A DNA stretch of 64,000 nucleotides from contig NZ_BCQM01000011.1 in assembly GCF_001552075.1 (NCBI RefSeq), positions 1-64,000 of the forward strand, in the 5' to 3' direction. This document shows positions 1 to 64,000 of the stretch, in pieces. Source of the stretch: Arthrobacter luteolus NBRC 107841 (GTDB lineage Bacteria > Actinomycetota > Actinomycetes > Actinomycetales > Micrococcaceae). Made by a program: the position numbers and the translations under genes. Below the pieces are notes generated by a model that searched no databases, had not been told where the DNA came from, and saw only the letters and a program-made list of their open reading frames with translations. The number at the start of each line of letters is the position of its first letter. Position 1 is the first letter of the stretch.

Positions 1-18
1 CCCGGCCGCCCCGGTTTC

Positions 19-1404
19 CTACCCGTTCACCTTCTCGAACGCCGGAGCACGCCGCTTGTCGAAGATGGTGGCGCCGACTTCCTGCTCCGCCTGGTTGTTG
101 ATGGACAGATCGATTCCCGGCCGGTCCCGCAGCACCAGCACGGCGGCGATGGAGACCACCGTCATGCCCAGCAGGTACAGGGACACCGATGCACTGGTGC
201 CGGTGGAATTGATCAGGGCCTGCGCAATGGTCGGTGCAAACGCCCCGCCCAGGATTGCTCCGAGCGCGTAGGAAATCGAAACCCCGGAGAACCGGACGGA
301 CGCCGGGAAGATTTCGCTGTACCAGGCGGCCTGCGGACCGTAGCTCATGCCCAGCCCGATGGCGAAGAGCCCCAGTGCCAGGTAGAGCATCGGCAGCGAC
401 CCGGTGTCGATCAGCCAGAACAGCGGGAAGACCATCAGCGCCTGGACGCCGAAACCGATCAGGTAGGTCCGTTTCCGGCCGATGGTGTCCGCAACGAATC
501 CGGAGAGCAGCGTGAAAATAAACCACATCGCGGCGGCGAAGGTGATGGCCAGCAGGACATCGGTGCGGTCCAGGCCCACCTTCTCGCCGGTGGCGTAGCT
601 GGGGATGAACCCGCCGGTCGCCATGTAGCCGGCGGCGTTGTTGCCGGCGAAGACCAGGGCAGCCAGGATCACCAGGAGCCAGTGCTTGCGGAACAGCTCA
701 GCGACAGGCACCTTGGTCTGCTGCTTCTTTTCGGCGATCTCCGTGAAGATCGGGGATTCTTCCACCGCCCGGCGCACCAGGTAGCCCACCGCGATCAGCA
801 CAATGCTGAGCAGGAACGGCACCCGCCAGCCCCACTCGATGAATGCCTCGCCCGGGGAAATCCAGCCGGTCATCACGGCGGTCACACCGGAGGCGAGCAG
901 CATGCCCAGGGGAACGCCCAGCTGGGGGAAGGAGCCGGCCCGTCCGCGGCGGCTGGGCGGAGCGTGCTCCACCGCCATCAGGACGGCGCCGCCCCACTCG
1001 CCGCCGGCGGAAATGCCCTGCAGGATCCGCAGCAGCAGCAGTACCACCGGTGCCAGCAGTCCCGCCGTTTCGTAGGTGGGCAGGACGCCGATCAGCGTTG
1101 TGGAGATGCCCATCAGGATGAGCGTCAGGACCAGCATGGGGCGCCGGCCGATCTTGTCGCCAAAGTGCCCGGCCAGGAAAGCACCCAGCGGCCGGAACAG
1201 GAAGCTGATGCCCACGGACGCAAAGGCGAGCAGCAGGCCGATCGACTCGCCGGCCGGTGCGAAGAACACCTGGGCGAAAACCAGGCCGGCGGCTGTGGCG
1301 TAGATGAAGAAGTCGTACCACTCGATGGTTGTGCCGACGATCGTGGCGAAGGCAACGCGGCGCTGCGTCCTCCGGGTACCGGCGTCGGACCGTGGTGTGC
1401 TCAT
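19..1404 (-). CDS. MHS-family MFS permease (aromatic or organic acid uptake)
   Basis: Predicted 12-helix inner-membrane proton symporter of the metabolite:H+ symport (MHS) family, 461 residues, which is normal for the family. The N-terminal motif GTTIEWYDFFIYATAAG, the DKIGRRP loop between helices 2 and 3 and the later DTIGRKRTYLIG loop are MHS signatures. The start is the ATG in MSTPRSDAG; the frame stays open further upstream but without family similarity. It is the last gene of a minus-strand run P450, ferredoxin, reductase, permease with a 53-bp gap, so it probably imports the substrate of the oxygenases. The exact substrate cannot be read from sequence. Confidence 0.88.
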   Translation of the reverse strand: MSTPRSDAGTRRTQRRVAFATIVGTTIEWYDFFIYATAAGLVFAQVFFAPAGESIGLLLAFASVGISFLFRPLGAFLAGHFGDKIGRRPMLVLTLILMGISTTLIGVLPTYETAGLLAPVVLLLLRILQGISAGGEWGGAVLMAVEHAPPSRRGRAGSFPQLGVPLGMLLASGVTAVMTGWISPGEAFIEWGWRVPFLLSIVLIAVGYLVRRAVEESPIFTEIAEKKQQTKVPVAELFRKHWLLVILAALVFAGNNAAGYMATGGFIPSYATGEKVGLDRTDVLLAITFAAAMWFIFTLLSGFVADTIGRKRTYLIGFGVQALMVFPLFWLIDTGSLPMLYLALGLFAIGLGMSYGPQAAWYSEIFPASVRFSGVSISYALGAILGGAFAPTIAQALINSTGTSASVSLYLLGMTVVSIAAVLVLRDRPGIDLSINNQAEQEVGATIFDKRRAPAFEKVNG

Positions 1405-1457
1405 GGGGTCTCCAGGATGGTGAAGTGGTGCTCGGATTGGAAAAGAAAACAGAACGT

Positions 1458-2696
1458 CTAGACGAAGCTGGACGCGGCCTGCCGGGCGTAGGCCTTGAGG
1501 CTGAAGCCGGGTGCTGCCGCTTCCTCGGGGGAGGGGCCGCGGCCGGCGGCCAGGAGCTTGCGGGCGCCCAGATGATCCCCTGGCGAATTGACGGATTCGA
1601 CGGCGGCGAGCCGCCCGTCCCGGAAGCACAGGATGGAGAACTTGCCGGCCGCCGGGTCTCCGTTGAGCACGGTGCTGTCCCCGGGGGCGGACAGGCCGGC
1701 GATCTGCAGCCGCAGGCTTCCCTGCGTGCTCCAGAACCAGGGCAGCTCGGTATAGGCCGACGGCGGGCCGAGGATGGTTTGCGCGGCGTGCCGTCCCTGG
1801 TCGGTGGCGTTCTGCACGGATTCCAGCCGGCTCAGGCCACCGGCATGGAGGGAGGGAAAGCTGGCGCAGTCTCCCACCGCGAGGATGGACGGGTCGGAGG
1901 TCCGCAGCGCCTCATCCACCACGATTCCGTTGCCGGTTTCCAGCCCCGCAGCCGCTGCCAGCGAGTCATTGGGTACGACGCCGATGCCCACCACCACGAG
2001 GTCCGCCGGGTAGCGCGCGCCGGTGGTCGAGACGGCTGTACCCACCCGGCCGCCGTCGCCGGCGTCAAAGTGGCTGATGCCTTCGCCCAGCTGCAGCCGA
2101 ACCCCGAGTTCCGCGTGTGCGGCGGCAAACCAGTCGCTCATCGCGGGGCTCAGCGCCCGTCCCATCGGGCGCGGTGCGAATTCCAGCACGGTGACGCTGC
2201 AGCCGCGGGCCCGGGCGGCGGCCGCAAACTCCAGGCCGATGAATCCTGCCCCGACCACCACCACGTCGCGGGCGCCGGCCAGGGCAGCGTGCAGCGTTTC
2301 GGCGTCGCCCAGGGTTTTGAGGCCGTGAACACCGGGCAGGTCCGCGCCAGCGCAGGTGAGGGCACGGTTCGCGGCGCCGGTGGCGAAGACCAGGTGCGCG
2401 TAGGGCAGGGTGCTGCCGTCCTGCAGGGTGACTTCCTTTGCGGCGCGGTCCACCGCAACTACTGCGGTGCCGGCACGCAGCTGGATGTCCTTGCCGGTGA
2501 AGAAGGACGCCGCGCGCAGCGGCAGCGGGGCGGGATCCGCGCCGGGCGCCAGGTAGTCCTTGGACAGCGGTGGACGCTGGTAGGGCAGGCCTGCCTCGTC
2601 CGCCACAATCGTGACGGCGCCGGTGTAGCCGCCGCCGCGCAGGCTGTCCGCAACCTGCAGTCCGGCCTGCCCTCCGCCAATAATGACGACGGACAT
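1458..2696 (-). CDS. FAD-dependent ferredoxin reductase of the P450 system
   Basis: NADH:ferredoxin reductase of the putidaredoxin/rhodocoxin reductase type, 412 residues. It has an N-terminal FAD Rossmann motif (VIIGGGQAGLQVADSL, residues 4-19), the PPLSKDYL segment typical of this family, a second dinucleotide fold (VVVGAGFIGLEFAAAA) for NADH, and the C-terminal FAD-contact segment AVGDCASF. It passes electrons from NADH to the ferredoxin encoded 3 bp upstream, which in turn feeds the P450. The tight spacing and order P450-ferredoxin-reductase make this a complete class I P450 electron-transfer chain. The product is expected in the cytoplasm. Confidence 0.9.
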   Translation of the reverse strand: MSVVIIGGGQAGLQVADSLRGGGYTGAVTIVADEAGLPYQRPPLSKDYLAPGADPAPLPLRAASFFTGKDIQLRAGTAVVAVDRAAKEVTLQDGSTLPYAHLVFATGAANRALTCAGADLPGVHGLKTLGDAETLHAALAGARDVVVVGAGFIGLEFAAAARARGCSVTVLEFAPRPMGRALSPAMSDWFAAAHAELGVRLQLGEGISHFDAGDGGRVGTAVSTTGARYPADLVVVGIGVVPNDSLAAAAGLETGNGIVVDEALRTSDPSILAVGDCASFPSLHAGGLSRLESVQNATDQGRHAAQTILGPPSAYTELPWFWSTQGSLRLQIAGLSAPGDSTVLNGDPAAGKFSILCFRDGRLAAVESVNSPGDHLGARKLLAAGRGPSPEEAAAPGFSLKAYARQAASSFV

Positions 2697-2699
2697 GCG

Positions 2700-3023
2700 C
2701 TACACCTGATCCGTTGGCACGTCGACAATGATTCCCTCGAGCTCGGCACAGGCCTTAACCTGGCAGCCGAGGCGTGAGCGGTCCGTACGCTCGGCAGTGG
2801 TGCAGTCCAGCATTTCCTCCTCGTCGTCGCTGACCGCGGGCAGCGCCGCTGCGAACTCCGGGCGGACATAGACATGGCAGGTGGCGCACATGGCCTGGCC
2901 GCCGCACTCACCGACAATGCCGTCAACTCCGTTGGTCACGGCAGCGCGCATCAGGGAGGTGCCGGGCTCAACCGTCACAACGGCAGGGGTGCCGGAGGGC
3001 TGGATAAAGGTAATGGTGTTCAT
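2700..3023 (-). CDS. [2Fe-2S] ferredoxin, putidaredoxin type
   Basis: Small electron carrier of 107 residues. The cluster ligands are visible as Cys40, Cys46 and Cys49 in GECGGQAMCATC and Cys87 in SRLGCQVK, the C-x5-C-x2-C...C spacing of adrenodoxin/putidaredoxin-type ferredoxins. Three further cysteines (for example Cys74) are not expected ligands. It sits between the P450 gene (35-bp gap) and the reductase gene (3-bp gap), so its partners are almost certainly these two proteins. The start is an ATG preceded by an AGGAGA-like ribosome binding site. Confidence 0.92.
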   Translation of the reverse strand: MNTITFIQPSGTPAVVTVEPGTSLMRAAVTNGVDGIVGECGGQAMCATCHVYVRPEFAAALPAVSDDEEEMLDCTTAERTDRSRLGCQVKACAELEGIIVDVPTDQV

Positions 3024-3058
3024 GGTTCTCCTAGCAAAGACAGGTCAAAGTCAGGGGT

Positions 3059-4372
3059 TTAGCCCCAGAGGACGGGCATCTTGACCAGGCCGCGGAAGAC
3101 CCAGCCGGCGTCGATGGAAGCGTTGTCCGGGTCCAGCCGCAGTCCGGGCAAACGGTCGAAGAGGGCGGGCATGGCGACCTGGGCCACCTGCGCCCGGGCG
3201 ACCCAGGTGCCGGCACAGAAGTGTGCGCCGCCGCCGAAACCCAGGTGCGGCTTCTTCGGCCGGTCGATGTTGAAGGTCTCCGGATCCTCGAAGACCTTGG
3301 GGTCGCGGTTAGCTGCACCCAGCACCACGCCGATCCGCGCCCCCTTAGGCAGGCGCACCCCTTCCAGGACCGTGTCCCGGGTGACCTCGCGGGGGTACAT
3401 GCCGATGGGTGCCACCCAGCGGACGGATTCCTCGAAGGCCGTGGCGTAGCGTTTCGGATCCCCGTTGATCGAGGCCAGCTGGCCGGGGTTGTTGAGCAGG
3501 GCCCAGACGGTGGTGGCGAGGACGTCGCGTGGTTCGTTCAGGCCGCCGCCGATGGTCATTTTCAGGTTGGCGCGGATTGCTTCCAGCGGGATCGGCAGGG
3601 ACGCCAGACCGGAGAGCAGTGAATGGTCCGGATTGTCCTTCAGGTACGGCAGCATCTCGTCGATGGCGGTATCCACCTCGGCTGAGGACTGCGCGCTCTT
3701 CGCCCAGACCCCGGCGTCGTCGGCGTAGTTGCCGGTGCCGTCGATCATGGTCTGGCTCCAGCGCTGCATATCCGCCTGGGTGGCGTTGTGGAAGCCGCAG
3801 ATCAGGCGGAGGTTCTCGGCTGCGTACGGTGCCGCGTAGTCCCAGACAAAGTCGGCACCCGGTCCCTTCTGCTCCAGCTCGCTGAGGTACTTCTCATTGT
3901 TGGCCTCGAAGACCGCGTTCCAGTGGTTCTTGATCGTTCCCGGCCGGAGCGTGCTGCCGTAGGAGTCCCGGTCCCGCTTGTGCTCCGGATCGTCCTTGCG
4001 CAGCATCGAGTGGCCCATGGCGCGCTTCATCAGCGAACCCGTCTCGTTGGCGGAGAAGGTCTCTGCGTCCTGTTCGATGGTGTGGCACGCCGCGTAGCTG
4101 GTCACCATGTAGCGGTTGACAGCAGGGACCCAGTGCACGGAAGCCTCTTCGCGCATCCGGCGGTAGATCGGGAACGGATCCCGGTACAGGTCCGGGATGG
4201 TCACCCAGTCCGCCACCGGTGCCTCGCGGGAGGGCGCCTCGCGGGACGGCGGTTCGTCCGCTGCCGGAACGGGAAGCGGAGGAGCCAGCGGGGTTTCGGC
4301 AGCAGGTCCGGCGTCTTGGCCTGCTCCGGTAAAGGGGCAGCCGGCGGTTTCCGTTGTTCCCGGGAAGGTCAT
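3059..4372 (-). CDS. Cytochrome P450 with E-P variant I-helix motif
   Basis: Soluble bacterial P450 of 437 residues. The heme-binding loop is FGGGAHFCAG with Cys386 as the iron ligand, and the K-helix ExxR is Glu315-Arg318. The I-helix reads GGGLNEPRD: the usual acid-Thr pair is Glu280-Pro281. As I recall it, the same Glu-Pro replacement occurs in guaiacol O-demethylase GcoA (CYP255A), although overall similarity looks distant; CYP288-type alkylphenol hydroxylases are another possibility. About 55 Pro/Ala-rich N-terminal residues, with a short repeat REAPSREAP, precede the P450 fold. The start at MTFPG is chosen because AGGAGAGAAACG lies just upstream. It is first in the operon with ferredoxin and reductase, divergent from a LysR gene. 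Substrate inferred only: a phenolic ether or alkylphenol. Confidence 0.9.
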   Translation of the reverse strand: MTFPGTTETAGCPFTGAGQDAGPAAETPLAPPLPVPAADEPPSREAPSREAPVADWVTIPDLYRDPFPIYRRMREEASVHWVPAVNRYMVTSYAACHTIEQDAETFSANETGSLMKRAMGHSMLRKDDPEHKRDRDSYGSTLRPGTIKNHWNAVFEANNEKYLSELEQKGPGADFVWDYAAPYAAENLRLICGFHNATQADMQRWSQTMIDGTGNYADDAGVWAKSAQSSAEVDTAIDEMLPYLKDNPDHSLLSGLASLPIPLEAIRANLKMTIGGGLNEPRDVLATTVWALLNNPGQLASINGDPKRYATAFEESVRWVAPIGMYPREVTRDTVLEGVRLPKGARIGVVLGAANRDPKVFEDPETFNIDRPKKPHLGFGGGAHFCAGTWVARAQVAQVAMPALFDRLPGLRLDPDNASIDAGWVFRGLVKMPVLWG

Positions 4373-4420
4373 CGTTTCTCTCCTGGTGGGTGGGTTGGCG
4401 TCGACACGTCTGAGACCAAG

Positions 4421-4436
4421 TGTGGTGTGGATCATA
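4421..4436. promoter_or_regulatory. Candidate operator, copy 1 of a motif shared with the flavin monooxygenase promoter
   Basis: TGTGGTGTGGATCATA lies in the 119-bp divergent region between the P450 operon and the LysR gene. A 14-of-16 identical copy is upstream of the flavin reductase gene at 5453-5468. It is probably a binding site for the LysR or the AraC regulator of this locus; which one is not clear. Confidence 0.45.
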
Positions 4437-4491
4437 TCCCCGGTAAAGTACAAGAAAGAGTCCACCATCCACGGTTTTAGCGAGGTTATGC

Positions 4492-5388
4492 ATGGCCCGG
4501 TACACGCTGCGGCAGCTGGAGGCCTTCGTGGCCGTGGCCGAGCAAGGCAGCATCGCCGCGGCGGCCGCGTCCCTGCACGTCTCCCAGTCCGCGGTGTCCG
4601 GCGCGGTCAACAACCTGGAGCGGGTCTTCGACGCCCAGCTGACGATCCGGCGCAAGGCCCACGGCGTCACCCTCACCGCTGCCGGCCAATATGTGCTGAC
4701 CCGCGCCAAATCCCTGCTGGTGGAGGCCACTGATCTGGAGCTGCATGCCGGTAATTCCGGCGCGGACCTCCGCGGTTCGCTGACTGTCGGCTGCTATCTC
4801 ACGCTGGCGCCGACCGTGCTGGCGAGGCTGATTGACCACTACGGCCGGCGCCACCCCCTGGTGGAGCTCGATTTCTTCGACGGCCCGCAGACCGAGGTGC
4901 AGCGCCGGCTGGCCACCGGCCGGCTCGACGTCGCCATCGCCTATGACCTGTCCCTCCCCGCCGGGCTGAACCGGCAGAAGCTCTACGACACGGAGCCGTC
5001 GATTGTGCTGTCCGCCGAGCATCCGCTGGCTGGCCGCGAGGACCTTGCCCTGGCCGACGTCGCCGCGGAACCGATGATCCTGCTGGACGTGGATCCCAGC
5101 CGTGAAAACACCATGACCATGTTCGACGGCGCCGGGCTGCGGCCTAACATCCGGTTCCGGACGACTGATTATGAGGTGACGCGTTCCCTGGTGGGCCGGG
5201 GCATGGGCTACGCGATCCTGGTCCAGCAGCCAGCCGGCGGCCAGTCCTACGAGGGCCGGCCCGTGGTGGTGCGCCGGATCCGCCCGGCCGTGCGTTCGGT
5301 GCCGGTTTCCATCGTCTGGCCGGCTGCCGTCCGCCCGTCGCAGAGCGTCAGTGCCATGCTCGACCTCGCCGCTGAGCTCTACGTCTGA
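4492..5388 (+). CDS. LysR-family transcriptional regulator
   Basis: 298 residues, full length for the family. The winged helix-turn-helix spans about residues 1-65 (LRQLEAFVAVAEQGSIAAAA followed by LHVSQSAVSGAVNNLE). The LysR substrate-binding fold follows (SLTVGCYLTLAPTVLARLID, then the ligand-pocket segments AIAYDLSL and ADVAAEPMILLD). It is divergent from the P450 operon and upstream of the flavin reductase gene, the classic position for an activator responding to a pathway substrate. The ATG at 4492 is preceded by GCGAGG and matches the family start. Confidence 0.92.
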   Translation: MARYTLRQLEAFVAVAEQGSIAAAAASLHVSQSAVSGAVNNLERVFDAQLTIRRKAHGVTLTAAGQYVLTRAKSLLVEATDLELHAGNSGADLRGSLTVGCYLTLAPTVLARLIDHYGRRHPLVELDFFDGPQTEVQRRLATGRLDVAIAYDLSLPAGLNRQKLYDTEPSIVLSAEHPLAGREDLALADVAAEPMILLDVDPSRENTMTMFDGAGLRPNIRFRTTDYEVTRSLVGRGMGYAILVQQPAGGQSYEGRPVVVRRIRPAVRSVPVSIVWPAAVRPSQSVSAMLDLAAELYV

Positions 5389-5452
5389 CGCCTGCGCTGT
5401 GGCGCACATCCCCTGCGCTCCCGGCCCACCAGGACCCGGCCGCCGTTCCTAA

Positions 5453-5468
5453 TGTGGTGTGGAACACA
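5453..5468. promoter_or_regulatory. Candidate operator, copy 2 of the shared motif
   Basis: TGTGGTGTGGAACACA lies 30 bp before the flavin reductase start. It matches the motif at 4421-4436 in 14 of 16 positions, with the core TGTGGTGTGGA identical. Its presence ahead of both oxygenase modules suggests one regulon. Confidence 0.45.
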
Positions 5469-5498
5469 AGAAGCCCCGCACCCCTAAGGAGTTCCCGG

Positions 5499-6029
5499 AT
5501 GACTGCTGAACTGCTGGAAACCCCCGTGGCCGGACCGATTCACCAGGCCGGTCCCGCTGACCGGATTGATCCGGTGAAGCTGCGCAACACCTTTGGCAAC
5601 TTCACCACCGGCGTGACGATCGTCAGCTACGAACACAACGGCGAGGTGCTTGGCGCCACCGTCAATTCCTTCACTTCCGTCTCCCTCGACCCGCCGCTGG
5701 TGCTGGTCTCCCTGATGAAGACGGCGAAGGCCGCCGCCCTGCTGGCGGATAAGCCCTTCAGCATCAACGTGCTCGGCAAGGATCAGCTTTCCCACGCCCT
5801 GCAGTTCGCCGGCAAGCCGCAGGACGGCCTGGAGATCGATTGGAACCGGGAGCACACCTCCCCGCGGATCGCCGGCTCAATGGCCTGGTTCAGCTGCGAA
5901 CCCTGGCAGCAGTACGACGGCGGCGACCACGTCCTGGTCCTCGGCAAGGTCACGGCCTTTGGAGACGCGGCCGACGACGACGCCGGGCCGCTGGTCTTCT
6001 ACCGCGGCGGCTGGCGCGGCCTCGCCTAA
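5499..6029 (+). CDS. Flavin reductase, small component of two-component monooxygenase
   Basis: 176 residues with the flavin reductase-like split-barrel domain over residues 24-174: [33 protein letters not shown] and [14 protein letters not shown] are family signatures (HpaC/PheA2 type). It would reduce FMN or FAD with NAD(P)H and supply free reduced flavin to the monooxygenase encoded 67 bp downstream. The start is the ATG in MTAELLETP, 8 nt after TAAGGAG; an upstream in-frame start has no ribosome binding site and crosses the promoter motif. Confidence 0.9.
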
Positions 6030-6096
6030 GCGAACGCCCACCCCACCCCAACTTCCCCCAGCAGTGCAATCACACCTGTGCAAAGGAGCATCCAGC

Positions 6097-7716
6097 ATGA
6101 CCACCACCGAACCCGCCGCCGAACCGGCCGCGGACGCCCAGGCAGCGCCCGGCGTCGTACCCCCTGCCGGTGAAACCGCCGCCCGCCCGATGAACGGTGC
6201 GGAGTACCTGGACTCCATCCGGGACGACCGTGAGGTCTACATTTACGGCGAGCGGGTCAAGGATGTCACCACCCACCCGGCGTTCCGCAACTCCGCCCGG
6301 ATGATCGCCCGGCAGTACGACGCGCTGCATGACCCCAAGACCAAGGACGTGCTGACCGTCCCCACGGACACCGGCAACGGCGGCTACACCCACGCGTGGT
6401 TCAAGGCACCGAAGTCCGCTGAGGACCTGCTCAAAGGCCGCGACGCGATCGCCGCCTGGGCCAAAATGTCCTACGGCTGGATGGGTCGCTCACCGGATTA
6501 CAAGGCCTCCTTCCTGGCCAGCCTCGGCGCCAACGACGAGTTCTACAACCCGTACCAGGCCAACGCCCAGCGCTGGTACAAGGAGGCGCAGGAGAAGGTC
6601 CTGTACTGGAACCACGCGATCGTGAATCCGCCGATCGACCGGCACAAACCCGCCGACGAGGTGGGGGATGTGTTTGTGCACGTGAAGAAGGAGACCGACG
6701 CCGGGGTGATCCTCTCCGGTGCCAAGGTGGTTGCCACCGGCTCGGCGATCACCAACATGAACTTCATTGCCCACTACGGCATGCCGATCAAGGACAAGCG
6801 GTTCGCGATCGTCGCCACCCTGCCGATGGATGCCCCGGGGCTGAAGCTGATCTCCCGCGCCTCCTACGCCATGACCGCGGACGTGATGGGCAGCCCGTTC
6901 GATTACCCGCTCTCCTCCCGGCTGGATGAAAACGACGCGATCCTGATCCTCGACGACGTCCTGGTGCCGTGGGAGAACGTGTTTATTTACGGTGACGTGG
7001 AGAAGGTCTCGCAGTACTCGGTGCGCTCGGGGTTCAAGTCCCGGCTGCTGCTGCACGGCTGCACCCGGCTGGCCGTGAAGCTGGACTTCCTCACCGGGCT
7101 GCTGGTGAAGTCCCTGGAGCTGACCGGCACCGCCGACTTCCGCGGTGTGCAGACCCGGGTGGGCGAGGTGATGGCGATCCGGCACCTGTTCTGGTCCCTG
7201 TCCGAGGCGATGGCCCGCAACCCCGAACCGTGGAAGGGCGGGCGCGAGGGGTACGTGCAGCCGGACCGGATCGCCTCGATGGCCTACTCCTGGTTCTCCA
7301 CCACGCAGTACCCGAAGATCCGCGAGATCGTGCAGAAGGATCTGGGTGCCGCGCTGATCTACCTGAACTCGCATGTCTCGGACTTCGGCAACGAGGACAT
7401 CCGCGGCTACCTGGACAAGTATGTGCGCGGTTCCAATGGCATCGATTCGCTGCAGCGGGTCAAGACGCTCAAGGCCCTGTGGGACGCCACCAACTCCGAG
7501 TTCGGCTCCCGCCACGAACTCTACGAGCGCAACTACCAGGGCAACCATGAGGGTGTCCGGCTGGAAATCCTCAACGTCACCAAGGGTTACGGCCTCACGG
7601 ACCAGTTCACCGCGTTCGCCGATGAGTTCATGGGAGAGTATGACGAGAACGGCTGGACCGTCCCGGACCTGTTCGGCAACGAGGACGTGAACATGATCGG
7701 CAAGTTCAACCTCTAG
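6097..7716 (+). CDS. HpaB-type flavin-dependent aromatic hydroxylase, large component
   Basis: 539 residues, matching the 4-hydroxyphenylacetate 3-hydroxylase (HpaB) family, which also contains phenol and nitrophenol hydroxylases. Family blocks are visible: [20 protein letters not shown] (N-terminal), [38 protein letters not shown], and [20 protein letters not shown]. The first 30 residues are a low-complexity Ala/Pro stretch. It is expected to ortho-hydroxylate a phenol to a catechol with reduced flavin from the upstream reductase. The gene order reductase, hydroxylase, AraC regulator resembles the nph and pheA loci of Rhodococcus, which favours a phenol or nitrophenol-type substrate over 4-hydroxyphenylacetate. 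AAAGGAG precedes the ATG. Confidence 0.9.
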
Positions 7717-7765
7717 CGCCGGTTTGCGGGGTGCCGGAGCAGCGGGAATGGGAGGAACGGCAACA

Positions 7766-8728
7766 ATGGAGTCGCGTAGCTACACCGTGCACACAGCCCC
7801 GGACCTGCCCCGCTGGCGTGCCCTGGTGGATGATCTCCTGCTGCCGCTGGATATCCGCAGCGACCACCCCTCCTTCGGCGCCACCATTGAAGCGGTGGCG
7901 GTTAACGGCATCCGGCTGTTTACCGTCACCGCCGGTCCGCACCACGCGGACCGCACCGACCGGCTGGCCAGTGCCGGTGCGTCCTCCGGGGCGGACCCGT
8001 TCTTCACCATTTCGCTGCAGCTGGAGGGGAGCAGCAGCATTGAACAGGGCGGCAGCCACGCGCTGCTGCAGCCCGGGGACTTCACCGTCTACGACTCCAC
8101 CCTGCCCTACACCCGCAGGTTCGACGGGCACTCCTCGTCTCTGGTCGTGATGTTCCCGCAGCAGCTGATCAGCCTGCCGCCGCAGGCGCTCGCCGGGATC
8201 GCGGGGCAGGCCATCTCGGGTGCTGCCGGAACCGGAGCGATCGTCTCCGCCTTCCTGACCGGGGTCGCCCGGAACCTTCCGGCCCTGGACGGAAAACTCG
8301 GGCTCGGCCTGGCAGGATCCATGGTGGACCTGGTGACCGCCGCGTTTGCCGATGCGATGGGCTTCCACCCGGTGTCGTCGTCGCGCCTGGAACAGGCCAT
8401 GACCGTGCGGAACTGGATCATGGACCGCCTGGGTGACCCCGGGCTCAGCCCCGGCGCCATCGCAGCGGGGAACTTCATCTCCACCCGGCAGCTGCACCTG
8501 CTGTTCCGGGAACAGGGCACCACAGTGTCCACCTGGATCCGGGAGCGCCGGCTGGAGATGGCCCGCCGCGACCTCGCAGATCCGCTGCGCGCCGAGGACC
8601 CGGTGGCCGCCGTCGCGCAGCGCTGGGGTTTCGCCGACGCCCGGCATTTTGCCCGCGTCTTCAAGGCTGCTTATGGCAGCCCGCCGGTGCAGTACCGCCG
8701 GGCAGGGCTGGGCCTGGCTTCCGGCTAA
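7766..8728 (+). CDS. AraC-family regulator, AraC_binding_2 type
   Basis: About 320 residues. The N-terminal sensor half contains PFFTISLQLEGSSSIEQGG and LLQPGDFTVYDSTLPYTRRF, typical of the AraC-binding-like cupin found in NphR- or ChnR-type regulators. The C-terminal double helix-turn-helix is visible in GAIAAGNFISTRQLHLLFRE, ERRLEMARRDLADP and VAQRWGFADARHFARVFKAA. It lies 49 bp after the monooxygenase gene on the same strand. NphR-type proteins activate adjacent two-component phenol hydroxylase genes, so it probably does that here. The start MESRSYTV is preferred (GGGAGGAACGG upstream); an ATG 18 bp earlier is possible. Confidence 0.88.
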   Translation: MESRSYTVHTAPDLPRWRALVDDLLLPLDIRSDHPSFGATIEAVAVNGIRLFTVTAGPHHADRTDRLASAGASSGADPFFTISLQLEGSSSIEQGGSHALLQPGDFTVYDSTLPYTRRFDGHSSSLVVMFPQQLISLPPQALAGIAGQAISGAAGTGAIVSAFLTGVARNLPALDGKLGLGLAGSMVDLVTAAFADAMGFHPVSSSRLEQAMTVRNWIMDRLGDPGLSPGAIAAGNFISTRQLHLLFREQGTTVSTWIRERRLEMARRDLADPLRAEDPVAAVAQRWGFADARHFARVFKAAYGSPPVQYRRAGLGLASG

Positions 8729-8804
8729 CAGCGGGTGGGAGATGCGCACGGGCCGCTGACCAGCGGATTCGGAGCACCGGCCCGGGATCCGGATACTGGA
8801 AGGC

Positions 8805-9410
8805 ATGACAACTTCGCACACTGACACCCTTCCGGCCCGGGGGCCGGAAGCGGTGACGGTCTCCATCACCCGGCGGGTCGATCCCCGCCGCGTGTCCGAG
8901 GCCACGCACTGGGTCCAGGAGGGCGTCAACCTCGCCAACACCTGGCCCGGTTTCCTCGGCTCGGGATGGGTCCGCGCCTCCGCCACCTCCGACGAATGGC
9001 ACATGCTGTACCGCTTCGCGGACGAGCCGTCCCTGGATGCGTGGGAGCATTCCCGGCACCGCCAGGACTGGCTGGCACAGGGACGGGACCTGGTTGAAGA
9101 CCGCACCGTCACCCGCCGCACCGGAATCGAGGGCTGGTTCGACACGCCGTCGTCCACCACCGATCTGGAGGCACCCATCAAGCCGCCGCGCTGGAAGCAG
9201 GCGATCGCCATCTGGCTCGGGTTCTTCCCGGTCAACCTGGCCTTCACCGCCTTGGTGGGCGTGCTGCTTCCCGGATGGTGGGACTCGCTGCTGATGCCGC
9301 TGCGCGTGCTGATCACCACGGCGTTCCTCACCCCGATCATGGCGTACTGGGTGCTGCCCTGGGTAACGGGACTCCTGCACCCCTGGCTGCAGCGGCAGCG
9401 GACCACCTAA
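8805..9410 (+). CDS. ABM-domain protein with C-terminal membrane helices
   Basis: 201 residues. Residues 15-110 look like an antibiotic-biosynthesis-monooxygenase (ABM) fold: VSITRRVDPRRVSEATHW, GFLGSGWVRAS, and YRFADEPSLDAWEHSRHRQD. Two hydrophobic segments follow (AIAIWLGFFPVNLAFTALVG and PLRVLITTAFLTPIMAYWVL), so the domain is membrane-tethered. This arrangement is known as a conserved family of uncharacterised bacterial membrane proteins. A GATACT box 7 nt before the ATG may give a leaderless mRNA. Its link to the oxygenase locus is positional only. Convergent with the next gene across a strong hairpin. Confidence 0.82.
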   Translation: MTTSHTDTLPARGPEAVTVSITRRVDPRRVSEATHWVQEGVNLANTWPGFLGSGWVRASATSDEWHMLYRFADEPSLDAWEHSRHRQDWLAQGRDLVEDRTVTRRTGIEGWFDTPSSTTDLEAPIKPPRWKQAIAIWLGFFPVNLAFTALVGVLLPGWWDSLLMPLRVLITTAFLTPIMAYWVLPWVTGLLHPWLQRQRTT

Positions 9411-9427
9411 AACTCCTACCGAAAACC

Positions 9428-9474
9428 GACGGCGGCGCCGGCCGGGGAAACTTGTCCCGGCCGGCGCCGCCGTC
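9428..9474. terminator. Bidirectional intrinsic terminator hairpin
   Basis: A perfect 19-bp GC-rich stem (left arm 9428-9446, right arm 9456-9474) with a 9-nt loop sits between two convergent genes. On the plus strand it is followed by GTCTTT; AAAA precedes it, giving U-rich ends in both directions. Confidence 0.85.
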
Positions 9475-9492
9475 GTCTTTAGTGCCTTGTGT

Positions 9493-10473
9493 CTACCGCA
9501 GTGCCTGCTGCACCGGAACCGGCCGGCTGGCCTTCCAGGCCTTCAGGAACCCGTCACCGATGTCCCAGAGCCCGATAACCAGAACCGCTGCCGCGGTAAT
9601 CCCCGCGATCCAGCTGGAGGCATCCGCACCCCAGTCCACATTCGCCAGGAACGCCCAGTCAAAGACCTGGTCCGTGGCCAGCAGCCAGAGCACCGGCACC
9701 ATAAACAGCAGCGCCAGCAGCGTATTCACGGCCGCGAAGGTGTAGGTCCAGCGGCCGGCCAGGTACAGCACGACGGCGAACCCGGCTTCGATGACCAGCA
9801 GTGCAATCACGTAGGGAAGCCAGAAGCTCCAGAGACTCTCCTGCAGCACCAGCACCGGTTCGCCGTCCAGGTACATCAGCGATCCGATCCGCTGCCAGAG
9901 CAGCAGTCCGATGAAGAACGCGATAAGCACCACGCTGGCAATGGTGTCGCCCAGGGAGACCTGGGCCTTCCGCGGCAGTGCAGGGAGCATGGCGGGGGTC
10001 CAGGCTCCCAGCCCGAGGTCCTTCCGCCGGGTTCCGTTGTACTGGATGATCCCGAACGCCAGGGTCACCCAGAAGCCCAGGTGCACCAGAGCGTTGATGG
10101 CGGTGCCGATCGCGGCACCGAAGGCACCGGCCGGTTCCCCGGGGTCTATCGCCATCCGGACCACAACGCTGCCCACAAAAGCGAGCGGCACCACGATCAG
10201 CAGCAGCGTTTTCAGCAGCCGCCACCAGTCCAGGAACAGGTCCGGGCCAATGAGGTAGAGGGGCCTGCCGGTGTAGCGCGCGGCGAGCCGGGCCGGATCA
10301 CCGAGCTCGGTGAGGACCTCGGTCTCAGCCTCGGCCGCAGGCTGCCCGCCCTCCACCCGGGCCTCGACGTCGTCGGTAATGGAACCACGCAGCTCCCGCT
10401 CGATGTCTCCCCGCTGTGCTTCGGGGATCGACCTCAGTGCTGCGAAGACATAGCGGTCGGTGAGGGTACTCAT
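9493..10473 (-). CDS. Multi-pass membrane protein with N-terminal HAAS-like domain
   Basis: 326 residues. The first ~80 residues are soluble and resemble the HAAS / permease-prefix domain found next to PadR regulators (RYVFAALRSIPEAQRGDIER, then TEVLTELGDPARLAARYTG). Around seven hydrophobic segments follow, for example LLKTLLLIVVPLAFVGSVVV and TFAAVNTLLALLFMVPVLWL. The start ATG overlaps the stop of the PadR gene (ATGA), so the two are translationally coupled. HAAS-type proteins are thought to be controlled by the PadR partner; the molecular role of this one is unknown. Confidence 0.82.
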   Translation of the reverse strand: MSTLTDRYVFAALRSIPEAQRGDIERELRGSITDDVEARVEGGQPAAEAETEVLTELGDPARLAARYTGRPLYLIGPDLFLDWWRLLKTLLLIVVPLAFVGSVVVRMAIDPGEPAGAFGAAIGTAINALVHLGFWVTLAFGIIQYNGTRRKDLGLGAWTPAMLPALPRKAQVSLGDTIASVVLIAFFIGLLLWQRIGSLMYLDGEPVLVLQESLWSFWLPYVIALLVIEAGFAVVLYLAGRWTYTFAAVNTLLALLFMVPVLWLLATDQVFDWAFLANVDWGADASSWIAGITAAAVLVIGLWDIGDGFLKAWKASRPVPVQQALR

Positions 10474-10808
10474 GATTGTCTTCCTTCGTTGAGCTGGCGG
10501 ATGGAGCCATGCAGGTCTTCCCAATCGCGCAGCAGCGCATCGAGCAGTTTCCTGCCCTGTTCGGACGTGGTGTAGAATTTCCGCGGCCGGGTTTCCTCGG
10601 TGTTCCAGGAGCTGGTCAGCAGTCCTTGTTTTTCCAGCCGGCGCAGCAGCGGGTAGAGCGTGTTGGCCTCGACGCCGAATCCGGCCTTGTCCAGCGACTC
10701 CAGCAGACCGTAGCCGTAGCCGGGCCGCTTGAGGATGGAAAGGCAGGCCAGAACCACGGTTCCGCGCCTCAGCTCCTGCAGGTGTCCGCTGAGCAGTTCA
10801 TCATCCAT
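10470..10808 (-). CDS. PadR-family transcriptional repressor
   Basis: 112 residues, the short PadR (subfamily 2) type. The winged helix covers residues 10-90: RRGTVVLACLSILKRPGYGY, LDKAGFGVEANTLYPLLRRL and RPRKFYTTSEQGRKLLDALL. It is encoded directly before, and overlapping, the HAAS-like membrane gene, which it probably controls together with itself through the imperfect palindrome covering its own start region. Confidence 0.93.
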   Translation of the reverse strand: MDDELLSGHLQELRRGTVVLACLSILKRPGYGYGLLESLDKAGFGVEANTLYPLLRRLEKQGLLTSSWNTEETRPRKFYTTSEQGRKLLDALLRDWEDLHGSIRQLNEGRQS

Positions 10809-10829
10809 GACTCACACTATGGTGTGTCA
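10808..10829. promoter_or_regulatory. Candidate PadR operator at the padR start
   Basis: The imperfect inverted repeat TGACTCAC...GTGTGTCA (16 of 22 positions symmetric) starts at the padR initiation codon and covers a TAGTGT -10-like box on the minus strand. The ATGTGT/ACACAT-like ends resemble known PadR sites. Autoregulation is inferred. Confidence 0.45.
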
Positions 10830-11248
10830 GACACAATATTGCAACGGGTTGGGGGAACTTTTTCCCAGCCGCCCAGTTTCCCAGAGTGTGGTGAAGGCGT
10901 TGTCTTGGGGGGCCATCGGCCACAGGGGTAACGAGGGGTGGGAGGCTGCGTGGGATCTGTCCGGTTCCGGGACCAAGGCGGCACGGATTCCCACTCTATG
11001 TAACCTGCCGTGACTGGTGAGGTCACATCAGCCTCAGGAGTGAACTTAGAGTGGGAACGCGTGTCGCGCCCGGCCGAGTGTCCCGCCCGGGGACCAGTCC
11101 CACACCCGATCCGGTGCCGTCAGGGGTTCAGACCGCCCCCGGCCACGAACCACGCCCATGGCTGCGAACGGGATCCGCCCCCGGCCACGAACTAGGTCCG
11201 GGTCCGGGCCTAGCCGCCCACCCGGGCCGCCGCCCGCATGCCGTCCGG
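10830..11248. other. Gene-less 419-bp region with repeats
   Basis: I see no convincing gene. It contains an 11-bp perfect inverted repeat (TTCCCACTCTA at 10988-10998 and its complement at 11047-11057), a small TGAC...GTCA dyad between the arms (11011-11025), and an 18-bp direct repeat CCGCCCCCGGCCACGAAC at 11133-11150 and 11175-11192. Short open frames here have no ribosome binding site or family resemblance. Confidence 0.6.
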
Positions 11249-11863
11249 TCAGCGGCGCCGGACCGGCTGGCGCAGGATGGTCTTCAACTTCTCCGGTGCC
11301 GTCCGGCGCGGATCACTCAGATAAATCTCGTGGTGGTCACCGTTGAATTCCAGGCTGTTGCCGGGCATGTAGTCGTTGTGCAGCCGGGCCAGGACCGGCG
11401 CTTCGTCATCGTAGGGACCGGTATGCAGGATCTGGACGGAAAGCCCCTCCGCCAGGCTAAGCCAGCGGACCCGATCCACCGACTCCAGACCCTTCTTCGC
11501 CAACACCTCCGCCGCCGCTGCGGCGAGCAGGTCCGGGGTGGTCCACTCCGGCTGGCTGATCAGCATTGTCCATTCCCAGGAGTCCTTGTTTCCCTGCACA
11601 AAATCGGCCGGATTCCCTGCCCGCCACAGCCCCTCCAGCGGGCCGACGACGGCATCGTGTCCCAGCGTCCGCTTGGCGGAGAACTTCAGGGTGTAGGCCA
11701 CGGAATAGAGTGCTTCCACTGCTGCGGCGTAGTCCGGAGAAGTATTGGGATTGCCCTGGCCGTCCACCGCAATGAAGTTCTGGCCGGGCACCTCCACCAG
11801 CGTGAAGTCCGGTCCGGCGGAATACAGCTTCCGGAGAGTCTTTTTGACGTCGTATTTGTCCAT
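11249..11863 (-). CDS. GyrI-like small-molecule-binding domain protein
   Basis: 204 residues. The N-terminus MDKYDVKKTLRKLYSAG followed by FTLVEVPGQNFIAVDGQGNP and the later AEGLSVQILHTGPYDDEAP and NGDHHEIYLSDPRR match the stand-alone GyrI-like (SOUL/AraC effector-binding) proteins, which bind small hydrophobic ligands and sometimes hydrolyse reactive compounds. The ATG is preceded by GGAAAGACC. The frame runs 60 codons further upstream through the repeat tract at 11951-12052, but that part is not protein-like. No operon partners. Confidence 0.82.
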   Translation of the reverse strand: MDKYDVKKTLRKLYSAGPDFTLVEVPGQNFIAVDGQGNPNTSPDYAAAVEALYSVAYTLKFSAKRTLGHDAVVGPLEGLWRAGNPADFVQGNKDSWEWTMLISQPEWTTPDLLAAAAAEVLAKKGLESVDRVRWLSLAEGLSVQILHTGPYDDEAPVLARLHNDYMPGNSLEFNGDHHEIYLSDPRRTAPEKLKTILRQPVRRR

Positions 11864-11950
11864 GGCCGGTCTTTCCTCGCTCCCGCCGCCGCTACGGGCC
11901 GCTGTCCGTTTCAATCCAAGTTCATGGCGGGCAGGCGGGCAAGTCTGCCT

Positions 11951-12052
11951 GGGTATCTCCGCCCTGGGCATCTCGGCCCGGGTATCCCTGCCTGAGCATC
12001 CCTGCCTGAGGCATCTCCGCCCGGGGTATCCCTGTCTGGGCATCGGTGCTCG
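11951..12052. repeat. Degenerate 14-15-bp tandem repeat
   Basis: Seven imperfect units of the form GGGTATCCCTGCCTG or GGGCATCTCGGCCC follow each other in the divergent region between the GyrI-like and Nudix genes. Units alternate TATC and CATC cores, so the array looks like an old two-unit minisatellite. Confidence 0.7.
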
Positions 12053-12155
12053 TGAGGCGTCCGATACGATCCATGGAGGCGATTGGCAGGATAGGCAGTT
12101 GGCAGGCCGGGATCACTTTGCAGGCCGATTACTTCGAGGGTGGGACAGGGGCACG

Positions 12156-12863
12156 ATGACACTGGTAGGTACTGCGGCCACGGTGGTGCTGCTGCGCGAC
12201 GGCACGGCGGGGCTGGAGGTCTTGCTGCTGGAACGTCCGCGGCACACCGGCACCTTCGCGGGAGCCTGGGTTTTCCCGGGCGGCCGGGTGGACCCGGAGG
12301 ACTACGAGGCGGCTGGGTACCCTGAGCCCGACGGCGCCGAGGGGACACCTAACCCGGGCCGGGACCTCGCAGCTGCCCGCGTTGCCGGGACACGTGAGAC
12401 GGCTGAGGAGACGGGACTGCTCCTGCCCCCGGACTCCCTTACCGATCTCTCCTGCTGGATTCCGCCGCTGCAGGCACCCAAGCGGCTGAAAACGTGGTTC
12501 TTCCTGGCGGAGTATCCCGGCGGCGAGGTCCGGCTTAACCCGGGTGAACTCATCGATTCCGCCTGGCTCACCCCCGCCGCGGCCCTGGCCCGGCACCGCG
12601 GGGGCCGGATGCTGCTGGTGGCTCCGACTTTCGTCACGCTGACGGCGCTGCAGCATGAACCGAACACCGCGTCCGCCCTGGCGCACGCGGCTGCGGGTCC
12701 GGTGGAGACATTCAGCAGCCGCCTTCTGGACGGTTACGAGCCGGACGCCGTGATCACCTGGCACGGCGACGCGGAGTACCCGGACGCCGCCGCAGCGGGA
12801 GGGTCCGGGGCCCGGCACCGGCTGACCATGCGCGGAAGCCAGTGGCGGTACGAGCGGAGCTAG
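12156..12863 (+). CDS. Nudix hydrolase with split Nudix box
   Basis: 235 residues. The protein begins TLVGTAATVVLLRDG and carries GAWVFPGGRVDPED followed, after an insertion of about 30 residues, by ARVAGTRETAEETGLLL. The catalytic RExxEE core is intact, but the leading Gly and Glu of the 23-residue Nudix box are separated by the insertion, as in NUDT19-like CoA or nucleoside-diphosphate hydrolases. The C-terminal third has no recognised domain. Its stop codon overlaps the stop of the convergent MFS gene in a CTAG. Confidence 0.88.
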   Translation: MTLVGTAATVVLLRDGTAGLEVLLLERPRHTGTFAGAWVFPGGRVDPEDYEAAGYPEPDGAEGTPNPGRDLAAARVAGTRETAEETGLLLPPDSLTDLSCWIPPLQAPKRLKTWFFLAEYPGGEVRLNPGELIDSAWLTPAAALARHRGGRMLLVAPTFVTLTALQHEPNTASALAHAAAGPVETFSSRLLDGYEPDAVITWHGDAEYPDAAAAGGSGARHRLTMRGSQWRYERS

Positions 12864-14083
12864 GCGCTGGCCTTGCGGGGACCCTCCGGAAGGAACCGGT
12901 TGCGTCCCGCCAGCAGGGCCATGCCGCAGCACAATGCCATGGCGCCGGCGCTGGCTGCCAGGGGCACGGTCCAGTTCCCGCTGAGATCGTAGAGGAAGCC
13001 AAACACCACCGGGCCGGCCGCCCCGATGCCGTAACCCACTGACTGCGCCATGCCGGAAAGCGAGGCCGCCTGGACGTGGTTGGTGGTGCGCAGGCTGAAC
13101 AAGGATAGGGCCGTGACAATCAGGCTGCCGGCGCCAGCCGCGCTCACCACCACCCAGAGCAGCGGCACTCCAGGTGCCAGCAGCAGTCCGAGGAATCCGG
13201 CCGTTGCCAGGAGGCTGCCGAAGACCGCGACCGGGCGCTGGTCGCGGAAACGGTGCAGCAGCCCGCCGGTCAGCAGACTGGCCACCATCCCCACCAGCAG
13301 GAACACCGAGACGTGCAGTCCCGCGGTGGTTTCGGAGATGCCCTGCTCGTGTTCGATGCTCGGCAGCCAGGTCATCAGGATGTAGAACGCCAGGGACTGC
13401 AGGCCCATAAAGAGCGTGACCTGCCAGCCCAGCAGGGTGGTCCACGGAGAGCGGTAGCGGATCTTCGGTCCGCGTTCAGTGCCGCCGGCCGGCGCATTGC
13501 TGCCCTTCAACGTCGGGAGCAGGACAGCCATGGCGATAAGTGCCAGCCCGCCCCAGATGCCGAGGGCGAGCCGCCAGCCGGTGCCCTGGGCCAGGGAAAT
13601 CGGAACAACGACGGCGGCACCGAGGGCTGCGACAGCGCTGTGCGCCGCGATGTAGATGCCGGTCAGCTGGCTGACCCGGTCCGGGAAGTCCCGCTTGATC
13701 AGAGAGGGCAGCAGGACGTTGAGGAAGGCGATGGCGACGCCGATCAGAATGGTTCCGATCCACAGGGCTGCCGGAAGCGGGGCCGAGCGGAAAGCGGTTC
13801 CGGACGCCAGCAGTGCCAGGGAGAGCCACAGGGCACGGTCCAGCCCGACGCGCGCGGCGAACGCCGGTGCCAGCGGGGAGAAGAGAGCGAAAGCGATCAG
13901 GGGGAGCCCCGTTAGGAAGCCCGCCTGCGCGCTGGTGAATTCCAGTTCGCGTCCGATGTCCGCGAGGAGCGGGCCCACAGACACGAAGGCTACGCGGAGA
14001 TTGATCCCGATCAGCAGGACGCCGGTAAGGGCAAGCCCTGCCCGAACCGGCTGGTTGGTCCTGATCCGGCCCGATACCGCCAC
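12860..14083 (-). CDS. CynX/NimT-type MFS transporter
   Basis: 407 residues, GTG start preceded by GGGAGAAGC. Twelve predicted helices; the opening ALTGVLLIGINLRVAFVSVG and PLLADIGRELEFTSAQAGFL are characteristic of the CynX/NimT (cyanate permease, 2-nitroimidazole efflux) branch of MFS. The substrate cannot be told from sequence. It ends tail-to-tail with the Nudix gene, sharing four bases. No operon partner is evident. Confidence 0.88.
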   Translation of the reverse strand: MAVSGRIRTNQPVRAGLALTGVLLIGINLRVAFVSVGPLLADIGRELEFTSAQAGFLTGLPLIAFALFSPLAPAFAARVGLDRALWLSLALLASGTAFRSAPLPAALWIGTILIGVAIAFLNVLLPSLIKRDFPDRVSQLTGIYIAAHSAVAALGAAVVVPISLAQGTGWRLALGIWGGLALIAMAVLLPTLKGSNAPAGGTERGPKIRYRSPWTTLLGWQVTLFMGLQSLAFYILMTWLPSIEHEQGISETTAGLHVSVFLLVGMVASLLTGGLLHRFRDQRPVAVFGSLLATAGFLGLLLAPGVPLLWVVVSAAGAGSLIVTALSLFSLRTTNHVQAASLSGMAQSVGYGIGAAGPVVFGFLYDLSGNWTVPLAASAGAMALCCGMALLAGRNRFLPEGPRKASA

Positions 14084-14209
14084 GCTTCTCCCTTGCAGCC
14101 ACGAATATGCCTTGCATCACGTTAGCGCGGGATGGAGCCGAAATGGCACGCCCGCCTTATATGACGTGCTCACTTGCTCCGGGAAGCGCGGCGGCTGGCC
14201 GGCGTGTGG

Positions 14210-14458
14210 TTAGCCGGCGGTGCCTTCGGCGGAGATCCGCTCGATCTCCTCGGGCGTCAGCCCGGCAACTGCTGCGATGCTCCCGGTCTCCAGGCCGTCG
14301 CTGACAGCTGTCTGCACGAGGTCGGTCAGAACCTGCTCGGCGCGGTCCACGGCCCACTGCTGGGCTTCCAGCTGGGATGCGGCCAGAGCCAGGGTAGACA
14401 GCGAATCTTCGACTGGAGTGGGAAGAGTGGGGTCCTGCATGGAACCTGCTGCTGTCAT
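14210..14458 (-). CDS. Small hypothetical protein
   Basis: 82 residues, mainly helical and mildly acidic. The segment TLALAASQLEAQQWAVDRAE suggests an amphipathic helix and AAVAGLTPEEIERISAEG resembles a short helix-turn-helix-like or DNA-invertase-tail element. The ATG at 14458 is chosen because AAGGATGAAGACA lies before it; an ATG 9 bp upstream is too close to that site. It lies downstream of the MarR gene on the same strand with a palindrome between them. Function unknown. Confidence 0.6.
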   Translation of the reverse strand: MTAAGSMQDPTLPTPVEDSLSTLALAASQLEAQQWAVDRAEQVLTDLVQTAVSDGLETGSIAAVAGLTPEEIERISAEGTAG

Positions 14459-14513
14459 TGTCTTCATCCTTCGGTACGCCCCTGGAAAACCATCCAGGCA
14501 GGCTATGTAGTTA

Positions 14514-14528
14514 CCAGACACTGTCTGG
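14514..14528. promoter_or_regulatory. Palindrome CCAGAC-N3-GTCTGG
   Basis: A perfect 6-bp inverted repeat with a 3-bp spacer lies between the MarR stop and the small gene start, about 56 bp upstream of the latter. It may be an operator for the small gene; no regulator can be named. Confidence 0.35.
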
Positions 14529-14549
14529 AGTGTTCAGCTACTGCTGATC

Positions 14550-15047
14550 TTACCGGTCGGCCTCAAGCGCCCGGGTCATCTCCTGCAGGAAGCGGGTAAT
14601 GGTTTCCGCCTCCGCGGAAGTCAGCGCTTCCGCGGTGTCCAGCATTTTCCGGTGCATGGTTCCCAGTGTTTCGCGGACCTCCCGGTCCGCGCTTTCTGTG
14701 GCAACGATCTCCAGTGCCCGCCGGTCCGTTGGATGCGGGCGGCGGATCAGGTAACCGCCCTTCTGCAGGCGGTCGATCAGAGCGGTGGTGGACGCCGTGG
14801 AGATATTCAGGACGCGGGACAGGTCCTTGGGTCCGATGGAGTGCCCGGCCTGCCAGGCCCGCATCACATAGCGGATCGCCAGCAGATCGGTTTCATTCAT
14901 CCCCATCGAGTCGCGGGTACGCCGGCGCATGGCCGCTTCGGCAGCCCGGTACGCACGCAGCGAATTGAGGACGTCGACGCCGCCGACGGTCTCAGGCGAT
15001 TGCCGGTACCAATATCCGGCGCCTGTGGGGTTGACGGTTTCAGGCAT
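14550..15047 (-). CDS. MarR-family transcriptional regulator
   Basis: 165 residues. The winged helix is seen in MNETDLLAIRYVMRAWQAGH, IGPKDLSRVLNISTASTTAL and the wing LIRRPHPTDRRALEIVATES; helices at both ends provide dimerisation. The ATG is preceded 7 nt upstream by a TAAACT box, consistent with a leaderless transcript. It may autoregulate through the dyad at 15071-15089. Confidence 0.92.
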   Translation of the reverse strand: MPETVNPTGAGYWYRQSPETVGGVDVLNSLRAYRAAEAAMRRRTRDSMGMNETDLLAIRYVMRAWQAGHSIGPKDLSRVLNISTASTTALIDRLQKGGYLIRRPHPTDRRALEIVATESADREVRETLGTMHRKMLDTAEALTSAEAETITRFLQEMTRALEADR

Positions 15048-15070
15048 GCGGATAAGTTTAGCCCAGCGGA

Positions 15071-15089
15071 TTACTAGGCCGTCTACTAA
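15071..15089. promoter_or_regulatory. Candidate MarR operator
   Basis: TTACTAG-N5-CTACTAA is an inverted repeat with one mismatch per arm pair, located just upstream of the TAAACT -10-like box of the MarR gene. Position and symmetry fit autorepression. Confidence 0.4.
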
Positions 15090-15223
15090 ATCGGATTCGC
15101 CACGCAGGGTTCCTCAGCAAACTTATGATCTAGGGTGGGTAGTCCAGCGGCCGGGGTCCGCCCGCAGCCAGTTCCGCTGGCTGAACGGCCTGCCTGGCTA
15201 ATTGCAGCAAAAGGAGACCGCGC

Positions 15224-15478
15224 ATGCCCACACATGAAGGCCCGGCAATTCCCGGAGGCAATGAGGAAGACACGCTGGAGCAGCAGGTTCCGGCTGATCC
15301 GGACACCGTGGAGGACGACGGCGCCGAAGAGCCGGTCCGGCCGCACGGAGATCCGCTGCTTCCCGGCGGGTCAGAGGCAGACCGGCTGGACCAGGCCAGG
15401 GACAGCGGCGGCCCCGACGGCGAGGAGGACTATCCCCGCGACGTCGGAGCCGAGTATCCGGAGGACAGTTCCGGCTAG
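15224..15478 (+). CDS. Small acidic hypothetical protein
   Basis: 84 residues, very rich in Asp, Glu, Gly and Pro with no hydrophobic core, so probably disordered. The pattern PAIPGGNEEDTLEQQ recurs loosely as DPLLPGGSEADRLDQ, an internal repeat. A good AAAGGAG lies 8 nt before the ATG. Similar small acidic proteins are common in Arthrobacter-like genomes, without known function. Confidence 0.65.
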   Translation: MPTHEGPAIPGGNEEDTLEQQVPADPDTVEDDGAEEPVRPHGDPLLPGGSEADRLDQARDSGGPDGEEDYPRDVGAEYPEDSSG

Positions 15479-15512
15479 GCAGCAGGTTCAGCCTGCGGCT
15501 TTGTCAGCATCG

Positions 15513-16904
15513 TCACTGCCCGCTGAACAGGTCCGACAGCCCGCGGATCAGCCAGGGATGCCACCAGGCCCAGTCATGGCCGCCGCTGATGGAGTGGAAG
15601 GCTGTATCGACGCCGTTGCCGGCCAATGCGGTGTTGAGCTGCCCGGCCGGTTCATGGATGCTCGGTTCGTAGCGGCCTGCCTGGAACCGGATCCGGAGCG
15701 GTTCCTGAACCGCCAGCAGGGGCTCGGTCAGGTCATAGCGCCAGAGCGAGGGTGACTGTGCCAGGGCCGTGCCGGCAGCCCGTGGGTATCTTGCCAGCTG
15801 CCAGAGCGCGGCGAGTCCGCCGTAGCTGGCGCCGGAAACCACTGTCTGCAGCGGATCCGGTATGACCGGAAGGGCCCGGCGGAGTTCCGGCAGCAGGTCC
15901 CGGGCCACGAAGTCGACGCTCCCCGTCGGGCCGGACAATTCGCGGGAACGCGTAGAGACATCCACCGAATCAATCATGGCCACGTGCAGGGGAGGGAGGA
16001 CACCGCCGGCAATGGCCCGGTCCAGGGTGGCGGGCAGGTTCTGGTACTTCGCCCAGACCTGGCCGTCGTGCAGCAGGACCAGCGGCGTGGGGCGGCTGAC
16101 GGAGACACGGGGCCGGTACAGCCAGACGTTTCGCAGCTGGCCCGACTCCCGGTCCCGGACCCGCCGCAGTTCCAGCCCCCGCACGAAGTCGCCCAGGACA
16201 TGCCGCGGTCCGGGAACGGGCCGGGCCAGCGGGCTGCCGGCCGGCGGAAATCCGAAGCCTTTGGCAGCCTGAACGCTGCCGGCACGGGCAGGCTCACCCA
16301 TAATGCTGGCTCCGGCTTCCGCAGCCGGTGTGGGCGCGGCGAGCCACCCGGCGGAGGGAGCGGCCGGCAGCCGGAGCACCGACGTCGGTGCTCCGGACAT
16401 CCCCGTGCCCAGGGCGGGATTCCGCGGATCCGGACCGCCGGCGTCGGCCGCCAGACGCACGGACCGCCGGTCAACCGCGGACTGCCAGGGCGCGGGCAGC
16501 GCTCTGGTGTGCACAGTGATCCGGTAGCTGGTTTCCCAGTCGGCGGGCATGCGCCAGGTCAGGGCCCACACTCCGGCCGGCAGCGCTTCGAACTCACAGG
16601 ACGCCGCGGTATCCGGATGCACCATGGCATTCGCCGAGAGGATCACCGCCGTGGCCCCCGGATCGCGGTACAGGAAGGTGACCGCGCGGATCGCCGGATC
16701 ACCCTCCGGGTCCGCTTCGACCAAGGGGAGTTCCCGGGAATCCCAGCCTGCGAGGAGCTGCTCCCGCTCGGGTGCGGAGAGGGTGTCCCAGTGCGCGCGG
16801 AAGTGTCCCGCCAGCGCCCGGACCGGCACCGCCGGCTGCGGAACGGGCTCGCGCGGCGGCGGGAAGTTCCCCTCTGCCGTGGGGGCCAGGATGTCAGTGC
16901 CCAT
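15513..16904 (-). CDS. Enterochelin esterase-type siderophore hydrolase
   Basis: 463 residues without signal peptide, so cytoplasmic. An N-terminal enterochelin-esterase domain (AVTFLYRDPGATAVILSANA, GVWALTWRMPADWETSYRIT) is followed by an alpha/beta hydrolase with nucleophile Ser in VVSGASYGG and catalytic His in SISGGHDWAWW. It hydrolyses imported ferric siderophore esters, probably catecholate trilactones, to release iron. It is the last gene of the iron operon and its start overlaps the end of the siderophore-interacting protein by 11 bp. Confidence 0.9.
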   Translation of the reverse strand: MGTDILAPTAEGNFPPPREPVPQPAVPVRALAGHFRAHWDTLSAPEREQLLAGWDSRELPLVEADPEGDPAIRAVTFLYRDPGATAVILSANAMVHPDTAASCEFEALPAGVWALTWRMPADWETSYRITVHTRALPAPWQSAVDRRSVRLAADAGGPDPRNPALGTGMSGAPTSVLRLPAAPSAGWLAAPTPAAEAGASIMGEPARAGSVQAAKGFGFPPAGSPLARPVPGPRHVLGDFVRGLELRRVRDRESGQLRNVWLYRPRVSVSRPTPLVLLHDGQVWAKYQNLPATLDRAIAGGVLPPLHVAMIDSVDVSTRSRELSGPTGSVDFVARDLLPELRRALPVIPDPLQTVVSGASYGGLAALWQLARYPRAAGTALAQSPSLWRYDLTEPLLAVQEPLRIRFQAGRYEPSIHEPAGQLNTALAGNGVDTAFHSISGGHDWAWWHPWLIRGLSDLFSGQ

Positions 16905-17766
16905 GTGCGTGCGCCTGCTGGTGATGGTGGTGGTCCTCTTCCTGCCCGGGCAGAATCGTCTCCAGTTCGCCCTCCACCCTGTCGTGGTCCGTGGCGCGTC
17001 CGTAGCTGACTTCGTCGCTGCCGCGGTTCCAGTACCCGATGATCAGCTGCTGCTTCCGGGGGAAGCCGAGCGACTTTAACCGGGTCCGGGCGTAGCGGAC
17101 GACGGCGGATTCCGCGGACACCCAGATCTGCACTTCACCGGCGGCCAGCTCAGCGGCGGGGAACTCGACAGCGGCCAGCGCCTCCTGCAGGAGCGTGGTG
17201 GAGCCCGGCTGCGCGCCGTGGCGGTGCAGCCAGCGGATTTCCACGCCTGCCGGGGCATTGAGCTCCTGCTCTTCAGCCGGTCCATCGACCTCGATCAGGA
17301 CCAGTCCGCGCTGCTGCGGGCCAAAGCGTTCAATCGTGCCGCCAATGGCCGGCAGGGCCGTCTCATCACCGGCCAGCAGTACCCAGGCTGCGTCGCCCAC
17401 CACCACCCCGCCGCCGGCCAGGGCCGCGATTTGGCTGCCCGGGACGGCGGTCTCCGCCCAGGCCGCCGCAACGGATGTCCCGGCGTGCCGCACAAAGTCC
17501 ACGCTCAGCGTGGAAGCGTCCGCCGCCAGGGTGCGGACAGTGTAGGTGCGCACCCGTTCCCGCTGGCCTGGCTTCCACTCCCAGCCGCGCTCACCGCGGT
17601 AGGGCAGGTCCAGGGGCTCGCCCGGTGCCGGGAAAAAGAGCTTGACGTTGGGGATGTGGGCGCCCGCGTTCACGTATCCGGCAACCCCGGGGCCGCCGAA
17701 GTGGACCCGCCGCATTAGCGGGGTCACGTCTTCGACGCGTTCGACGGTGAGGATATGGCCGCTCAT
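16894..17766 (-). CDS. Siderophore-interacting protein, FAD ferric reductase (ViuB type)
   Basis: 290 residues. The N-terminal FAD domain carries the RVRTYTVR motif (RxYTxR) and the C-terminal half is the SIP NAD(P)H-binding domain (GDAAWVLLAGDETALPAIGG, IGYWNRGSDE). It reduces Fe(III)-siderophore in the cytoplasm. The last residues, EEDHHHHQQAHAHGH, form a His-rich tail that is not part of the conserved fold and is encoded partly in the overlap with the esterase start. Starts with an ATGA overlap to the ATPase gene. Confidence 0.92.
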   Translation of the reverse strand: MSGHILTVERVEDVTPLMRRVHFGGPGVAGYVNAGAHIPNVKLFFPAPGEPLDLPYRGERGWEWKPGQRERVRTYTVRTLAADASTLSVDFVRHAGTSVAAAWAETAVPGSQIAALAGGGVVVGDAAWVLLAGDETALPAIGGTIERFGPQQRGLVLIEVDGPAEEQELNAPAGVEIRWLHRHGAQPGSTTLLQEALAAVEFPAAELAAGEVQIWVSAESAVVRYARTRLKSLGFPRKQQLIIGYWNRGSDEVSYGRATDHDRVEGELETILPGQEEDHHHHQQAHAHGH

Positions 17767-18695
17767 GCAGGTGCTCCTTCGGTAAGCGGTGCCGGAATGC
17801 CGGGCTGAGGGGTAAGGCCGGGCTGAGAGGTAATGCCGGACCGGGGAGTTCCGGTGCCGGGAAGGCCGTGCAGGTGACCTCCGGAGGGGGCCAATCCGCC
17901 GCTTCCAAGGTCCTCCGGTTCCAGGGGAACCACCAGCGGGCCCCCGGTTGCGGGGTCGGGGATGACGAGTGCCTCGATCCCGTAGATTTCCTTCATCAGT
18001 TCCGGAGTGGCGATTTCCGCGGGCGTGCCCTGGGCCACGATCCGGCCGTCCTTCATCGCGATCACATGGTCGGCGAAGCGGAAGGCCATGCCCAGTTCAT
18101 GCAGCACGGTCACCAGCGTGTAGTTGCCGGTGCGGTGCAGGCCCCGGCACAGCCGCAGCACCTCCAGCTGGTGCGCGATGTCCAGGAACGTGGTGGGCTC
18201 ATCCAGCAGCAGCACCGGGGTGTCCTGGGCCAGGACCAGGGCCAGCCAGACCCGCTGCCGCTGCCCGCCGGAGAGTTCCCCCACGGTGCGGTCGGCGAGG
18301 TCCTGCACTCCGGTGGCAGCCAGCGCGGCGTCGACGGCCTGCTGGTCCGCTTCCGACCACTGCCGCAGCAGCGACTGGTGCGGGAACCGGCCGCGGGCCA
18401 CCAGATCCGCCACGGTGATGCCGTCCGGCGCCGTCGACGTCTGGGGCAGCAGCGCCAGCTGCCGCGCCACCTCGCGGGTGGGGTAGGAAGTAATGTCCTT
18501 GCCCTGCAGGAAGACTTCCCCCGCCGCGGGCTTCAGCAGCCGCGAGAGGGCCCGCAGCAGGGTGGACTTGCCGCAGGCATTCGGGCCAATGATGGCGGTG
18601 AAGGAACCGGGCGGGATCCGCACGTCCAGGTGCTCGGAGACCGTACGGCCCTCGTAGCCGATGGTCAGGCCGCGGCCGGAGAGGACGTCTTCCAT
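17763..18695 (-). CDS. Siderophore ABC transporter ATP-binding protein (FecE/FepC type)
   Basis: 310 residues. Walker A GPNACGKSTLLRAL, signature [13 protein letters not shown], Walker B VLLLDEPTTFLD and the family tail MKEIYGIEALVIPDP are all present. About 45 extra C-terminal residues are Gly/Pro-rich (GLTPQPGIPAPLTEGAPA) and not part of the fold. The start MEDVLSG follows AAGGAG. It energises the two FecCD permeases encoded upstream. Confidence 0.94.
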   Translation of the reverse strand: MEDVLSGRGLTIGYEGRTVSEHLDVRIPPGSFTAIIGPNACGKSTLLRALSRLLKPAAGEVFLQGKDITSYPTREVARQLALLPQTSTAPDGITVADLVARGRFPHQSLLRQWSEADQQAVDAALAATGVQDLADRTVGELSGGQRQRVWLALVLAQDTPVLLLDEPTTFLDIAHQLEVLRLCRGLHRTGNYTLVTVLHELGMAFRFADHVIAMKDGRIVAQGTPAEIATPELMKEIYGIEALVIPDPATGGPLVVPLEPEDLGSGGLAPSGGHLHGLPGTGTPRSGITSQPGLTPQPGIPAPLTEGAPA

Positions 18696-18734
18696 GGGGT
18701 TCTCCTTGGTGGGCAGGGGGTGAGGGGGCACCGG

Positions 18735-19784
18735 TCAGACCTGCTTGCTGCGGGTCAGGAGCCAAAGCAGGTACACGCCGCCGACCAGCCCGGTCATCAG
18801 ACCGATCGGAATGGCCGCCTGGATGGGCAGCCGCTGTGAGAGCAAGTCCGAACCTGCCACCAGCACAGCGCCCATCAGGGCGCCGGTGCCGATGTGGACG
18901 CCGGGGGAGCGGGTCAGCCGGGAGGCGAGCTGGGGTGCGGCGAGGGCGACGAAAACGATCGGGCCGGCGGCCGCCGTTGCCACGGCCGTGAGCCCAACTG
19001 CGGCGGCCATGGCGATGATCCGGGTGCGTTCGGTCCGGATGCCCAGCGCGCGGGCGGCGTCGTCGCCCATTTCCATCTGGTTCAGGTTCCGGGACAGTCC
19101 CAGCAGCACCGGCAGCAGGAGCGCGACGGCGATCAGCACCGGAACGGCATGGCCCCAGTTCCGTGCGGCCAGGGAACCGGAGAGCCAGAGGTGCGCCTCC
19201 GCGGCCAGATCGGAATCTCCTTTGGCCAGCAGGATGGTGTTCACGGCGGCGAGCATGGCACCGACCCCGATGCCGATCAGCACCAGCCGGTAGCCGCCGG
19301 TCACCCCGCCGCTGAGTGAAAGCAGGTAGACAACGCCGGCTGCCAGCAGCCCGCCTGCGATCGCCGCGAGGGCGGTGGCGCCCGGGCCGGCGTCGAACAG
19401 CACGATCTGCGCCACCGCTCCGGTGGCGGCACCGGTGGTGAAGCCGATGATGTCCGGCGAGCCCAGGGCGTTGCGGGAAATCGATTGGAAGGTGGCGCCG
19501 GCCGCGCCGAGGCAGGCACCAACGCCCAGGGCAGTGACGGTGCGCGGCAGGCGGATTTTCTGCACAACCTTCAGGGTTTTGTTCTCTCCCTGACCGAAGA
19601 CGGCACCCAGCACATCGCCGAACGCCAGCGCGATCGTGCCGGTCTGCATACCGGCAATGCCAAGCACGACGGCGGCGGCTGCCAGGATGGCGCCGGTCAC
19701 CAGGGTCCGGCGGCGGTAGCGCAGCCGCACCGGACCCAGAGCCAGTGTGCGGGTGCGGGCCGGTCCGGTCTTGAGGGCGCTCAC
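18735..19784 (-). CDS. FecCD-family siderophore permease, second subunit
   Basis: 349 residues, GTG start overlapping the stop of the preceding permease gene. About nine to ten helices. FecCD landmarks are IRLPRTVTALGVGACLGAAG, FQSISRNALGSPDIIGFTTG and the C-terminal FVALAAPQLASRLTRSPG. Forms the transmembrane channel with the other subunit for ferric siderophore import. Confidence 0.93.
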   Translation of the reverse strand: MSALKTGPARTRTLALGPVRLRYRRRTLVTGAILAAAAVVLGIAGMQTGTIALAFGDVLGAVFGQGENKTLKVVQKIRLPRTVTALGVGACLGAAGATFQSISRNALGSPDIIGFTTGAATGAVAQIVLFDAGPGATALAAIAGGLLAAGVVYLLSLSGGVTGGYRLVLIGIGVGAMLAAVNTILLAKGDSDLAAEAHLWLSGSLAARNWGHAVPVLIAVALLLPVLLGLSRNLNQMEMGDDAARALGIRTERTRIIAMAAAVGLTAVATAAAGPIVFVALAAPQLASRLTRSPGVHIGTGALMGAVLVAGSDLLSQRLPIQAAIPIGLMTGLVGGVYLLWLLTRSKQV

Positions 19785-20800
19785 AGCTTTGCCAGCTTCC
19801 GCCGCCGGGCCAAGGCGATGAAGAAGGGAGCGCCAACCAAGGCGCTCATGACGCCGGCACCGATTTCGGCGGGCGCGGCAATAACCCGGCCAACCACGTC
19901 GGCGAAGAGGAGCAGGAGCGCGCCGAGGAGCATGGACAGCGGCAGCAGCCGGCGGTGGGTTGGACCGGTGATCATCCGGGCGATGTGCGGCGCGGCGAGG
20001 CCGAGGAAGGCGATGGGACCGGCGGCGGCGGTGGCGGCGCCGGCCAGGATGAGGATGGCGAGGGCGCCAAAGATCCAGGTGGTGCGGATCCGCACGCCCA
20101 GGGTCCGGCCCAGGTCAGCGCCGAGTGACATGGAGTCCAGGCTCCGGGAGAGCGGCAATGCCATCAGCACGGCGAGCAGGCACGCGCCGAGGACCCAGGG
20201 GAGCACATCGTAGCCGCGGCCCTGGAGGGAGCCGGAGGCCCAGGCCGCGTAGGCGGTGATGGTTTCGTCCGGCCCGCCGATCAGGATGATCTTGGTGCCC
20301 GCGATCAGCATCACGGAGAGCCCGGCACCGGCCAGGACCAGGCGCACCGGGTTGGTGCCGGCGTCGTGCGCCCGTCCCAGCAGGTAAACCAGCACGGAGG
20401 TGGCGGCCGCGCCCGCAAAACCCAGCCACATGTACTGGTACGGGGACCTCATGTTGAAGAAGCCCAGGCCGATGGCGACGGCGAGGGCAGCGCCGGCGTT
20501 GACGCCCAGCAGGCCCGGTTCGGCCAGCGGGTTGCGGGTCAGCGCCTGCATCAGGGCTCCGGCCAGGCCCAGGGCGGCGCCGACCGTGATGGCCAGGAAA
20601 GTACGCGGCAGGCGCAGCTCCCGGACCAGCAGGTGGGTGTCCTGGGACGGGTCAAAGGCGGTCAGGGCCGCCCAGGTATCGGCCAGGGGAATGGTTCGCG
20701 AGCCGGAGGCAAAGCTGGCAAACGCCAGCAGCACCAGCAGGGCCAGGCCGAGGGCCCAGGCACTTGCCTGCCGGTGCTGCTTGCGCGGGGTTTGGAACAC
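19781..20800 (-). CDS. FecCD-family siderophore permease, first subunit
   Basis: 339 residues, GTG start. FecCD landmarks LRLPRTFLAITVGAALGLAG, ALTRNPLAEPGLLGVNAGAA and FLGLAAPHIARMITGPTHRR are visible. It lies 44 bp after the binding-protein gene. Two distinct FecCD genes in tandem is the usual arrangement for a heterodimeric permease. Confidence 0.93.
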   Translation of the reverse strand: MFQTPRKQHRQASAWALGLALLVLLAFASFASGSRTIPLADTWAALTAFDPSQDTHLLVRELRLPRTFLAITVGAALGLAGALMQALTRNPLAEPGLLGVNAGAALAVAIGLGFFNMRSPYQYMWLGFAGAAATSVLVYLLGRAHDAGTNPVRLVLAGAGLSVMLIAGTKIILIGGPDETITAYAAWASGSLQGRGYDVLPWVLGACLLAVLMALPLSRSLDSMSLGADLGRTLGVRIRTTWIFGALAILILAGAATAAAGPIAFLGLAAPHIARMITGPTHRRLLPLSMLLGALLLLFADVVGRVIAAPAEIGAGVMSALVGAPFFIALARRRKLAKL

Positions 20801-20844
20801 GTGCTGCGATTCCCTGTTTCTGCGTTGGTGGCCGCTGGCGCCGG

Positions 20845-21851
20845 CTACTTGGCCGCGAAGGAGGTGCTGAACCAGTCGATGATGTCGCTGGCGCTGAAGT
20901 AATCGAGGCGGAAGGACTCCGGGCCCATCGAGTACACCTGTCCGGCCTGCACTGAGGGCAGGTTGGCCAGGGTCGGATCGCCGGTGAAGGCCTCCACCGT
21001 GGCTTCGGTGGAGCTGATCAGGAAGGTGTAGTCACCGGTCACGGAGGCGGACAGGCCCTCGTACGAGGTGAAGGCGAAGTCTTCGCGCTTCTGGGTGGAG
21101 GTGTCGAACTGCTCGTCCGGGTCCACGACGGTGAAGCCCAGGGCGGTGACCAGCTGGGAGTGCGGGCCGGTGCTCTTACCGACCGGGGAGACGTCCCCGG
21201 CGTTGAAGCTGACGATCGAGGCGGTGGTGCCCGCTTCGATGGCCATGGCTTCGGCGGTCTCGGCGACGGAAGCGTCGAACTCTTCGACGACGGAAGCAGC
21301 CTTCTCCTCGAGGCCGGTGGCTTCGCCAAGCTCCTCGGCCAGGTCCTGCCAGGTCTGGTCGCCGTAGTTGACCACGATGGTCGGGGCGATCTCGCTCAGC
21401 GCGTCGTACTGGTCCAGCACCGAGTCGGCGCCGGAGGTGGAGACAACAATCAGGTCCGGGTCCTCGGCGATGACGGCTTCGAGGTCCAGCTCGCCGATCG
21501 TGTAGAGGGGCTCGACGCCGCGTTCCACAGCCACGTCAGCCCACTGGGTGAAGAAACCGTTCTCGTCCGCGGTGCCGCTGCGGGCGGTGCTGACGGAGGT
21601 GGAAGTCACGGGGGCATCAATGGCCAGCAGGGTGCCGGTGACCGAAAGTGAGGTGGAGACAATGTTCTCCGGCTTGGCGTCGATGACGGTCTCGCCTGCT
21701 CGTGCACGATGGTGCGGGGCCATTGCGCGGTGGCGGCAGCGCTCTCGGTGGATTCGGCCTCGGCGGAACCGTTGCTGCAGGCTCCGAGGGTGAGGGCCAT
21801 AACCGCTGTGGCGGTGAGTGCCAGGGCCTTTTTAGGCAGGGGAAGACGCAA
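20845..21851 (-). pseudogene. Ferric siderophore-binding lipoprotein, frameshifted near residue 51
   Basis: The N-terminal part reads MRLPLPKKALALTATAVMAL-TLGACSNG, a signal peptide with lipobox LGAC, from a TTG start preceded by TTTAGGAG. After TAQWPRTIVHE the frame breaks: the conserved continuation AGETVIDAKPENIVSTSLSV is in the +1-shifted frame. Adding one G (minus strand) at about 21699 restores a normal FepB/FecB-like protein of about 335 residues ending FSASDIIDWFSTSFAAK. An ATG at 21723 could start a version without a signal peptide, which would be useless for uptake. It is either a real inactivating deletion or a sequencing error; the rest of the gene and operon is intact. Confidence 0.85.
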
Positions 21852-21929
21852 GACGTGCTCCTAAAGTGCACGCCGCCACGGACGCGGACGGCGGTAAGTG
21901 GTTAGCGCTGGCGGCATCTGCGCCGCAGC

Positions 21930-21948
21930 ACTGGTTAGCCTAACCTAA
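21930..21948. promoter_or_regulatory. IdeR/DtxR iron box of the siderophore operon
   Basis: Read on the minus strand, TTAGGTTAGGCTAACCAGT matches the IdeR consensus TTAGGTTAGGCTAACCTAA in 16 of 19 positions. It lies about 80 bp upstream of the binding-protein start, so the six-gene uptake operon is expected to be repressed by iron-loaded IdeR/DtxR. Confidence 0.85.
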
Positions 21949-22046
21949 GCTCCAGTGAATTACGCAACGTTACTGTGGGCTAATCGTCCCGGCTGGGGCA
22001 AATCCGCACTCGGAGGGCCTGCGCGGGAACGCCGGCGTCCGTGAAA

Positions 22047-22125
22047 CGCTCCGGTTTGGGCTAAATCATCCGCTTTGGGACTTCGCTGCCGCCGCGGATC
22101 GGAGCGAATTGCACAAACCGGAGCG
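22047..22125. repeat. Long inverted repeat upstream of the alpha/beta hydrolase
   Basis: Perfect 12-bp arms CGCTCCGGTTTG (22047-22058) and its complement (22114-22125). Inside, ATCCGC (22068-22073) and GCGGAT (22094-22099) can pair as a nested stem, and a second CGGAGCG copy follows. The region between the iron box and the hydrolase start (21949-22179) shows no gene. Confidence 0.55.
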
Positions 22126-22179
22126 TGGCCGCGGCTCAGCCTATTGTGCTGGCGGCAGGTTCGGTCCAGGATGGTTCGC

Positions 22180-23223
22180 ATGCGAAATATTGACGCAGTC
22201 CCAGCGGTCGTCCCAGCAGATGTCCCAGCGGTTCGGTCGGAGCGGGTGCGCATTGGGGTGCGGGCGGGGACCATCAGCGGGACACTGCGCACGCCCGGCC
22301 CGGACAACTCCGGCCCAGACAACTCCGGCCCAGACAACTCCGGCCCAGACGACTCCGGCCCAACACAGCCTGGCCGAGCCCAGCCCGGCCCGGACAACTC
22401 CGGCCCAGGCAAGCCCGGCCCGCGGCTGCCCCGCGCGGCAGTCACCATCCACCCGGCCACGGCTGTTCCGGAGCGGCTGTACAGCGGTTTTGCCAAGTAT
22501 CTGGCGGCAGCCGGGTTCGCTGTCCTGTCCTACGATTACCGGGGCACCGGAGCCTCCGGCACCGCCAGGGATAACCGCAGGCTCCGCATGCGCGACTGGA
22601 TGGACGACGACGTCCCGGCCGCTGCGGCGTGGATGCGGGAACGTTTCACGGACGTGCCGCACGTCGCCGTCGGGCACAGCTTGGGCGGGCATGCCCTGGC
22701 CTTGAACAACGGGACCGAGGGGCTCCGCGGCTTTATGACCGTCGCATCCCATGCCGGGGTGACGGCGATGATCCCGAACCGGGCAGAACGCGCCCGGGTG
22801 GAACTCATCCTGCGGGTCCTGGGCCCGGGCGCGGCCCGCATGCTGGGGTATGTGCCCGGCCGGAAGCTAGGGCTGGGGGAGGACATGCCGGCCGCCGCCA
22901 TGCTCGAATGGAGCAAATGGTCCCGGACTCCGGGTTACTTCTTTGATGATCCGACCATGCATGCCAGGGAGCGGACGGCGCGCGTGCGGACCAATGTCCT
23001 GTGCGTCGGTTTGGACGGCGATCCGTGGGCGACCCCGGAGCAAATCGGAGTGATTGCCCGCCAGCTGGTGAACGCCCGGGTGCAGACCCGGACCTACGCC
23101 CCGGCAGATGCCGGCGTCACTGCAATCGGGCACATGGGATATTTCCGGCGGGGGCCCGGTGCGTCGCTCTGGCCGGATGCCGCCGCGTGGCTCGCGGCCA
23201 CGGCAGGGGTTGCCGGAAAGTGA
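22180..23223 (+). CDS. Alpha/beta hydrolase with in-frame repeat insertion
   Basis: 347 residues. The fold is seen in AAVTIHPATAVPERLYSGFA, VLSYDYRGTGAS, nucleophile elbow GHSLGGHAL and a C-terminal IGHMGYFRR that provides the His; it resembles the predicted-hydrolase group COG4757. Residues 40-79 are a PDNSG-type pentapeptide repeat encoded by eight 15-bp units, inserted between the first strand and the LHPATG-like segment, where relatives have a short loop. The start at 22180 has AGGA 8 nt before it; an ATG 9 bp upstream is also possible. Substrate unknown. Confidence 0.8.
   Translation: MRNIDAVPAVVPADVPAVRSERVRIGVRAGTISGTLRTPGPDNSGPDNSGPDNSGPDDSGPTQPGRAQPGPDNSGPGKPGPRLPRAAVTIHPATAVPERLYSGFAKYLAAAGFAVLSYDYRGTGASGTARDNRRLRMRDWMDDDVPAAAAWMRERFTDVPHVAVGHSLGGHALALNNGTEGLRGFMTVASHAGVTAMIPNRAERARVELILRVLGPGAARMLGYVPGRKLGLGEDMPAAAMLEWSKWSRTPGYFFDDPTMHARERTARVRTNVLCVGLDGDPWATPEQIGVIARQLVNARVQTRTYAPADAGVTAIGHMGYFRRGPGASLWPDAAAWLAATAGVAGK
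22297..22416 (+). repeat. 15-bp in-frame minisatellite
   Basis: Eight tandem units of GGCCCAGACAACTCC. Units 2 and 3 are identical, units 1, 4 and 7 differ by one base, and the others diverge more. Each unit encodes five residues (G-P-D-N-S pattern), so copy-number changes keep the hydrolase frame open. Confidence 0.9.
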
Positions 23224-23651
23224 GACCGGACCAGGAAAAACCTCCCCGTTTGGTGTTCCTCCTCCTTGAAGCAGAGCGCCGCCTGGGCCGCTGGATCAGC
23301 CGACGGGGGAGCACCCGGGGGATCAGCGCCGCAGCAGCCGGAGTCCTTTTCCATGTGGCAGCCCATCCGGCCGCGGCCACCGGGGAGGTGGCTGAAGCCC
23401 TGCACGGCTCGGCTGCCGGGACCAGCGGACTTTTGGCCCGGATGGAGAAGGCCGGACTCATCACCCGCGTCTCCGATCAGGAGGACCGGCGTACTATCCG
23501 GATTTCTCTTGCACCTGGGGGTGCGGCGGCGATGGAGGACGTCCGGACAGCCGTCACCGACCTCAATACCCTGGTGACGGACGGGTTCAGCGCCCAGGAA
23601 CTGGAGACAGTGGCCCGCTGGCTGGCGCACGTCTCCAAGTCGGTGGGCTGA
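23220..23651 (+). CDS. MarR-family transcriptional regulator
   Basis: 143 residues from a GTG that overlaps the TGA of the hydrolase gene (GTGA), implying coupled translation. The winged helix is visible: ISAAAAGVLFHVAAHPAAAT, GEVAEALHGSAAGTSGLLAR and the wing LITRVSDQEDRRTIRISLAP. It probably regulates the hydrolase operon. Its stop abuts the stop of the convergent winged-helix gene with no intervening base. Confidence 0.85.
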   Translation: MRPDQEKPPRLVFLLLEAERRLGRWISRRGSTRGISAAAAGVLFHVAAHPAAATGEVAEALHGSAAGTSGLLARMEKAGLITRVSDQEDRRTIRISLAPGGAAAMEDVRTAVTDLNTLVTDGFSAQELETVARWLAHVSKSVG

Positions 23652-23882
23652 TTAGATGCTGCAGGTGCCGGTGAACGGATCGCAGAGCGACTGGCCGCCG
23701 TTCGGAACAGCGTAGACACCGTCCCCGCCTTCGATCAGCCGGAGCACCCCCATCTCCTCCAAATCGGTGAGCACCCTCAGGGTCTGCACACCGCCGAGAT
23801 CGAACTCCTCCGCAATTTCCTGCGGCTGGACGCGCCCGTGGCGCCGGACGAAGTCGATCACGTTCTGGTTGAGCGTCAGCAT
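23652..23882 (-). CDS. Small winged-helix protein with C-terminal CX6C
   Basis: 76 residues. A DeoR/FeoC-like winged helix is clear (NQNVIDFVRRHGRVQPQEIA, EFDLGGVQTLRVLTDLEEMG) followed by a short wing and the tail SLCDPFTGTCSI. Two Cys with six residues between them could bind metal or an Fe-S cluster, as in FeoC, or form a redox switch. Start ATG preceded by GGAAGG. Target unknown; nearby iron genes make a metal role plausible but unproven. Confidence 0.7.
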   Translation of the reverse strand: MLTLNQNVIDFVRRHGRVQPQEIAEEFDLGGVQTLRVLTDLEEMGVLRLIEGGDGVYAVPNGGQSLCDPFTGTCSI

Positions 23883-24040
23883 GTGCACCTTCCTGTCCTG
23901 TCCTGCGGCCGGGATCGCCGGCCGCGGCCTACATGTATTCAACGGCAGGGTGCCCGCCAGCATTCCCGCCTGGCAGGCGCGGCAACCGGTGCCAGGAAGC
24001 CCTGCCGAGTCCCCGGACAGCACGGGTTTAGACTGTCCAG

Positions 24041-24586
24041 ATGCAGACCCTGTCCACGGAACGTCTCCGTCTGCGTCCCTGGGCTTCCGGGGATGCGGAC
24101 TTCGTGTATGACATGTATTCCCGCTGGGAGGTGCAGCGTTATCTCGGGAAGGTGCCGCGGGTTCTGCCGGACCTGGCCGAGGCCCTGGCCATGGTGGAAC
24201 GGTGGAAAAACCTCGACGATCCCGTGCATGGCATCTGGGCGGTTGAGCGGACGGCCGGTGAGCATCAGACAGGCAGCCAGCTGGTCGGCACCCTTCTGCT
24301 CAAATCCATCCCTGCCTCCGGCGAGCTGCCGCTGCTGCCCTCCGGCGTCACCGAGATTGGCTGGCACCTCCATCCGGATTTCTGGGGCCACGGCTATGCC
24401 ACGGAGGCCGCGGCCGCTGTCCTGAAGATGGCACTGGCTTCCGGGATGGAGCGGGTTGTGGCCGTGACGAATCCGGAAAACACCGCTTCCCAGCAGGTCT
24501 GCCGGCGGATCGGTTTGGACCACGCCGGACAGACCGACCGGTACTACAACACCATCTGCGAACTATTCGTCAGCCCGGCCGGTTAG
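24041..24586 (+). CDS. GNAT acetyltransferase, RimJ/RimL-like
   Basis: 181 residues. Opens with STERLRLRPWASGDADFVYD, carries EIGWHLHPDFWGHGYATEAA (acetyl-CoA loop) and NTASQQVCRRIGLDHAGQTD, the layout of Acetyltransf_3 proteins that modify N-termini or small molecules. A TAGACT box ends 6 nt before the ATG, suggesting a leaderless mRNA. Its stop overlaps that of the convergent ABC gene by four bases. Confidence 0.9.
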   Translation: MQTLSTERLRLRPWASGDADFVYDMYSRWEVQRYLGKVPRVLPDLAEALAMVERWKNLDDPVHGIWAVERTAGEHQTGSQLVGTLLLKSIPASGELPLLPSGVTEIGWHLHPDFWGHGYATEAAAAVLKMALASGMERVVAVTNPENTASQQVCRRIGLDHAGQTDRYYNTICELFVSPAG

Positions 24587-25284
24587 GCCACGGCGGCAGG
24601 CAGCGTCAGTTTCCCATCCCGCATCCGGGCCACCGAATCCATCAGCGGCAGGAACTCGACGTCGTGGGTCACCAGCACGGTGGCCAGGTTGAACTCCAGC
24701 GTGACCTGCCGCAGCAGTTTCATGATCGAGGCGGAGCGCTCATGATCCAGAGCTGCGGTGGGCTCATCCACCAGCAGCAGGGACGGGTGCCCCATCAGGG
24801 CCCTGGCAATGTTCACGCGCTGCCGCTGGCCGCCGGAAAGCTGGTGCGGACGCTTTCCCAGCTGACCGGACAGCCCGACGACGTCGAGCAGTTCCGCGGC
24901 CCGTTCCTCTGCCGGCCGGGTGTGTTCCCCACGGAGGTGCGCCACTGCCACCAGCTGTTCCTGCGCGGTCAGCGCCGGAAGGAGGTTCGGCTGCTGGAAG
25001 ACGATGCCAATCTCTTCCCGACGCAGCCTGGACCGCTCGGCGTCCGCCAGGCCGGCGACGTCGGACCCGTTGACCAGCACCGTTCCTGAGGTGGCTTCGA
25101 TCAGCGTTGCGGCCACGGCCAGCAGACTGGACTTGCCGGAGCCGGAGGGACCGGCCAGGCCGGTGACCGTGCCGCGCTCCGCTGTCAGGCTGACGTGGTC
25201 CAGGGCCTTAATCGTGTTGTCCTGGCCGTCGGGGTATTCCAGGGTGACGTTCTTGAGGAGCAGGGGAGTGGTTTGGGTGTTCAT
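24583..25284 (-). CDS. ABC transporter ATP-binding protein, LolD/MacB type
   Basis: 233 residues. Walker [14 protein letters not shown], signature [15 protein letters not shown], Walker [13 protein letters not shown] and H-loop VLVTHDVEF are all present. The partner permease is encoded 53 bp upstream on the same strand. Such pairs usually drive mechanotransmission-type export or lipoprotein/peptide extrusion rather than import. Confidence 0.93.
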
Positions 25285-25337
25285 GGTGATCCTGTCAGTC
25301 GCTTGAATCGTGTGGGGTGTGGCCTGGGACTGCCGGG

Positions 25338-26417
25338 CTAGTTCCCGCCCAGGGCGAGCAGCGGGTCCACCCGGGTTACACGGCGCACGGCAATGGCCGC
25401 ACCCGCAAGCCCGAGGAGGAAGACACCGGCCACCGGCAGTACCGTCGTAGCGGCAGTCGCGGCGAAGGGCGCCACCTGGGCGGCCAGTGCGCCGGCTCCG
25501 GCACCCAGCAGCCCGCCGGCTACGGTCCCGCCGGCCAGAATGACGGCGGCCTGCACCAGTGCGTCGCGCAGGACGTAGGACTTGGTCCCGCCCAGGGCAC
25601 GCAGCACGGCAATGTCACGGGTCCGCTGCAGCGTCCAGACAGTCAGGAACGCCACGATCACCAGCGCAGAGATGCCGTACAGGAAGGCCTGCATCATCAG
25701 CAGGGATCCGTTCTCCGAGGAGTAGGCCGGCAGTGCCGACAGGCTCGAGGAGCGGGTCAGGCTGGTGGTTCCTGCGGCCGCGTTAGCAGCGTCAAGCGCG
25801 TCGCTGTCCCGGCTTCCGCCGTCGTAGTTCACGGTCAGGACAGTGCCGGCAACATCGGGCTCGACGTGGGCGAAGTCCTTCCAATCCTCAATCGCGGTCC
25901 AGGCCACCGGAGTGTGGCTGTACCACTGGTCTTCGATAACCCCCGCGACGGTCAGGGACTGACCGTTGACGGTGGCCGTGGTTCCGGGCTCCAGGCTGAG
26001 GTCATCGGCGAGCTGCTGGCTCACCACGATCTTTCCGGCAGCGACGCCCTCCGGCGCCAGGCCGCCGCCCGGGTTCGCACCGAACAGCGCCGCGGAAGCT
26101 GTTCCGCCGGACTGGATCCGGCCCTGGGCGATACCCAGTGCTTCAGCACCGCTCACGCCGGGAGCCTGCTGCCATTCCTGCAGCTGCTCGGGACTGACCT
26201 GGGATTCAGTGAAGGACGCCTTGGGCTCGGTGCCGGCGGGGGCGCCGAACACCACCTCATCGGCGTGCAGCTCCTTGATGCTGGACGTGGACTGGTCGGC
26301 CAGGCCGGCGGTGAGGCCGGACAGCATAACCAGCAGGAAGCTGATGAGGGCGACGACCGTGCCCATCAGGGCGAAGCGGCCTTTCGCAAAGCGGATCTCT
26401 CGCAGGGCCAGATACAT
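25338..26417 (-). CDS. FtsX-like ABC permease
   Basis: 359 residues with one N-terminal helix (FALMGTVVALISFLLVMLSG), a large extracytoplasmic domain and three C-terminal helices (FLYGISALVIVAFLTVWTLQ, ILAGGTVAGGLLGAGAGALA, GVFLLGLAGAAIAVRRVTRV), the MacB/DevC topology. The conserved TRDIAVLRALGGTKSYVLRD segment is the FtsX domain contact with the ATPase. Divergent from a two-component system that may control it. Confidence 0.9.
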   Translation of the reverse strand: MYLALREIRFAKGRFALMGTVVALISFLLVMLSGLTAGLADQSTSSIKELHADEVVFGAPAGTEPKASFTESQVSPEQLQEWQQAPGVSGAEALGIAQGRIQSGGTASAALFGANPGGGLAPEGVAAGKIVVSQQLADDLSLEPGTTATVNGQSLTVAGVIEDQWYSHTPVAWTAIEDWKDFAHVEPDVAGTVLTVNYDGGSRDSDALDAANAAAGTTSLTRSSSLSALPAYSSENGSLLMMQAFLYGISALVIVAFLTVWTLQRTRDIAVLRALGGTKSYVLRDALVQAAVILAGGTVAGGLLGAGAGALAAQVAPFAATAATTVLPVAGVFLLGLAGAAIAVRRVTRVDPLLALGGN

Positions 26418-26535
26418 GGGTATTTCCTTCGTTGTTCCGTTGTTCTTCGTCGGGGGTGCAACTTGGCTATTCCCTCCTTATCCACTCTCCTGTCCGCCGG
26501 GCGCTCCGGCATCGGCTGGGCGGGCGGTTCCACGG

Positions 26536-26571
26536 AACCGTTTGGTTGAAGCACCGGTCAACCAAACGGTT
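26536..26571. promoter_or_regulatory. 14-bp perfect inverted repeat between ABC transporter and two-component genes
   Basis: AACCGTTTGGTTGA at 26536-26549 and its exact complement at 26558-26571 flank an 8-bp spacer. Each arm is itself a near palindrome (AACCGTTTGGTT). It lies just upstream of the TAGGCT box of the histidine kinase gene and within the FtsX promoter region. The local drop in GC also marks it as an operator, probably for the adjacent response regulator or a TetR protein. Confidence 0.75.
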
Positions 26572-26608
26572 GATGCGGCGCCTGTGGAGGATGGCTAGGC
26601 TGGCGGAT

Positions 26609-27994
26609 ATGTCCGCCGAGTCCGGCCGGTCGCAGGCCGGCGAACGCATCCTGCAGGTCCTGCGCCTTGCCCTCCATGTGGGATTCGCGCTGCTGCTCGG
26701 CGTTGCGGTGGTGCGGCTGCTGCTGATGGCGCCCGTGTCCTGGACCACCTACGCGGCGCTGTTCCTGTCAGCGGTCCTCGCCGCCGTCTACATCACCGGC
26801 ACCGTCGCGGAGAAACGGGCCTCCGAAGGCACCCGGAGATCAGGCAGGTTCGATCCCGAACGGCACGGTCTGGCCTGGCTGGCCGTAGTCACCGGGTTGT
26901 GGGGCGTGCTGATGGTGCTGAGCCCGGACTTCTCCTGGCTGGCCTTCCCCCTGTTCTTCCTGGAGCTGCGGCTATTGTCCGTCCGGTCCGCCGTCCTCGC
27001 CGTGAGTGCAACGACGGCGGCGGTGGTCGCCGCCCAGTGGGCGCACGCCGGCACTTTCCATGCGGCCATGCTGCTGGGGCCGGCGATCGGCGCCGGATTC
27101 GCCGTCATCATGGGTATGGCCTATCAGGCCCTCTATACCGAAGTGACCAACCAGCGGCGGGCACTGGACGAACTGCACCGCACGCGGACGGAACTGGCGC
27201 GCAGCCAGCGGGAGCAGGGCGTCCTGGCCGAACGGGAACGGCTGGCGCGGGAAATCCACGACACCCTGGCCCAGGGGCTGGCCAGCATTGTGCTGGTCAG
27301 CCGGTCCGCGCAGGATTCACTGGGCGCCGGGGAACTGGACTCCGTGCGGGAGCGGCTGCGGACGGTTGAATCCACTGCCGCGGAAAACCTTGCGGAAGCC
27401 CGGCGTTTTGTCCGGGACCTGCGGACTCCGCAGAACGACGCCGGGTCACTTCCGGACCGTCTGCTGCGGGCCTGCGCGGCGGTACAGGACCAGGCTGCCG
27501 CGCAGGGACAGGCGTTGGAATGCCGGTTCAGGCTGGAGGGAAGCCCGGTGCAGCTGCCCGCCCCTTACGAGGTGGCGATCCTCCGGGCGGTGCAGTCAGC
27601 GCTGGCGAATGTCCTGCGGCATGCGGGGGCCTCCGCCGCGGTGGTTACCCTGGCCTTCGTGGGGCAGCATGTGACACTGGATATTTTCGATAACGGCCGC
27701 GGTTTTGACCCCGAGGGTGTTCCGGCCCGGGACCAGCCCCGGCCGGACGGCACCGGCTACGGGCTGATCTCCATCCGGGACCGGGTCACTGCGCTCGGCG
27801 GGAGCATGGACCTGGAATCGGCTCCCGGCGAAGGAACGGTCCTGGGCATCCGGCTCCCGCTGCACACCGGCACCGGGACCGGCAACGAAGCGGCCGGCGG
27901 CACCGGCACTGAATCGCCCGGCGGGGGCAACGAACCGGTGCGCACCGCGTTGCCGGACACAGGATCCACGGCAGGGGGACGGAACCATGAGTGA
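26609..27994 (+). CDS. NarL-type sensor histidine kinase
   Basis: 461 residues. Four or five N-terminal helices (for example VGFALLLGVAVVRLLLMAPV) form the sensor part, followed by a coiled coil, the HisKA_3 phospho-acceptor in ERLAREIHDTLAQGLASIVL and an HATPase domain with FDNGRGFDPEG and GYGLISIRDRVTALGGSMDL. A Gly/Thr-rich tail follows. ATG 26609 is preferred because TAGGCT ends 7 nt before it (leaderless style); ATG 26591 is in frame but has GGAGG directly abutting it. Overlaps the response regulator gene by 8 bp. Confidence 0.9.
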   Translation: MSAESGRSQAGERILQVLRLALHVGFALLLGVAVVRLLLMAPVSWTTYAALFLSAVLAAVYITGTVAEKRASEGTRRSGRFDPERHGLAWLAVVTGLWGVLMVLSPDFSWLAFPLFFLELRLLSVRSAVLAVSATTAAVVAAQWAHAGTFHAAMLLGPAIGAGFAVIMGMAYQALYTEVTNQRRALDELHRTRTELARSQREQGVLAERERLAREIHDTLAQGLASIVLVSRSAQDSLGAGELDSVRERLRTVESTAAENLAEARRFVRDLRTPQNDAGSLPDRLLRACAAVQDQAAAQGQALECRFRLEGSPVQLPAPYEVAILRAVQSALANVLRHAGASAAVVTLAFVGQHVTLDIFDNGRGFDPEGVPARDQPRPDGTGYGLISIRDRVTALGGSMDLESAPGEGTVLGIRLPLHTGTGTGNEAAGGTGTESPGGGNEPVRTALPDTGSTAGGRNHE

Positions 27995-28631
27995 ACTGCG
28001 GGTGCTGCTGGTCGATGACCATCCGGTGGTGCGGTCCGGGCTCCGGGCGATGCTCTCGGGTTTCGAGGGTGTGTCCGTTGCGGCGGAGGCTGGCGACGGA
28101 GATGAAGCTCTCCGGATGCTGGAGAAGGAGAAGGCCCTTGGCCAGCCCGTGGACCTGGTGCTGATGGACCTGCAGATGGGGCCGGGCATGGACGGGGTCA
28201 CTGCGACCCGGCGGATCAAGGAAACGGATCCGGAGCTTCCCGTGCTGGTGCTGACCACCTATGACACCGACGCAGACATCCTCGCCGCGGTGGAAGCCGG
28301 GGCCAGCGGTTACATGCTCAAGGACGCGCCGCCGGAGCAGATCCGGAACGCCGTCCGATCGGCTGCCGCCGGACAGACCGCACTGGCCCCGGAGGTCGCC
28401 GCCCGCCTGATGGGCAGGCTGCGCAACCCCGAACCTTCACTCAGCAGCCGCGAAATTGAGCTGCTGGAACTGCTGGCCACCGGGATGTCCAACCGGTCCA
28501 TCTCCCGGACGATGTTCATCAGCGAAGCCACGGTCAAGACCCACCTGGTGCACATCTACGAAAAGCTGGGCGTGGATAACCGCACCGCGGCTATTTCGGT
28601 CGCCCGCGAACGGCGGATCATCCGCGGTTAG
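27987..28631 (+). CDS. NarL/LuxR-family response regulator
   Basis: 214 residues. Receiver domain with LLVDDHPVVRSGLRAML, phospho-Asp in DLVLMDLQMGPGMDG and Lys in SGYMLKDAPPEQ; C-terminal LuxR helix-turn-helix ELLATGMSNRSISRTMFISE and ATVKTHLVHIYEKLGVDNRT. It forms a two-component pair with the overlapping kinase and probably acts at the inverted repeat at 26536-26571. Confidence 0.95.
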   Translation: MSELRVLLVDDHPVVRSGLRAMLSGFEGVSVAAEAGDGDEALRMLEKEKALGQPVDLVLMDLQMGPGMDGVTATRRIKETDPELPVLVLTTYDTDADILAAVEAGASGYMLKDAPPEQIRNAVRSAAAGQTALAPEVAARLMGRLRNPEPSLSSREIELLELLATGMSNRSISRTMFISEATVKTHLVHIYEKLGVDNRTAAISVARERRIIRG

Positions 28632-28637
28632 CCTGCC

Positions 28638-28664
28638 GGCCGGATTCCGCGGCCAGACTTTTTT
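28638..28664 (+). terminator. Intrinsic terminator after the response regulator
   Basis: GGCCG-N7-CGGCC stem closely followed by GACTTTTTT. It lies 7 nt after the stop codon and separates the two-component operon from the surface protein gene. Confidence 0.6.
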
Positions 28665-28790
28665 CGCCTCATAGTCCTTGATTAGCAGCTCCGCTCTGGC
28701 GGGCCTCTTTCGTGGTGCATACCGTTCCTACTCATCCGGGGGTCACTGCCGGAAAGCTTTGGACCGCACCTACTGTTTGAGGGATTCCCT

Positions 28791-30593
28791 ATGAGCTTCC
28801 ACGTGTCTCATGCTGTACCCGTATGTTCGCCCCAGCACAGGAAGGGGCTGCGGGCAGCAACCCTGCTGGGAATCCTGGTTGCTCTGCTGCTGCTGGGACT
28901 CCCGCTGGCCGGCCCCGCCCACGCCGAGCTCGGGAGCGAGGCCCCGGTTGATGACCCGCAGTACTCCGCAAACACGGACATCGTGATCACGTCCACGGGT
29001 GAAGGGCAGGCAGTGCAGGGAGCTTTGCCTCCAGCCGGCCAGACCTGGCCGATCGACAGTTATCCCACCACCATTCCGCCGGGTTATGTGACTGACAACG
29101 TGTCCTTCGCGGGGATCATCAACACCACGGACATCCTCGGAACCAATACGGCGCAGATGTACTGCATAGACCTGCGGACAGAGACCCGGGTCGGCCTGGG
29201 ATATGTGAACGGCACGTGGGATGAGGGCAACGTACCCAATATCGGCTACGTGAACCGTCTCCTGAACACGTACTACCCGCAGACCGACCTTCCCACGGGG
29301 CTGACGGATGACCAAAAGGCAGCAGCGGTCCAGACCGCCATCTGGTTCTTCACGGACGGCTATGTCATCAACCCGGCCGACCCGTTGGCCGCTGCCGTGA
29401 CGGCGATCGTCAATGACACGATCGCGGCAGGGGCCCTGACCGAACCCGATGCGCCGGATATCTCCATTACACCGGCACTCGCTGAAGCGCCGATCGGCGG
29501 GGCGGCCGGTCCCTTTACAGCGACTGCCGAGGATGCCGCGGAGATCACTCTCACCGCGGATGCCGGGTACACGGTGTACTCGGACGCGGCGGGAACCGTA
29601 CCCGTGGTCAATCCGGTTGCCAGCGGCAGCCAGTTCTGGGTGCGCAGTGATTCGGGCGGAACCGGTCCGGGAGGTGTTTCCGCACGCGCAGTGGTCACCG
29701 TGCAGACCGGCAACGTGTACCTGTACGACGGCGCCACCCCCGAAACGACCGCCGCCCAGAAACTCATCCTGGCGGCCACCCGGGAGCTGACCGCCAACGC
29801 GGACGCCACGGTGTCCTTCTACGCAGTGGGGGCATTGGCCGTCACGAAGTCGATCGGTGGACCGGCTGCCGGGAGCCAAGGCGACGTGCTGATCAATATC
29901 GACTGCGGCCCCGGGGTCCAGTTCGACTTCACTGTCCCCGCCGGGACCACCGGCAGTGTCACTGAGACATTTACCGGTATCCGCGCAGGGTCCACGTGCA
30001 CCATCACCGAACCCGTGAACGGCGCCACGCAGAGCGTTCTGGTGACGACCGGGCTGCCTGAGCCCGTGGCCATTACAGCAGACGCCACCGCGGCAGCCGC
30101 GGTCACGGACAGCTATGACTTCGCACCGGGGACGCTGCTGGTCAGCAAATCCATTACCGGGACAGCAGCCGGTGCGCAGGGGGAGATCCGGATCGCCGTC
30201 GTCTGCACCTCCGACGGCAACACCGTTCTGGACGAAACCATTCTGATTCCTGCCGGTGCGGCCGGTTCTCTGGTCACCGAATTCCCTGATCTTCCGGCCG
30301 GTTCAAACTGCAGCATCACCGAAACAGCCGACGGTTCCACCGCCAGCATCCTGGCCAGGGTCACCGGAGGTGGAAGCGTGACCATCCCGGCGGGCGCGGC
30401 AGTGGAGACGGCCCTGACCAATACGTATGAGTTCACCAAGGTCAAGCGGACGCATTTCGACTACGGGGAACGGCAGCTGCCAAACACCGGAGTAGAAGGC
30501 GCCGGCGGTTTACTCCTCCTCGGCACCGGGCTGCTGCTTTCCGGCGGCCTCGGCGTAACCGCTGCCAACCTGCGTAAGGGAGCCAGAAAATGA
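28791..30593 (+). CDS. LPXTG-anchored surface protein with thioester adhesin domain and DUF5979 repeats
   Basis: 600 residues. Signal peptide to about residue 45 (cleavage after GPAHA). Residues 85-200 form a thioester/TQXA domain: Cys125 in AQMYCIDL and Gln181 in AVQTAIWFF are placed to make the internal thioester that lets such proteins bind host or surface amines covalently. Two DUF5979 beta domains follow (starting LAVTKSIGGPAAGSQGDV and LLVSKSITGTAAGAQGEI), then LPNTG at 563-567, a membrane helix and a basic tail for sortase anchoring. GAGGGA precedes the ATG. No sortase gene is nearby. Confidence 0.92.
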   Translation: MSFHVSHAVPVCSPQHRKGLRAATLLGILVALLLLGLPLAGPAHAELGSEAPVDDPQYSANTDIVITSTGEGQAVQGALPPAGQTWPIDSYPTTIPPGYVTDNVSFAGIINTTDILGTNTAQMYCIDLRTETRVGLGYVNGTWDEGNVPNIGYVNRLLNTYYPQTDLPTGLTDDQKAAAVQTAIWFFTDGYVINPADPLAAAVTAIVNDTIAAGALTEPDAPDISITPALAEAPIGGAAGPFTATAEDAAEITLTADAGYTVYSDAAGTVPVVNPVASGSQFWVRSDSGGTGPGGVSARAVVTVQTGNVYLYDGATPETTAAQKLILAATRELTANADATVSFYAVGALAVTKSIGGPAAGSQGDVLINIDCGPGVQFDFTVPAGTTGSVTETFTGIRAGSTCTITEPVNGATQSVLVTTGLPEPVAITADATAAAAVTDSYDFAPGTLLVSKSITGTAAGAQGEIRIAVVCTSDGNTVLDETILIPAGAAGSLVTEFPDLPAGSNCSITETADGSTASILARVTGGGSVTIPAGAAVETALTNTYEFTKVKRTHFDYGERQLPNTGVEGAGGLLLLGTGLLLSGGLGVTAANLRKGARK

Positions 30594-31922
30594 GTGGAAT
30601 TCAGAAGACTCCGCAGCATCGTGCCCGGCTGGGGCTGGTAAGAAGCCTGATTGCGCTCGCGCTGTCCTTGCTCCTCCTGCTGCCTCACCGAAACTGCCAA
30701 CGGTGCCAGCACAGCCGTCGGCGTCGTCACCGTTTCAGTTCCAGCCACCGGCACGGTCACGATCCCGGCCGGTGACGGGGCGGAAGTGACGTTCACTGAC
30801 ACCTACACCCTGAACCCGGGATCCCTGGCGGTGAGCAAGGAAATCGCGGGGGCGGCGGCAGGTCAGCAGGGGGAAGTTGAAGTGGACATTCTCTGCCGGC
30901 TCGACGACGAGACTACGTTCAGCCAGGCCGTCACCATTCCTGCCGGGACCACGGAAACAACCACGCAGACGTTCTCCGGGATTCCGGCGGGAAGTGCCTG
31001 CGCCGTCACCGAATCCGCAACCGGCGAGACCAGCCAGGTCGCGGTGAGCGTCGATCTTCCTGACACAGTGACCATCCCGGCGGGTGGGAGCAGTACTGCC
31101 ACCGTGACTGATACTTACACGGAGAAACCCGGAATAATCACGGTGACGAAGTCCTTCGCCGGACCGGCCGCAGGCAGCCAGGACGCGGTGGAAGTTGAAG
31201 TCACCTGCACGCTCGGCGGCGCCCCCGTGTTCCAGGAGACCTTCCAGGCTCCCGCGCAGGTCACCTCGGATGTGTTTGGCAGATACCTGAACGTTCCGGC
31301 AGGAGCAACCTGCTCGGTATCGGAGCTTGTGGACGGCAGCATCCCAGGCATTGTGGTCAGCACTGACCTTCCCGCACCCTTCACCGTACCGGCCGGCGGC
31401 GAGGCGGGGGCCACCGTAACCAACACCTACTCCTTCGACCGGGGAGCACTGGTGGTCACCAAGGAGATCGCCGGCGCCGCCGCGGGAGAGCAGGGTGAGG
31501 TAACCCTTGAGGTCCGTTGCACGCTGGAGGGGGAGGCGGTCCTGGAGAACTCCTTCACAGTCAGCGCGGGGACCACAGGTGAGGTCTCGGAAACGTACGG
31601 GGACCTGCCGCCGGGGACGGAATGCGCTGTCACGGAGACGGACTCCGGCGCCGTCACCGGTCTGGACGTGAGCACCAGCATTCCCGATCCGGCGGTCATT
31701 GCCGCCGCGCAAACGTCCGAACTGCGGGTGGTGAATACCTACACCTCGTCCGTGGGCCCCGGCCCCGGCCCCACTCCGAACCCTTACCATCCGGGTAAAA
31801 AGAGGTTGCCGTCCACGGGCCTTGAGGGCGCGGGGGAGTTCCTGGCGCTCGGTGCGGTCCTGCTTGCGGCCGGCGGGATAAGCGTGGCCGCAGCAAACCG
31901 GCGCAGGGGCAGCCGGAACTAG
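30590..31922 (+). pseudogene. Second LPXTG DUF5979 surface protein, signal peptide out of frame
   Basis: An ATG overlapping the previous stop (ATGA) starts MSGIQKTPQHRARLGLVRSL-IALALSLLLLL, a good signal peptide that then runs into nonsense. From about 30680 the body is in the +1 frame and begins mid-domain (LTETANGASTAVGVVTVSV), the last third of a DUF5979 repeat, followed by three complete repeats and LPSTG, a helix and basic tail. This looks like an internal deletion joining signal peptide to a partial repeat out of frame, removing any thioester domain. A collapsed repeat in the assembly would look the same. The in-frame ATG at 30651 gives no signal peptide. Confidence 0.8.
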
Positions 31923-31934
31923 GCAGCAGACAGG

Positions 31935-31968
31935 AACCGGGAACCGGCGGTGCCGGTTCCCGGTTTTG
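31935..31968 (+). terminator. Intrinsic terminator after the surface protein pair
   Basis: Perfect 13-bp stem (31935-31947 with 31953-31965) with a 5-nt loop, followed by TTTTG on the plus strand, 13 nt after the stop codon. Confidence 0.85.
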
Positions 31969-32020
31969 CCTGGTGTGAGGGGCTGGCGGCGCTGCGGCCC
32001 TGCCCGGTCCGGGCTGCCGG

Positions 32021-32350
32021 CTAGCGCGGAGCGTTTCCGCCCGGACCTTCCGGATCCTTGTCCTCGGCCCCGGGAACCGCTCCGAACCTGCGGTTCACCC
32101 CGGAACCCCGTCCCAGGGATTCCGGGTTGGGCTTGGCGGCGATGATCATGAGCAGGAACGTCAGCAGGCAGACAATGAAGGCGATGCAGCCGGCAGCCAA
32201 ACCCAGCTCCCAGCGGAACTCGTTCGTGGCACCGCCCGTGGAGACCACCGCCGTCGTCACCGCCACAAAACCGGCGATGATGCCGGAGGCGATGACGGGG
32301 ACATTGCCGTAGTTTGGCCCGGCTCCAGGGGTCCGCTGGGTTGCAGCCAT
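32021..32350 (-). CDS. Small two-helix membrane protein, unknown function
   Basis: 109 residues. Two hydrophobic segments, VIASGIIAGFVAVTTAVVST and AGCIAFIVCLLTFLLMIIAA, flank a short loop; the C-terminal 35 residues are polar and Gly/Pro-rich. The ATG in MAATQRTPG follows GGAGCTGAC. It is not recognisable as a named family. Confidence 0.65.
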   Translation of the reverse strand: MAATQRTPGAGPNYGNVPVIASGIIAGFVAVTTAVVSTGGATNEFRWELGLAAGCIAFIVCLLTFLLMIIAAKPNPESLGRGSGVNRRFGAVPGAEDKDPEGPGGNAPR

Positions 32351-32492
32351 GTTCGTCAGCTCCTGCACATCGTGCCGTGTCCGCCGTCTTGCCCTGATTC
32401 TTCCACCGCCGCCGGGCAGCAAGAAGGGCCGCAGGCTAAATTGCCTGCAGCCCTGTGGCGGGTCAGCGGGAAGTCCCCGAACCGGAAGCGGA

Positions 32493-33296
32493 CTAGAAAC
32501 GGAAGAGCGAGGCGATTTCCCGCAGCTCACCGTCCACGTACACCTCGGTGCGCTCGTCGTAGAAGGACACATGGTCTTTCAGCTGCGCCGAGTCCGGCAG
32601 CACGGTTTCGTAGGACCAGGCGAGATTCCTGCCCTCCGGCCGCCCGGTCACCGACCAGTAGGCCGCGGAGCCCTTATACGGGCAGACACTCTGGTGGGCA
32701 GAGGATTCCAGGAGGGACCAGTCCACGTCTTCGCGCGGATAATAGGTGCGCACCGGCACCATGGTCTCGTAAACGAACAGGGGATGCGTGGTTTCTGCCA
32801 GCACCAGTCCGTCCAGCTGCACACGGGAACTCCGGGAGGACTCACGGGCATCTACCCGGTGGAACGGATCCCGGGGATGCCCCTTGATCTCCTGGTCCTC
32901 TTCCAGCCAGCGGTCAAAAGCAGCGAAATCCAGCAGGACACGCCCGCCGAGGTCCGGATCCTCCGGCCGGAAGGCAGCCCCCGGCAGAGACCTGCGGGAA
33001 GCCACTACGTCAAAGGCGCTGCCGTCCGCAGTGTGCACAGAGAAGGGAAAGTGCGGGTCCATAACGGGCGCGGGTGCCGGTCCATCGGCAGGGGCCGCTG
33101 GAACCAGTTCAGCGGCCAGGTCCTCTGCGGGGACCGCGAAGACCGGGGTGATCCGCCGCGGTTCATAGACCAGCATGGCGTCCATGGTGTCGAGCACCGT
33201 ATCGGTGCCCAGCTGTGCGCGGACCCGCCGGGGGGTGGGTTCAAATCTCATCTGTGGCATCAGCTGCCACCATGCCGGGCTTAACTGCAGTGCCAT
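32493..33296 (-). CDS. DUF427 domain protein
   Basis: 267 residues with two copies of the DUF427 fold. The signature HQSVCPYKGSAAYWSVTG and ETVLPDSAQLKDHVSFYDER are in the C-terminal copy; the N-terminal half has RRVRAQLGTDTVLDTMDAML. DUF427 proteins are small cytosolic proteins of unknown biochemical role, common in actinobacteria. An alternative start at MRFEPTPRR (33251) would remove 15 residues and is closer to many relatives. Confidence 0.85.
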   Translation of the reverse strand: MALQLSPAWWQLMPQMRFEPTPRRVRAQLGTDTVLDTMDAMLVYEPRRITPVFAVPAEDLAAELVPAAPADGPAPAPVMDPHFPFSVHTADGSAFDVVASRRSLPGAAFRPEDPDLGGRVLLDFAAFDRWLEEDQEIKGHPRDPFHRVDARESSRSSRVQLDGLVLAETTHPLFVYETMVPVRTYYPREDVDWSLLESSAHQSVCPYKGSAAYWSVTGRPEGRNLAWSYETVLPDSAQLKDHVSFYDERTEVYVDGELREIASLFRF

Positions 33297-33326
33297 AACT
33301 CGATGGTCTACCTGCCCGCCGCCGCC

Positions 33327-33351
33327 GGCAAGGTCCCCCGGAAACCTTGCC
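33327..33351 (-). terminator. Hairpin after the small peptide gene
   Basis: GGCAAGGT (33327-33334) pairs with ACCTTGCC (33344-33351). No U-tract follows on the minus strand, so it may be a weak terminator or a 3' stabiliser. Confidence 0.35.
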
Positions 33352-33381
33352 GAACCGGCTGCGGCTGGTGTGGGTCCGGCC

Positions 33382-33546
33382 CTAGGCCGTGGCGGCCGAT
33401 TCGGCCGCGGCGACGGTCGGAGCGGATTCGAAGTTCATCTCAACAGCGGTGACACCGCCTGCCACGAGGGCTGAAGCGACGGCGATTCCGGTGAGGAGGG
33501 CGGTCGTCCGGTTGGTGGTTCCGTGAGTGGACCGTGACTGGAACAT
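33382..33546 (-). CDS. Small exported or membrane peptide gene, 54 residues
   Basis: A short frame with a very strong ribosome binding site (GAAAGGAGG, 4 nt before ATG). The product starts with a polar/basic segment MFQSRSTHGTTNRTT, continues with one hydrophobic stretch ALLTGIAVASALVAGGVTAV, and ends in an Ala/Glu-rich tail (PTVAAAESAATA). It could be an anchored peptide or be cleaved. A hairpin at 33327-33351 lies just downstream. No family recognised. Confidence 0.65.
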   Translation of the reverse strand: MFQSRSTHGTTNRTTALLTGIAVASALVAGGVTAVEMNFESAPTVAAAESAATA

Positions 33547-33831
33547 GGTCCTCCTTTCTATGGCCGTGGGTTTTGGGGGTCTTGGCAGCCGGCCCAGGTG
33601 GCCTGCCGCTATCCCTCCTTAAAAATGCTACGGACCGCAGGAGGGCCCTTGCATAACCCGGATCACAAACACGGGATTGTTCGCGGTGGTGTTGCACACG
33701 TGCCCGTGTGGCGTTCGCCAAATCGCTGCTCAGCATGCATGCTGTTACCAGCCCTTCTGCTTGGTGCTCGGCCATTGCGGCCGTGGAAGGGGCGCACCCG
33801 CGCTGCCGGTGGATTAGAGCCCTAAACCACA
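33547..33831. other. Gene-less stretch with a 14-bp perfect palindrome
   Basis: No gene seen. It holds CACACG-N4-CGTGTG (33695-33710) and the perfect palindrome CAGCATGCATGCTG (33731-33744), about 90 bp before the riboswitch. These may belong to the promoter of the methyltransferase gene. Confidence 0.5.
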
Positions 33832-33924
33832 CCATCAAGAGCAGCCGAGAGACCTGCCTCCGTGACGCTGCAGCTTCCCCCGGACATTTCCTGTCCGGAA
33901 AGGTGCTAATGGCAGGAACGATGG
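33832..33924 (+). ncRNA. SAM-I (S-box) riboswitch
   Basis: All landmarks of the S-box aptamer can be paired. P1 is CCATC (33832-33836) with GATGG (33920-33924). P2 is GCAGC (33841-33845) with GCTGC (33867-33871), enclosing the kink-turn GAGAGA/GTGAC. P3 is CCGGACA (33880-33886) with TGTCCGG (33892-33898). The conserved GGTGCTAAT follows P3, and the P2 loop CCTGCC (33853-33858) matches GGCAGG (33911-33916) for the pseudoknot. The ribosome binding site AAAGGA directly follows P1, so control is probably at translation of the methyltransferase gene. Confidence 0.88.
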
Positions 33925-33938
33925 AAAGGAAAGAGCCA

Positions 33939-35177
33939 ATGACGCTCAAGCACAACCATGACCAGATCCAGGCCACGCAGGCGGGGTCCCTGCCGCGCAC
34001 ACCGGAGCTTATCGCGGCCAACGCGGCCCGCCGGTTCAGTGGGGACGGTTTCACCCTGGAACGCACACCGGAGTTCGAAGGCTTGCTTACCGACGCCGTC
34101 GTTAACCTGGTCCAGCGCCAGACCGACGCCGGAATCACGATTCCCGGCGACGGGGAATACGGCAAGGCCATGTCCTACGACGTCGACTACGGTGCCTGGT
34201 GGACCTACAGTTTCCAGCGCACAGCCGGCTTGGAGCTGACCGAATTCAACCCCATCCTGGCCGAGCCGGTCCGCAGCGAACCGGGGAACGTCCGGCTGAC
34301 GTCCTTCGCGGACCGGAGGGACTGGACGGAGTTCGCGCAGGCGTACCAGGACCCGTCCAGCGGAATCCAGATCGGTAAGAACGCGACGGCGTTCCCGTCG
34401 GCGACCGGACCGCTCAGCTACACGGGGCAGGAGGCGATTGCCTCCGATATCGCGAACCTCAAGGCCGGCCTGGAGGCTGCCGGAGCCTCCACCGGTTTCC
34501 TGACCGCGCTTTCCCCTGGATCAGCCAGCCGGATCGGCAACGAGTACTACGCCACGGAGGAAGAGTTCATCTACGCGTGGGCGGACGTGCTGCGGGAGGA
34601 ATACCAGGCGATTGTCGGCGCTGGCCTGGTGGTGCAGATTGACGACCCGTCCATCGCGGAGAACTGGGACCAGATCAACCCGGAACCCAGCGTGGAGGAC
34701 TACCGGAGATTCACGCAGATCCGCGTCGAGGCGCTGAACTATGCGCTGCGCGGGCTGCCGGAGGAGCAGGTGCGGTTCCACGTCTGTTGGGGTTCCTGGC
34801 ACGGTCCGCACACCACGGACATCGAATTCCGCCACATCGTGGACCTGGTGCTGTCCATCAATGCCGGTGCGTACTCCTTCGAAGCCGGCAACGTCCGGCA
34901 TGAGCATGAGTGGACGGTCTGGCAGGACACCGCACTTCCGGAGGGCAAGCTGCTGATTCCCGGGGTTGTGTCCCATGCCACGAACGTGGTGGAGCATCCG
35001 GAACTGGTGGCGCAGCGCATCGAACGGTTCGCGTCCCTGGTGGGCCCGGAGAACGTGATCGCCGGGACCGACTGCGGGCTTGGCGGGCGCCTGCATCCGC
35101 AGATCGCCGCCGCCAAGCTCGAGTCCCTGGGCCAGGGTGCACGGCTGGCGTCCGAGCGGCTGTTCTCGCGGGTGTAG
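33939..35177 (+). CDS. Cobalamin-independent methionine synthase-like methyltransferase (C-terminal domain type)
   Basis: 412 residues, equal to the catalytic MetE C-terminal barrel without the N-terminal barrel. It opens QATQAGSLPRTPELIAAN. Zinc ligands are visible as His and Cys in FHVCWGSWHGPH and Cys in GTDCGLGGR. It transfers a methyl (or other) group to a thiol such as homocysteine; the exact donor is unknown for this subgroup. The SAM-I riboswitch directly upstream supports a role in methionine synthesis or recycling. The ATG at 33939 is chosen because earlier in-frame ATGs lie inside or abut the aptamer; one at 33921 is possible but overlaps P1. Confidence 0.9.
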   Translation: MTLKHNHDQIQATQAGSLPRTPELIAANAARRFSGDGFTLERTPEFEGLLTDAVVNLVQRQTDAGITIPGDGEYGKAMSYDVDYGAWWTYSFQRTAGLELTEFNPILAEPVRSEPGNVRLTSFADRRDWTEFAQAYQDPSSGIQIGKNATAFPSATGPLSYTGQEAIASDIANLKAGLEAAGASTGFLTALSPGSASRIGNEYYATEEEFIYAWADVLREEYQAIVGAGLVVQIDDPSIAENWDQINPEPSVEDYRRFTQIRVEALNYALRGLPEEQVRFHVCWGSWHGPHTTDIEFRHIVDLVLSINAGAYSFEAGNVRHEHEWTVWQDTALPEGKLLIPGVVSHATNVVEHPELVAQRIERFASLVGPENVIAGTDCGLGGRLHPQIAAAKLESLGQGARLASERLFSRV

Positions 35178-35185
35178 GTCCGCTA

Positions 35186-35235
35186 ACGACGGCGGTGCCG
35201 GACCTTCCATGTGGAGGTGCCGGCACCGCCGTCGT
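35186..35235. terminator. Bidirectional intrinsic terminator hairpin
   Basis: Perfect 16-bp stem (35186-35201 with 35220-35235), 18-nt loop, between the convergent methyltransferase and DoxX genes. Confidence 0.8.
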
Positions 35236-35238
35236 CAG

Positions 35239-35709
35239 TTACCGGGTGGTGCTCCGCGCGCGGAACGCAGCCCGCAGCGCCCGCCACGCGCCGGTGGACC
35301 AGAGTGCCCAAATCACCAGCAGTGGTTGAAAGAACAGCCGGATCAGCCGTGCCTGGTCCGAGTCCAGTCCAAAAGCATCTGTGCCGGTGACGTACTGCGA
35401 AATGTTGCCCGGGAAAATGGCGATGAAAAACGCGGCGGCAGCCAGACCTGTCGGAACCCTCCGGCTGGGCAGCGCGGCCAGCGCAGCGCCCAGCCCGATT
35501 TCGGCAATACCCGAAAGCAGCACCACGGTGTCCTCATCCAGCGGGACCCAGCCCGGCACCTGCGCCCGGAACTCGCCGCGGGCGAAGCTGAGATGGCTGG
35601 TCCCGGCAAAGACCAGGAACAGGCCCAGGGCGACGGCGGCAGCCCGCCGCCGGCGGGAGGATTTGGGGGCGGGTTCGGTGAGGGCACTTCGCACAGGGCT
35701 CGGAGACAT
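35239..35709 (-). CDS. DoxX-like membrane protein
   Basis: 156 residues, four predicted helices (AAVALGLFLVFAGTSHLSFA, VLLSGIAEIGLGAALAALPS, GLAAAAFFIAIFPGNISQYV, LFFQPLLVIWALWSTGAWRA). The pattern GTSHL near helix 1 and the NISQY loop are DoxX-family features. Role in redox or membrane quinone handling is suggested for relatives only. TAGCGT ends 6 nt before the ATG, a leaderless-type promoter. Confidence 0.82.
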   Translation of the reverse strand: MSPSPVRSALTEPAPKSSRRRRAAAVALGLFLVFAGTSHLSFARGEFRAQVPGWVPLDEDTVVLLSGIAEIGLGAALAALPSRRVPTGLAAAAFFIAIFPGNISQYVTGTDAFGLDSDQARLIRLFFQPLLVIWALWSTGAWRALRAAFRARSTTR

Positions 35710-35772
35710 TTCCCGACGCTAACAGGGACGATCCGGCAGGGAAACCCCGCCGCAGATGTTTCCGGCCAAGAT

Positions 35773-36606
35773 CTAGTGCCCGAAGGAGTCCGAATCCAGG
35801 ATGCCGGCGTCCCCGGTATCCAGGGCGGTAAGGCCCGCGAGCTCACTGGCTTCCAGGGAGAAGTCGAAGACGGCCAGGTTTTCCTCCAGATGCGCCCGGG
35901 AGGAGGCCTTGGGGATCGGCACCAGGCCCTGCTGCACGTGCCAGCGCAGCACGATCTGGCCCGGGGTCCGCCCATACTTTTCCGCCAAAGCGGTGACCAC
36001 TGGGTCCTGCAGCAGGCCGCCGTCCCGGCCGAGCGGGCTCCAGGACTCGGTGATGATCCCCAGCCGGGTGTTGGCCTGGCGCGAGGCTTCGCGGATGTGC
36101 CGGGGGTCCACCTGGATCTGGTTCAGGTCCGGAATAAGTCCGGCCTCGGCGAGGCGTTCCAGATGGGCAGGCTTGAAGTTGGAAACCCCGATGCCGCGCA
36201 CCAGGCCTTCGGCCAGCAGATCGGCGATGCCCTGCACCGCCTCAACGAACCGGTCCTGGTCCGGATTGGGCCAGTGCACCAGCAGCAGGTCGATGTACTC
36301 GGTGCCGAGCTTCGCCGCAGAGGCAGAGAACGCCTGGCGGACACCTTCGCGGCTGTGCCAGCGCTTGTTGAACTTGGTGGTGATGACCACTTCGGAGCGG
36401 GCAATGCCGCTGCGCCGCAGCCCTTCGCCGACCCCCGCTTCGTTGCCGTAATTCTCCGCGGTATCAAAGAGCCGGTAACCTGCGTCGACGGCGGCTGCGA
36501 CGGCCCCGGCCGTTTGGGCATCATCCATGGGCCACGTGCCCATCCCGATGGCCGGCAGCTCAAGTCCGTTGCGGAGCGTGATCGTGGGAGCGGTGGAGTT
36601 GGGCAT
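35773..36606 (-). CDS. Aldo/keto reductase
   Basis: 277 residues, TIM-barrel AKR. Catalytic tetrad is visible: Asp and Tyr in RLFDTAENYGNEAG, Lys in VVITTKFN and His in LLLVHWPNP; NADPH-binding segments GVSNFKPAHLERL and IPKASSRAHLEENL are present. It reduces a carbonyl compound with NADPH (2,5-diketo-gluconate reductase-like subgroup). It follows the alpha-glucosidase gene by 42 bp, possibly as an operon. AAAGGACGG precedes the ATG. Confidence 0.92.
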   Translation of the reverse strand: MPNSTAPTITLRNGLELPAIGMGTWPMDDAQTAGAVAAAVDAGYRLFDTAENYGNEAGVGEGLRRSGIARSEVVITTKFNKRWHSREGVRQAFSASAAKLGTEYIDLLLVHWPNPDQDRFVEAVQGIADLLAEGLVRGIGVSNFKPAHLERLAEAGLIPDLNQIQVDPRHIREASRQANTRLGIITESWSPLGRDGGLLQDPVVTALAEKYGRTPGQIVLRWHVQQGLVPIPKASSRAHLEENLAVFDFSLEASELAGLTALDTGDAGILDSDSFGH

Positions 36607-36648
36607 GGTCCGTCCTTTCACTGCAGGATTCCTGGCAATGCTGCAACC

Positions 36649-38367
36649 CTAGCCAACCCGGCCGCCGACTACAGAAACATCCAGGACCCTGGCTTCCCAG
36701 GGCCGGAGGACATTGGCTTCGCCCGGGCCTGCGTAGTTGCCCAGAACCAGTTCCCCGGCGACCGAAAGATCCGGGGGCAGCTCCAGGTCGCCGTGGGAGA
36801 CATTGGCCAGCACCAGCCACTCGGTGTCTCCCAGCATGCGGCGGAAAGCAAACAGGTGCGGATGATCGGCGTCCTCCAGCTGGAAGCCGCCCAGCACCAC
36901 CACGTCCTGGGTATGCCGCAGCCGGATCAGGTCCTGGTAGTACCGGAAGACCGATTTCTCCGCGGCCCGGTCTGCCTCCGAATTGATCTGCCGATAATTC
37001 GGGTTGACCTGCAGCCAGGGCTCGCCCGCCGTGAACCCGGCATTCGGGCCGGCGGTCCACTGCATGGGTGTGCGCGCGTTGTCCCGGCTCATCGCCCGCA
37101 GGGCCTCCAGCGCTTCTTCCGGCTGGATGCCCTGGGCAGTGGCCTCGGCGTAGAAGTTCAGCGATTCCACATCCTGGTACTGGCTGATCGAGGTGTAGCC
37201 GGCGTTGGTCATGCCGATTTCTTCGCCCTGGTACACGTAGGGTGTGCCCCGCTGCAGGTGCAGCAGCGTTGCCCACAGGGTAGCGGATTCGTAGCGGTAC
37301 GCGCCGTCGTCGCCGAACCGGGAGAGATGCCGTGGCTGGTCATGGTTGCTCAGATACAGGCTGTTCCAGCCGCGGTCGGCCAGGCCGCGCTGCCAGCGGT
37401 TCCAGGACGTCTTCAGGTCCGGCAGGCTGAGCGGGCGGTAGTTCCATTTCCGGCCGCCGATCTGGTCTATGTTCACGTGTTCGAACTGGAAGACCATGTC
37501 CAGCTCGGCCCGGTAGGGGTCGGTGTACAGCAGGGCCTGGTCCACGGTGGCTCCGGGGGTTTCGCCGACGGTGAGGAAATCGCCGTCGCGCCCGCTGAAG
37601 ACCTCCCGCCGCATTTCCTGCAGGAACTCGTGGATCCGCGGGCCGTTGGTGAAGTACGGTGCCCCGTCGCCCCAGATGCTGCCCGGTTCCACCAGGCCGT
37701 CCGGCAGGGCGAGGTCTTTGGAAATGAAGTTGATGACATCCATCCGGAATCCGTCGACTCCGCGGTCCAGCCACCAGCGCATGGTTTCATAAACCTCGTT
37801 CCGGACGTGCGGGTTCTCCCAGTTCAGGTCCGGCTGGTGCGGGGTGAACAGGTGCAGGTAGTACTGCCCGGTTTCCGGTTCGAAGGTCCAGGCCGGGCCG
37901 CCGAAATGTGATCCCCAGTTGTTCGGTTCGGCGCCGGGCTCACCCGGCTCGAAGCCGGGCCGCGCGTCCCGCCACCAGAAGTAGTCCCGGTACGGGTTGT
38001 CTCGGGACTGCCGCGCCTGCGCGAAAACCGGGTGCTCGCTGGAGGTGTGGTTCACCACCAGGTCCATCACCAGCTTCAGGCCCCGGACGTGCATCTGGCC
38101 CAGCAGCTCGTCGAAGTCCGCTTCGGTGCCAAACAGCCTGTCGATCCGCCGGTAGTTGGAAATGTCGTAGCCGTTGTCCCGCTGTGGTGACTCATGGACC
38201 GGGGAGAGCCAGATGACGTCCACGCCCAGCTCCTGCAGATAGTCCAGGTGCGCGAGGATGCCTTTGAGGTCGCCAACGCCGTCGCCGGATCCATCCGCGA
38301 AACTGCGCGGATAGATCTGATAGACGACGGCGCTGGTCCACCACGCGGGCTCGTGCGGTTCGCTCAT
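36649..38367 (-). CDS. GH13 alpha-glucosidase / oligo-1,6-glucosidase
   Basis: 572 residues without signal peptide, so intracellular. Conserved GH13 regions: VMDLVVNHTS (I), DGFRMDVINF with nucleophile Asp (II), LTVGETPG with acid/base Glu (III) and SNHDQPRHLSRF with the transition-state Asp (IV). The N-terminal WWTSAVVYQIYPRSFADGSG is typical of subfamilies 17/23/30/31. It would hydrolyse maltose, isomaltose or sucrose-like oligosaccharides after uptake. Confidence 0.93.
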   Translation of the reverse strand: MSEPHEPAWWTSAVVYQIYPRSFADGSGDGVGDLKGILAHLDYLQELGVDVIWLSPVHESPQRDNGYDISNYRRIDRLFGTEADFDELLGQMHVRGLKLVMDLVVNHTSSEHPVFAQARQSRDNPYRDYFWWRDARPGFEPGEPGAEPNNWGSHFGGPAWTFEPETGQYYLHLFTPHQPDLNWENPHVRNEVYETMRWWLDRGVDGFRMDVINFISKDLALPDGLVEPGSIWGDGAPYFTNGPRIHEFLQEMRREVFSGRDGDFLTVGETPGATVDQALLYTDPYRAELDMVFQFEHVNIDQIGGRKWNYRPLSLPDLKTSWNRWQRGLADRGWNSLYLSNHDQPRHLSRFGDDGAYRYESATLWATLLHLQRGTPYVYQGEEIGMTNAGYTSISQYQDVESLNFYAEATAQGIQPEEALEALRAMSRDNARTPMQWTAGPNAGFTAGEPWLQVNPNYRQINSEADRAAEKSVFRYYQDLIRLRHTQDVVVLGGFQLEDADHPHLFAFRRMLGDTEWLVLANVSHGDLELPPDLSVAGELVLGNYAGPGEANVLRPWEARVLDVSVVGGRVG

Positions 38368-38435
38368 GGCTGGCTCCTCTCACAGGCAGTGCGTGGGAGT
38401 CTACGCCGGGAACCCCGGGCGGCGGCAGGTGAGGG

Positions 38436-39686
38436 CTAGTCCTCCACAGCGTCACCGCGCACCAGCCGGCGGGTGACCTCGGTGAGGAGCTCGACGCCGC
38501 GCACGGCGTCCTCGTCCCGGGTGAACTCCGCTTCATTGTGCGAGATGCCGTCCACGCTGGGAACAAAGAGCATCACCGTGGGCACGTGGTCCTTGAGGTT
38601 GGTGGAGTCGTGCCCGGCCACGGTCATGATGTCCATGTGGCTGAAGCCCAGGGCTTCGGCCGCGGCGCGGCCCAGCCGTACGCCGGCCGGTGAGTAGGGG
38701 TTCAGCCCCCACTGGTGGGTCAGGGCCAGGGACACCTCGGTCCGCGAGCGGGCCTCCGCCTCGGCAATGCGCTTGCCCAACAGGTCCATGGCGCGTGCCA
38801 GCACGGATTCGTCGGGGGAGCGCAGGTCCAGGTTCATGACCGTCTGGCGCGCGATGGTCACCGGCGAGTTCGGCAGGACCTGCAGCTGCGAAACGGAGCT
38901 GTGCAGCTGGCCGGGCTCAAACTCCTCAGTCAGTTCCCGCGCGGCCGCGATCACCAGCGCCGCACCGTACAGTGCGTCGCGGCGGTCCGGCATCCGGGTG
39001 GAGCCGGTGTGCGACTGGTCCCCGTCCACGGTCACCAGGTACTTGGCCGCGGCCCAGGTGCGGTCCACGAGTCCGACCTGGATGTTCTGCTCCTCCAGGA
39101 TTTTCCCCTGCTCAATGTGGATCTCCGCGTAGCGGGCAATGCTGCCAAGCCAGGGTGCGGAGTCCGACGCCGGAGAGCCGGCGGCCAGGGCTTCAGCCAC
39201 CGTGGCTCCGGCCAGGTCCTGTGTAGCCAGCGCAGTTTCCAGCGGGAGCTTGCCGGTGAAGACACCGCTGCCCATCATGCTGGGCGTGAACCGGCTGCCT
39301 TCCTCATTGAACCAGTTCACGACGGCAAGGTTGAACACCGGCGTGAACTCGCCGGCCTCCGCGGCGGCCGCGGCCCGCACGACGGCGTGGGCGGCAGCCA
39401 GCACCCCGTACGCGCCGTCGTACCGGCCGGCCAGCGGCTGGGAGTCCAGGTGGGATCCGAGCAGCACCCACGGTGCGCCGGGCACCAGTTCAGCCAGGCC
39501 AAACTGGTTGCCGGCCGCGTCCACGGCTTCGCGCAGTCCGTGCCCGGCGAGCCAGGTGCTGAACCAGGAGCGGGTGGCGTGGTCCTCCGGGGTGCCGGCC
39601 TGCCGGTCCACTCCGCCGCCCGGTGTGGCTCCAAAGCTGGACATCACGGTGAAATCGGCGAGGAAGCCGGTGTTCGAGGTGCTCAT
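38436..39686 (-). CDS. M20-family amidase: allantoate amidohydrolase / N-carbamoyl-L-amino-acid hydrolase type
   Basis: 416 residues. Metal ligands and lid motifs of the hydantoinase/carbamoylase branch are seen: GSHLDSQPLAGRYDGAYG, NWFNEEGSRF, VDGDQSHTGSTRMPDRRDAL, TVAGHDSTNL and GISHNEAEF. It cleaves an N-carbamoyl or ureido amide bond, using two divalent metals, in the cytosol. The ATG overlaps the stop of the amidohydrolase gene (ATGA). Which of allantoate, ureidoglycolate or carbamoyl-amino acid it uses is not determinable here. Confidence 0.9.
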   Translation of the reverse strand: MSTSNTGFLADFTVMSSFGATPGGGVDRQAGTPEDHATRSWFSTWLAGHGLREAVDAAGNQFGLAELVPGAPWVLLGSHLDSQPLAGRYDGAYGVLAAAHAVVRAAAAAEAGEFTPVFNLAVVNWFNEEGSRFTPSMMGSGVFTGKLPLETALATQDLAGATVAEALAAGSPASDSAPWLGSIARYAEIHIEQGKILEEQNIQVGLVDRTWAAAKYLVTVDGDQSHTGSTRMPDRRDALYGAALVIAAARELTEEFEPGQLHSSVSQLQVLPNSPVTIARQTVMNLDLRSPDESVLARAMDLLGKRIAEAEARSRTEVSLALTHQWGLNPYSPAGVRLGRAAAEALGFSHMDIMTVAGHDSTNLKDHVPTVMLFVPSVDGISHNEAEFTRDEDAVRGVELLTEVTRRLVRGDAVED

Positions 39687-41344
39687 GGGGTTTCCTTCGC
39701 GCTGTGGGTGGGGTGGAAATCTGGATGCCGGTAGCGTAGCTCTCCGCCCACCATGGTGCCCAGCACCACGGTTGCGCTGATGCGGCCGGGTTCGACGGCG
39801 GTGGGATCCTGGTCCAGGAAGACCAGGTCCGCGAGCAGCCCGGGGGAGAGCTGTCCCTTTTCCATGTCCGTTCCGGTGGCTGCGGCGGATCCGGTGGTGT
39901 ACGCGGCGAGCGCCTGGCCGGCGGTCAGCCGCTCGCCCGGGCCGTAGACAGTTCCCGAGGGCGTGAGCCGTTCGACGAAGGACTGCATCACGTCCAGCGG
40001 GCGGCCGTTGGAAACCGGCCGGTCCGAGCTGCCGGGGAGCACGGCTCCGCGGTTGAGGACGCTGGCGGCCGGATAGGACCACGCGGTGCGCTCCGGTCCG
40101 AGCAGCTCCGCCATACCGTCGCCGAACTCGGTGATGAAGTGCGGCTGCGGGACCAGCACGATTCCGGCGTCGGCAATGCGGTCCAGCTGCTCAGGCCGGA
40201 CCACACCGCCGTGTTCAATCCGGTTGGGGAAACAGTTGGCGCCGTAGGTCTCCTGCGCCTCGGTGATGATTGAAATCGCGTGGTCCACTGCGGCGTCCCC
40301 AATCGCATGCATGGCGATCGGCCAGCCGGCCCGGTAGGCGGCCAGCGCCGAACTCCGCAGCTGCGCCGCGTCCATCTGCAGGTAGCCGTGATTGTGCGTG
40401 CAGCCGACGTAGTCCTCGGACATGTAGGCGGTGCTGCCCAGCAGGGATCCGTCGCTGAAAATCTTGACCGGTCCAAGGCGCAGCCATTCGTCGCCGAGTC
40501 CGGAGCGGATCCCGGTGTCCAGGCCCAGGCCGTCGGGATCGTCGGCGTGGCCGGGAAGCTGGCGCAGGGCGTCCAGGACCAGCATGGGCTGCATCCGGAC
40601 CTTGAGCAGGCCCTTGTCCCGGGCCGACTGGTAAGCGGCGAATTCGCGGGGTGAATGGCCGATCCAGCCGCCGGCGATTCCGGCGTCGGTCACGCTGGTA
40701 ATGCCCTCGGTGAGGTAGTGGCTGGTGGCCAGCTCGAGGGCACGCTCGATGGTCTCGAGCGGGTAGGGGAGCATCAGGTCCTGGACCAGGCGCATGGCGT
40801 TTTCCTCCAGCAGCCCGGTGGGCCGGCCCGCCGGGTCCCTGGCCACCACACCGCCGTCGACCGCCGCGTCCAGGTCCGCGGACCGGGAAACCAGTGCCAG
40901 GGCCGCACCGTTGAGCGTGCAGGCGTGGCCGGAGGAGTGCTTGATCCAGACCGGACGGCCGCCGGAGGCCTCGTCCAGCCGGTCCCTGTCCGGCTGGGCG
41001 CCGCCGAGCAGGAGGGGGCTGAAGCCGGAGGCGATGACCCACTGATCGGGCTCCAGGTCTGCGGCTGCCAGGCCGACGGCGGCGTACACCTCCTCGAGGG
41101 ACCGGACGGCTCCCAGCGCGGTTTCCATCAGGCCCAAGCCGAACCACACGCTGTGGCTGTGCACGTCATTGAACCCGGGCACCACCGTCAGGCCGCCGGC
41201 ATCCAGGACCGCCCGGGCCGGGATCTCCAGATCGGGATCGACGGCGAGGACCCGGCCGCCGTGAATCACCAGGGTGTGTGCTGTGGGCCGGTGCGGATCC
41301 TGCGTCAGGACGCGGGCATTGGTGATCATCAGGTCGGCGAGCAT
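39683..41344 (-). CDS. Amidohydrolase, YtcJ/NfdA-like
   Basis: 553 residues. N-terminal composite beta domain (ADLMITNARVLTQDPHRPTA), HxH metal motif in FNDVHSHSVWFG, further His in AMHAIGDAAVDHA, Asp in LPGSSDRPVSNG and the closing GLLADLVFLDQDP are typical of the YtcJ/N-substituted-formamide deformylase group. It is the first gene of a two-gene operon with the M20 amidase and is divergent from a PucR regulator. The two hydrolases may act in sequence on a cyclic or N-acylated nitrogen compound; this is inference. Confidence 0.9.
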   Translation of the reverse strand: MLADLMITNARVLTQDPHRPTAHTLVIHGGRVLAVDPDLEIPARAVLDAGGLTVVPGFNDVHSHSVWFGLGLMETALGAVRSLEEVYAAVGLAAADLEPDQWVIASGFSPLLLGGAQPDRDRLDEASGGRPVWIKHSSGHACTLNGAALALVSRSADLDAAVDGGVVARDPAGRPTGLLEENAMRLVQDLMLPYPLETIERALELATSHYLTEGITSVTDAGIAGGWIGHSPREFAAYQSARDKGLLKVRMQPMLVLDALRQLPGHADDPDGLGLDTGIRSGLGDEWLRLGPVKIFSDGSLLGSTAYMSEDYVGCTHNHGYLQMDAAQLRSSALAAYRAGWPIAMHAIGDAAVDHAISIITEAQETYGANCFPNRIEHGGVVRPEQLDRIADAGIVLVPQPHFITEFGDGMAELLGPERTAWSYPAASVLNRGAVLPGSSDRPVSNGRPLDVMQSFVERLTPSGTVYGPGERLTAGQALAAYTTGSAAATGTDMEKGQLSPGLLADLVFLDQDPTAVEPGRISATVVLGTMVGGELRYRHPDFHPTHSAKETP

Positions 41345-41426
41345 GAATTCCTAGCAGTTGATGCCGCCCCCGGAGAGGAAGCGGGTAAAGAGGCAGTGCA
41401 GTTCGAGCCAAAACCATTCAACTATG

Positions 41427-41456
41427 GCTAAATGTCTCACTCAATGGACATTAGCC
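41427..41456. promoter_or_regulatory. Candidate operator in the amidohydrolase / PucR divergent region
   Basis: GGCTAAATGTC and GACATTAGCC form an inverted repeat around a 10-bp spacer (one extra A in the left arm). The surrounding 80 bp are unusually AT-rich for this window. The PucR-type protein is the natural candidate to bind here. Confidence 0.5.
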
Positions 41457-41500
41457 GCCAAAATTAGGGATTGGATTATGCATTTTCATAAAGTGACCGC

Positions 41501-42685
41501 ATGACTGAAACTCCCGGAACGGCCTTCGTTCCGTCCACCCGCAGCCTCCCGCGTGAGCCTTCCGGCGGCCAGCAGTGGGAGGACCTCATCCAGCGGCTCT
41601 GGGTCCAGCGGGATACCCTGGTGAGCGATTTCCTCAGCCGGTTCGAAGCAGTCTCCTACGACGACGCCCGGGTTCCGCCGGAAGATGTCTACCAAACCGC
41701 CGTGGACACCATGGACATGTTCCTGTACCAGATGGCGGGCTTTGAACTCCCCCCGGATCTGCGGAACCTGCCGCGTGAGGTTGCTGCCCGGCGGGCGGCC
41801 CAGGGAGTGCCCCTGCACTCCTTCCTCGAGGCGGTCCGCAACGATTTCCGGGTGCTGTGGAAAGGCCTGGAACGCGTGGCAGACGGGGACGGTGTGACGG
41901 TGCTGGTCTCCAACATGGACCGGGTGATGGATGTGGTGGAAGGTTATGTCTCCAGCATTCAGCAGTCCTTTGTTGAGGCTGAGGCCCTCCTGGCACGGGA
42001 CAAACAGCTTTACCGCCAGCGGCTGATCTCCCGCCTGTTTACCGGGGAACCGAAATCCGGCAAGGATATCGAGGACATCTGCGCCGGCGTAGGGGTCAAA
42101 CCCCTCGACGTCTTTGAAGTGATAGCCGTCATTGGGGACGCCGTTCCGGCGGCCCAGCGGGCCTTCCTGAATGACCGCCGGTGCCACTCCTATGACCGTG
42201 CGGGCGTCCTCTATGTGTTCAGGGTCCAGCGCCGGGGCCATGCCTGGCTTGACGAACCGCCGCCGTTCCCTGCCGGGTACGTGCAGGACGTCGCCGGGCT
42301 GGCGGCGGTTCCCGGAGCCGCGGCCTCGGCCCTCGTGCTGGCGCGGAGCGGTGCATCCGGCCTGCAGACCATGGATGAGGCCTGGATGCGCATCGCCGCT
42401 GACCTCCTGGAACAAACCCTTCCCGGGTTCTGTGCCGCGGTGCATGAGGCGATGGCCCGCTGCACCGAACATGAACGCCAGCGCCTGCTGCAGGTGGCGG
42501 AAAGCTATGCCCGGACCGGTTCCATCAAGGAGACCGCCGAGGAACTGTACTGCCACCGCAATACCGTGGTGAACCGGCTGCATTCACTTCAGCAGGTCAT
42601 TGGCCTGGACCTGGCGGTCCCGGGTCAGGCGGCGAAGGCCCTGATAGCGCTCAGCTCGCTCCCGGAATTTCCCCGCACTGTTTAA
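41501..42685 (+). CDS. PucR-type transcriptional regulator
   Basis: 394 residues. The C-terminal PucR helix-turn-helix is clear (LLQVAESYARTGSIKETAEE, LYCHRNTVVNRLHSLQQVIG), preceded by a GGDEF-like middle domain (PLDVFEVIAVIGDAVPAAQR) and an N-terminal helical sensor domain. Family members respond to purine or amino-acid catabolites. It is divergent from the amidohydrolase operon and followed by an MHS permease, so it probably controls all four genes. Confidence 0.88.
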   Translation: MTETPGTAFVPSTRSLPREPSGGQQWEDLIQRLWVQRDTLVSDFLSRFEAVSYDDARVPPEDVYQTAVDTMDMFLYQMAGFELPPDLRNLPREVAARRAAQGVPLHSFLEAVRNDFRVLWKGLERVADGDGVTVLVSNMDRVMDVVEGYVSSIQQSFVEAEALLARDKQLYRQRLISRLFTGEPKSGKDIEDICAGVGVKPLDVFEVIAVIGDAVPAAQRAFLNDRRCHSYDRAGVLYVFRVQRRGHAWLDEPPPFPAGYVQDVAGLAAVPGAAASALVLARSGASGLQTMDEAWMRIAADLLEQTLPGFCAAVHEAMARCTEHERQRLLQVAESYARTGSIKETAEELYCHRNTVVNRLHSLQQVIGLDLAVPGQAAKALIALSSLPEFPRTV

Positions 42686-42836
42686 ATGCCCAAACTTTGG
42701 GTGAAAGGTGGGTGAAATTTGTCATTGTTTGTGGAAATGCCGCCTGACTACGCTCAGGAAGAGACCTCCCACAGCCGGCCCAGCAGCCATTTCCATTCCT
42801 TGACTGCGGCAGCGGCCACCTTGAAAGGCACCACTC

Positions 42837-44168
42837 GTGACTGAAACCAACACTAAACCGGGGGAACGCGGCGCGCCCGTGACCATCTCCGGAAAGGACG
42901 CGGGCACCATTGCCCGGGCGTCCTTCGTCGGCACCGCCCTGGAATGGTACGACTACTACCTCTTTGGCACTGCCGCGGCGCTGGTCTTCAACCGGCTCTT
43001 CTTCACCACCATGGACCCCACGGCTGCGCTGCTGGCCTCCTTCGCCACCTTCGGTGTTGGCTTCGCTGCCCGGCCCATCGGCGCGGTCCTCTTCGGCTAC
43101 ATCGGTGACCGCTATGGCCGCCGGCCCGCCCTGCTGGCAACCATCGTGATGATCGGCATCGCCACCGGCCTCATCGGCTTCCTGCCGGACTTCGGCACCA
43201 TCGGTCTTGCCGCTCCGATTCTCCTGGCCGTCCTGCGCCTGGTGCAGGGCCTCGCCGTCGGCGGCGAATGGGGCGGCGCCGTGACCATGGCGATCGAGCA
43301 CGCGCCGGTGGAGAAGCGCGGGCGCTTCGCTGCACTGGTCCAGGTTGGTTCCCCCGTTGGCACCCTGCTTTCAGCCGGAGCGTTCTCGCTGGTGCTCCTG
43401 TTCCCCTCCGAGACCTTTGATGCCTGGGGCTGGCGCATTCCCTTCCTGATGGCCTTCCCGCTGCTGCTGGTTGCCCTTTGGATCCGCGTGAGGGTTGAGG
43501 AATCCCCGATCTTCAAGGACCTGCTGGCGCAGGAAGAAACGGCCAAGGTTCCGGCCCTGGATGTGTTCCGCAACGCCGGCGGCCGCCTGGTCGTCGCTGT
43601 GATGGCTGCACTGCTCGGTGTGGGCGGCTTCTACATGATCACCACCTTCATCGTCAGCTACGGCTCCAACACCCTGGGCGTTGACCGCCAGGTGATGGTC
43701 AATGCCACGCTGATTGCTGCCGTTGCCCAGATCTTCGTAACCGTTGCAATGGGCCGGCTGGCCGAGAAGATCGGTCCGGGCAAGGTCACCATGTGGGGCG
43801 GCATCCTCACCGCCGCGGCCTCGTTCCCGATCTTCGCGATGGTGGACACCAAGTCCCCCCTGATGATCACGCTGGCAATCACGCTGGGCATTGTCCTGAT
43901 CGCAGTGGCGTACGCGGTCAACGGAGCGCTGCTGACTGAACTGTTCCCGCCGAAACTGCGGTACTCCGGTGTGGCCCTTGGCTACAACATCGCCGGCGCC
44001 ACCAGCGGGTTTATGCCGCTGCTGGCAACCGCCATGCTTGGCTTCTCCGGCAACCAGTCCTGGGGCGCGGCGCTGATCCTCGTGCTTATTGCACTGATCA
44101 CCGCGGTGGGCGGTTTCCTGGGCGAACGCCTCCGGGTGCAGGACAAGCGGATCGTTGCCGCTGACTAA
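42837..44168 (+). CDS. MHS-family MFS permease
   Basis: 443 residues from a GTG start with AAAGG upstream. MHS signatures: GTALEWYDYYLFGTAAALVF, YIGDRYGRRPALL and the LAVGGEWGGAVTMAIEHAP helix-5 motif. Twelve helices. It lies 151 bp after the PucR gene and probably imports the compound processed by the amidohydrolase and M20 amidase. Ends at a strong terminator. Confidence 0.92.
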   Translation: MTETNTKPGERGAPVTISGKDAGTIARASFVGTALEWYDYYLFGTAAALVFNRLFFTTMDPTAALLASFATFGVGFAARPIGAVLFGYIGDRYGRRPALLATIVMIGIATGLIGFLPDFGTIGLAAPILLAVLRLVQGLAVGGEWGGAVTMAIEHAPVEKRGRFAALVQVGSPVGTLLSAGAFSLVLLFPSETFDAWGWRIPFLMAFPLLLVALWIRVRVEESPIFKDLLAQEETAKVPALDVFRNAGGRLVVAVMAALLGVGGFYMITTFIVSYGSNTLGVDRQVMVNATLIAAVAQIFVTVAMGRLAEKIGPGKVTMWGGILTAAASFPIFAMVDTKSPLMITLAITLGIVLIAVAYAVNGALLTELFPPKLRYSGVALGYNIAGATSGFMPLLATAMLGFSGNQSWGAALILVLIALITAVGGFLGERLRVQDKRIVAAD

Positions 44169-44205
44169 AACCAGCTGAACCGGCGCCGGGAAGCGCTCAA
44201 AATCC

Positions 44206-44248
44206 GGCCGGCAGGAACTGTCCCCCCATGCAGTTCCTGCCGGCCTTT
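44206..44248 (+). terminator. Intrinsic terminator after the MHS permease
   Basis: Perfect 15-bp stem (44206-44220 with 44231-44245), 10-nt loop CCCC-rich, followed by TTT. Confidence 0.85.
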
Positions 44249-44318
44249 CCCATGCCCGGCCGGTGGCTGGCGGTCCGGTTAGCATGTTCCATAAACGTCC
44301 ATGCTGGGAGGTATCCGG

Positions 44319-44927
44319 ATGTCTGGAGCTGGGACCGCCCCGGGCGCGCCCGCGGGAGCCGGGGCGGATGACCGGAAGCGTGCCGACGCGCGCCGGAACA
44401 TCGAGGCCATTGTTGAGGCGGCAACCCGCCTGCTGGCCGTCGATCCGGATGCCAGCGTGAGTGAGATCGCGAAGGCGGCCGGGGTTGGCCGGGTGACGCT
44501 CTACGGCCATTTCGCCACCCGGTCGGAGCTGGTCCGTGAGGTGGTTGACCGCGCTATCGCGCAGACCGATACCTCGCTCGCCGGAGCTGATTTCGACGGC
44601 GATCCCCGCGGGGCGCTTGGGCGGCTGCTGGAAATGAGCTGGCAGCTGACCCACCGCTTCGGTGCCCTGGTGGTGGCGGCTTCCGGCACGCTACCGCCGG
44701 AAGAGATCAGGCGGGCCCATGACCAGCCGGCCGAGCGGGTCCGGCTGCTGCTTGAACGCGGACGCATCGACGGAAGTTTCCGGGCTGACATGCCCATCGA
44801 ATGGCAGATCAGTGTGATTCAGGCCGTCCTGCACGGCGCTTCCGCTGCCGTGCACCGCGCTGAGATCACGGCGGATGAGGCGCCGGAGCTGGTGCGCAGC
44901 ACGGTCCTCGCTGCGCTTGCCGGTTAG
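44319..44927 (+). CDS. TetR-family transcriptional regulator
   Basis: 202 residues. The DNA-binding domain covers residues 30-75 (IEAIVEAATRLLAVDPDASV, SEIAKAAGVGRVTLYGHFAT) after a Gly/Ala-rich N-terminal extension. The ATG follows GGGAGG. It is 115 bp upstream of a DHA2 efflux gene on the same strand, the usual layout for a repressor of drug export. Confidence 0.93.
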   Translation: MSGAGTAPGAPAGAGADDRKRADARRNIEAIVEAATRLLAVDPDASVSEIAKAAGVGRVTLYGHFATRSELVREVVDRAIAQTDTSLAGADFDGDPRGALGRLLEMSWQLTHRFGALVVAASGTLPPEEIRRAHDQPAERVRLLLERGRIDGSFRADMPIEWQISVIQAVLHGASAAVHRAEITADEAPELVRSTVLAALAG

Positions 44928-44976
44928 CCTTGCCTGCCGGAACCACACGGCGCCGGTCTTCCGGAAACCTCTTGTT

Positions 44977-44990
44977 GAACACCCCTGTTC
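44977..44990. promoter_or_regulatory. Candidate TetR operator before the efflux gene
   Basis: GAACA-CCCC-TGTTC is a perfect 5-bp inverted repeat, extending to 6 of 7 with the next bases, in the gap between the TetR and efflux genes. A second weak dyad GGAC...GTCC lies 10 bp further. Confidence 0.4.
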
Positions 44991-45042
44991 GAGTTACGTT
45001 GGACCGTGCATCACAGTCCAGCATGCTGAGAGGGTGTTTGAG

Positions 45043-46476
45043 ATGCAGTCCTTCGATAACTCAGAGCGAAATTCGGGGACCAATGCAGGGCCGGGCCCGG
45101 CGGCCGCCGAGCCGGCCGCGGCTGGCTCTCCCCGGCGCTGGCGGACATTGTGGCTGCTGGGCGTAGCGCAGCTGATGCTGATCGTGGATGTCACGGTTGT
45201 TGCCGTCGCGCTGCCGGCCATGCAGGCCGACCTGGGCCTGGACCGGGCCGGACTGGCGTGGGTCGCGAGCATTTACGCCCTGGTGTTCGGCGGGCTGATG
45301 CTGCTGGGCGGAAAGGCTGCTGACATCCTGGGCCCCCGCAGGGTGGTGCTGGCCGGTCTGGGCCTGTTCACCGCGGCGTCGCTGCTCGCGGGACTGGCGG
45401 CGGGACCGGAAGTCCTGTTGACTGCGCGGACGCTGCAGGGGGTGGGGGCCGCAGCGATGTCGCCGGCGGCACTTTCGGTGATCGCCCGGACCTTCACCGG
45501 GGATGAACTGGCCCGTGCGCTCGGTGTCTGGTCCGCCCTCGGCGGAGCGGGGGCGGCCCTGGGTGTGCTCTTTGGCGGAGTGCTGACGGCGGGTCCCGGC
45601 TGGCCCTGGGTGTTCTTCATCAACGTCCCGGTGGGATTGGTGCTGCTGGTGTGCCTGGCGCGGTGGATCAAGCCGCTGCCGGGTTCCGGTGGCCGTCTCG
45701 ACGTTGTGGGGGCAGCCCTGGTGACCGCAGCGACGGCAGGGGTGGTCTACGGACTGGTCTCCGCGGGCGATTACGGCTGGGCCAGCGCCCAGACCCTTCT
45801 CCCGGCGGCTGCCGGCCTGATCGGCTACGTGCTGTTCTGGCAGCGGATCCGGCGGGCTGCCGCACCGCTGGTTGACCCGGCGATGCTCCGGCGGCGTCCG
45901 GTGCTCCGCGGCCTTGGCCTGATCTTCGTAGCCACGGCGCTGATGATCTCGGTGTTCTTCCTGGGCTCCTTCGTACTGCAGAACCTGCACGGATTCACGG
46001 CGCTGGAGACCGGACTGGCCTTCCTCCCCGTGGCGCTCGGGACCATCCTCGGCTCCAACCTGGCCGGACGGGTGCTGCCAGGCTGGGGAATCCGCGCCGT
46101 CTCCGTGGCCGGCCTGCTGATCGCGGGCACCGGACTGGCAGCGGCCGCAGGGATCTTCTCCATGACGGTGCTCATTGTGGCCACCAGCGTGGCCGGGTTC
46201 GGCATCGGCGCCGTGTTCGTCGCCGCCGCCGGCAGCCTGTTCTCGGTAGTGCAGCCGCAGGAGGCGGGAGTTGCCTCCGGGGCGCTGAGCACCTTCCATG
46301 AGTTCGGTGCCGCCGCCGGAGTCTCCGCGGTTTCAAGTATTGCGGCCGGGCTGCTGATCCCGCAGTTTGAGGTCTTCGCAGCAGGCTACTGGTTCGCTGC
46401 GGCTGTCGCTGCCGCGGCCTGCCTCGCGGCCCTGGCCTGGCCGCGGGAGAACGCTGCCCCGGCAATACCCGGGTGA
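45043..46476 (+). CDS. DHA2-family (14-helix) MFS drug exporter
   Basis: 477 residues. DHA2 features: LMLIVDVTVVAVALPAMQAD (motif D1), GGKAADILGPRRVVLAGLGL (motif A), LLTARTLQGVGAAAMSPAAL (motif B) and GVLTAGPGWPWVFFINVPVG (motif C of antiporters). It exports hydrophobic compounds in exchange for protons. The preceding TetR protein is the likely repressor. ATG chosen with GAGAGGG upstream. Confidence 0.92.
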   Translation: MQSFDNSERNSGTNAGPGPAAAEPAAAGSPRRWRTLWLLGVAQLMLIVDVTVVAVALPAMQADLGLDRAGLAWVASIYALVFGGLMLLGGKAADILGPRRVVLAGLGLFTAASLLAGLAAGPEVLLTARTLQGVGAAAMSPAALSVIARTFTGDELARALGVWSALGGAGAALGVLFGGVLTAGPGWPWVFFINVPVGLVLLVCLARWIKPLPGSGGRLDVVGAALVTAATAGVVYGLVSAGDYGWASAQTLLPAAAGLIGYVLFWQRIRRAAAPLVDPAMLRRRPVLRGLGLIFVATALMISVFFLGSFVLQNLHGFTALETGLAFLPVALGTILGSNLAGRVLPGWGIRAVSVAGLLIAGTGLAAAAGIFSMTVLIVATSVAGFGIGAVFVAAAGSLFSVVQPQEAGVASGALSTFHEFGAAAGVSAVSSIAAGLLIPQFEVFAAGYWFAAAVAAAACLAALAWPRENAAPAIPG

Positions 46477-46546
46477 CGCCGGTTGGCGGCACAGGCTGGT
46501 GACACCGCCAGCTGGCCGGCCAGCTGGGCGAATCAGATGCCGCAGG

Positions 46547-47125
46547 TCAGATATTCAGGTCCAGCCGCATCAGGACGCGGGGGAACCCGTTCAGGACGGA
46601 CGTTGTCTGCGCAGCCTTGGTGAACCCGGCCGCTTCGAAGAGGCTGCGGGTGCCCACGTAGGCCATGGTGAGATCGACTTTCGCGCCGCGGTTATCCACC
46701 GGGTAGGCTTCCACGGCTGGCGCCCCGGCGGCCCGGGCAAAGTCCACGGCTCCGGCCACCAGGGCATGGGAAATACCCTGGCCCCGGTGTCCGGGACGGA
46801 CCCGGATGCACCACAGGGACCACACCGCGGCGTCGTCGACGTGCGGTATCTTCCGGCTCTTGGCAAAGGAGGTATCCGACCGCGGATGGATGGCAGCCCA
46901 GCCCACCGGCTCGCCGCCGTCGTACGCCAGGACTCCCGGCGGCGGGTCTTCCCGGACCAGCTCCCGGACCCGTTCGCCCCGCGCCGTCCGCACCAGCGCC
47001 TGGTTTTCCTTGGACGCCGTCAGGCGGTAACTCAGGCACCAGCAGACGTTGGCGTCCGGAGACCTGGGACCCAGGACGGCAGCCGTGTCGTCGAAGTCGG
47101 TGGCGGGGCGGACCTGGATAGCCAT
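46547..47125 (-). CDS. GNAT-family N-acetyltransferase
   Basis: 192 residues. N-terminal IQVRPATDFDDTAAVLGPRS, a Cys/Trp-rich strand (ANVCWCLSYRLTASKE), the acetyl-CoA loop VRPGHRGQGISHALVAGAVD and a C-terminal FEAAGFTKAAQTTSVLNGFP identify a GNAT fold of the subgroup with a CWCLSY element. TAGGGT ends 6 nt before the ATG, so the mRNA may be leaderless; an in-frame GTG lies two codons upstream. Confidence 0.88.
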   Translation of the reverse strand: MAIQVRPATDFDDTAAVLGPRSPDANVCWCLSYRLTASKENQALVRTARGERVRELVREDPPPGVLAYDGGEPVGWAAIHPRSDTSFAKSRKIPHVDDAAVWSLWCIRVRPGHRGQGISHALVAGAVDFARAAGAPAVEAYPVDNRGAKVDLTMAYVGTRSLFEAAGFTKAAQTTSVLNGFPRVLMRLDLNI

Positions 47126-47249
47126 GCGCACACCCTACTCCGGAACAGCAGCGAAGCTGAGAAACCCCGTGGAACGGGCTAGACTAGCCGGTTCACCGTG
47201 GCAGACGGACTGCCCGGTGCCGATGCAGCAGCCAAAGAAAAGAGAACCC

Positions 47250-47711
47250 ATGTTTGCCGCTGGAGCGTCCATTACCGAGATTGAGCAGGACGTCGAGGAA
47301 ATGATCGTGGGGCTGGTCCACCGGCTGGGGGACCTGGCCGATGCGGACCCGGATCCGGTGGGCGCCCAGGAGCGGGCCTACATCAAGGCTTTTTCTGATG
47401 TCCGGGCCAACAGCTCGATGGATCAGGCAGCCCTGCTGGCCACCGCCGTCGGGCGTCCCAACCTGGCGGAATCCCTGCTGTACCTCAACCGCCGGCTGGA
47501 CGAGGCGAACCTGGGCCCGCGGGACCCGGCCGGCATCATCGGCGTCGTTATCCGGCTGGCCATGGACGGACTGTGGGTCAGCGACATCCTGGACTCCAGC
47601 CGCTTCACCCGGGCCGAACGGGACCGGATCACCAACCTGCTCACCGCACTGTCCCGGCTCAGCGACGAGCGGATGACGGAGCTCCTGCCGGAGTGCGCCG
47701 CCACCCGCTAG
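47250..47711 (+). CDS. Orphan TetR C-terminal-like (ligand-binding) domain protein
   Basis: 153 residues, all helical. Segments DQAALLATAVGRPNLAESLL and GVVIRLAMDGLWVSDILDSS match the C-terminal ligand-binding half seen in TetR_C_37-type regulators. No helix-turn-helix precedes it: the start at 47250 gives MFAAGASITEIEQDVEEMIV, and sequence further upstream in the same frame is not DNA-binding-like. It may be a decayed regulator or an independent sensor/antiactivator. Confidence 0.65.
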   Translation: MFAAGASITEIEQDVEEMIVGLVHRLGDLADADPDPVGAQERAYIKAFSDVRANSSMDQAALLATAVGRPNLAESLLYLNRRLDEANLGPRDPAGIIGVVIRLAMDGLWVSDILDSSRFTRAERDRITNLLTALSRLSDERMTELLPECAATR

Positions 47712-47714
47712 CGG

Positions 47715-48518
47715 CTACTTCTTGTCGTCGCCGTTGAGGCGCTGGGAAAGATAAACCGGGATCATTGAGAGCAGGATCAGCACCGCGGCAATTACGTTGA
47801 CCACCGGGGCCTGGTTGGGCCGGGCCATGTTGTTGAAGATCCAGATCGGCAGGGTTTCGGTGCCCGGGGGAGCGGTGAAGGTGGTGACCACCACTTCGTC
47901 GAAGCTGAGCGCGAAGGCGAGCAGGCCGCCCGCCACGAACGCCGAGCGGAAGCCCGGGAACGTCACGCCGAAGAAGGTTTTCACCACGTTGGCACCCATG
48001 TCCATGGCCGCTTCCTCCAGGCCGCGGTTCATCCGGCCCAGCCGGGCCTGCACGTTGTTGAACACCATCACGATGCAGAATGTCGCATGGCCCACGATCA
48101 CCGAGAACAGCCCCAGCCCGATGCCGAGCGGTTCCAGCACGGTCTTGAACGTGTTGTTCAGGGCGACGCCGGTGACGATGCCGGGCAGTGCGATGGGCAG
48201 CACCACCAGCAGGTTGATCGTGTTTTTGCCGAAGAAGTCGTACCGGGACAGGGCGAACGCGACCATGGTGCCCAGCAGCAGGGCGATCACCGTGGCGACG
48301 GACGCGACCTTCAGCGAGGTCCACAGTGCCTCGCGGACGCCGTCGTTATGCCAGGCGGCGACCCACCAGCGGGTGGTGAACTCCTTAATCGGAAACGCCC
48401 CGGAGGTGGTTGCGTTGAACGAGTTGGCGATGACCAGCAGCAGCGGCAGGTAGATCGCGGCCATCACCAGTCCGGCGAAAACGCGGAGGGTGATCTTGGC
48501 GGAAGCGGAAAGCCTCAT
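47715..48518 (-). CDS. Polyamine-type ABC permease (PotC-like)
   Basis: 267 residues, six helices, with the EAA loop (RGLEEAAMDMGANVVKTFFG) that contacts the ATPase. N-terminal LRVFAGLVMAAIYLPLLLVI is typical of PotC/AfuB-like permeases. Last gene of the potA-D-B-C-like set, 9 bp after the PotB-like gene. Confidence 0.93.
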   Translation of the reverse strand: MRLSASAKITLRVFAGLVMAAIYLPLLLVIANSFNATTSGAFPIKEFTTRWWVAAWHNDGVREALWTSLKVASVATVIALLLGTMVAFALSRYDFFGKNTINLLVVLPIALPGIVTGVALNNTFKTVLEPLGIGLGLFSVIVGHATFCIVMVFNNVQARLGRMNRGLEEAAMDMGANVVKTFFGVTFPGFRSAFVAGGLLAFALSFDEVVVTTFTAPPGTETLPIWIFNNMARPNQAPVVNVIAAVLILLSMIPVYLSQRLNGDDKK

Positions 48519-48527
48519 GGCAGTCTC

Positions 48528-49454
48528 CTACAGTTGCTTCAGGGCGCCGGACTTGCGGGCCAGGAACAGGTAAAGCACGACGACGATGATCGGCACGGTG
48601 CCGAAGGCTGCGGCGAGCGGCGGGTTGAGGTTGATGTTGGAGGCGATCACGGTGCCGATCACCTGGGTCTTGCCGCCCACGAACTGGGCGGCGATGTAGT
48701 CGCCCAGGCTCAGCGAGAACGTGAAGATGGACCCCGCCACAAAGGCAGGTTTCAGCAGCGGCACTGCCACGGTCCACACCGTGGACCAGGCCTTGGCACC
48801 GAGGTCAGCGGAGGCGTCGAAGAGACTGTCCGGGATCTGCCGGAAGGCGTTGTAGACCGGCACGGCCATGTACGGGAACCAGAGATAGGCCAGGGTGATG
48901 ATCAGCGCGGCGGTGCCGTAACCCGGGCCGGACATGCCCAGCGGGGCCAGCAGCCAGTCCAGCGGCCCGCCGGAGGAGAACGTGATCCGCCAGGAGAAGA
49001 CCTTGACCAGGTACCCGGCCCACAGCGGCAGCGTGATGCCGATGGCGAAAACGGCGCGCATCCGCGGGGAAGCGACCTTCGCCATGTAGAGGCCCAGCGG
49101 CAGCGCGAGCGCGGCGCAGAGCACGGTCACGGCCAGGGCAATCCCGATGGTCCGCAGGGCGGTCTGCTGGTAGGCGGGGACGGTGAGGATTTCAGTGAAG
49201 TTCTCCAGCGTGAACGCCGGGATGACCTTTGACGTGAAGCTGTCCGTCGTCCAGAAAGCGGTGATGAACAGCAGGATCAGTGACCCGATGTAGAGCACAC
49301 CCAGCCAGGTCAGCGGCAGCAGGAGCAGCCCGGTCAGCCGGGCCCTGGGCCGGGCGTAGAGCAGGCGGGAGACGCGGTCGCCCAGGCTGTTCCGGGGCGG
49401 CGCCGGGGGCGCATCGGGAGCGGATGGGGGTGGGGTTCGTTCGGTTACTGCCAT
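48528..49454 (-). CDS. Polyamine-type ABC permease (PotB-like)
   Basis: 308 residues. A proline-rich cytosolic N-terminus is followed by six helices and the EAA loop (FDASADLGAKAWSTVWTVAV). FTLENFTEILTVPAYQQTAL is a PotB-like periplasmic segment. It forms the channel with the PotC-like protein. Confidence 0.93.
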   Translation of the reverse strand: MAVTERTPPPSAPDAPPAPPRNSLGDRVSRLLYARPRARLTGLLLLPLTWLGVLYIGSLILLFITAFWTTDSFTSKVIPAFTLENFTEILTVPAYQQTALRTIGIALAVTVLCAALALPLGLYMAKVASPRMRAVFAIGITLPLWAGYLVKVFSWRITFSSGGPLDWLLAPLGMSGPGYGTAALIITLAYLWFPYMAVPVYNAFRQIPDSLFDASADLGAKAWSTVWTVAVPLLKPAFVAGSIFTFSLSLGDYIAAQFVGGKTQVIGTVIASNINLNPPLAAAFGTVPIIVVVLYLFLARKSGALKQL

Positions 49455-49542
49455 GGCGCTTTCCGGCGGATGCTCCGCCGATTCTCCTCTGTGGCCGGAT
49501 CTGTGGGACGTAGGGCCGCGTGCGCGGCTGTGAGGGGTCTGG

Positions 49543-49579
49543 CCGGTGGGCGGCGGCTGTTCGGGCCGCCGCCCACCGG
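49543..49579 (-). promoter_or_regulatory. Strong hairpin between binding-protein and permease genes
   Basis: Perfect 14-bp stem (49543-49556 with 49566-49579), 9-nt loop, 20 nt after the binding-protein stop. There is no U-tract, so it is more likely a 3' stabiliser or partial attenuator that lets the binding protein be made in excess over the permeases. Confidence 0.6.
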
Positions 49580-49599
49580 TACGCAGGGCTTCGGTGGTG

Positions 49600-50799
49600 C
49601 TAGCCCTTGATCTCGGTCCAGGCCTTGGTCCAGTCCTGGTAGTTGGTGCAGGTGGCGTCCGTACGGCCGTCAACGCACTGCTCCACCGGGGTGGTCCACA
49701 TCCAAACCTGCTTGTAGTACTCCTCGTCCGTGGCGAAGAAGGTCTCGCAGTGAGCCGCGTTGGCTTCGGATCCTTCACAGGCGAGGGCGTTGGCGGGAGC
49801 CATGCCGAAGTTCTGCGAAATCTGGGCGTTCACCTCGGCGGAGGAGGCGTAGTCCATCCACTTGTAGGCGCAGTTCGGGTTCTTGGCCTCAGCAGCGATC
49901 ATCCAGGTGTCGGACCAGCCGGTGGCGCCTTCCTTCGGCAGCACGGACTCGACGGTGGCGCCGTCGCCCTGCGCCAGGTTCACGATGACCTGCCAGCCGG
50001 TACCCATGTGGGCGGTGCCGGAGGAGATGGAGCTGACGGCCTTGAGTGCGTCGTTCCAGTACTCGCCCACCATGCCGTTCTGGGTCTTGAGCAGGTCGAC
50101 GGCGGCAGCGAGCTGGTCGGCGTCCAGCGCGTACGGGTTGGTGATGCCCAGGTCCGGCTGCGTGGCCATCAGGTACACGGCGGCGTCGGCAATGTAGATC
50201 GGGGAATCGTAGGCCATGGTCTTTCCGGCGTACTCACTGTCCTCTTCCCACAGCGGGGCCCAGGAATCCGGGGCCTGCGCAACGTGCTCGGTGTTGTACA
50301 TCAGCACGTTGGCGCCGCGGCCGATCGGTACGCCGTAGCTCTGGCCGTTCAGCGTGTCATAGACCTGGCCCTTGAGCCCTTCGACGATGTTGCCGAAGTT
50401 CGGAATGAGTTCCGTGTTGATCGGGGCAACGTCGCCGCCGGCAATCAGGCGGAGCGATGCGTCGCCGGAGGCGGAGACCAGATCGTATTCGCCGCTGCGC
50501 ATGAGCTGGACCATCTCATCGGAGGTGGCGCCGACCTTGCGGTTCACCTGGCATTTTGTCTCTGCTTCGAAGGCGCTGACCCAGTCGGCGTCGGGATTGG
50601 TGGAGCCGTCCTCCACGAAGCCGGCCCAGGCGATGATGTTGACCTGGCCTTCGCTTTCGCCGACCTCGCTGGCCATGGGCAGGTCCGGAACCTGGATGCC
50701 GGTCGAGGACGAATCGGAGGCGGCGCCGCCGCCGCAGCCGGCCAAAACCAGCGAGAGTGAGGCGAGGGCTGCCAACGGCAGTGCCTTGGTGATCTTCAT
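49600..50799 (-). CDS. Polyamine-type ABC substrate-binding lipoprotein (PotD-like)
   Basis: 399 residues. Signal peptide with lipobox LAGC (ALASLSLVLAGCGGG). The PotD/spermidine-binding fold is visible in VNIIAWAGFVEDGS, GEYDLVSASGDASLRLIAGG, SYGVPIGRGANVLMYNTEHV and AKNPNCAYKWMDYASSAEVN. GAAAGG precedes the ATG. It captures a cationic amine such as putrescine or spermidine; specificity is inferred from the family. Confidence 0.92.
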   Translation of the reverse strand: MKITKALPLAALASLSLVLAGCGGGAASDSSSTGIQVPDLPMASEVGESEGQVNIIAWAGFVEDGSTNPDADWVSAFEAETKCQVNRKVGATSDEMVQLMRSGEYDLVSASGDASLRLIAGGDVAPINTELIPNFGNIVEGLKGQVYDTLNGQSYGVPIGRGANVLMYNTEHVAQAPDSWAPLWEEDSEYAGKTMAYDSPIYIADAAVYLMATQPDLGITNPYALDADQLAAAVDLLKTQNGMVGEYWNDALKAVSSISSGTAHMGTGWQVIVNLAQGDGATVESVLPKEGATGWSDTWMIAAEAKNPNCAYKWMDYASSAEVNAQISQNFGMAPANALACEGSEANAAHCETFFATDEEYYKQVWMWTTPVEQCVDGRTDATCTNYQDWTKAWTEIKG

Positions 50800-50914
50800 G
50801 GGAGAACCTTTCATAGTGGGTGCGGGTGAAACGTGGTGCTGGAAGCCGGTGGTGGCTGGCTGGGTCTGAGGTGGAGGTGAAACCACTGGGCGGTATGACT
50901 AACTGACGGTTGTA

Positions 50915-51979
50915 CTAACTGACGGCGAAGTTAAAGCGGGAAGGCCACTGGAGTTCGACGGCGTCGCCGCGGCCGCAGGCGGTGGCCCGGGAATCGTTCT
51001 GCTCCTGGACGATCAGCCGGTCCCCGGTTTCCGTGGTGGCCACGTACCGGGTGGTGGGGCCGGTGTAGACGATTTCTTCAATCCGGGCGGAGACGGTGGA
51101 GAAGCCGTCCGGAGCCAGGCTTCCCGGAGCGGCGATGTGGATCCGTTCCGGGCGGATGCTCACCAGTGCATCGCTGCCTGTGAGCCGCTTGGCGAGGGTG
51201 CCCTCGACCAGGTTGGTGCTGCCCAGGAAGGTCGCCACGAACCGGGTGGCCGGACGCTCGTACAGGTCTTCCGGGCTGCCGACCTGCTCGATGCCGCCGT
51301 CGTTAAACACGGCGACGCGGTCTGAGAGGGTTAGTGCCTCTTCCTGGTCGTGGGTTACGAAGACGAAGGTGATGCCAACTTCGCGCTGGATCTGCTTGAG
51401 CTCGATCTGCATCTGCTCACGCAGCTGCTTGTCCAGTGCCCCGAGCGGCTCATCCAGCAGCAGGACCTGCGGGCGCAGTATCAAGGCCCGGGCCAGGGCG
51501 ATGCGCTGGCGCTGGCCGCCGGACAGTTGGGAAGGCAACCGGTCCGCGACCTGCGGCAGGCGGACCATCTCCAGTGCCTCGGCCACGCGGCGCACACGTT
51601 CCGCCCGCGGAGTCTTGCGCAGCTTCAGTCCATAGCCGACGTTCTGGGCAACGGTCAGGTGTGGAAACAGCGCGTAGTCCTGGAACACGGTGTTCACGTT
51701 CCGCTCGAACGGAGCCTTACCGGTGACATCGGAGCCGTGGAGGTAGATATGGCCGCTGGTCACCGGTTCAAAGCCGGCCACCATGCGCAGCACGGTGGTC
51801 TTGCCGGACCCGGAGGGCCCCAGCAGGGAGAAGAACTCACCCGAGCGGATGTCCAGGTCCAGGTCCTTGACCGCGGAGAAATCGCCGAAGCTCTTGGTCA
51901 CCCGGGACAGGCTGATCGCGGTGCCTGAGGACGCATGGTCCTCGACGGTGGGGGAGATGGGTGCTGTGCTGGCTGGCAC
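50915..51979 (-). CDS. Polyamine-type ABC ATP-binding protein (PotA-like)
   Basis: 354 residues from GTG at 51979, chosen because AAAGGAC lies 6 nt upstream; frames further up lack a signal. Walker [15 protein letters not shown], signature [15 protein letters not shown], Walker B VLLLDEPLGALD and a C-terminal TOBE domain (VSIRPERIHIA). First gene of the transporter operon, divergent from the GntR gene; unlike many loci it precedes the binding-protein gene by 115 bp. Confidence 0.92.
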   Translation of the reverse strand: MPASTAPISPTVEDHASSGTAISLSRVTKSFGDFSAVKDLDLDIRSGEFFSLLGPSGSGKTTVLRMVAGFEPVTSGHIYLHGSDVTGKAPFERNVNTVFQDYALFPHLTVAQNVGYGLKLRKTPRAERVRRVAEALEMVRLPQVADRLPSQLSGGQRQRIALARALILRPQVLLLDEPLGALDKQLREQMQIELKQIQREVGITFVFVTHDQEEALTLSDRVAVFNDGGIEQVGSPEDLYERPATRFVATFLGSTNLVEGTLAKRLTGSDALVSIRPERIHIAAPGSLAPDGFSTVSARIEEIVYTGPTTRYVATTETGDRLIVQEQNDSRATACGRGDAVELQWPSRFNFAVS

Positions 51980-52146
51980 GGAAAGTCCTTTCACTTCAGC
52001 AGGAAGCGCGGAAGCGCAACAAGTAGTAAAGCTATGAAACCAGATGTTATATGTAATTTCCGTCACTTCAGGTAAATTTCTTGTTACGGATGCGCGGCCA
52101 GGGCTTTTGGCGCCCGGCACTCCGCCAAGCTGGAAAGATCGTGAAC

Positions 52147-52935
52147 ATGCCCCAGAACACCGCTCCGCAGAAACGCCTCCTCACCGCCGTCTTCGCGCCG
52201 CTCGGCGACGCCGGGAAGGCCAGCCGCGTCGAAGAGCGCATCATTCAGGGGATTTCGGCGGGTGCGCTGCTGGACGGAGACAGGCTCCCCACCGAGATGG
52301 AGATGGCCGCATCGATGGGCGTGGCCACCGTAACGGCGCGTGAAGCACTGGCCGGACTCCGGACGCGCGGCCTGGTGGAAACCCGCCGGGGACGCGACGG
52401 CGGCACCTTTGTTACGCTGCCCTCCGGCGACCGGATGGAGCTGGTCCGCCGCCGGCTCGCCGCCATGAGCCGGGTGGAGCTGCGGGACCTGGCGATTCAC
52501 TACGCCGCAATTGCCGCCACCGCCGCGGAGCTGGCGGCCGACGCAGCGGACACTGAGGATGTTGAGGCCCTCGCGCACCTGCTCGAAGCGCCGGGCCGCG
52601 GCAACCGAGCTGTGGGAGACTTCCTGCTGGAGCTCGCTGCGCTGAGCCAGTCCGCGCGGCTGACCAGGGAATATGTCCGGCTGCACACGGACTACGGTTC
52701 ACTGCTCGGGCTGGCCCATGCCGACGCAGCCTATGATGCCGCCATGGTGAGTCTGTGCCGCCGGATCTGTGCCGCCGTGGCGGAGGCGGATGCTTCCGCC
52801 TCCCGTGCACTGGTCCGCGAATACGTCCAGGCCTCCGTGGCCTGGCTCATTGATGAACACACCCGCCTTTCCACCTCCGCCGACCTCACTACGGCAGAGA
52901 AATCACCCCCCGCACCCGCCTGGAGGAAAGCATGA
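52147..52935 (+). CDS. GntR-family regulator, FadR/FCD type
   Basis: 262 residues. N-terminal GntR winged helix (EERIIQGISAGALLDGDRLP, MEMAASMGVATVTAREALAG, GLVETRRGRDGGTFVTLPSG) and a C-terminal all-helical FCD ligand domain (LLELAALSQSARLTREYVRL). Divergent from the polyamine transporter, so probably its regulator. The ATG at 52147 is used; GTG at 52141 is an alternative. Its stop overlaps the next gene (ATGA). Confidence 0.92.
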   Translation: MPQNTAPQKRLLTAVFAPLGDAGKASRVEERIIQGISAGALLDGDRLPTEMEMAASMGVATVTAREALAGLRTRGLVETRRGRDGGTFVTLPSGDRMELVRRRLAAMSRVELRDLAIHYAAIAATAAELAADAADTEDVEALAHLLEAPGRGNRAVGDFLLELAALSQSARLTREYVRLHTDYGSLLGLAHADAAYDAAMVSLCRRICAAVAEADASASRALVREYVQASVAWLIDEHTRLSTSADLTTAEKSPPAPAWRKA

Positions 52936-53696
52936 GCATTTCCCGCAGTGAATCCCCGATATCCCCGGCAGCCGCTCCCGCCGCTGCCCTGGGCAGCTTC
53001 TTCGAGGAGGTCCTGGAACTCCTCGAAGCCTGGAAGCCACGGATCGAGGCCCTGTTCGCCGACCCCGCGGCGCCACCGTCGCGGCGGGACGTGGACGCCG
53101 TCGTCGAACCCCTGGCCGCCGATCTCCTGGGCAGTACCCGCCACCCGCTGGCCGGCGGCGGATTCGTTGCCGCGCATGGCGCCGTCGGGGACGCAGCCTG
53201 GCACATGGCCTGGTGGCAGGGGCGCAGCAAGGAGGTGCAGATGCTGACCTCGATTGAATCGATGGGGGAGGCCTATTCGCGCCGCGAGTGGTTCACCGTT
53301 CCCGTGGAAACCGGTGCCAGCCACATCACCGGACCCTATGTGGACTTCATCTGCACCGATGAATACACCGTGACCCTGACCTCTCCGGTCAGTGTGGCAG
53401 GGACGGTGGTTGGCGTCGTCGGCGCGGACGTTTTCGTGGAATCCCTCGAAGAGGTCCTGCTTCCGGGCCTGCGGCAGCTGCACGGAGAGGCGTCGCTGGT
53501 GAACCGGGTGGGGCGGGTGGTGGTCTCAGCGGACCCGCAGCTGGCAGCCGGCCGCCTGCTGGTCGGGGACTGGCGGCAGGCGCAGGATCCCCTGCAGATG
53601 GAACTGCGGGGGGCTGAATATGCCGGGCACCGGGCTGCGGTGCATGCCTGCGGCCGGCTGCCCCTGGCCGTGGCGATCCCGCACCCCCTGGCCTAA
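52932..53696 (+). CDS. Soluble Cache-domain-like sensor protein
   Basis: 254 residues without signal peptide or membrane helix. Residues 60-190 resemble a Cache ligand-binding fold (GGGFVAAHGAVGDAAWHMAW, REWFTVPVETGASHITGPYV, LTSPVSVAGTVVGVVGADVF), a fold normally found outside the membrane in sensors and chemoreceptors. It is translationally coupled to the GntR gene beside a polyamine transporter, so it may bind the same amine in the cytosol and modulate the regulator. No output domain is present. Confidence 0.78.
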   Translation: MSISRSESPISPAAAPAAALGSFFEEVLELLEAWKPRIEALFADPAAPPSRRDVDAVVEPLAADLLGSTRHPLAGGGFVAAHGAVGDAAWHMAWWQGRSKEVQMLTSIESMGEAYSRREWFTVPVETGASHITGPYVDFICTDEYTVTLTSPVSVAGTVVGVVGADVFVESLEEVLLPGLRQLHGEASLVNRVGRVVVSADPQLAAGRLLVGDWRQAQDPLQMELRGAEYAGHRAAVHACGRLPLAVAIPHPLA

Positions 53697-53801
53697 CCCG
53701 GGAGCCAACCCTGGGCTAACCCGGGAGCCAACCCGGCCGGCGGGGCCGGTTGGAGGGGCCGGATAGCGGGGCCGGATAGCGGGGCCGGATAGCGGGGCCG
53801 G
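53692..53801. repeat. Two tandem-repeat arrays after the Cache gene
   Basis: A 23-bp unit containing CTAACCCGGGAGCCAACCC occurs twice (from about 53693 and 53716); the first copy includes the TAA stop of the Cache gene. Then GGGGCCGGATAGC (13 bp) is repeated exactly three times from 53755 to 53793, with a partial fourth copy. Confidence 0.85.
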
Positions 53802-53803
53802 CC

Positions 53804-54433
53804 TTAGCCGCCGGCGACCGGGCGGGGCTCCGGCGCCCTGCCGGGCACCTCCGGAATGTGAAAGAACGGAAGCGTCCGGCTGACCAGCGGGCCAATCAGC
53901 AGGGCAAAGGCCACGGTGCCCAGGCCCACCGGTCCGCCGAGTGCCCACCCGGTGGCCAGGACAGCGATCTCGATCCCGCTGCGCACTGCCCACAGCGGCC
54001 AGCCGAACCGTGCATGCAGTCCGGTCATCAGCCCGTCCCGCGGGCCCGGGCCCATCCGGGCGCCGATGTAGAGCCCGGTCGCCACGGCCAGCAGAACGAG
54101 GCCGCCGGCGAACAGGAGGGCCTGGGCCCAAAACTCTGACGGGGCCGGCACCACCGCCAGGCCCACTTCCGCGCTGGGCCCGATGAGCAGGACGTTCAGC
54201 ACCGTTCCCACCCCGGGCTTTTGCCGGATCGGGATCCACAGCAGCAGGACGGCCAGGCCAATCAGGTTGGTCACCCAGCCGAAGGGGATTCCGGACTGGA
54301 GGCTGGTGCCCTGACCCAGGACATCCCACGGGGAGACGCCGATTCCCGCGCGGACCATCATGCCGATGGCAAAACCGTACAGAAAAAGGCCAATCAGCAA
54401 CTGTGCCACCCGGCGGGCAAAAATCCACGTCAT
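53804..54433 (-). CDS. YczE-family integral membrane protein
   Basis: 209 residues, about six helices. LLIGLFLYGFAIGMMVRAGI, GVSPWDVLGQGTSLQSGIPF and GARMGPGPRDGLMTGLHARF are YczE/YyaS/YitT-like signatures. It is divergent from a MocR-type regulator, a very common pairing in actinobacteria and bacilli, which suggests the regulator controls it. Transport role, perhaps of a pyridoxal-related or amino compound, is inference. Confidence 0.88.
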   Translation of the reverse strand: MTWIFARRVAQLLIGLFLYGFAIGMMVRAGIGVSPWDVLGQGTSLQSGIPFGWVTNLIGLAVLLLWIPIRQKPGVGTVLNVLLIGPSAEVGLAVVPAPSEFWAQALLFAGGLVLLAVATGLYIGARMGPGPRDGLMTGLHARFGWPLWAVRSGIEIAVLATGWALGGPVGLGTVAFALLIGPLVSRTLPFFHIPEVPGRAPEPRPVAGG

Positions 54434-54442
54434 AGCCTCAAG

Positions 54443-54482
54443 CCAATCGTTGAATTGGTCTTATATCAAGATGCCAATTGGC
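54443..54482. promoter_or_regulatory. CCAAT/ATTGG sites between the YczE and MocR genes
   Basis: CCAAT (54443-54447), ATTGG (54454-54458) and the palindrome GCCAATTGGC (54473-54482) are spaced in a 60-bp divergent promoter region. The last is 2 bp from the TAGGCT box of the MocR gene. They look like repeated half-sites for the MocR dimer. Confidence 0.55.
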
Positions 54483-54495
54483 ATAGGCTGGCCTG

Positions 54496-55905
54496 ATGTT
54501 GATCCTGGGAGCAAATCGCTTGGCGGGTATGCTCGGTGCCTGGCGCGCCAGTGGTCCGGCGTATTCGGATCTGGCGGAGCGTATCCGGCTGCTCATCCTG
54601 GACGGCCGGCTGCCGGTCGGTGCCAGGCTGCCGGCCGAACGCGAGCTCTCCGGCCGCCTTCAGCTTTCCCGCACAACGGTCAGCGCCGCCTATGCCAGGC
54701 TGCGGGATACCGGTTACCTGGAAAGCCTGCGGGGATCCGGCAGTGTGGTGCGGATTCCGGGGGTGCCCGCGGCCTCCACGCCGTTGGCCGGCCCCGATAC
54801 CCTGGACCTCAGCAAAGCCGCCCTGCCGGCCGCACCCCAGCTGGCCGGCGCCGCGGCGGCGGCCCTGGACCAGCTCCCCGGACTGCTCACGGAGCCCGGC
54901 TACGATCCCGTGGGCCTGCCCGCCCTCCGCACAGCCATCGCGGAACGCTATGCGCTGCGCGGCCTGCCCACTGACCCCGGGCAGGTCATGGTGACCATCG
55001 GTGCGCAGCATGCGGTGGCGCTGCTGTCGCGGGTGCTGCTCGAACGCGGGGACACCGCGCTGCTGGAATCCCCGACCTATCCGCACGGAGCGGAAGCCAT
55101 CCGCGCAGCTGGCGGACGGATCGTGCCGGTGGCCGTCACACCGCGCGACGGCTGGGACACCGAAGGTCTGGAACAGGCTTTCCGGCGCTCACGGCCGGCC
55201 ATGGCCTACGTGATGCCGGACTTCCACAATCCCACCGGCGCGGTGATGCAGCCGGCGGTGCGTCACATGCTGCTGGAGCTCGCCGCGCAGGCCGGAACGG
55301 TGGTCGTGGCGGATGAAACGATGGCTGAGCTGGAGATTGATTCCCCCGGACCAGTGTCCCCGCTGGCCGTCCACGGCCCGGCCGTGCTGGTGGGGTCCCT
55401 GGGCAAAACCGTCTGGGGCGGGCTGCGGATCGGTTGGATCCGGGCCGAACCGGACCTCATCACCCGGCTGGTGCAGGCCCGGTTTGCCAACGATCTGGGC
55501 ACACCGGTGCTGGAGCAGCTGGTGGCGGTCCAGGTCCTGGCCCGGTATACGGAGATCCTGGCGGGGCGGCGCGAGCTGCTGCAGGCCGGCCGGGACCGGC
55601 TCGAATCCCTGCTGGCGGCCGCGCTGCCGGAATGGGACGTGCCCCGAATTTCCGGCGGGCTGAGCACCTGGGTGAACATCGGCCGCCCGGTCAGTTCGCA
55701 GCTGACCCTGGCGGCCCGCTCCCGCGGACTCCTGCTGGCCGCCGGCCCGGTTTTTGGCAGCGACGGTGTGTTTGAACGGTTCCTCCGGCTGCCGATCAGC
55801 TACGGAGCGCCCGAAACCACCCGGGCCGTGGAAGTGCTGGCGGACGCCTGGTCAGGGCTGGGCGAAAGCCCGGCGACGCCGTCGTACCAGCCCGCAGTGG
55901 TCTGA
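54496..55905 (+). CDS. MocR/PdxR-type PLP-dependent regulator
   Basis: 469 residues. N-terminal GntR winged helix (YSDLAERIRLLILDGRLPVG, LSGRLQLSRTTVSAAYARLR) fused to a class I aminotransferase-like domain with PLP lysine in VLVGSLGKTVWGGLRIGWI and the substrate-side segments PDFHNPTGAVM and VVADETMAELEI. Such proteins sense PLP or an amino compound. The TAGGCT box 6 nt before ATG fits leaderless expression. Controls the divergent yczE-like gene by inference. Confidence 0.92.
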   Translation: MLILGANRLAGMLGAWRASGPAYSDLAERIRLLILDGRLPVGARLPAERELSGRLQLSRTTVSAAYARLRDTGYLESLRGSGSVVRIPGVPAASTPLAGPDTLDLSKAALPAAPQLAGAAAAALDQLPGLLTEPGYDPVGLPALRTAIAERYALRGLPTDPGQVMVTIGAQHAVALLSRVLLERGDTALLESPTYPHGAEAIRAAGGRIVPVAVTPRDGWDTEGLEQAFRRSRPAMAYVMPDFHNPTGAVMQPAVRHMLLELAAQAGTVVVADETMAELEIDSPGPVSPLAVHGPAVLVGSLGKTVWGGLRIGWIRAEPDLITRLVQARFANDLGTPVLEQLVAVQVLARYTEILAGRRELLQAGRDRLESLLAAALPEWDVPRISGGLSTWVNIGRPVSSQLTLAARSRGLLLAAGPVFGSDGVFERFLRLPISYGAPETTRAVEVLADAWSGLGESPATPSYQPAVV

Positions 55906-55928
55906 CGGCCGGAACCGCGGGCTGCCGG

Positions 55929-56567
55929 CTACTGAACCAGCTTCACCACGGCGTCTGCAGTATGGGCGCGGGCGGCGATCAGATCCGCGTTCAACTGGTC
56001 GCTTCCCTCTGCCCAGCGCCGGGCCTCCGCCGGGGATTTCCCAAAGGCTGCGTGCCGTGCAGCCAGCCGGGCAACCCGGGTTGGTTCTGCCAGCGAGAGG
56101 TACCAGACGGCGTCGAGCTGCTCCCGCACTTCCGGCCACGCACCGCTGTCCTGCAGCAGATAGTTTCCCTCCGTGATGATCAGCGCAACGGAGGGCTTCA
56201 CCGGCACCGCGGAGCCGATCGGCTCCTCGAGGGCGCGGTCGAAGTCAGGCGAGTAGATGATCCGTCCGCCGGAGTCCTGCCGCTTCAGCCGGTGGAGCAG
56301 GGCAGCGAAGCCGTCGTCGTCGAACGTGTCGATGGCCCCCTTGCTGTCCCTCCGGCCCAGGTTCTCCAGCACCCGGTTTGCCAGGTGGAAGCCATCCATG
56401 GACACAACGACGGCGAGGTCCGGTCCCAGCGCCGCGGCCAGGGCAGCGGCGAGCGTGGATTTTCCCGCGCCGGGCGGCCCGGTGATGCCGAGGATGCGGC
56501 GGGGACCGGCAGCGAGCGTCCGGGCCTCGGCGATGAGCTGGTCCAGGGTGCGGTCGAGGATCTGCAT
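55929..56567 (-). CDS. Small P-loop kinase, uridine kinase/PanK-like
   Basis: 212 residues. Walker A in ILGITGPPGAGKSTLAAAL, an Asp-rich acceptor site (VVVSMDGFHLANRVLENLG, GAIDTFDDDGFAALLHRL) and lid Arg residues in EPTRVARLAARHAAF place it with nucleoside/sugar kinases of the uridine kinase superfamily (YfhA/FrcK-like). It follows the LacI gene by 18 bp at the end of the rhamnose operon, so its substrate may be a sugar rather than a nucleoside. That is inference. Confidence 0.82.
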   Translation of the reverse strand: MQILDRTLDQLIAEARTLAAGPRRILGITGPPGAGKSTLAAALAAALGPDLAVVVSMDGFHLANRVLENLGRRDSKGAIDTFDDDGFAALLHRLKRQDSGGRIIYSPDFDRALEEPIGSAVPVKPSVALIITEGNYLLQDSGAWPEVREQLDAVWYLSLAEPTRVARLAARHAAFGKSPAEARRWAEGSDQLNADLIAARAHTADAVVKLVQ

Positions 56568-56585
56568 GCTTCGCCCCTCCGCAGC

Positions 56586-57599
56586 CTAGGAAACGTCCGT
56601 CGAGGCCCGCACCACCAGCTCCGGCTGGAAGGTGACGTGACGGTGGTGATGGTCCTCGGCCAGCTCATCCTCCAGCAGCTCCACCGCCGTACGCCCGATG
56701 AGCCGCGCCGGCTGGCGGATGGAGGACAGCGGAACAATGGCGGAGGGCGCAAAATCGATGTCGTCGTAGCCGATCAGGGAGATGTCCTGGGGAACCCGGA
56801 TCCGGTGGTCGAAGACGAACGCCTGCAGCAGCCCGATCGCCAGCAGATCATTGGCCGCGAACACGCCTCCGGGGCGTTCGGCGGCCGGCCGGCGGAGCAG
56901 TTCCTCGCCCACGCGCCGGCCCTCCAGCACCGTCAGGGCCGTGGTCCCGGCGACGTCCAGCGACGCACCGGGCACGGCGTCGACGGCGGCCCGGGCCCCT
57001 GCCTGCCGGTCGACCACCTGGTGCAGGGACGCCGGACCTCCCACGAAGGTGATTTTCCGGGCTCCGCCGGCCAGCAGGTGCGCGACGGCCATCCGGCCGC
57101 CTTCGACGTCGTCCACGGCCAGGGAACAGTACTGGGAGGCGGGAGCCTGCTCATCCACCAGCACCACCGGGGTGCCGCGTGAGCGCAGCCGGTCGATCCG
57201 CCGCCGGTCATCGGACTGGGGCGTGATGAGCACCCCGCGCACCCGCTGTTCCTCGAACAGGTCCAGGTAGACCTCTTCCCGGCTGCGGGAGAGCCCGGAA
57301 TTGCCGACGATCACTGCCTGGCCGAGGTCGTCCGCAGCGGCTTCGGCGCCCCGGGCGATTTCGTTGTAGAAAGGGTTGCCGGTGTCCTGCACCACCAGCC
57401 CGAGGGTCCTGGAGCGGCCGGCCTTCAGCTGCCGTGCGACGTCGTTGCGGACGTATCCCAGTTCGTCGATGGCCTTCAGCACCCGGCGCCGGCGGTCTGC
57501 TGAGACCACCTCGGGCCGGTTGATCACGTTGGAGACGGTGCCAATCGATACCTGGGCTTCCCGCGCGACGTCCTTGATGCTCACCGGGAATCTGGCCAT
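56586..57599 (-). CDS. LacI-family repressor of the rhamnose cluster
   Basis: 337 residues. N-terminal LacI helix-turn-helix and hinge (VSIKDVAREAQVSIGTVSNV, SADRRRRVLKAIDELGYVRN) with a periplasmic-binding-type sensor domain (TLGLVVQDTGNPFYNEIARG, GVLITPQSDDRRRIDRL, GVFAANDLLAIGLLQAF). It is inside the L-rhamnose cluster and two LacI-like palindromes flank the main divergent promoter, so it most likely senses rhamnose or a derivative. Confidence 0.92.
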   Translation of the reverse strand: MARFPVSIKDVAREAQVSIGTVSNVINRPEVVSADRRRRVLKAIDELGYVRNDVARQLKAGRSRTLGLVVQDTGNPFYNEIARGAEAAADDLGQAVIVGNSGLSRSREEVYLDLFEEQRVRGVLITPQSDDRRRIDRLRSRGTPVVLVDEQAPASQYCSLAVDDVEGGRMAVAHLLAGGARKITFVGGPASLHQVVDRQAGARAAVDAVPGASLDVAGTTALTVLEGRRVGEELLRRPAAERPGGVFAANDLLAIGLLQAFVFDHRIRVPQDISLIGYDDIDFAPSAIVPLSSIRQPARLIGRTAVELLEDELAEDHHHRHVTFQPELVVRASTDVS

Positions 57600-57721
57600 G
57601 CTCTCTTCACTTCCGTCCGGACGAGGTCCGCTTCTCCTGGCGCCGTCATCTGCGGGCCGGGCCCGCGGGACAGGGTCTCATTGTAAGCAGCATGTCCTTT
57701 GGAAGACCGGCGCGCCGCCGG

Positions 57722-59194
57722 TTATGACAGGCGCGCGGCGGCCCGCGGCTCGTAGCGGACCGGTTCGAAGGTGCGGGCAACCAGGCGGCGCAGCTCCTCC
57801 AACCCGCCGGAAACCAAGCCTGCGGCCCGGGCCTGGACCAGCACGTTGCCGATCGCAGTGGCCTCCACCGGCCCGGCGAAGACCGTGCGTCCGGTCCGGT
57901 TGGCGGTGAGCTGGCAAAGCAGCGTGTTCTGCGATCCGCCGCCCACCACGTGTACGGTGCGGATGCTGCGTCCGGTGAGCCGCTCGATCTGCTCGATGAC
58001 GTCCGCGTAGGCGGCCGCCAGCGACTCCAGGATGGAGCGGACCATTTCGGCCCGGCCGCGGGGCGGACGCAGTCCGCGCTCCTCACACCATGCGGTGATC
58101 CGGGCCGGCATGTCACCGGGCGTCGTGAAACGCTCGTCCTGCACATCGAACACCGGTACCGGGGCGGTGACGGCCGCCGCATGGCTGATCAGCTCGGCCA
58201 GGTTGCTGGTGTGCTGGGCATCCGTGGCGCCCGGCCCGTCCCAGGTGCGGATGGACTCGGAGAGCAGCCACAGCCCGGAAACGTTCTTCAAGTAGCGGAT
58301 CCGGCCATCCACACCGCCCTCGTTGGTGAAGTTGGCGGCGTGGCTTTCGGCGGTGAGCACCGGGGTGGGCAGCTCCACGCCGACCAGGGACCAGGTGCCG
58401 GAGGAAATGAACGCGGCGTCCTCATCGGCGAAAGGCACCGCGACGACGGCGGAGGCAGTGTCGTGCGAGCCTACGGCGGTGACCGGCACTCCGGCCGGGG
58501 CACCCAGTTCGGCGGCCACCGCGGGCAGCAGGCCGCCGATCCGGGCGCCGGGAGCAACCAGCGGGGCGAAGAGGCCGTTAGCCAGTCCGAGCCGGGCCAT
58601 CAGTTCGGTGTCCCACTGCCGGGTGCGGGCATCCAGCAGTCCTGTGGTCGCTGCGTTGGTCTCCTCGGTCACCTGCCGGCCGGTGAGCCAGTAGGCGATC
58701 AGGTCAGGGACCAGCAGCGCCCGTTCCGCCATTGCCAGATCACCGCGCTGCCTGTCCACGGCCAGCTGGAACACCGTATTGAACGGCAGATGCTGCAGCC
58801 CGCTGCGGGAGTAGAGCTCCTCCGGGGGTACGGCCGCGTGCACTGCCTGCACCCCGGCCGCAGTGCGTTCGTCCCGGTAATGGTAGGGCAGACCAAGCAG
58901 CTTTCCGCCGCGCAGCAGCCCGTAGTCCACTGCCCAGGAGTCGACGCCGATGGAACAGACGCCGGGTTCCTCCCGAAACGCCTGGGCGAGCCCGGCGGAC
59001 AGGGACCGGTAGAGCTCGGTGATGTTCCAGTGCAGGCCGGGCCCGTCTCCCTCGTGCAGCCGGACCGGTTGGTTGGGGAAGCGGGCCACATGCCGCATCC
59101 GGATCCGGCCGTCGGATATACCGCCGAGGATGACGCGGCCGCTGGTCGCCCCAAGATCGACGGCCGCCACCGCTGCCGCTGTCGCTGTCGCCAC
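57722..59194 (-). CDS. rhaB: L-rhamnulokinase
   Basis: 490 residues, FGGY carbohydrate kinase. AAVDLGATSGRVILGGI is the rhamnulokinase-type phosphate-1 motif; IGVDSWAVDYGLLRGG, VTAVGSHDTASAVVAVP, AFISSGTWSLVGVEL and VHVVGGGSQNTLLCQLTANR are RhaB signatures. It phosphorylates L-rhamnulose to L-rhamnulose 1-phosphate with ATP. Lies between the aldolase gene and the LacI gene; the gap to the aldolase gene is 33 bp. Confidence 0.94.
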   Translation of the reverse strand: MATATAAAVAAVDLGATSGRVILGGISDGRIRMRHVARFPNQPVRLHEGDGPGLHWNITELYRSLSAGLAQAFREEPGVCSIGVDSWAVDYGLLRGGKLLGLPYHYRDERTAAGVQAVHAAVPPEELYSRSGLQHLPFNTVFQLAVDRQRGDLAMAERALLVPDLIAYWLTGRQVTEETNAATTGLLDARTRQWDTELMARLGLANGLFAPLVAPGARIGGLLPAVAAELGAPAGVPVTAVGSHDTASAVVAVPFADEDAAFISSGTWSLVGVELPTPVLTAESHAANFTNEGGVDGRIRYLKNVSGLWLLSESIRTWDGPGATDAQHTSNLAELISHAAAVTAPVPVFDVQDERFTTPGDMPARITAWCEERGLRPPRGRAEMVRSILESLAAAYADVIEQIERLTGRSIRTVHVVGGGSQNTLLCQLTANRTGRTVFAGPVEATAIGNVLVQARAAGLVSGGLEELRRLVARTFEPVRYEPRAAARLS

Positions 59195-59227
59195 TTTTAG
59201 TGTCCTTTCGCTGTCCCGCCGGGCCGT

Positions 59228-61294
59228 TTAGCGCAGGAACGCCGCAGCGACGCCGGCGTCGACCGGGATGTGCAGGCCGGTGGTGTGGGAGAGGTCGGAG
59301 CTGGTCAGCACGGCGGCTGCGTTGGCAACGTTCTCCGGCAGCACCTCGCGCTTGAGGAGGGTGCGCTGGGCGTAGAACTTGCCCAGCTCATCCTCGGGGA
59401 CGCCGTACACGGCGGCGCGCTTGGCACCCCAGCCGCCGGCGAAGATACCGGAGCCGCGGACCACGCCGTCGGGGTTGATGCCGTTAACCTTGATGCCGTG
59501 CTCGCCCAGCTCAGCGGCCAGCAGGCGCACCTGGTGGGCCTGATCGGCCTTGACGGCGGAGTAGGCAATGTTGTTCGGGCCGGCGAAGACGGAGTTCTTC
59601 GAGGAGATGTAGAGGATGTCCCCGCCCATCTCCTGGGCGATCATGGCCTTCGCCGCAGCCTGGGAAACCAGGAAGGAGCCCTTGGCCATCACATCGTGCT
59701 GCAGGTCCCAGTCCTTCTCCGTGGTTTCCAGCAGCGGCTTGGAGATGGACAGGCCGGCGTTGTTCACCACGAGGTCAATACCGCCGAAGGCCAGTACCGT
59801 GGCGTCGACCGCGGCGGCGACCTGGCCGGCGTCGGTCACGTCGGCGCGGACGCCGATGGCGGTGTCGGGTCCGCCCAGCTCCGCGGCTACCTGCTCGGCG
59901 GCCTCCAGGTTCAGGTCCGCGATGACCACGCAGGCGCCCTGCGCGGCCAGCCGGGTGGCGATGGCCTTGCCGATGCCCGACGCCGCGCCCGTCACCAGCG
60001 CGATGCGGGTGGCATGGCTGCGCGGCTTGGGCATGCGGGCCAGCTTGGCTTCTTCCAGCGCCCAGTATTCGATCCGGAACTTTTCCGACTCATCAATCGG
60101 AGCGTAGGCGGAGATGCCTTCGGCGCCGCGCATCACGTTGATGGCGTTGAGGTAGAACTCACCGGCTACCCGTGCGGTCTGCTTATCCTTGCCCCAGGAG
60201 AACATGCCCACGCCGGGCACCAGCACAATTGCTGGATCCGCACCCCGCATGGCCGGGGACGCGTCGTCGGCGTGCCTCTCGTAGTAGGCCTGGTAATCGG
60301 CGCGGTAGGCCTCGTGCAGCTCCTTTAGCCGGGCGATGCAGTCCTGGACCGGTGCGTCAGCCGGCAGATCCAGGACCAGCGGTTTGATCTTGGTGCGCAG
60401 GAAGTGATCCGGGCAGGAGGTGCCCAGAGCGGCCAGCCGGGGGTGCTCGGCGGCGGCGAGGAACTCCAGGACCCGCGGATCGTCCATGAAATGGCCGACC
60501 TGGGGGCGGTCCTGCGAGGCCAGCCCGCGGATCGCCGGGGCGAGGGCGGCGGCTTTGGCCTGCCGCTCGGCCTCCGGGAGGGCAACATATCCGGCCATCA
60601 CCGGGCCGAAAGGTTCCGCCTTGGAATGCCCGGCGATGTAGTTCTCGGCTGTCTCGATGATCCACCGGGAGTTCGCCTCGGCTTCGTCGCTGGTCCCGCC
60701 CCAGGCGGTGATGCCGTGCCCGCCCAGGATGGTGCCGATGGCAGCGGGGTTGGCCTCCTTGATCGCGGCGATGTCCAGGCCCAGCTGAAAGCCTGGACGG
60801 CGCCAGGGCACCCACACCACCTTGTCGCCAAAGATCTTCGCGGTGAGTTCCCGGCCATCTGCCGCCGTCGCGACGGCGATGCCGGAATCCGGGTGCAGAT
60901 GGTCTACGTGGGCGGCGTCAACGAGTCCGTGCATGGCGGTGTCGATCGACGGCGCAGCGCCGCCCTTGCCGTGCAGGCAGTAGTCAAAGGCTGCGACCAT
61001 CTCGTCCTCGTGTTCCACGCCGCGGTAGACACCCTTCAGTGCCCGCACCCGGTCCATGCGCAGCACGGCGAGACCCTTCTCGGTGAGGGTGCCGAGGTCC
61101 CCGCCGGAGCCCTTAACCCACAGCAGCTCCACGTCTTCACCGGTCACCGGATCCGCCGCGGTGCCCTTGGCCGAGGTGTTGCCGCCGGCATAGTTGGTGT
61201 TCTTCGGGTCGGAACCGAGCCGGTTGGAGCGGGCGATGAGGTCGGCGACGGCGGTCTGCGGACCGGTCGTCAGGTTGCTGGCGTGGGCATTCAT
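59228..61294 (-). CDS. Bifunctional rhamnulose-1-phosphate aldolase / lactaldehyde dehydrogenase
   Basis: 688 residues. Residues 1-400 are a class II aldolase (zinc His in VDHLHPDSGIAVATA and TILGGHGITAWGG); residues 430-688 are a short-chain dehydrogenase with VTGAASGIGKAIATRL for NAD and the ISSKNSVF...YSAVKAD active-site Ser, Tyr and Lys. This fusion, known from Bacillus and actinobacteria (RhaEW type), cleaves L-rhamnulose 1-phosphate to DHAP and L-lactaldehyde and oxidises the latter to lactate. 33-60-bp gaps to rhaB and the isomerase gene. Confidence 0.94.
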   Translation of the reverse strand: MNAHASNLTTGPQTAVADLIARSNRLGSDPKNTNYAGGNTSAKGTAADPVTGEDVELLWVKGSGGDLGTLTEKGLAVLRMDRVRALKGVYRGVEHEDEMVAAFDYCLHGKGGAAPSIDTAMHGLVDAAHVDHLHPDSGIAVATAADGRELTAKIFGDKVVWVPWRRPGFQLGLDIAAIKEANPAAIGTILGGHGITAWGGTSDEAEANSRWIIETAENYIAGHSKAEPFGPVMAGYVALPEAERQAKAAALAPAIRGLASQDRPQVGHFMDDPRVLEFLAAAEHPRLAALGTSCPDHFLRTKIKPLVLDLPADAPVQDCIARLKELHEAYRADYQAYYERHADDASPAMRGADPAIVLVPGVGMFSWGKDKQTARVAGEFYLNAINVMRGAEGISAYAPIDESEKFRIEYWALEEAKLARMPKPRSHATRIALVTGAASGIGKAIATRLAAQGACVVIADLNLEAAEQVAAELGGPDTAIGVRADVTDAGQVAAAVDATVLAFGGIDLVVNNAGLSISKPLLETTEKDWDLQHDVMAKGSFLVSQAAAKAMIAQEMGGDILYISSKNSVFAGPNNIAYSAVKADQAHQVRLLAAELGEHGIKVNGINPDGVVRGSGIFAGGWGAKRAAVYGVPEDELGKFYAQRTLLKREVLPENVANAAAVLTSSDLSHTTGLHIPVDAGVAAAFLR

Positions 61295-61354
61295 GCGGAG
61301 GTCTCCTTGTGGAGTGGGCGAAATCTGTCGGTCAGGGGCGGGCGCGGGGAAGGC

Positions 61355-62521
61355 TCAGGAGCCCCAGGAAGCCTGGGTGCCGCCGACCCGCTCTTCGGCG
61401 ATGCGCTGCAGGTATCCGGACGCCGCGAAGGCAGCCATCGGATTACCCGGCAGCCCGCGGGACTCGCGCCAGGCCGCCAGCTGCGGGCGGACATCGGTGT
61501 AGAACGCGTCCATCAGGACCTCATGGGCGCCGAGCACGTCGCCGCCGGCCTGGGCGGATGCCAGCGCTTCGCCATCGATCAGCAGAGCGCGGGCCGTCAT
61601 TTCCTGAACATTCAGGACCGAGCGGATCTGGCCGGGAATCTTCTCTTCGATGTTGTGGCACTGGTCGAGCATGAAGGCCACACCGGTTGCGGGATCCAGC
61701 CCACCGCCGCGGACCACCTCGACCATGATGCGGAAAAGCTGGAACGGGTCTGCGGCACCGACGATCAGGTCGTCGTCGGCGTAGTTGCGCGAGTTGAAAT
61801 CAAAGGAGCCGAGCTTCCCCAGGCGCAGCAGCTGCATCACGATGAACTCGATGTTGGTCCCCGGGGCGTGGTGTCCGGTATCGAGGCAGACCTTGGCCTT
61901 GTCGCCGAGAGCGGCGACCTGGGTGTACGCCGTGCCCCAGTCGGGCACATCGGTGTGATAGAAAGCCGGCTCAAAGAACTTGTACTCAAGCACCAGCCGC
62001 TGCTCTTCGCCCAGCTGGGCGTAGATCTCTGCCAGCGACCCGGCGAGCCGGTCCTGGCGGCCGCGCATGTCCTGCTGCCCCGCGTAGTTGGTGCCGTCCG
62101 CGAGCCAGATCTTCAGGTCCCGGGACCCGGTGGAATTCATGATCTCCAGGCACTCCAGGTGATGGTCGACCGCCTTCCGGCGCACCCCGGGATCGGCATG
62201 GGTCAAGGAACCGAACTTGTAGTCCTCGTCCTGGAACGTGTTGGAGTTGATGGTGCCCAGGGATACACCCAGATCTGCGGCGTAGCGGGAGAGGGCTGTG
62301 TAGTCCTCCACCTTGTCCCAGGGGATGTGGAGCGCGACGGCGGGAGCCAGCCCGGTGAAGCGGTGGACCTGGGCGGCGTCGGCAATCTTCTCCTGAACCG
62401 TGCGCGGCGTTCCCGGTGTGGAGAAGACCTTGAAGCGGGTTCCGGAGTTGCCGAAGGCCCAGGACGGAAGTTCGATGGCCTGGGCGGCCAGCTGAGGGGC
62501 GATGTCGTCGAATGCAGGCAT
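61355..62521 (-). CDS. rhaI: L-rhamnose isomerase, Pseudomonas (RhaI) type
   Basis: 388 residues, xylose-isomerase-like TIM barrel distinct from E. coli RhaA. Metal ligands are seen in LEYKFFEPAFYHTDVPDWG, VCLDTGHHAPGTNIEF and SFDFNSRNYADDDL; LPSWAFGNSGTRFKVF at the N-terminus is typical of the RhaI group. It converts L-rhamnose to L-rhamnulose. The ATG in MPAFDD is chosen (AGAAG upstream); an in-frame GTG lies three codons earlier. First gene of the minus-strand rhamnose operon. Confidence 0.92.
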   Translation of the reverse strand: MPAFDDIAPQLAAQAIELPSWAFGNSGTRFKVFSTPGTPRTVQEKIADAAQVHRFTGLAPAVALHIPWDKVEDYTALSRYAADLGVSLGTINSNTFQDEDYKFGSLTHADPGVRRKAVDHHLECLEIMNSTGSRDLKIWLADGTNYAGQQDMRGRQDRLAGSLAEIYAQLGEEQRLVLEYKFFEPAFYHTDVPDWGTAYTQVAALGDKAKVCLDTGHHAPGTNIEFIVMQLLRLGKLGSFDFNSRNYADDDLIVGAADPFQLFRIMVEVVRGGGLDPATGVAFMLDQCHNIEEKIPGQIRSVLNVQEMTARALLIDGEALASAQAGGDVLGAHEVLMDAFYTDVRPQLAAWRESRGLPGNPMAAFAASGYLQRIAEERVGGTQASWGS

Positions 62522-62579
62522 GTGCGTCACTTCTCTGTGGATAGCCGGCGGGCCGGGTGGAAAAGCACCGGCACCGCAT

Positions 62580-62591
62580 TGAATCGTTTCA
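62580..62591. promoter_or_regulatory. LacI-type operator 1 of the rhamnose cluster
   Basis: TGAATCGTTTCA, a 10-of-12 symmetric palindrome with the central CG of LacI-family operators, 59 bp upstream of rhaI. Confidence 0.65.
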
Positions 62592-62667
62592 CTAAACTAA
62601 GCCGCCAGGATGGAGAAGGTCAAACCTATTCGCAGTTGCCAGCTTGCAACCAGGCAGCCAAGCCGTG

Positions 62668-62681
62668 TTGAAACGTCTCAA
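62668..62681. promoter_or_regulatory. LacI-type operator 2 of the rhamnose cluster
   Basis: TTGAAACGTCTCAA, 12 of 14 symmetric with central CG, located 88 bp after operator 1 and in front of the mutarotase gene. The spacing would allow one LacI tetramer or two dimers to control both directions. Confidence 0.65.
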
Positions 62682-62822
62682 ATTTTGGGTACTATGAGTC
62701 CGGCAGTATGTGAGACCGCCCTCACAGGTTTATCCGGCGGGTCCATCCTCAGGGGTGGCGATCTGCTGCCGCCACAGGTGCGAAGGTCCTCCCGGACCCG
62801 CCACATTACGAAGGAGTGATGA

Positions 62823-63191
62823 ATGGGCTCTTCCCCATCCACGGCTGAGCTGCAGGAGCTGGTCCGGCTTCCTGATGAGACCACCCGCACCCGCGGTTGC
62901 TTTCTGCTGCACATCCGTCCGGAGCTGCTGGCCGAGTACGTCGAGGTCCACCAGCGGGTCTGGCCGGAAATGCTGGATGCCCTGCGCGAAACGGGCTGGC
63001 GGAACTACTCGCTGTTCCTCCGCCCGGAAGACGGCCTGGTTGTGGGCTACTTCGAGGCGGAGAACGCCGCGGCCACCCAGCAGCTGATGGATGCCCATCC
63101 GGTCAATACCCGATGGCAGTCAGAGATGGCCCGGTACTTCGTCGAAGGCACCTCACCGCGGACGCTGACCCAGTACTTCCATCTCTCCTGA
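62823..63191 (+). CDS. rhaM: L-rhamnose mutarotase
   Basis: 122 residues. TRGCFLLHIRPELLAEYVEV, HQRVWPEMLDALRETGWRNY and RPEDGLVVGYFEAE match RhaM/YiiL dimeric alpha-beta proteins that interconvert anomers of L-rhamnose. The active His is in HQRVWPE and the Tyr in NYSLFL. AAGGAGTG precedes the ATG. Divergent from rhaI, upstream of the putative rhamnose permease. Confidence 0.93.
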   Translation: MGSSPSTAELQELVRLPDETTRTRGCFLLHIRPELLAEYVEVHQRVWPEMLDALRETGWRNYSLFLRPEDGLVVGYFEAENAAATQQLMDAHPVNTRWQSEMARYFVEGTSPRTLTQYFHLS

Positions 63192-63260
63192 ACCCGTTTC
63201 TCCGGGGCACAGCCGTGCCCGCTTCACAGCACCTTCTTCACCGTTGCAGAAAGGCTCGCC

Positions 63261-64000
63261 ATGAGCAGCACCAAGCTCGGCGGATGGAAAGCCACCATCG
63301 CCGTGTCCATGTCCAACTACATCGAGGCCGGCTCGATCATTGCCCTGGCCACCAGCCTGACCCTCTGGCAGGAGTACTTCGGGTTCACCAACCTCGTCGT
63401 CGGGCTGGTCGCGGCGCTGAGCGCCAACGCCTTCGGTGCAGCCATCGGCGCCCTCATCGGCGGCCCGCTGGGCGACCGGTACGGGCGCAAGTTCATCTAC
63501 ACCTATGACCTGATCCTGTACATGCTCGGCACCGTACTGGTCATCTTCGCTGTGGCACCCTGGATGCTCATCGTCGGTGTGATCCTGACCGGCATCGCCG
63601 TCGGCGCCGGCGTGCCGGTCGCCTGGACCTACATCGCGGAGGAAGCCCCCGCCGAACACCGGGCCAAGCATGTTGGCACGGCCCAGCTCGCCTGGTCTTT
63701 GGGTCCGGCGCTGGTGTTCCTGTTCGCCACGATCCTGGTCCCGCTGGGCCTAACCGGCAGCCGGATCATCTTCGCGCACCTGTTCGTCGTCGCCTTTGTC
63801 ACCTGGTGGATCCGCCGCGGCCTTTCCGAATCGGCCACCTGGAAGAAGTCCGATGCAGAGCGCCAAACTGCTGAGGCCAGCGGCATCAAGCGCCGCAACT
63901 ACCGTGAACTGCTGACCAGCGCCACCAACCTCAAGGCACTGCTGTTCCTGACCGGCGTCTACGCACTCTGGAACCTGGTGGCCGGCCAGATGGGCATCTT
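63261..64000 (+). CDS. MFS permease, candidate L-rhamnose transporter (cut by window end)
   Basis: 246 residues visible and still open at the window edge. MFS sugar-porter-like motifs: IALATSLTLWQEYFGFTNLV, GGPLGDRYGRKFIYTYDLIL and VAWTYIAEEAPAEHRAKHVG (the EExPxxxR motif after helix 6). GAAAGG precedes the ATG. Its place 69 bp after rhaM in the rhamnose cluster, together with the absence of a rhamnose ABC system in view, suggests it imports L-rhamnose. Confidence 0.88.
   Translation, partial: MSSTKLGGWKATIAVSMSNYIEAGSIIALATSLTLWQEYFGFTNLVVGLVAALSANAFGAAIGALIGGPLGDRYGRKFIYTYDLILYMLGTVLVIFAVAPWMLIVGVILTGIAVGAGVPVAWTYIAEEAPAEHRAKHVGTAQLAWSLGPALVFLFATILVPLGLTGSRIIFAHLFVVAFVTWWIRRGLSESATWKKSDAERQTAEASGIKRRNYRELLTSATNLKALLFLTGVYALWNLVAGQMGI

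Follow-up and report, generated by a model that had tools for sequence, protein, structure and literature searches.

We propose that the locus at the start of the window (the 64,000 nucleotides of Arthrobacter luteolus NBRC 107841 analyzed here, which open with the first base of contig C11) serves as an upper pathway with two entries, both leading to 3,4-dihydroxyphenylacetate (homoprotocatechuate), which is cleaved by enzymes encoded elsewhere in the genome, a reading to which we assign a probability of roughly 60%. In one entry, a permease would probably import a methoxylated phenylacetate, and a cytochrome P450, switched by a LysR-type regulator and receiving electrons from NAD(P)H through a reductase and a 2Fe-2S ferredoxin, most likely forms homoprotocatechuate by O-demethylating homovanillate or a related methoxyphenylacetate. 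In the other, presumably co-expressed with the first, a flavin reductase would supply reduced flavin to an HpaB-type oxygenase that is predicted to yield the same catechol by ortho-hydroxylating a hydroxyphenylacetate-like phenol, with an AraC-type protein as the putative regulator. HpaD, HpaE, and an HpaG-like protein from other contigs would then carry out ring cleavage and process the product.

Profile searches and open reading frames (ORFs) bore out the domains, gene order, and strands reported by a first-pass annotation. On the minus strand lie the P450 (positions 3059 to 4372; p450, 5.8e-19), the 2Fe-2S ferredoxin (2700 to 3023; Fer2, 2.6e-6, with fdx_isc at 1.3e-12 but under its cutoff), the FAD ferredoxin reductase that is the class I redox partner of the P450 (1458 to 2696; Pyr_redox_2, 1.8e-69; Reductase_C, 1.6e-24), and the MHS-family (metabolite:H+ symporter) permease of the P450 module (19 to 1404, with the likely ATG at 1404 in an ORF of 19 to 1629), which scored 384.7 bits against TIGR00883, under the cutoff of 443.45. 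The P450 ORF extends to 4468, but the ATG at 4372, which gives 437 amino acids, is the more likely start because AGGAG precedes it and several relatives start there. The plus strand carries the LysR-type regulator of the P450 module (4492 to 5388; LysR_substrate, 1.1e-38; HTH_1, 2.4e-19), an HpaC-like flavin reductase (5499 to 6029, from the likely ATG of ORF 5454 to 6029; Flavin_Reduct, 1.1e-33), the HpaB-type and presumably FADH2-dependent oxygenase (6097 to 7716, from the likely ATG of ORF 5959 to 7716; HpaB_N, 7.6e-94; HpaB, 4.5e-57), and the AraC-type regulator (7724 to 8728; AraC_binding_2, 1.5e-28; HTH_18, 3.5e-20). The divergent P450/LysR promoter region (4373 to 4491) contains a stretch resembling that of relatives in a by-eye comparison with five. 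All locus proteins except the ferredoxin have family matches of 1e-18 or better, and other genera also carry the P450 unit, so these genes are not chance reading frames. The span first assigned to the locus, 1458 to 7716, covers genuine genes but excludes the AraC gene and almost the whole MHS permease gene.

The pairing of a class I P450 system with a two-component flavin hydroxylase was confirmed by domains: the P450 is accompanied by a separate ferredoxin and FAD ferredoxin reductase as its predicted electron carriers, and the HpaB_N and HpaB domains of the HpaB superfamily occur in one protein with an adjoining flavin reductase. The claim that ring-cleavage genes are missing from the locus also stands, as tblastn at 1e-4 with HpaD, HpaE, HpaG-like, PcaG, PcaH, and CatA queries found no relative in the window.

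The solved structure closest to the P450 is PDB 6g71 (474.8 bits; 208 of 391 columns identical, 53%), which we take to be CYP1232A24, the P450 of a papaverine-degrading Arthrobacter. This enzyme reportedly demethylates methoxyphenylacetates, including homovanillate to 3,4-dihydroxyphenylacetate. By convention, a P450 joins a family when it shares 40% or more of its residues with an already named enzyme, a level that the window P450 exceeds through 6g71 if the latter is CYP1232A24; our literature search found no paper mentioning “CYP1232.” The two proteins share the I-helix motif, GGLNEPRD in the window P450, which has FGGGAHFCAG as its heme motif. They differ in the P450 tree, a quick search version, in which 6g71 has a long branch with its place flagged as unsure and groups with fused forms (in its clade, each of the 24 other rows is one long reading frame), apart from the window clade. 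Placement in CYP255A (GcoA/AgcA), close to where the P450 had first been filed, was rejected: 109 of 378 aligned residues (29%) are identical to GcoA chain 6yco, GcoA has QEP at the I-helix motif position, and CYP255A systems use a single GcoB-type reductase, not a separate Fer2 ferredoxin and Pyr_redox_2 reductase like those beside the window P450.

We compared 79 P450 loci, the best among 93 relatives that peptide patterns had retrieved; seven span less than 12 kb, and in several more one flank is short. Gene calls came from a GC-frame script that overlooks genes in genomes of lower GC content and misplaces starts, which makes the counts of kin lower bounds. Among these best 79 of 93, LysR kin occur in at least 65, mostly just upstream on the opposite strand, ferredoxin reductase kin in at least 48, MHS kin (up to 96% identical) in at least 44, and called ferredoxin kin in at least 34. 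The I-helix motif GG[LVIM]NEP is present in 82 of the 83 P450 matches from the same best 79, the exception being L084. Across 395 family genomes, 48 encode P450 kin of at least 65% identity, and 69 have a match at E 1e-120, with fused and more distant forms included. Three of the P450 loci (L060, L075, and L085) have flavin reductase and AraC kin with no HpaB match, suggesting that P450s of this family also adjoin other systems.

The locus is composed of two modules of different distribution. The LysR/P450-ferredoxin-reductase unit, with the MHS permease as a variable member, is widespread. The flavin reductase-HpaB-AraC module, an insertion of ∼3.36 kb (5387 to 8748), is missing at this place in all six same-genus relatives with the P450 locus. 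Homology to the six stops at 5386 to 5392 and resumes at 8749 to 8750 in the two nearest, 61 and 87 bases of which are replaced by the module, and at 8788 to 8789 in the four others. The GC content of the module is 66.3% versus 67.3% for the window, and a search for mobile-element ends at the insertion gave nothing beyond a direct match of 8 bases shared by the two 120-base border regions. Best matches among plasmid records were below 60% for P450s, 61% for the MHS permease, and 66% for HpaB. Because all six relatives keep the P450 locus without the HpaB module, we conclude that the P450 product does not need the window HpaB, and parallel entries to a single catechol are a better fit than two successive oxidations.

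Ring-cleavage enzymes are indeed encoded elsewhere, as had been anticipated. The genome has hpaD on C8 (443.7 bits versus a cutoff of 321.4), hpaE divided between C8 and C20, an HpaG-like gene also on C20 (PRK12764 over cutoff, HpaG models below cutoff), and a GntR-family gene; these form one run in the relative G005. All six same-genus relatives with the P450 locus have HpaD and are without the window-type HpaB. A second flavin reductase-HpaB-MHS set lies at 107.1 to 110.7 kb of C8, and its HpaB passes the HpaB-1 model (563.8 versus 480.2). The genome has three PF00775 matches, the alpha and beta subunits of protocatechuate 3,4-dioxygenase over cutoff and a partial-domain protein with no NCBIfam match at 1e-30; thus, no catechol 1,2-dioxygenase was found among them. 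The homoprotocatechuate meta-cleavage pathway described in Arthrobacter strain Rue61a (PMC3534580) resembles the set found here in HpaD, HpaE, the GntR-family gene, and the HpaG-like gene and differs in that the window feeders lie apart from the hpa genes.

The window HpaB passes neither HpaB model (TIGR02310 [HpaB-2], 685.9 bits versus 885.2; HpaB-1, 268.1 versus 480.2). In the HpaB tree it forms its own clade with L101 and L102 (100/100), and 27 other family relatives make up a separate clade, presumably PheA-like, with catechol 1,2-dioxygenase neighbors: five of the eight loci fetched have a catechol 1,2-dioxygenase cluster, and CatA is over cutoff in all four scanned. As far as examined, the window HpaB groups apart from these relatives, contrary to the pheA filing of the first-pass annotation. 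Its two closest relatives (91.6 and 92.7% identity) both lie near an HpaE over cutoff, L131 having in the same stretch an HpaD, part of whose sequence reads N. The window flavin reductase is 64% identical to those of L130 and L131, where AraC kin (66 to 67%) also lie near the HpaB kin. The window-type HpaB occurs in 3 of 395 family genomes, each of which also encodes the P450 and an HpaB-1 set (association with the P450, Fisher P = 0.005, with kinship ignored); in the other two, HpaB and P450 are on different contigs. A broader enrichment of HpaB-class matches (20 of 31 genomes with a P450 match versus 69 of 395 overall; naive Fisher, 1e-9) was rejected as evidence because most of the matches belong to the other HpaB clade and follow genus: every one of the 10 g8 genomes has a P450 match and 9 have an HpaB match, and in g7 the P450 occurs in 2 of 5 HpaB genomes versus 5 of 15. 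Two genomes of the same genus (G007 and G013) encode an HpaB_N protein over the Pfam cutoff that matches neither the window HpaB (1e-60) nor HpaB-1 (1e-150), and neither genome has a P450 match at 1e-40.

These kinships bear on whether the two modules are chance neighbors, the inserted HpaB serving an unrelated phenol (phenol, cresol, nitrophenol, or chlorophenol) and having merely landed beside the P450. We consider this unlikely. The absence of the insertion from all six relatives, the HpaB scores below every cutoff, and the HpaB-1 already present agree with it, as does the published relative AphAB, which is reported to accept alkylphenols and not 4-hydroxyphenylacetate (4-HPA) (PMC6710988); opposed to it are the hpa genes around the two nearest HpaB relatives, the P450 and HpaB-1 set in every genome with a window-type HpaB (even if on separate contigs in two), and a genome in which PF00775 matches revealed no catechol 1,2-dioxygenase. 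The substrate of the window HpaB may differ from that of the second HpaB, since the latter passes the HpaB-1 cutoff and the former does not. It is conceivable, although we would not expect it, that the window type constitutes a specificity class of its own, new to the homoprotocatechuate pathway, with a substrate that HpaB-1 does not hydroxylate (for example, 3-hydroxyphenylacetate, a phenylacetate still bearing its methoxy group, or another P450-linked intermediate), and that its move beside the P450 reflects this link.

The convergence on homoprotocatechuate draws further support from P450 kin near hpaD. Among the 79 loci (best of 93), six have an HpaD match within ∼10 kb of the P450 (L052, L056, L084, L092, L095, and L098), versus ∼0.4 expected by chance if HpaD fell at random once per 4 Mb; the six come from six genera and are scattered over the P450 tree. 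The other 73 have no HpaD match in the available flanks, nor does any row of the largest starred clade around the window (25 rows, window included). The dependence of the HpaG name on PRK12764 and the flagged branch of 6g71 also lower our confidence in the proposed convergence slightly. L098 encodes P450, ferredoxin reductase, HpaG-like protein, aldolase, HpaE, and HpaD on one strand, and L056 has the same set on one strand with three more genes between. In L095 (Martelella), HpaE, HpaD, P450, ferredoxin reductase, flavin reductase, and HpaB share one 21-kb stretch. HpaD and HpaE are over their NCBIfam cutoffs in all four loci scanned (L056, L084, L095, and L098). The joint presence of P450 and HpaD in family genomes was rejected as evidence, given that HpaD is almost everywhere (357 of 395 genomes and 62 of the 69 with a P450 match).

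Two successive oxidations, as the first-pass annotation had proposed, would have the P450 O-demethylate 4-methoxyphenylacetate to 4-hydroxyphenylacetate and the adjoining HpaB convert this to homoprotocatechuate, a sequence that we regard as improbable. The modules are adjacent in this genome, para-demethylation is said to be known for a CYP1232 member, and in L052 an unrelated FAD hydroxylase (FAD_binding_3, Phe_hydrox_dim) lies between the P450 unit and hpaD. An 11-base stretch common to the regions upstream of the P450 (4421) and the flavin reductase (5453), reached in 2 of 1,000 shuffles, is a weak lead in the same direction; however, it was not seen by eye in the promoters of L015 to L017 and is absent from L130 and L131. 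Also against this order are the six same-genus relatives described above and four loci (L052, L056, L084, and L098) in which hpaD lies close to the P450 and the available flanks show no HpaB match.

The two parallel entries that we favor have a published precedent in the agcAB-aphAB genes of Rhodococcus rhodochrous EP4 and of RHA1, described as a P450 O-demethylase and a two-component flavin hydroxylase with AraC regulators in one cluster (PMC6710988, PMC13101465). The window is similar in having both oxygenases in one locus with an AraC-type regulator and differs in its P450 family with separate ferredoxin and reductase, in that no extradiol dioxygenase was found in the window, and in a predicted product that is homoprotocatechuate, not an alkylcatechol; its two modules also stand together through an insertion absent from the relatives compared. 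HpaD, which would act on the shared catechol, is present in the genome and near some kin of both oxygenases. That the window itself demethylates guaiacols with its P450 and hydroxylates alkylphenols with its HpaB is very hard to credit: the architecture is that of the RHA1/EP4 cluster, but the 29% identity to GcoA, the separate redox partners, and the HpaD matches in 6 of 79 P450 loci (best of 93) speak against it. The genome announcement for the papaverine-degrading Arthrobacter does not name the P450 (PMC4440947). No description of the present locus was found in the literature searched, and we make no stronger claim about what is in print.

The predicted pathway suggests methoxy- and hydroxyphenylacetates as a substrate class to test for a P450 whose close kin occur in 48 of 395 family genomes, and for work on lignin aromatics it draws attention to P450s whose substrates may be phenylacetates instead of guaiacols. 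It also illustrates how a funnel may be assembled, one feeder module being set beside another while the ring-cleavage core (hpaD, 357 of 395) stays elsewhere.

The window HpaB is 54.6% identical to PDB 6qyh, the 4-hydroxyphenylacetate 3-monooxygenase HpaB, presumably from E. coli, and 61.5% identical to 4oo2 (chlorophenol-4-monooxygenase), presumably SgcC. It has the same domain pair as both, with a flavin reductase gene beside its own, and the R, Y, and H of 6qyh and 4oo2, which we assume to be active-site residues, are aligned in it. By eye, its loop at ∼226 to 235 (query numbering) is like that of 4oo2 and unlike that of 6qyh.

The window forms the opening 64 kb of contig C11 (81.5 kb) in a 3.9-Mb genome. 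Domain and family matches confirmed the gene set and order recorded in the first-pass annotation: a P450 (probable start 4372), a 2Fe-2S ferredoxin, an FAD ferredoxin reductase, and an MHS permease (probable start 1404) run 5' to 3' on the minus strand, and a LysR regulator, flavin reductase (probable start 5499), HpaB-type oxygenase (probable start 6097), and AraC regulator follow one another on the plus strand. Queries with HpaD, HpaE, an HpaG-like protein, PcaG, PcaH, and CatA found no kin anywhere in the 64 kb, so the description of the locus as lacking ring-cleavage genes holds within these queries. Beyond the locus lie genes for an ABM-domain protein, a HAAS-domain protein, PadR, a GyrI-like protein, an MFS carrier, and MarR. 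A siderophore-uptake block occupies positions 15513-21723 (enterochelin-esterase-like protein, siderophore-interacting protein, ABC ATPase, and periplasmic binding protein).

The top solved-structure match of the P450 was 6g71 (474.8 bits; runner-up, 180.4), with 208 of 391 columns identical. We take 6g71 to be CYP1232A24 from a papaverine-degrading Arthrobacter, an enzyme that reportedly converts homovanillate and 3,4-dimethoxyphenylacetate to 3,4-dihydroxyphenylacetate (homoprotocatechuate); no mention of “CYP1232” was found in the literature searched. The earlier assignment to the CYP255 kind was rejected because identity to the GcoA chain is 109 of 378 residues. GcoA carries QEP at the I-helix position where P450s of this family carry GG[LVIM]NEP, a motif present in 82 of 83 P450 matches from 79 loci drawn from the best of 93 relatives (the exception is L084). 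The nearest rows in the P450 tree were Arthrobacter gallicola, A. pullicola, A. agilis, A. citreus, and Arthrobacter sp. Edens01.

The P450 was found in 7 of 29 same-genus genomes, its own included. In all six others, LysR and the P450 lie back to back, the ferredoxin reductase follows the P450, and the neighbor of LysR is the gene found at 8805 in the window; our gene-calling script called a ferredoxin and found a permease in two of the six each. Homology to these relatives breaks off at 5386-5392 and restarts at 8749-8750 (two nearest relatives) or 8788-8789 (four others), and thus ∼3.36 kb encoding flavin reductase, HpaB, and AraC lies where the two nearest have 61 and 87 bases. At 1e-60, the window HpaB matched only its own genome among the 29, and close kin (91.6 and 92.7%) occurred in 2 of the other 394 sampled family genomes, where the accompanying flavin reductase and AraC were at 64 to 67%. 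Kin called in the 79 P450 loci (named genomes, best of 93 relatives; counts are lower bounds) included LysR in at least 65, ferredoxin reductase in at least 48, MHS permease in at least 44, and ferredoxin in at least 34. The locus thus consists of two modules: a P450 unit that is widespread and an HpaB unit that looks guest-like. The 11-mer TGTGGTGTGGA occurs twice, at 4421-4431 upstream of the P450/LysR pair and at 5453-5463 upstream of the flavin reductase. A shared word of this length was reached in 2 of 1,000 shuffles, and the 11-mer was not seen among more distant relatives; it is a possible candidate for a common operator of both modules.

The window HpaB scored below both NCBIfam HpaB cutoffs. 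In a 34-row tree it clustered only with its two closest relatives, L101 and L102 (100/100), outside of which fell 27 family relatives and the structure 6qyh. The 27-relative clade is presumably PheA-like; 5 of 8 loci fetched from it contained a catechol 1,2-dioxygenase cluster, with the dioxygenase above cutoff in all 4 scanned. Two loci with window-type HpaB kin, L130 and L131, instead encode an HpaG-like protein and an above-cutoff HpaE nearby, and L131 adds HpaD (350.5 bits versus a cutoff of 321.4) despite a run of N. The L131 genome (G065) also holds, close to these hpa genes and the window-type HpaB and starting ∼7 kb past HpaD, a second flavin reductase-HpaB-1 set with MHS, AraC, and copper amine oxidase genes (L159:8500-16026), a gene content that suggests a tyramine-to-homoprotocatechuate route. 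Our genome has its own second set of flavin reductase, HpaB-1, and MHS permease on contig C8 (107.1-110.7 kb; L153:7056-10665); its HpaB passes the HpaB-1 NCBIfam cutoff, and its permease is 53% identical to that of the window. HpaB-1 was present in all 3 genomes with window-type HpaB versus 46 of 395 family genomes. The hpa neighborhoods of its kin place the window HpaB with the homoprotocatechuate pathway, but given these HpaB-1 sets it may not serve as the principal 4-HPA hydroxylase; the explanation is weakest at this point. HpaB_N proteins above the Pfam cutoff in two same-genus genomes (G007:C1:3590786-3591580 and G013:C3:544092-544883) closely match neither HpaB of our genome.

Because the six same-genus relatives that have the P450 unit all do without the HpaB module, use of the P450 product should not depend on that module. 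This favors a reading in which the two modules would be parallel entries to homoprotocatechuate over the two successive oxidations proposed earlier; that interpretation held in part, with ring-cleavage enzymes encoded elsewhere in the genome, and neither the CYP255 assignment nor the serial order was supported. A homoprotocatechuate lower pathway is expected, since passages of PMC3534580 describe growth of Arthrobacter Rue61a on both tyrosine and 4-HPA via this compound. A P450 route for homovanillate would be useful, given that passages of PMC9867520 describe no growth on it by any Rhodococcus strain tested. Each module is of an established type, as is the funnel; what is new is their combination.

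Ring-cleavage genes lie elsewhere in the genome. HpaD is encoded on C8 at 128.6-129.6 kb (443.7 bits; cutoff, 321.4), and HpaE is cut by the end of that contig (L144:18216-19463; model positions 68-488), scoring 590.6 bits, which as a fragment is below the cutoff of 638.35. The beginning of HpaE, recognized by likeness to genome G005, sits at the start of contig C20 (L158:2-436) and adjoins a GntR-family gene and an HpaG-like gene. Since one part lacks the beginning and the other carries it, the C8 end and C20 start probably adjoin. G005 has an unbroken run of HpaG-like, GntR, HpaE, and HpaD genes, with HpaE and HpaD above cutoff. HpaD occurred in 62 of the 69 family genomes with a P450 match, as read from listings; this co-occurrence was rejected as evidence because 357 of the 395 family genomes carry HpaD. 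Contig C1 encodes both subunits (alpha and beta) of protocatechuate 3,4-dioxygenase, and the genome also has a third PF00775 protein and several two-domain glyoxalase proteins; the two glyoxalase proteins scanned passed no NCBIfam cutoff.

Near P450 kin, HpaD matches lay within the examined flanks of 6 of the 79 loci. HpaD and HpaE were above NCBIfam cutoffs in L056 (a Nocardiopsaceae), L084 (Nesterenkonia sedimenti), L095 (Martelella mediterranea), and L098 (Qaidamihabitans albus), and HpaD was detected by tblastn alone in L052 (Saccharopolyspora indica; 80%) and L092 (Phytohabitans flavus; ∼57%). A single strand of L098 encodes P450, reductase, HpaG-like protein, dihydrodipicolinate-synthase-like aldolase, HpaE, and HpaD; L056 has the same set plus ferredoxin, with three other genes interspersed. 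L095 additionally holds flavin reductase and HpaB, thus uniting P450, HpaBC, and ring cleavage in one stretch; L094 (Mesorhizobium) has P450 and HpaB with no HpaD match. One random hpaD per 4 Mb would give ∼0.4 such loci (Poisson 4e-6 for six or more, a value that takes no account of relatedness among the loci or of the general tendency of catabolic genes to cluster). The HpaD-neighbor label is scattered over the P450 tree, with 7 changes versus 6.8 for shuffled labels. Counting against the hpa link, no row of the 25-row starred clade containing the window P450 had an HpaD match, the examined flanks of 73 of the 79 loci (best of 93 relatives) gave none, and in L060, L075, and L085 the P450 is accompanied by kin of AraC and of the flavin reductase with no HpaB match; a different two-component oxygenase may be encoded there.

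Twenty-four P450s of the same family form one long reading frame of 911 to 1,425 amino acids (starts not fixed), in L065-L074, L076-L083, L086-L089, L093, and L099 (e.g., L071:9983-13378 and L080:9980-13066). No P450-reductase-flavodoxin fusion was described in the titles or abstract openings of the literature searched. The P450 is followed by a Rossmann FAD/NAD(P) region, which we read as an FprA/adrenodoxin-type reductase, and Pfam placed a C-terminal flavodoxin in all 6 frames scanned. By its predicted domains, this is a natural P450-reductase-flavodoxin fusion; typed motifs picked up a reductase signature in all 24 frames and a flavodoxin signature in 19.
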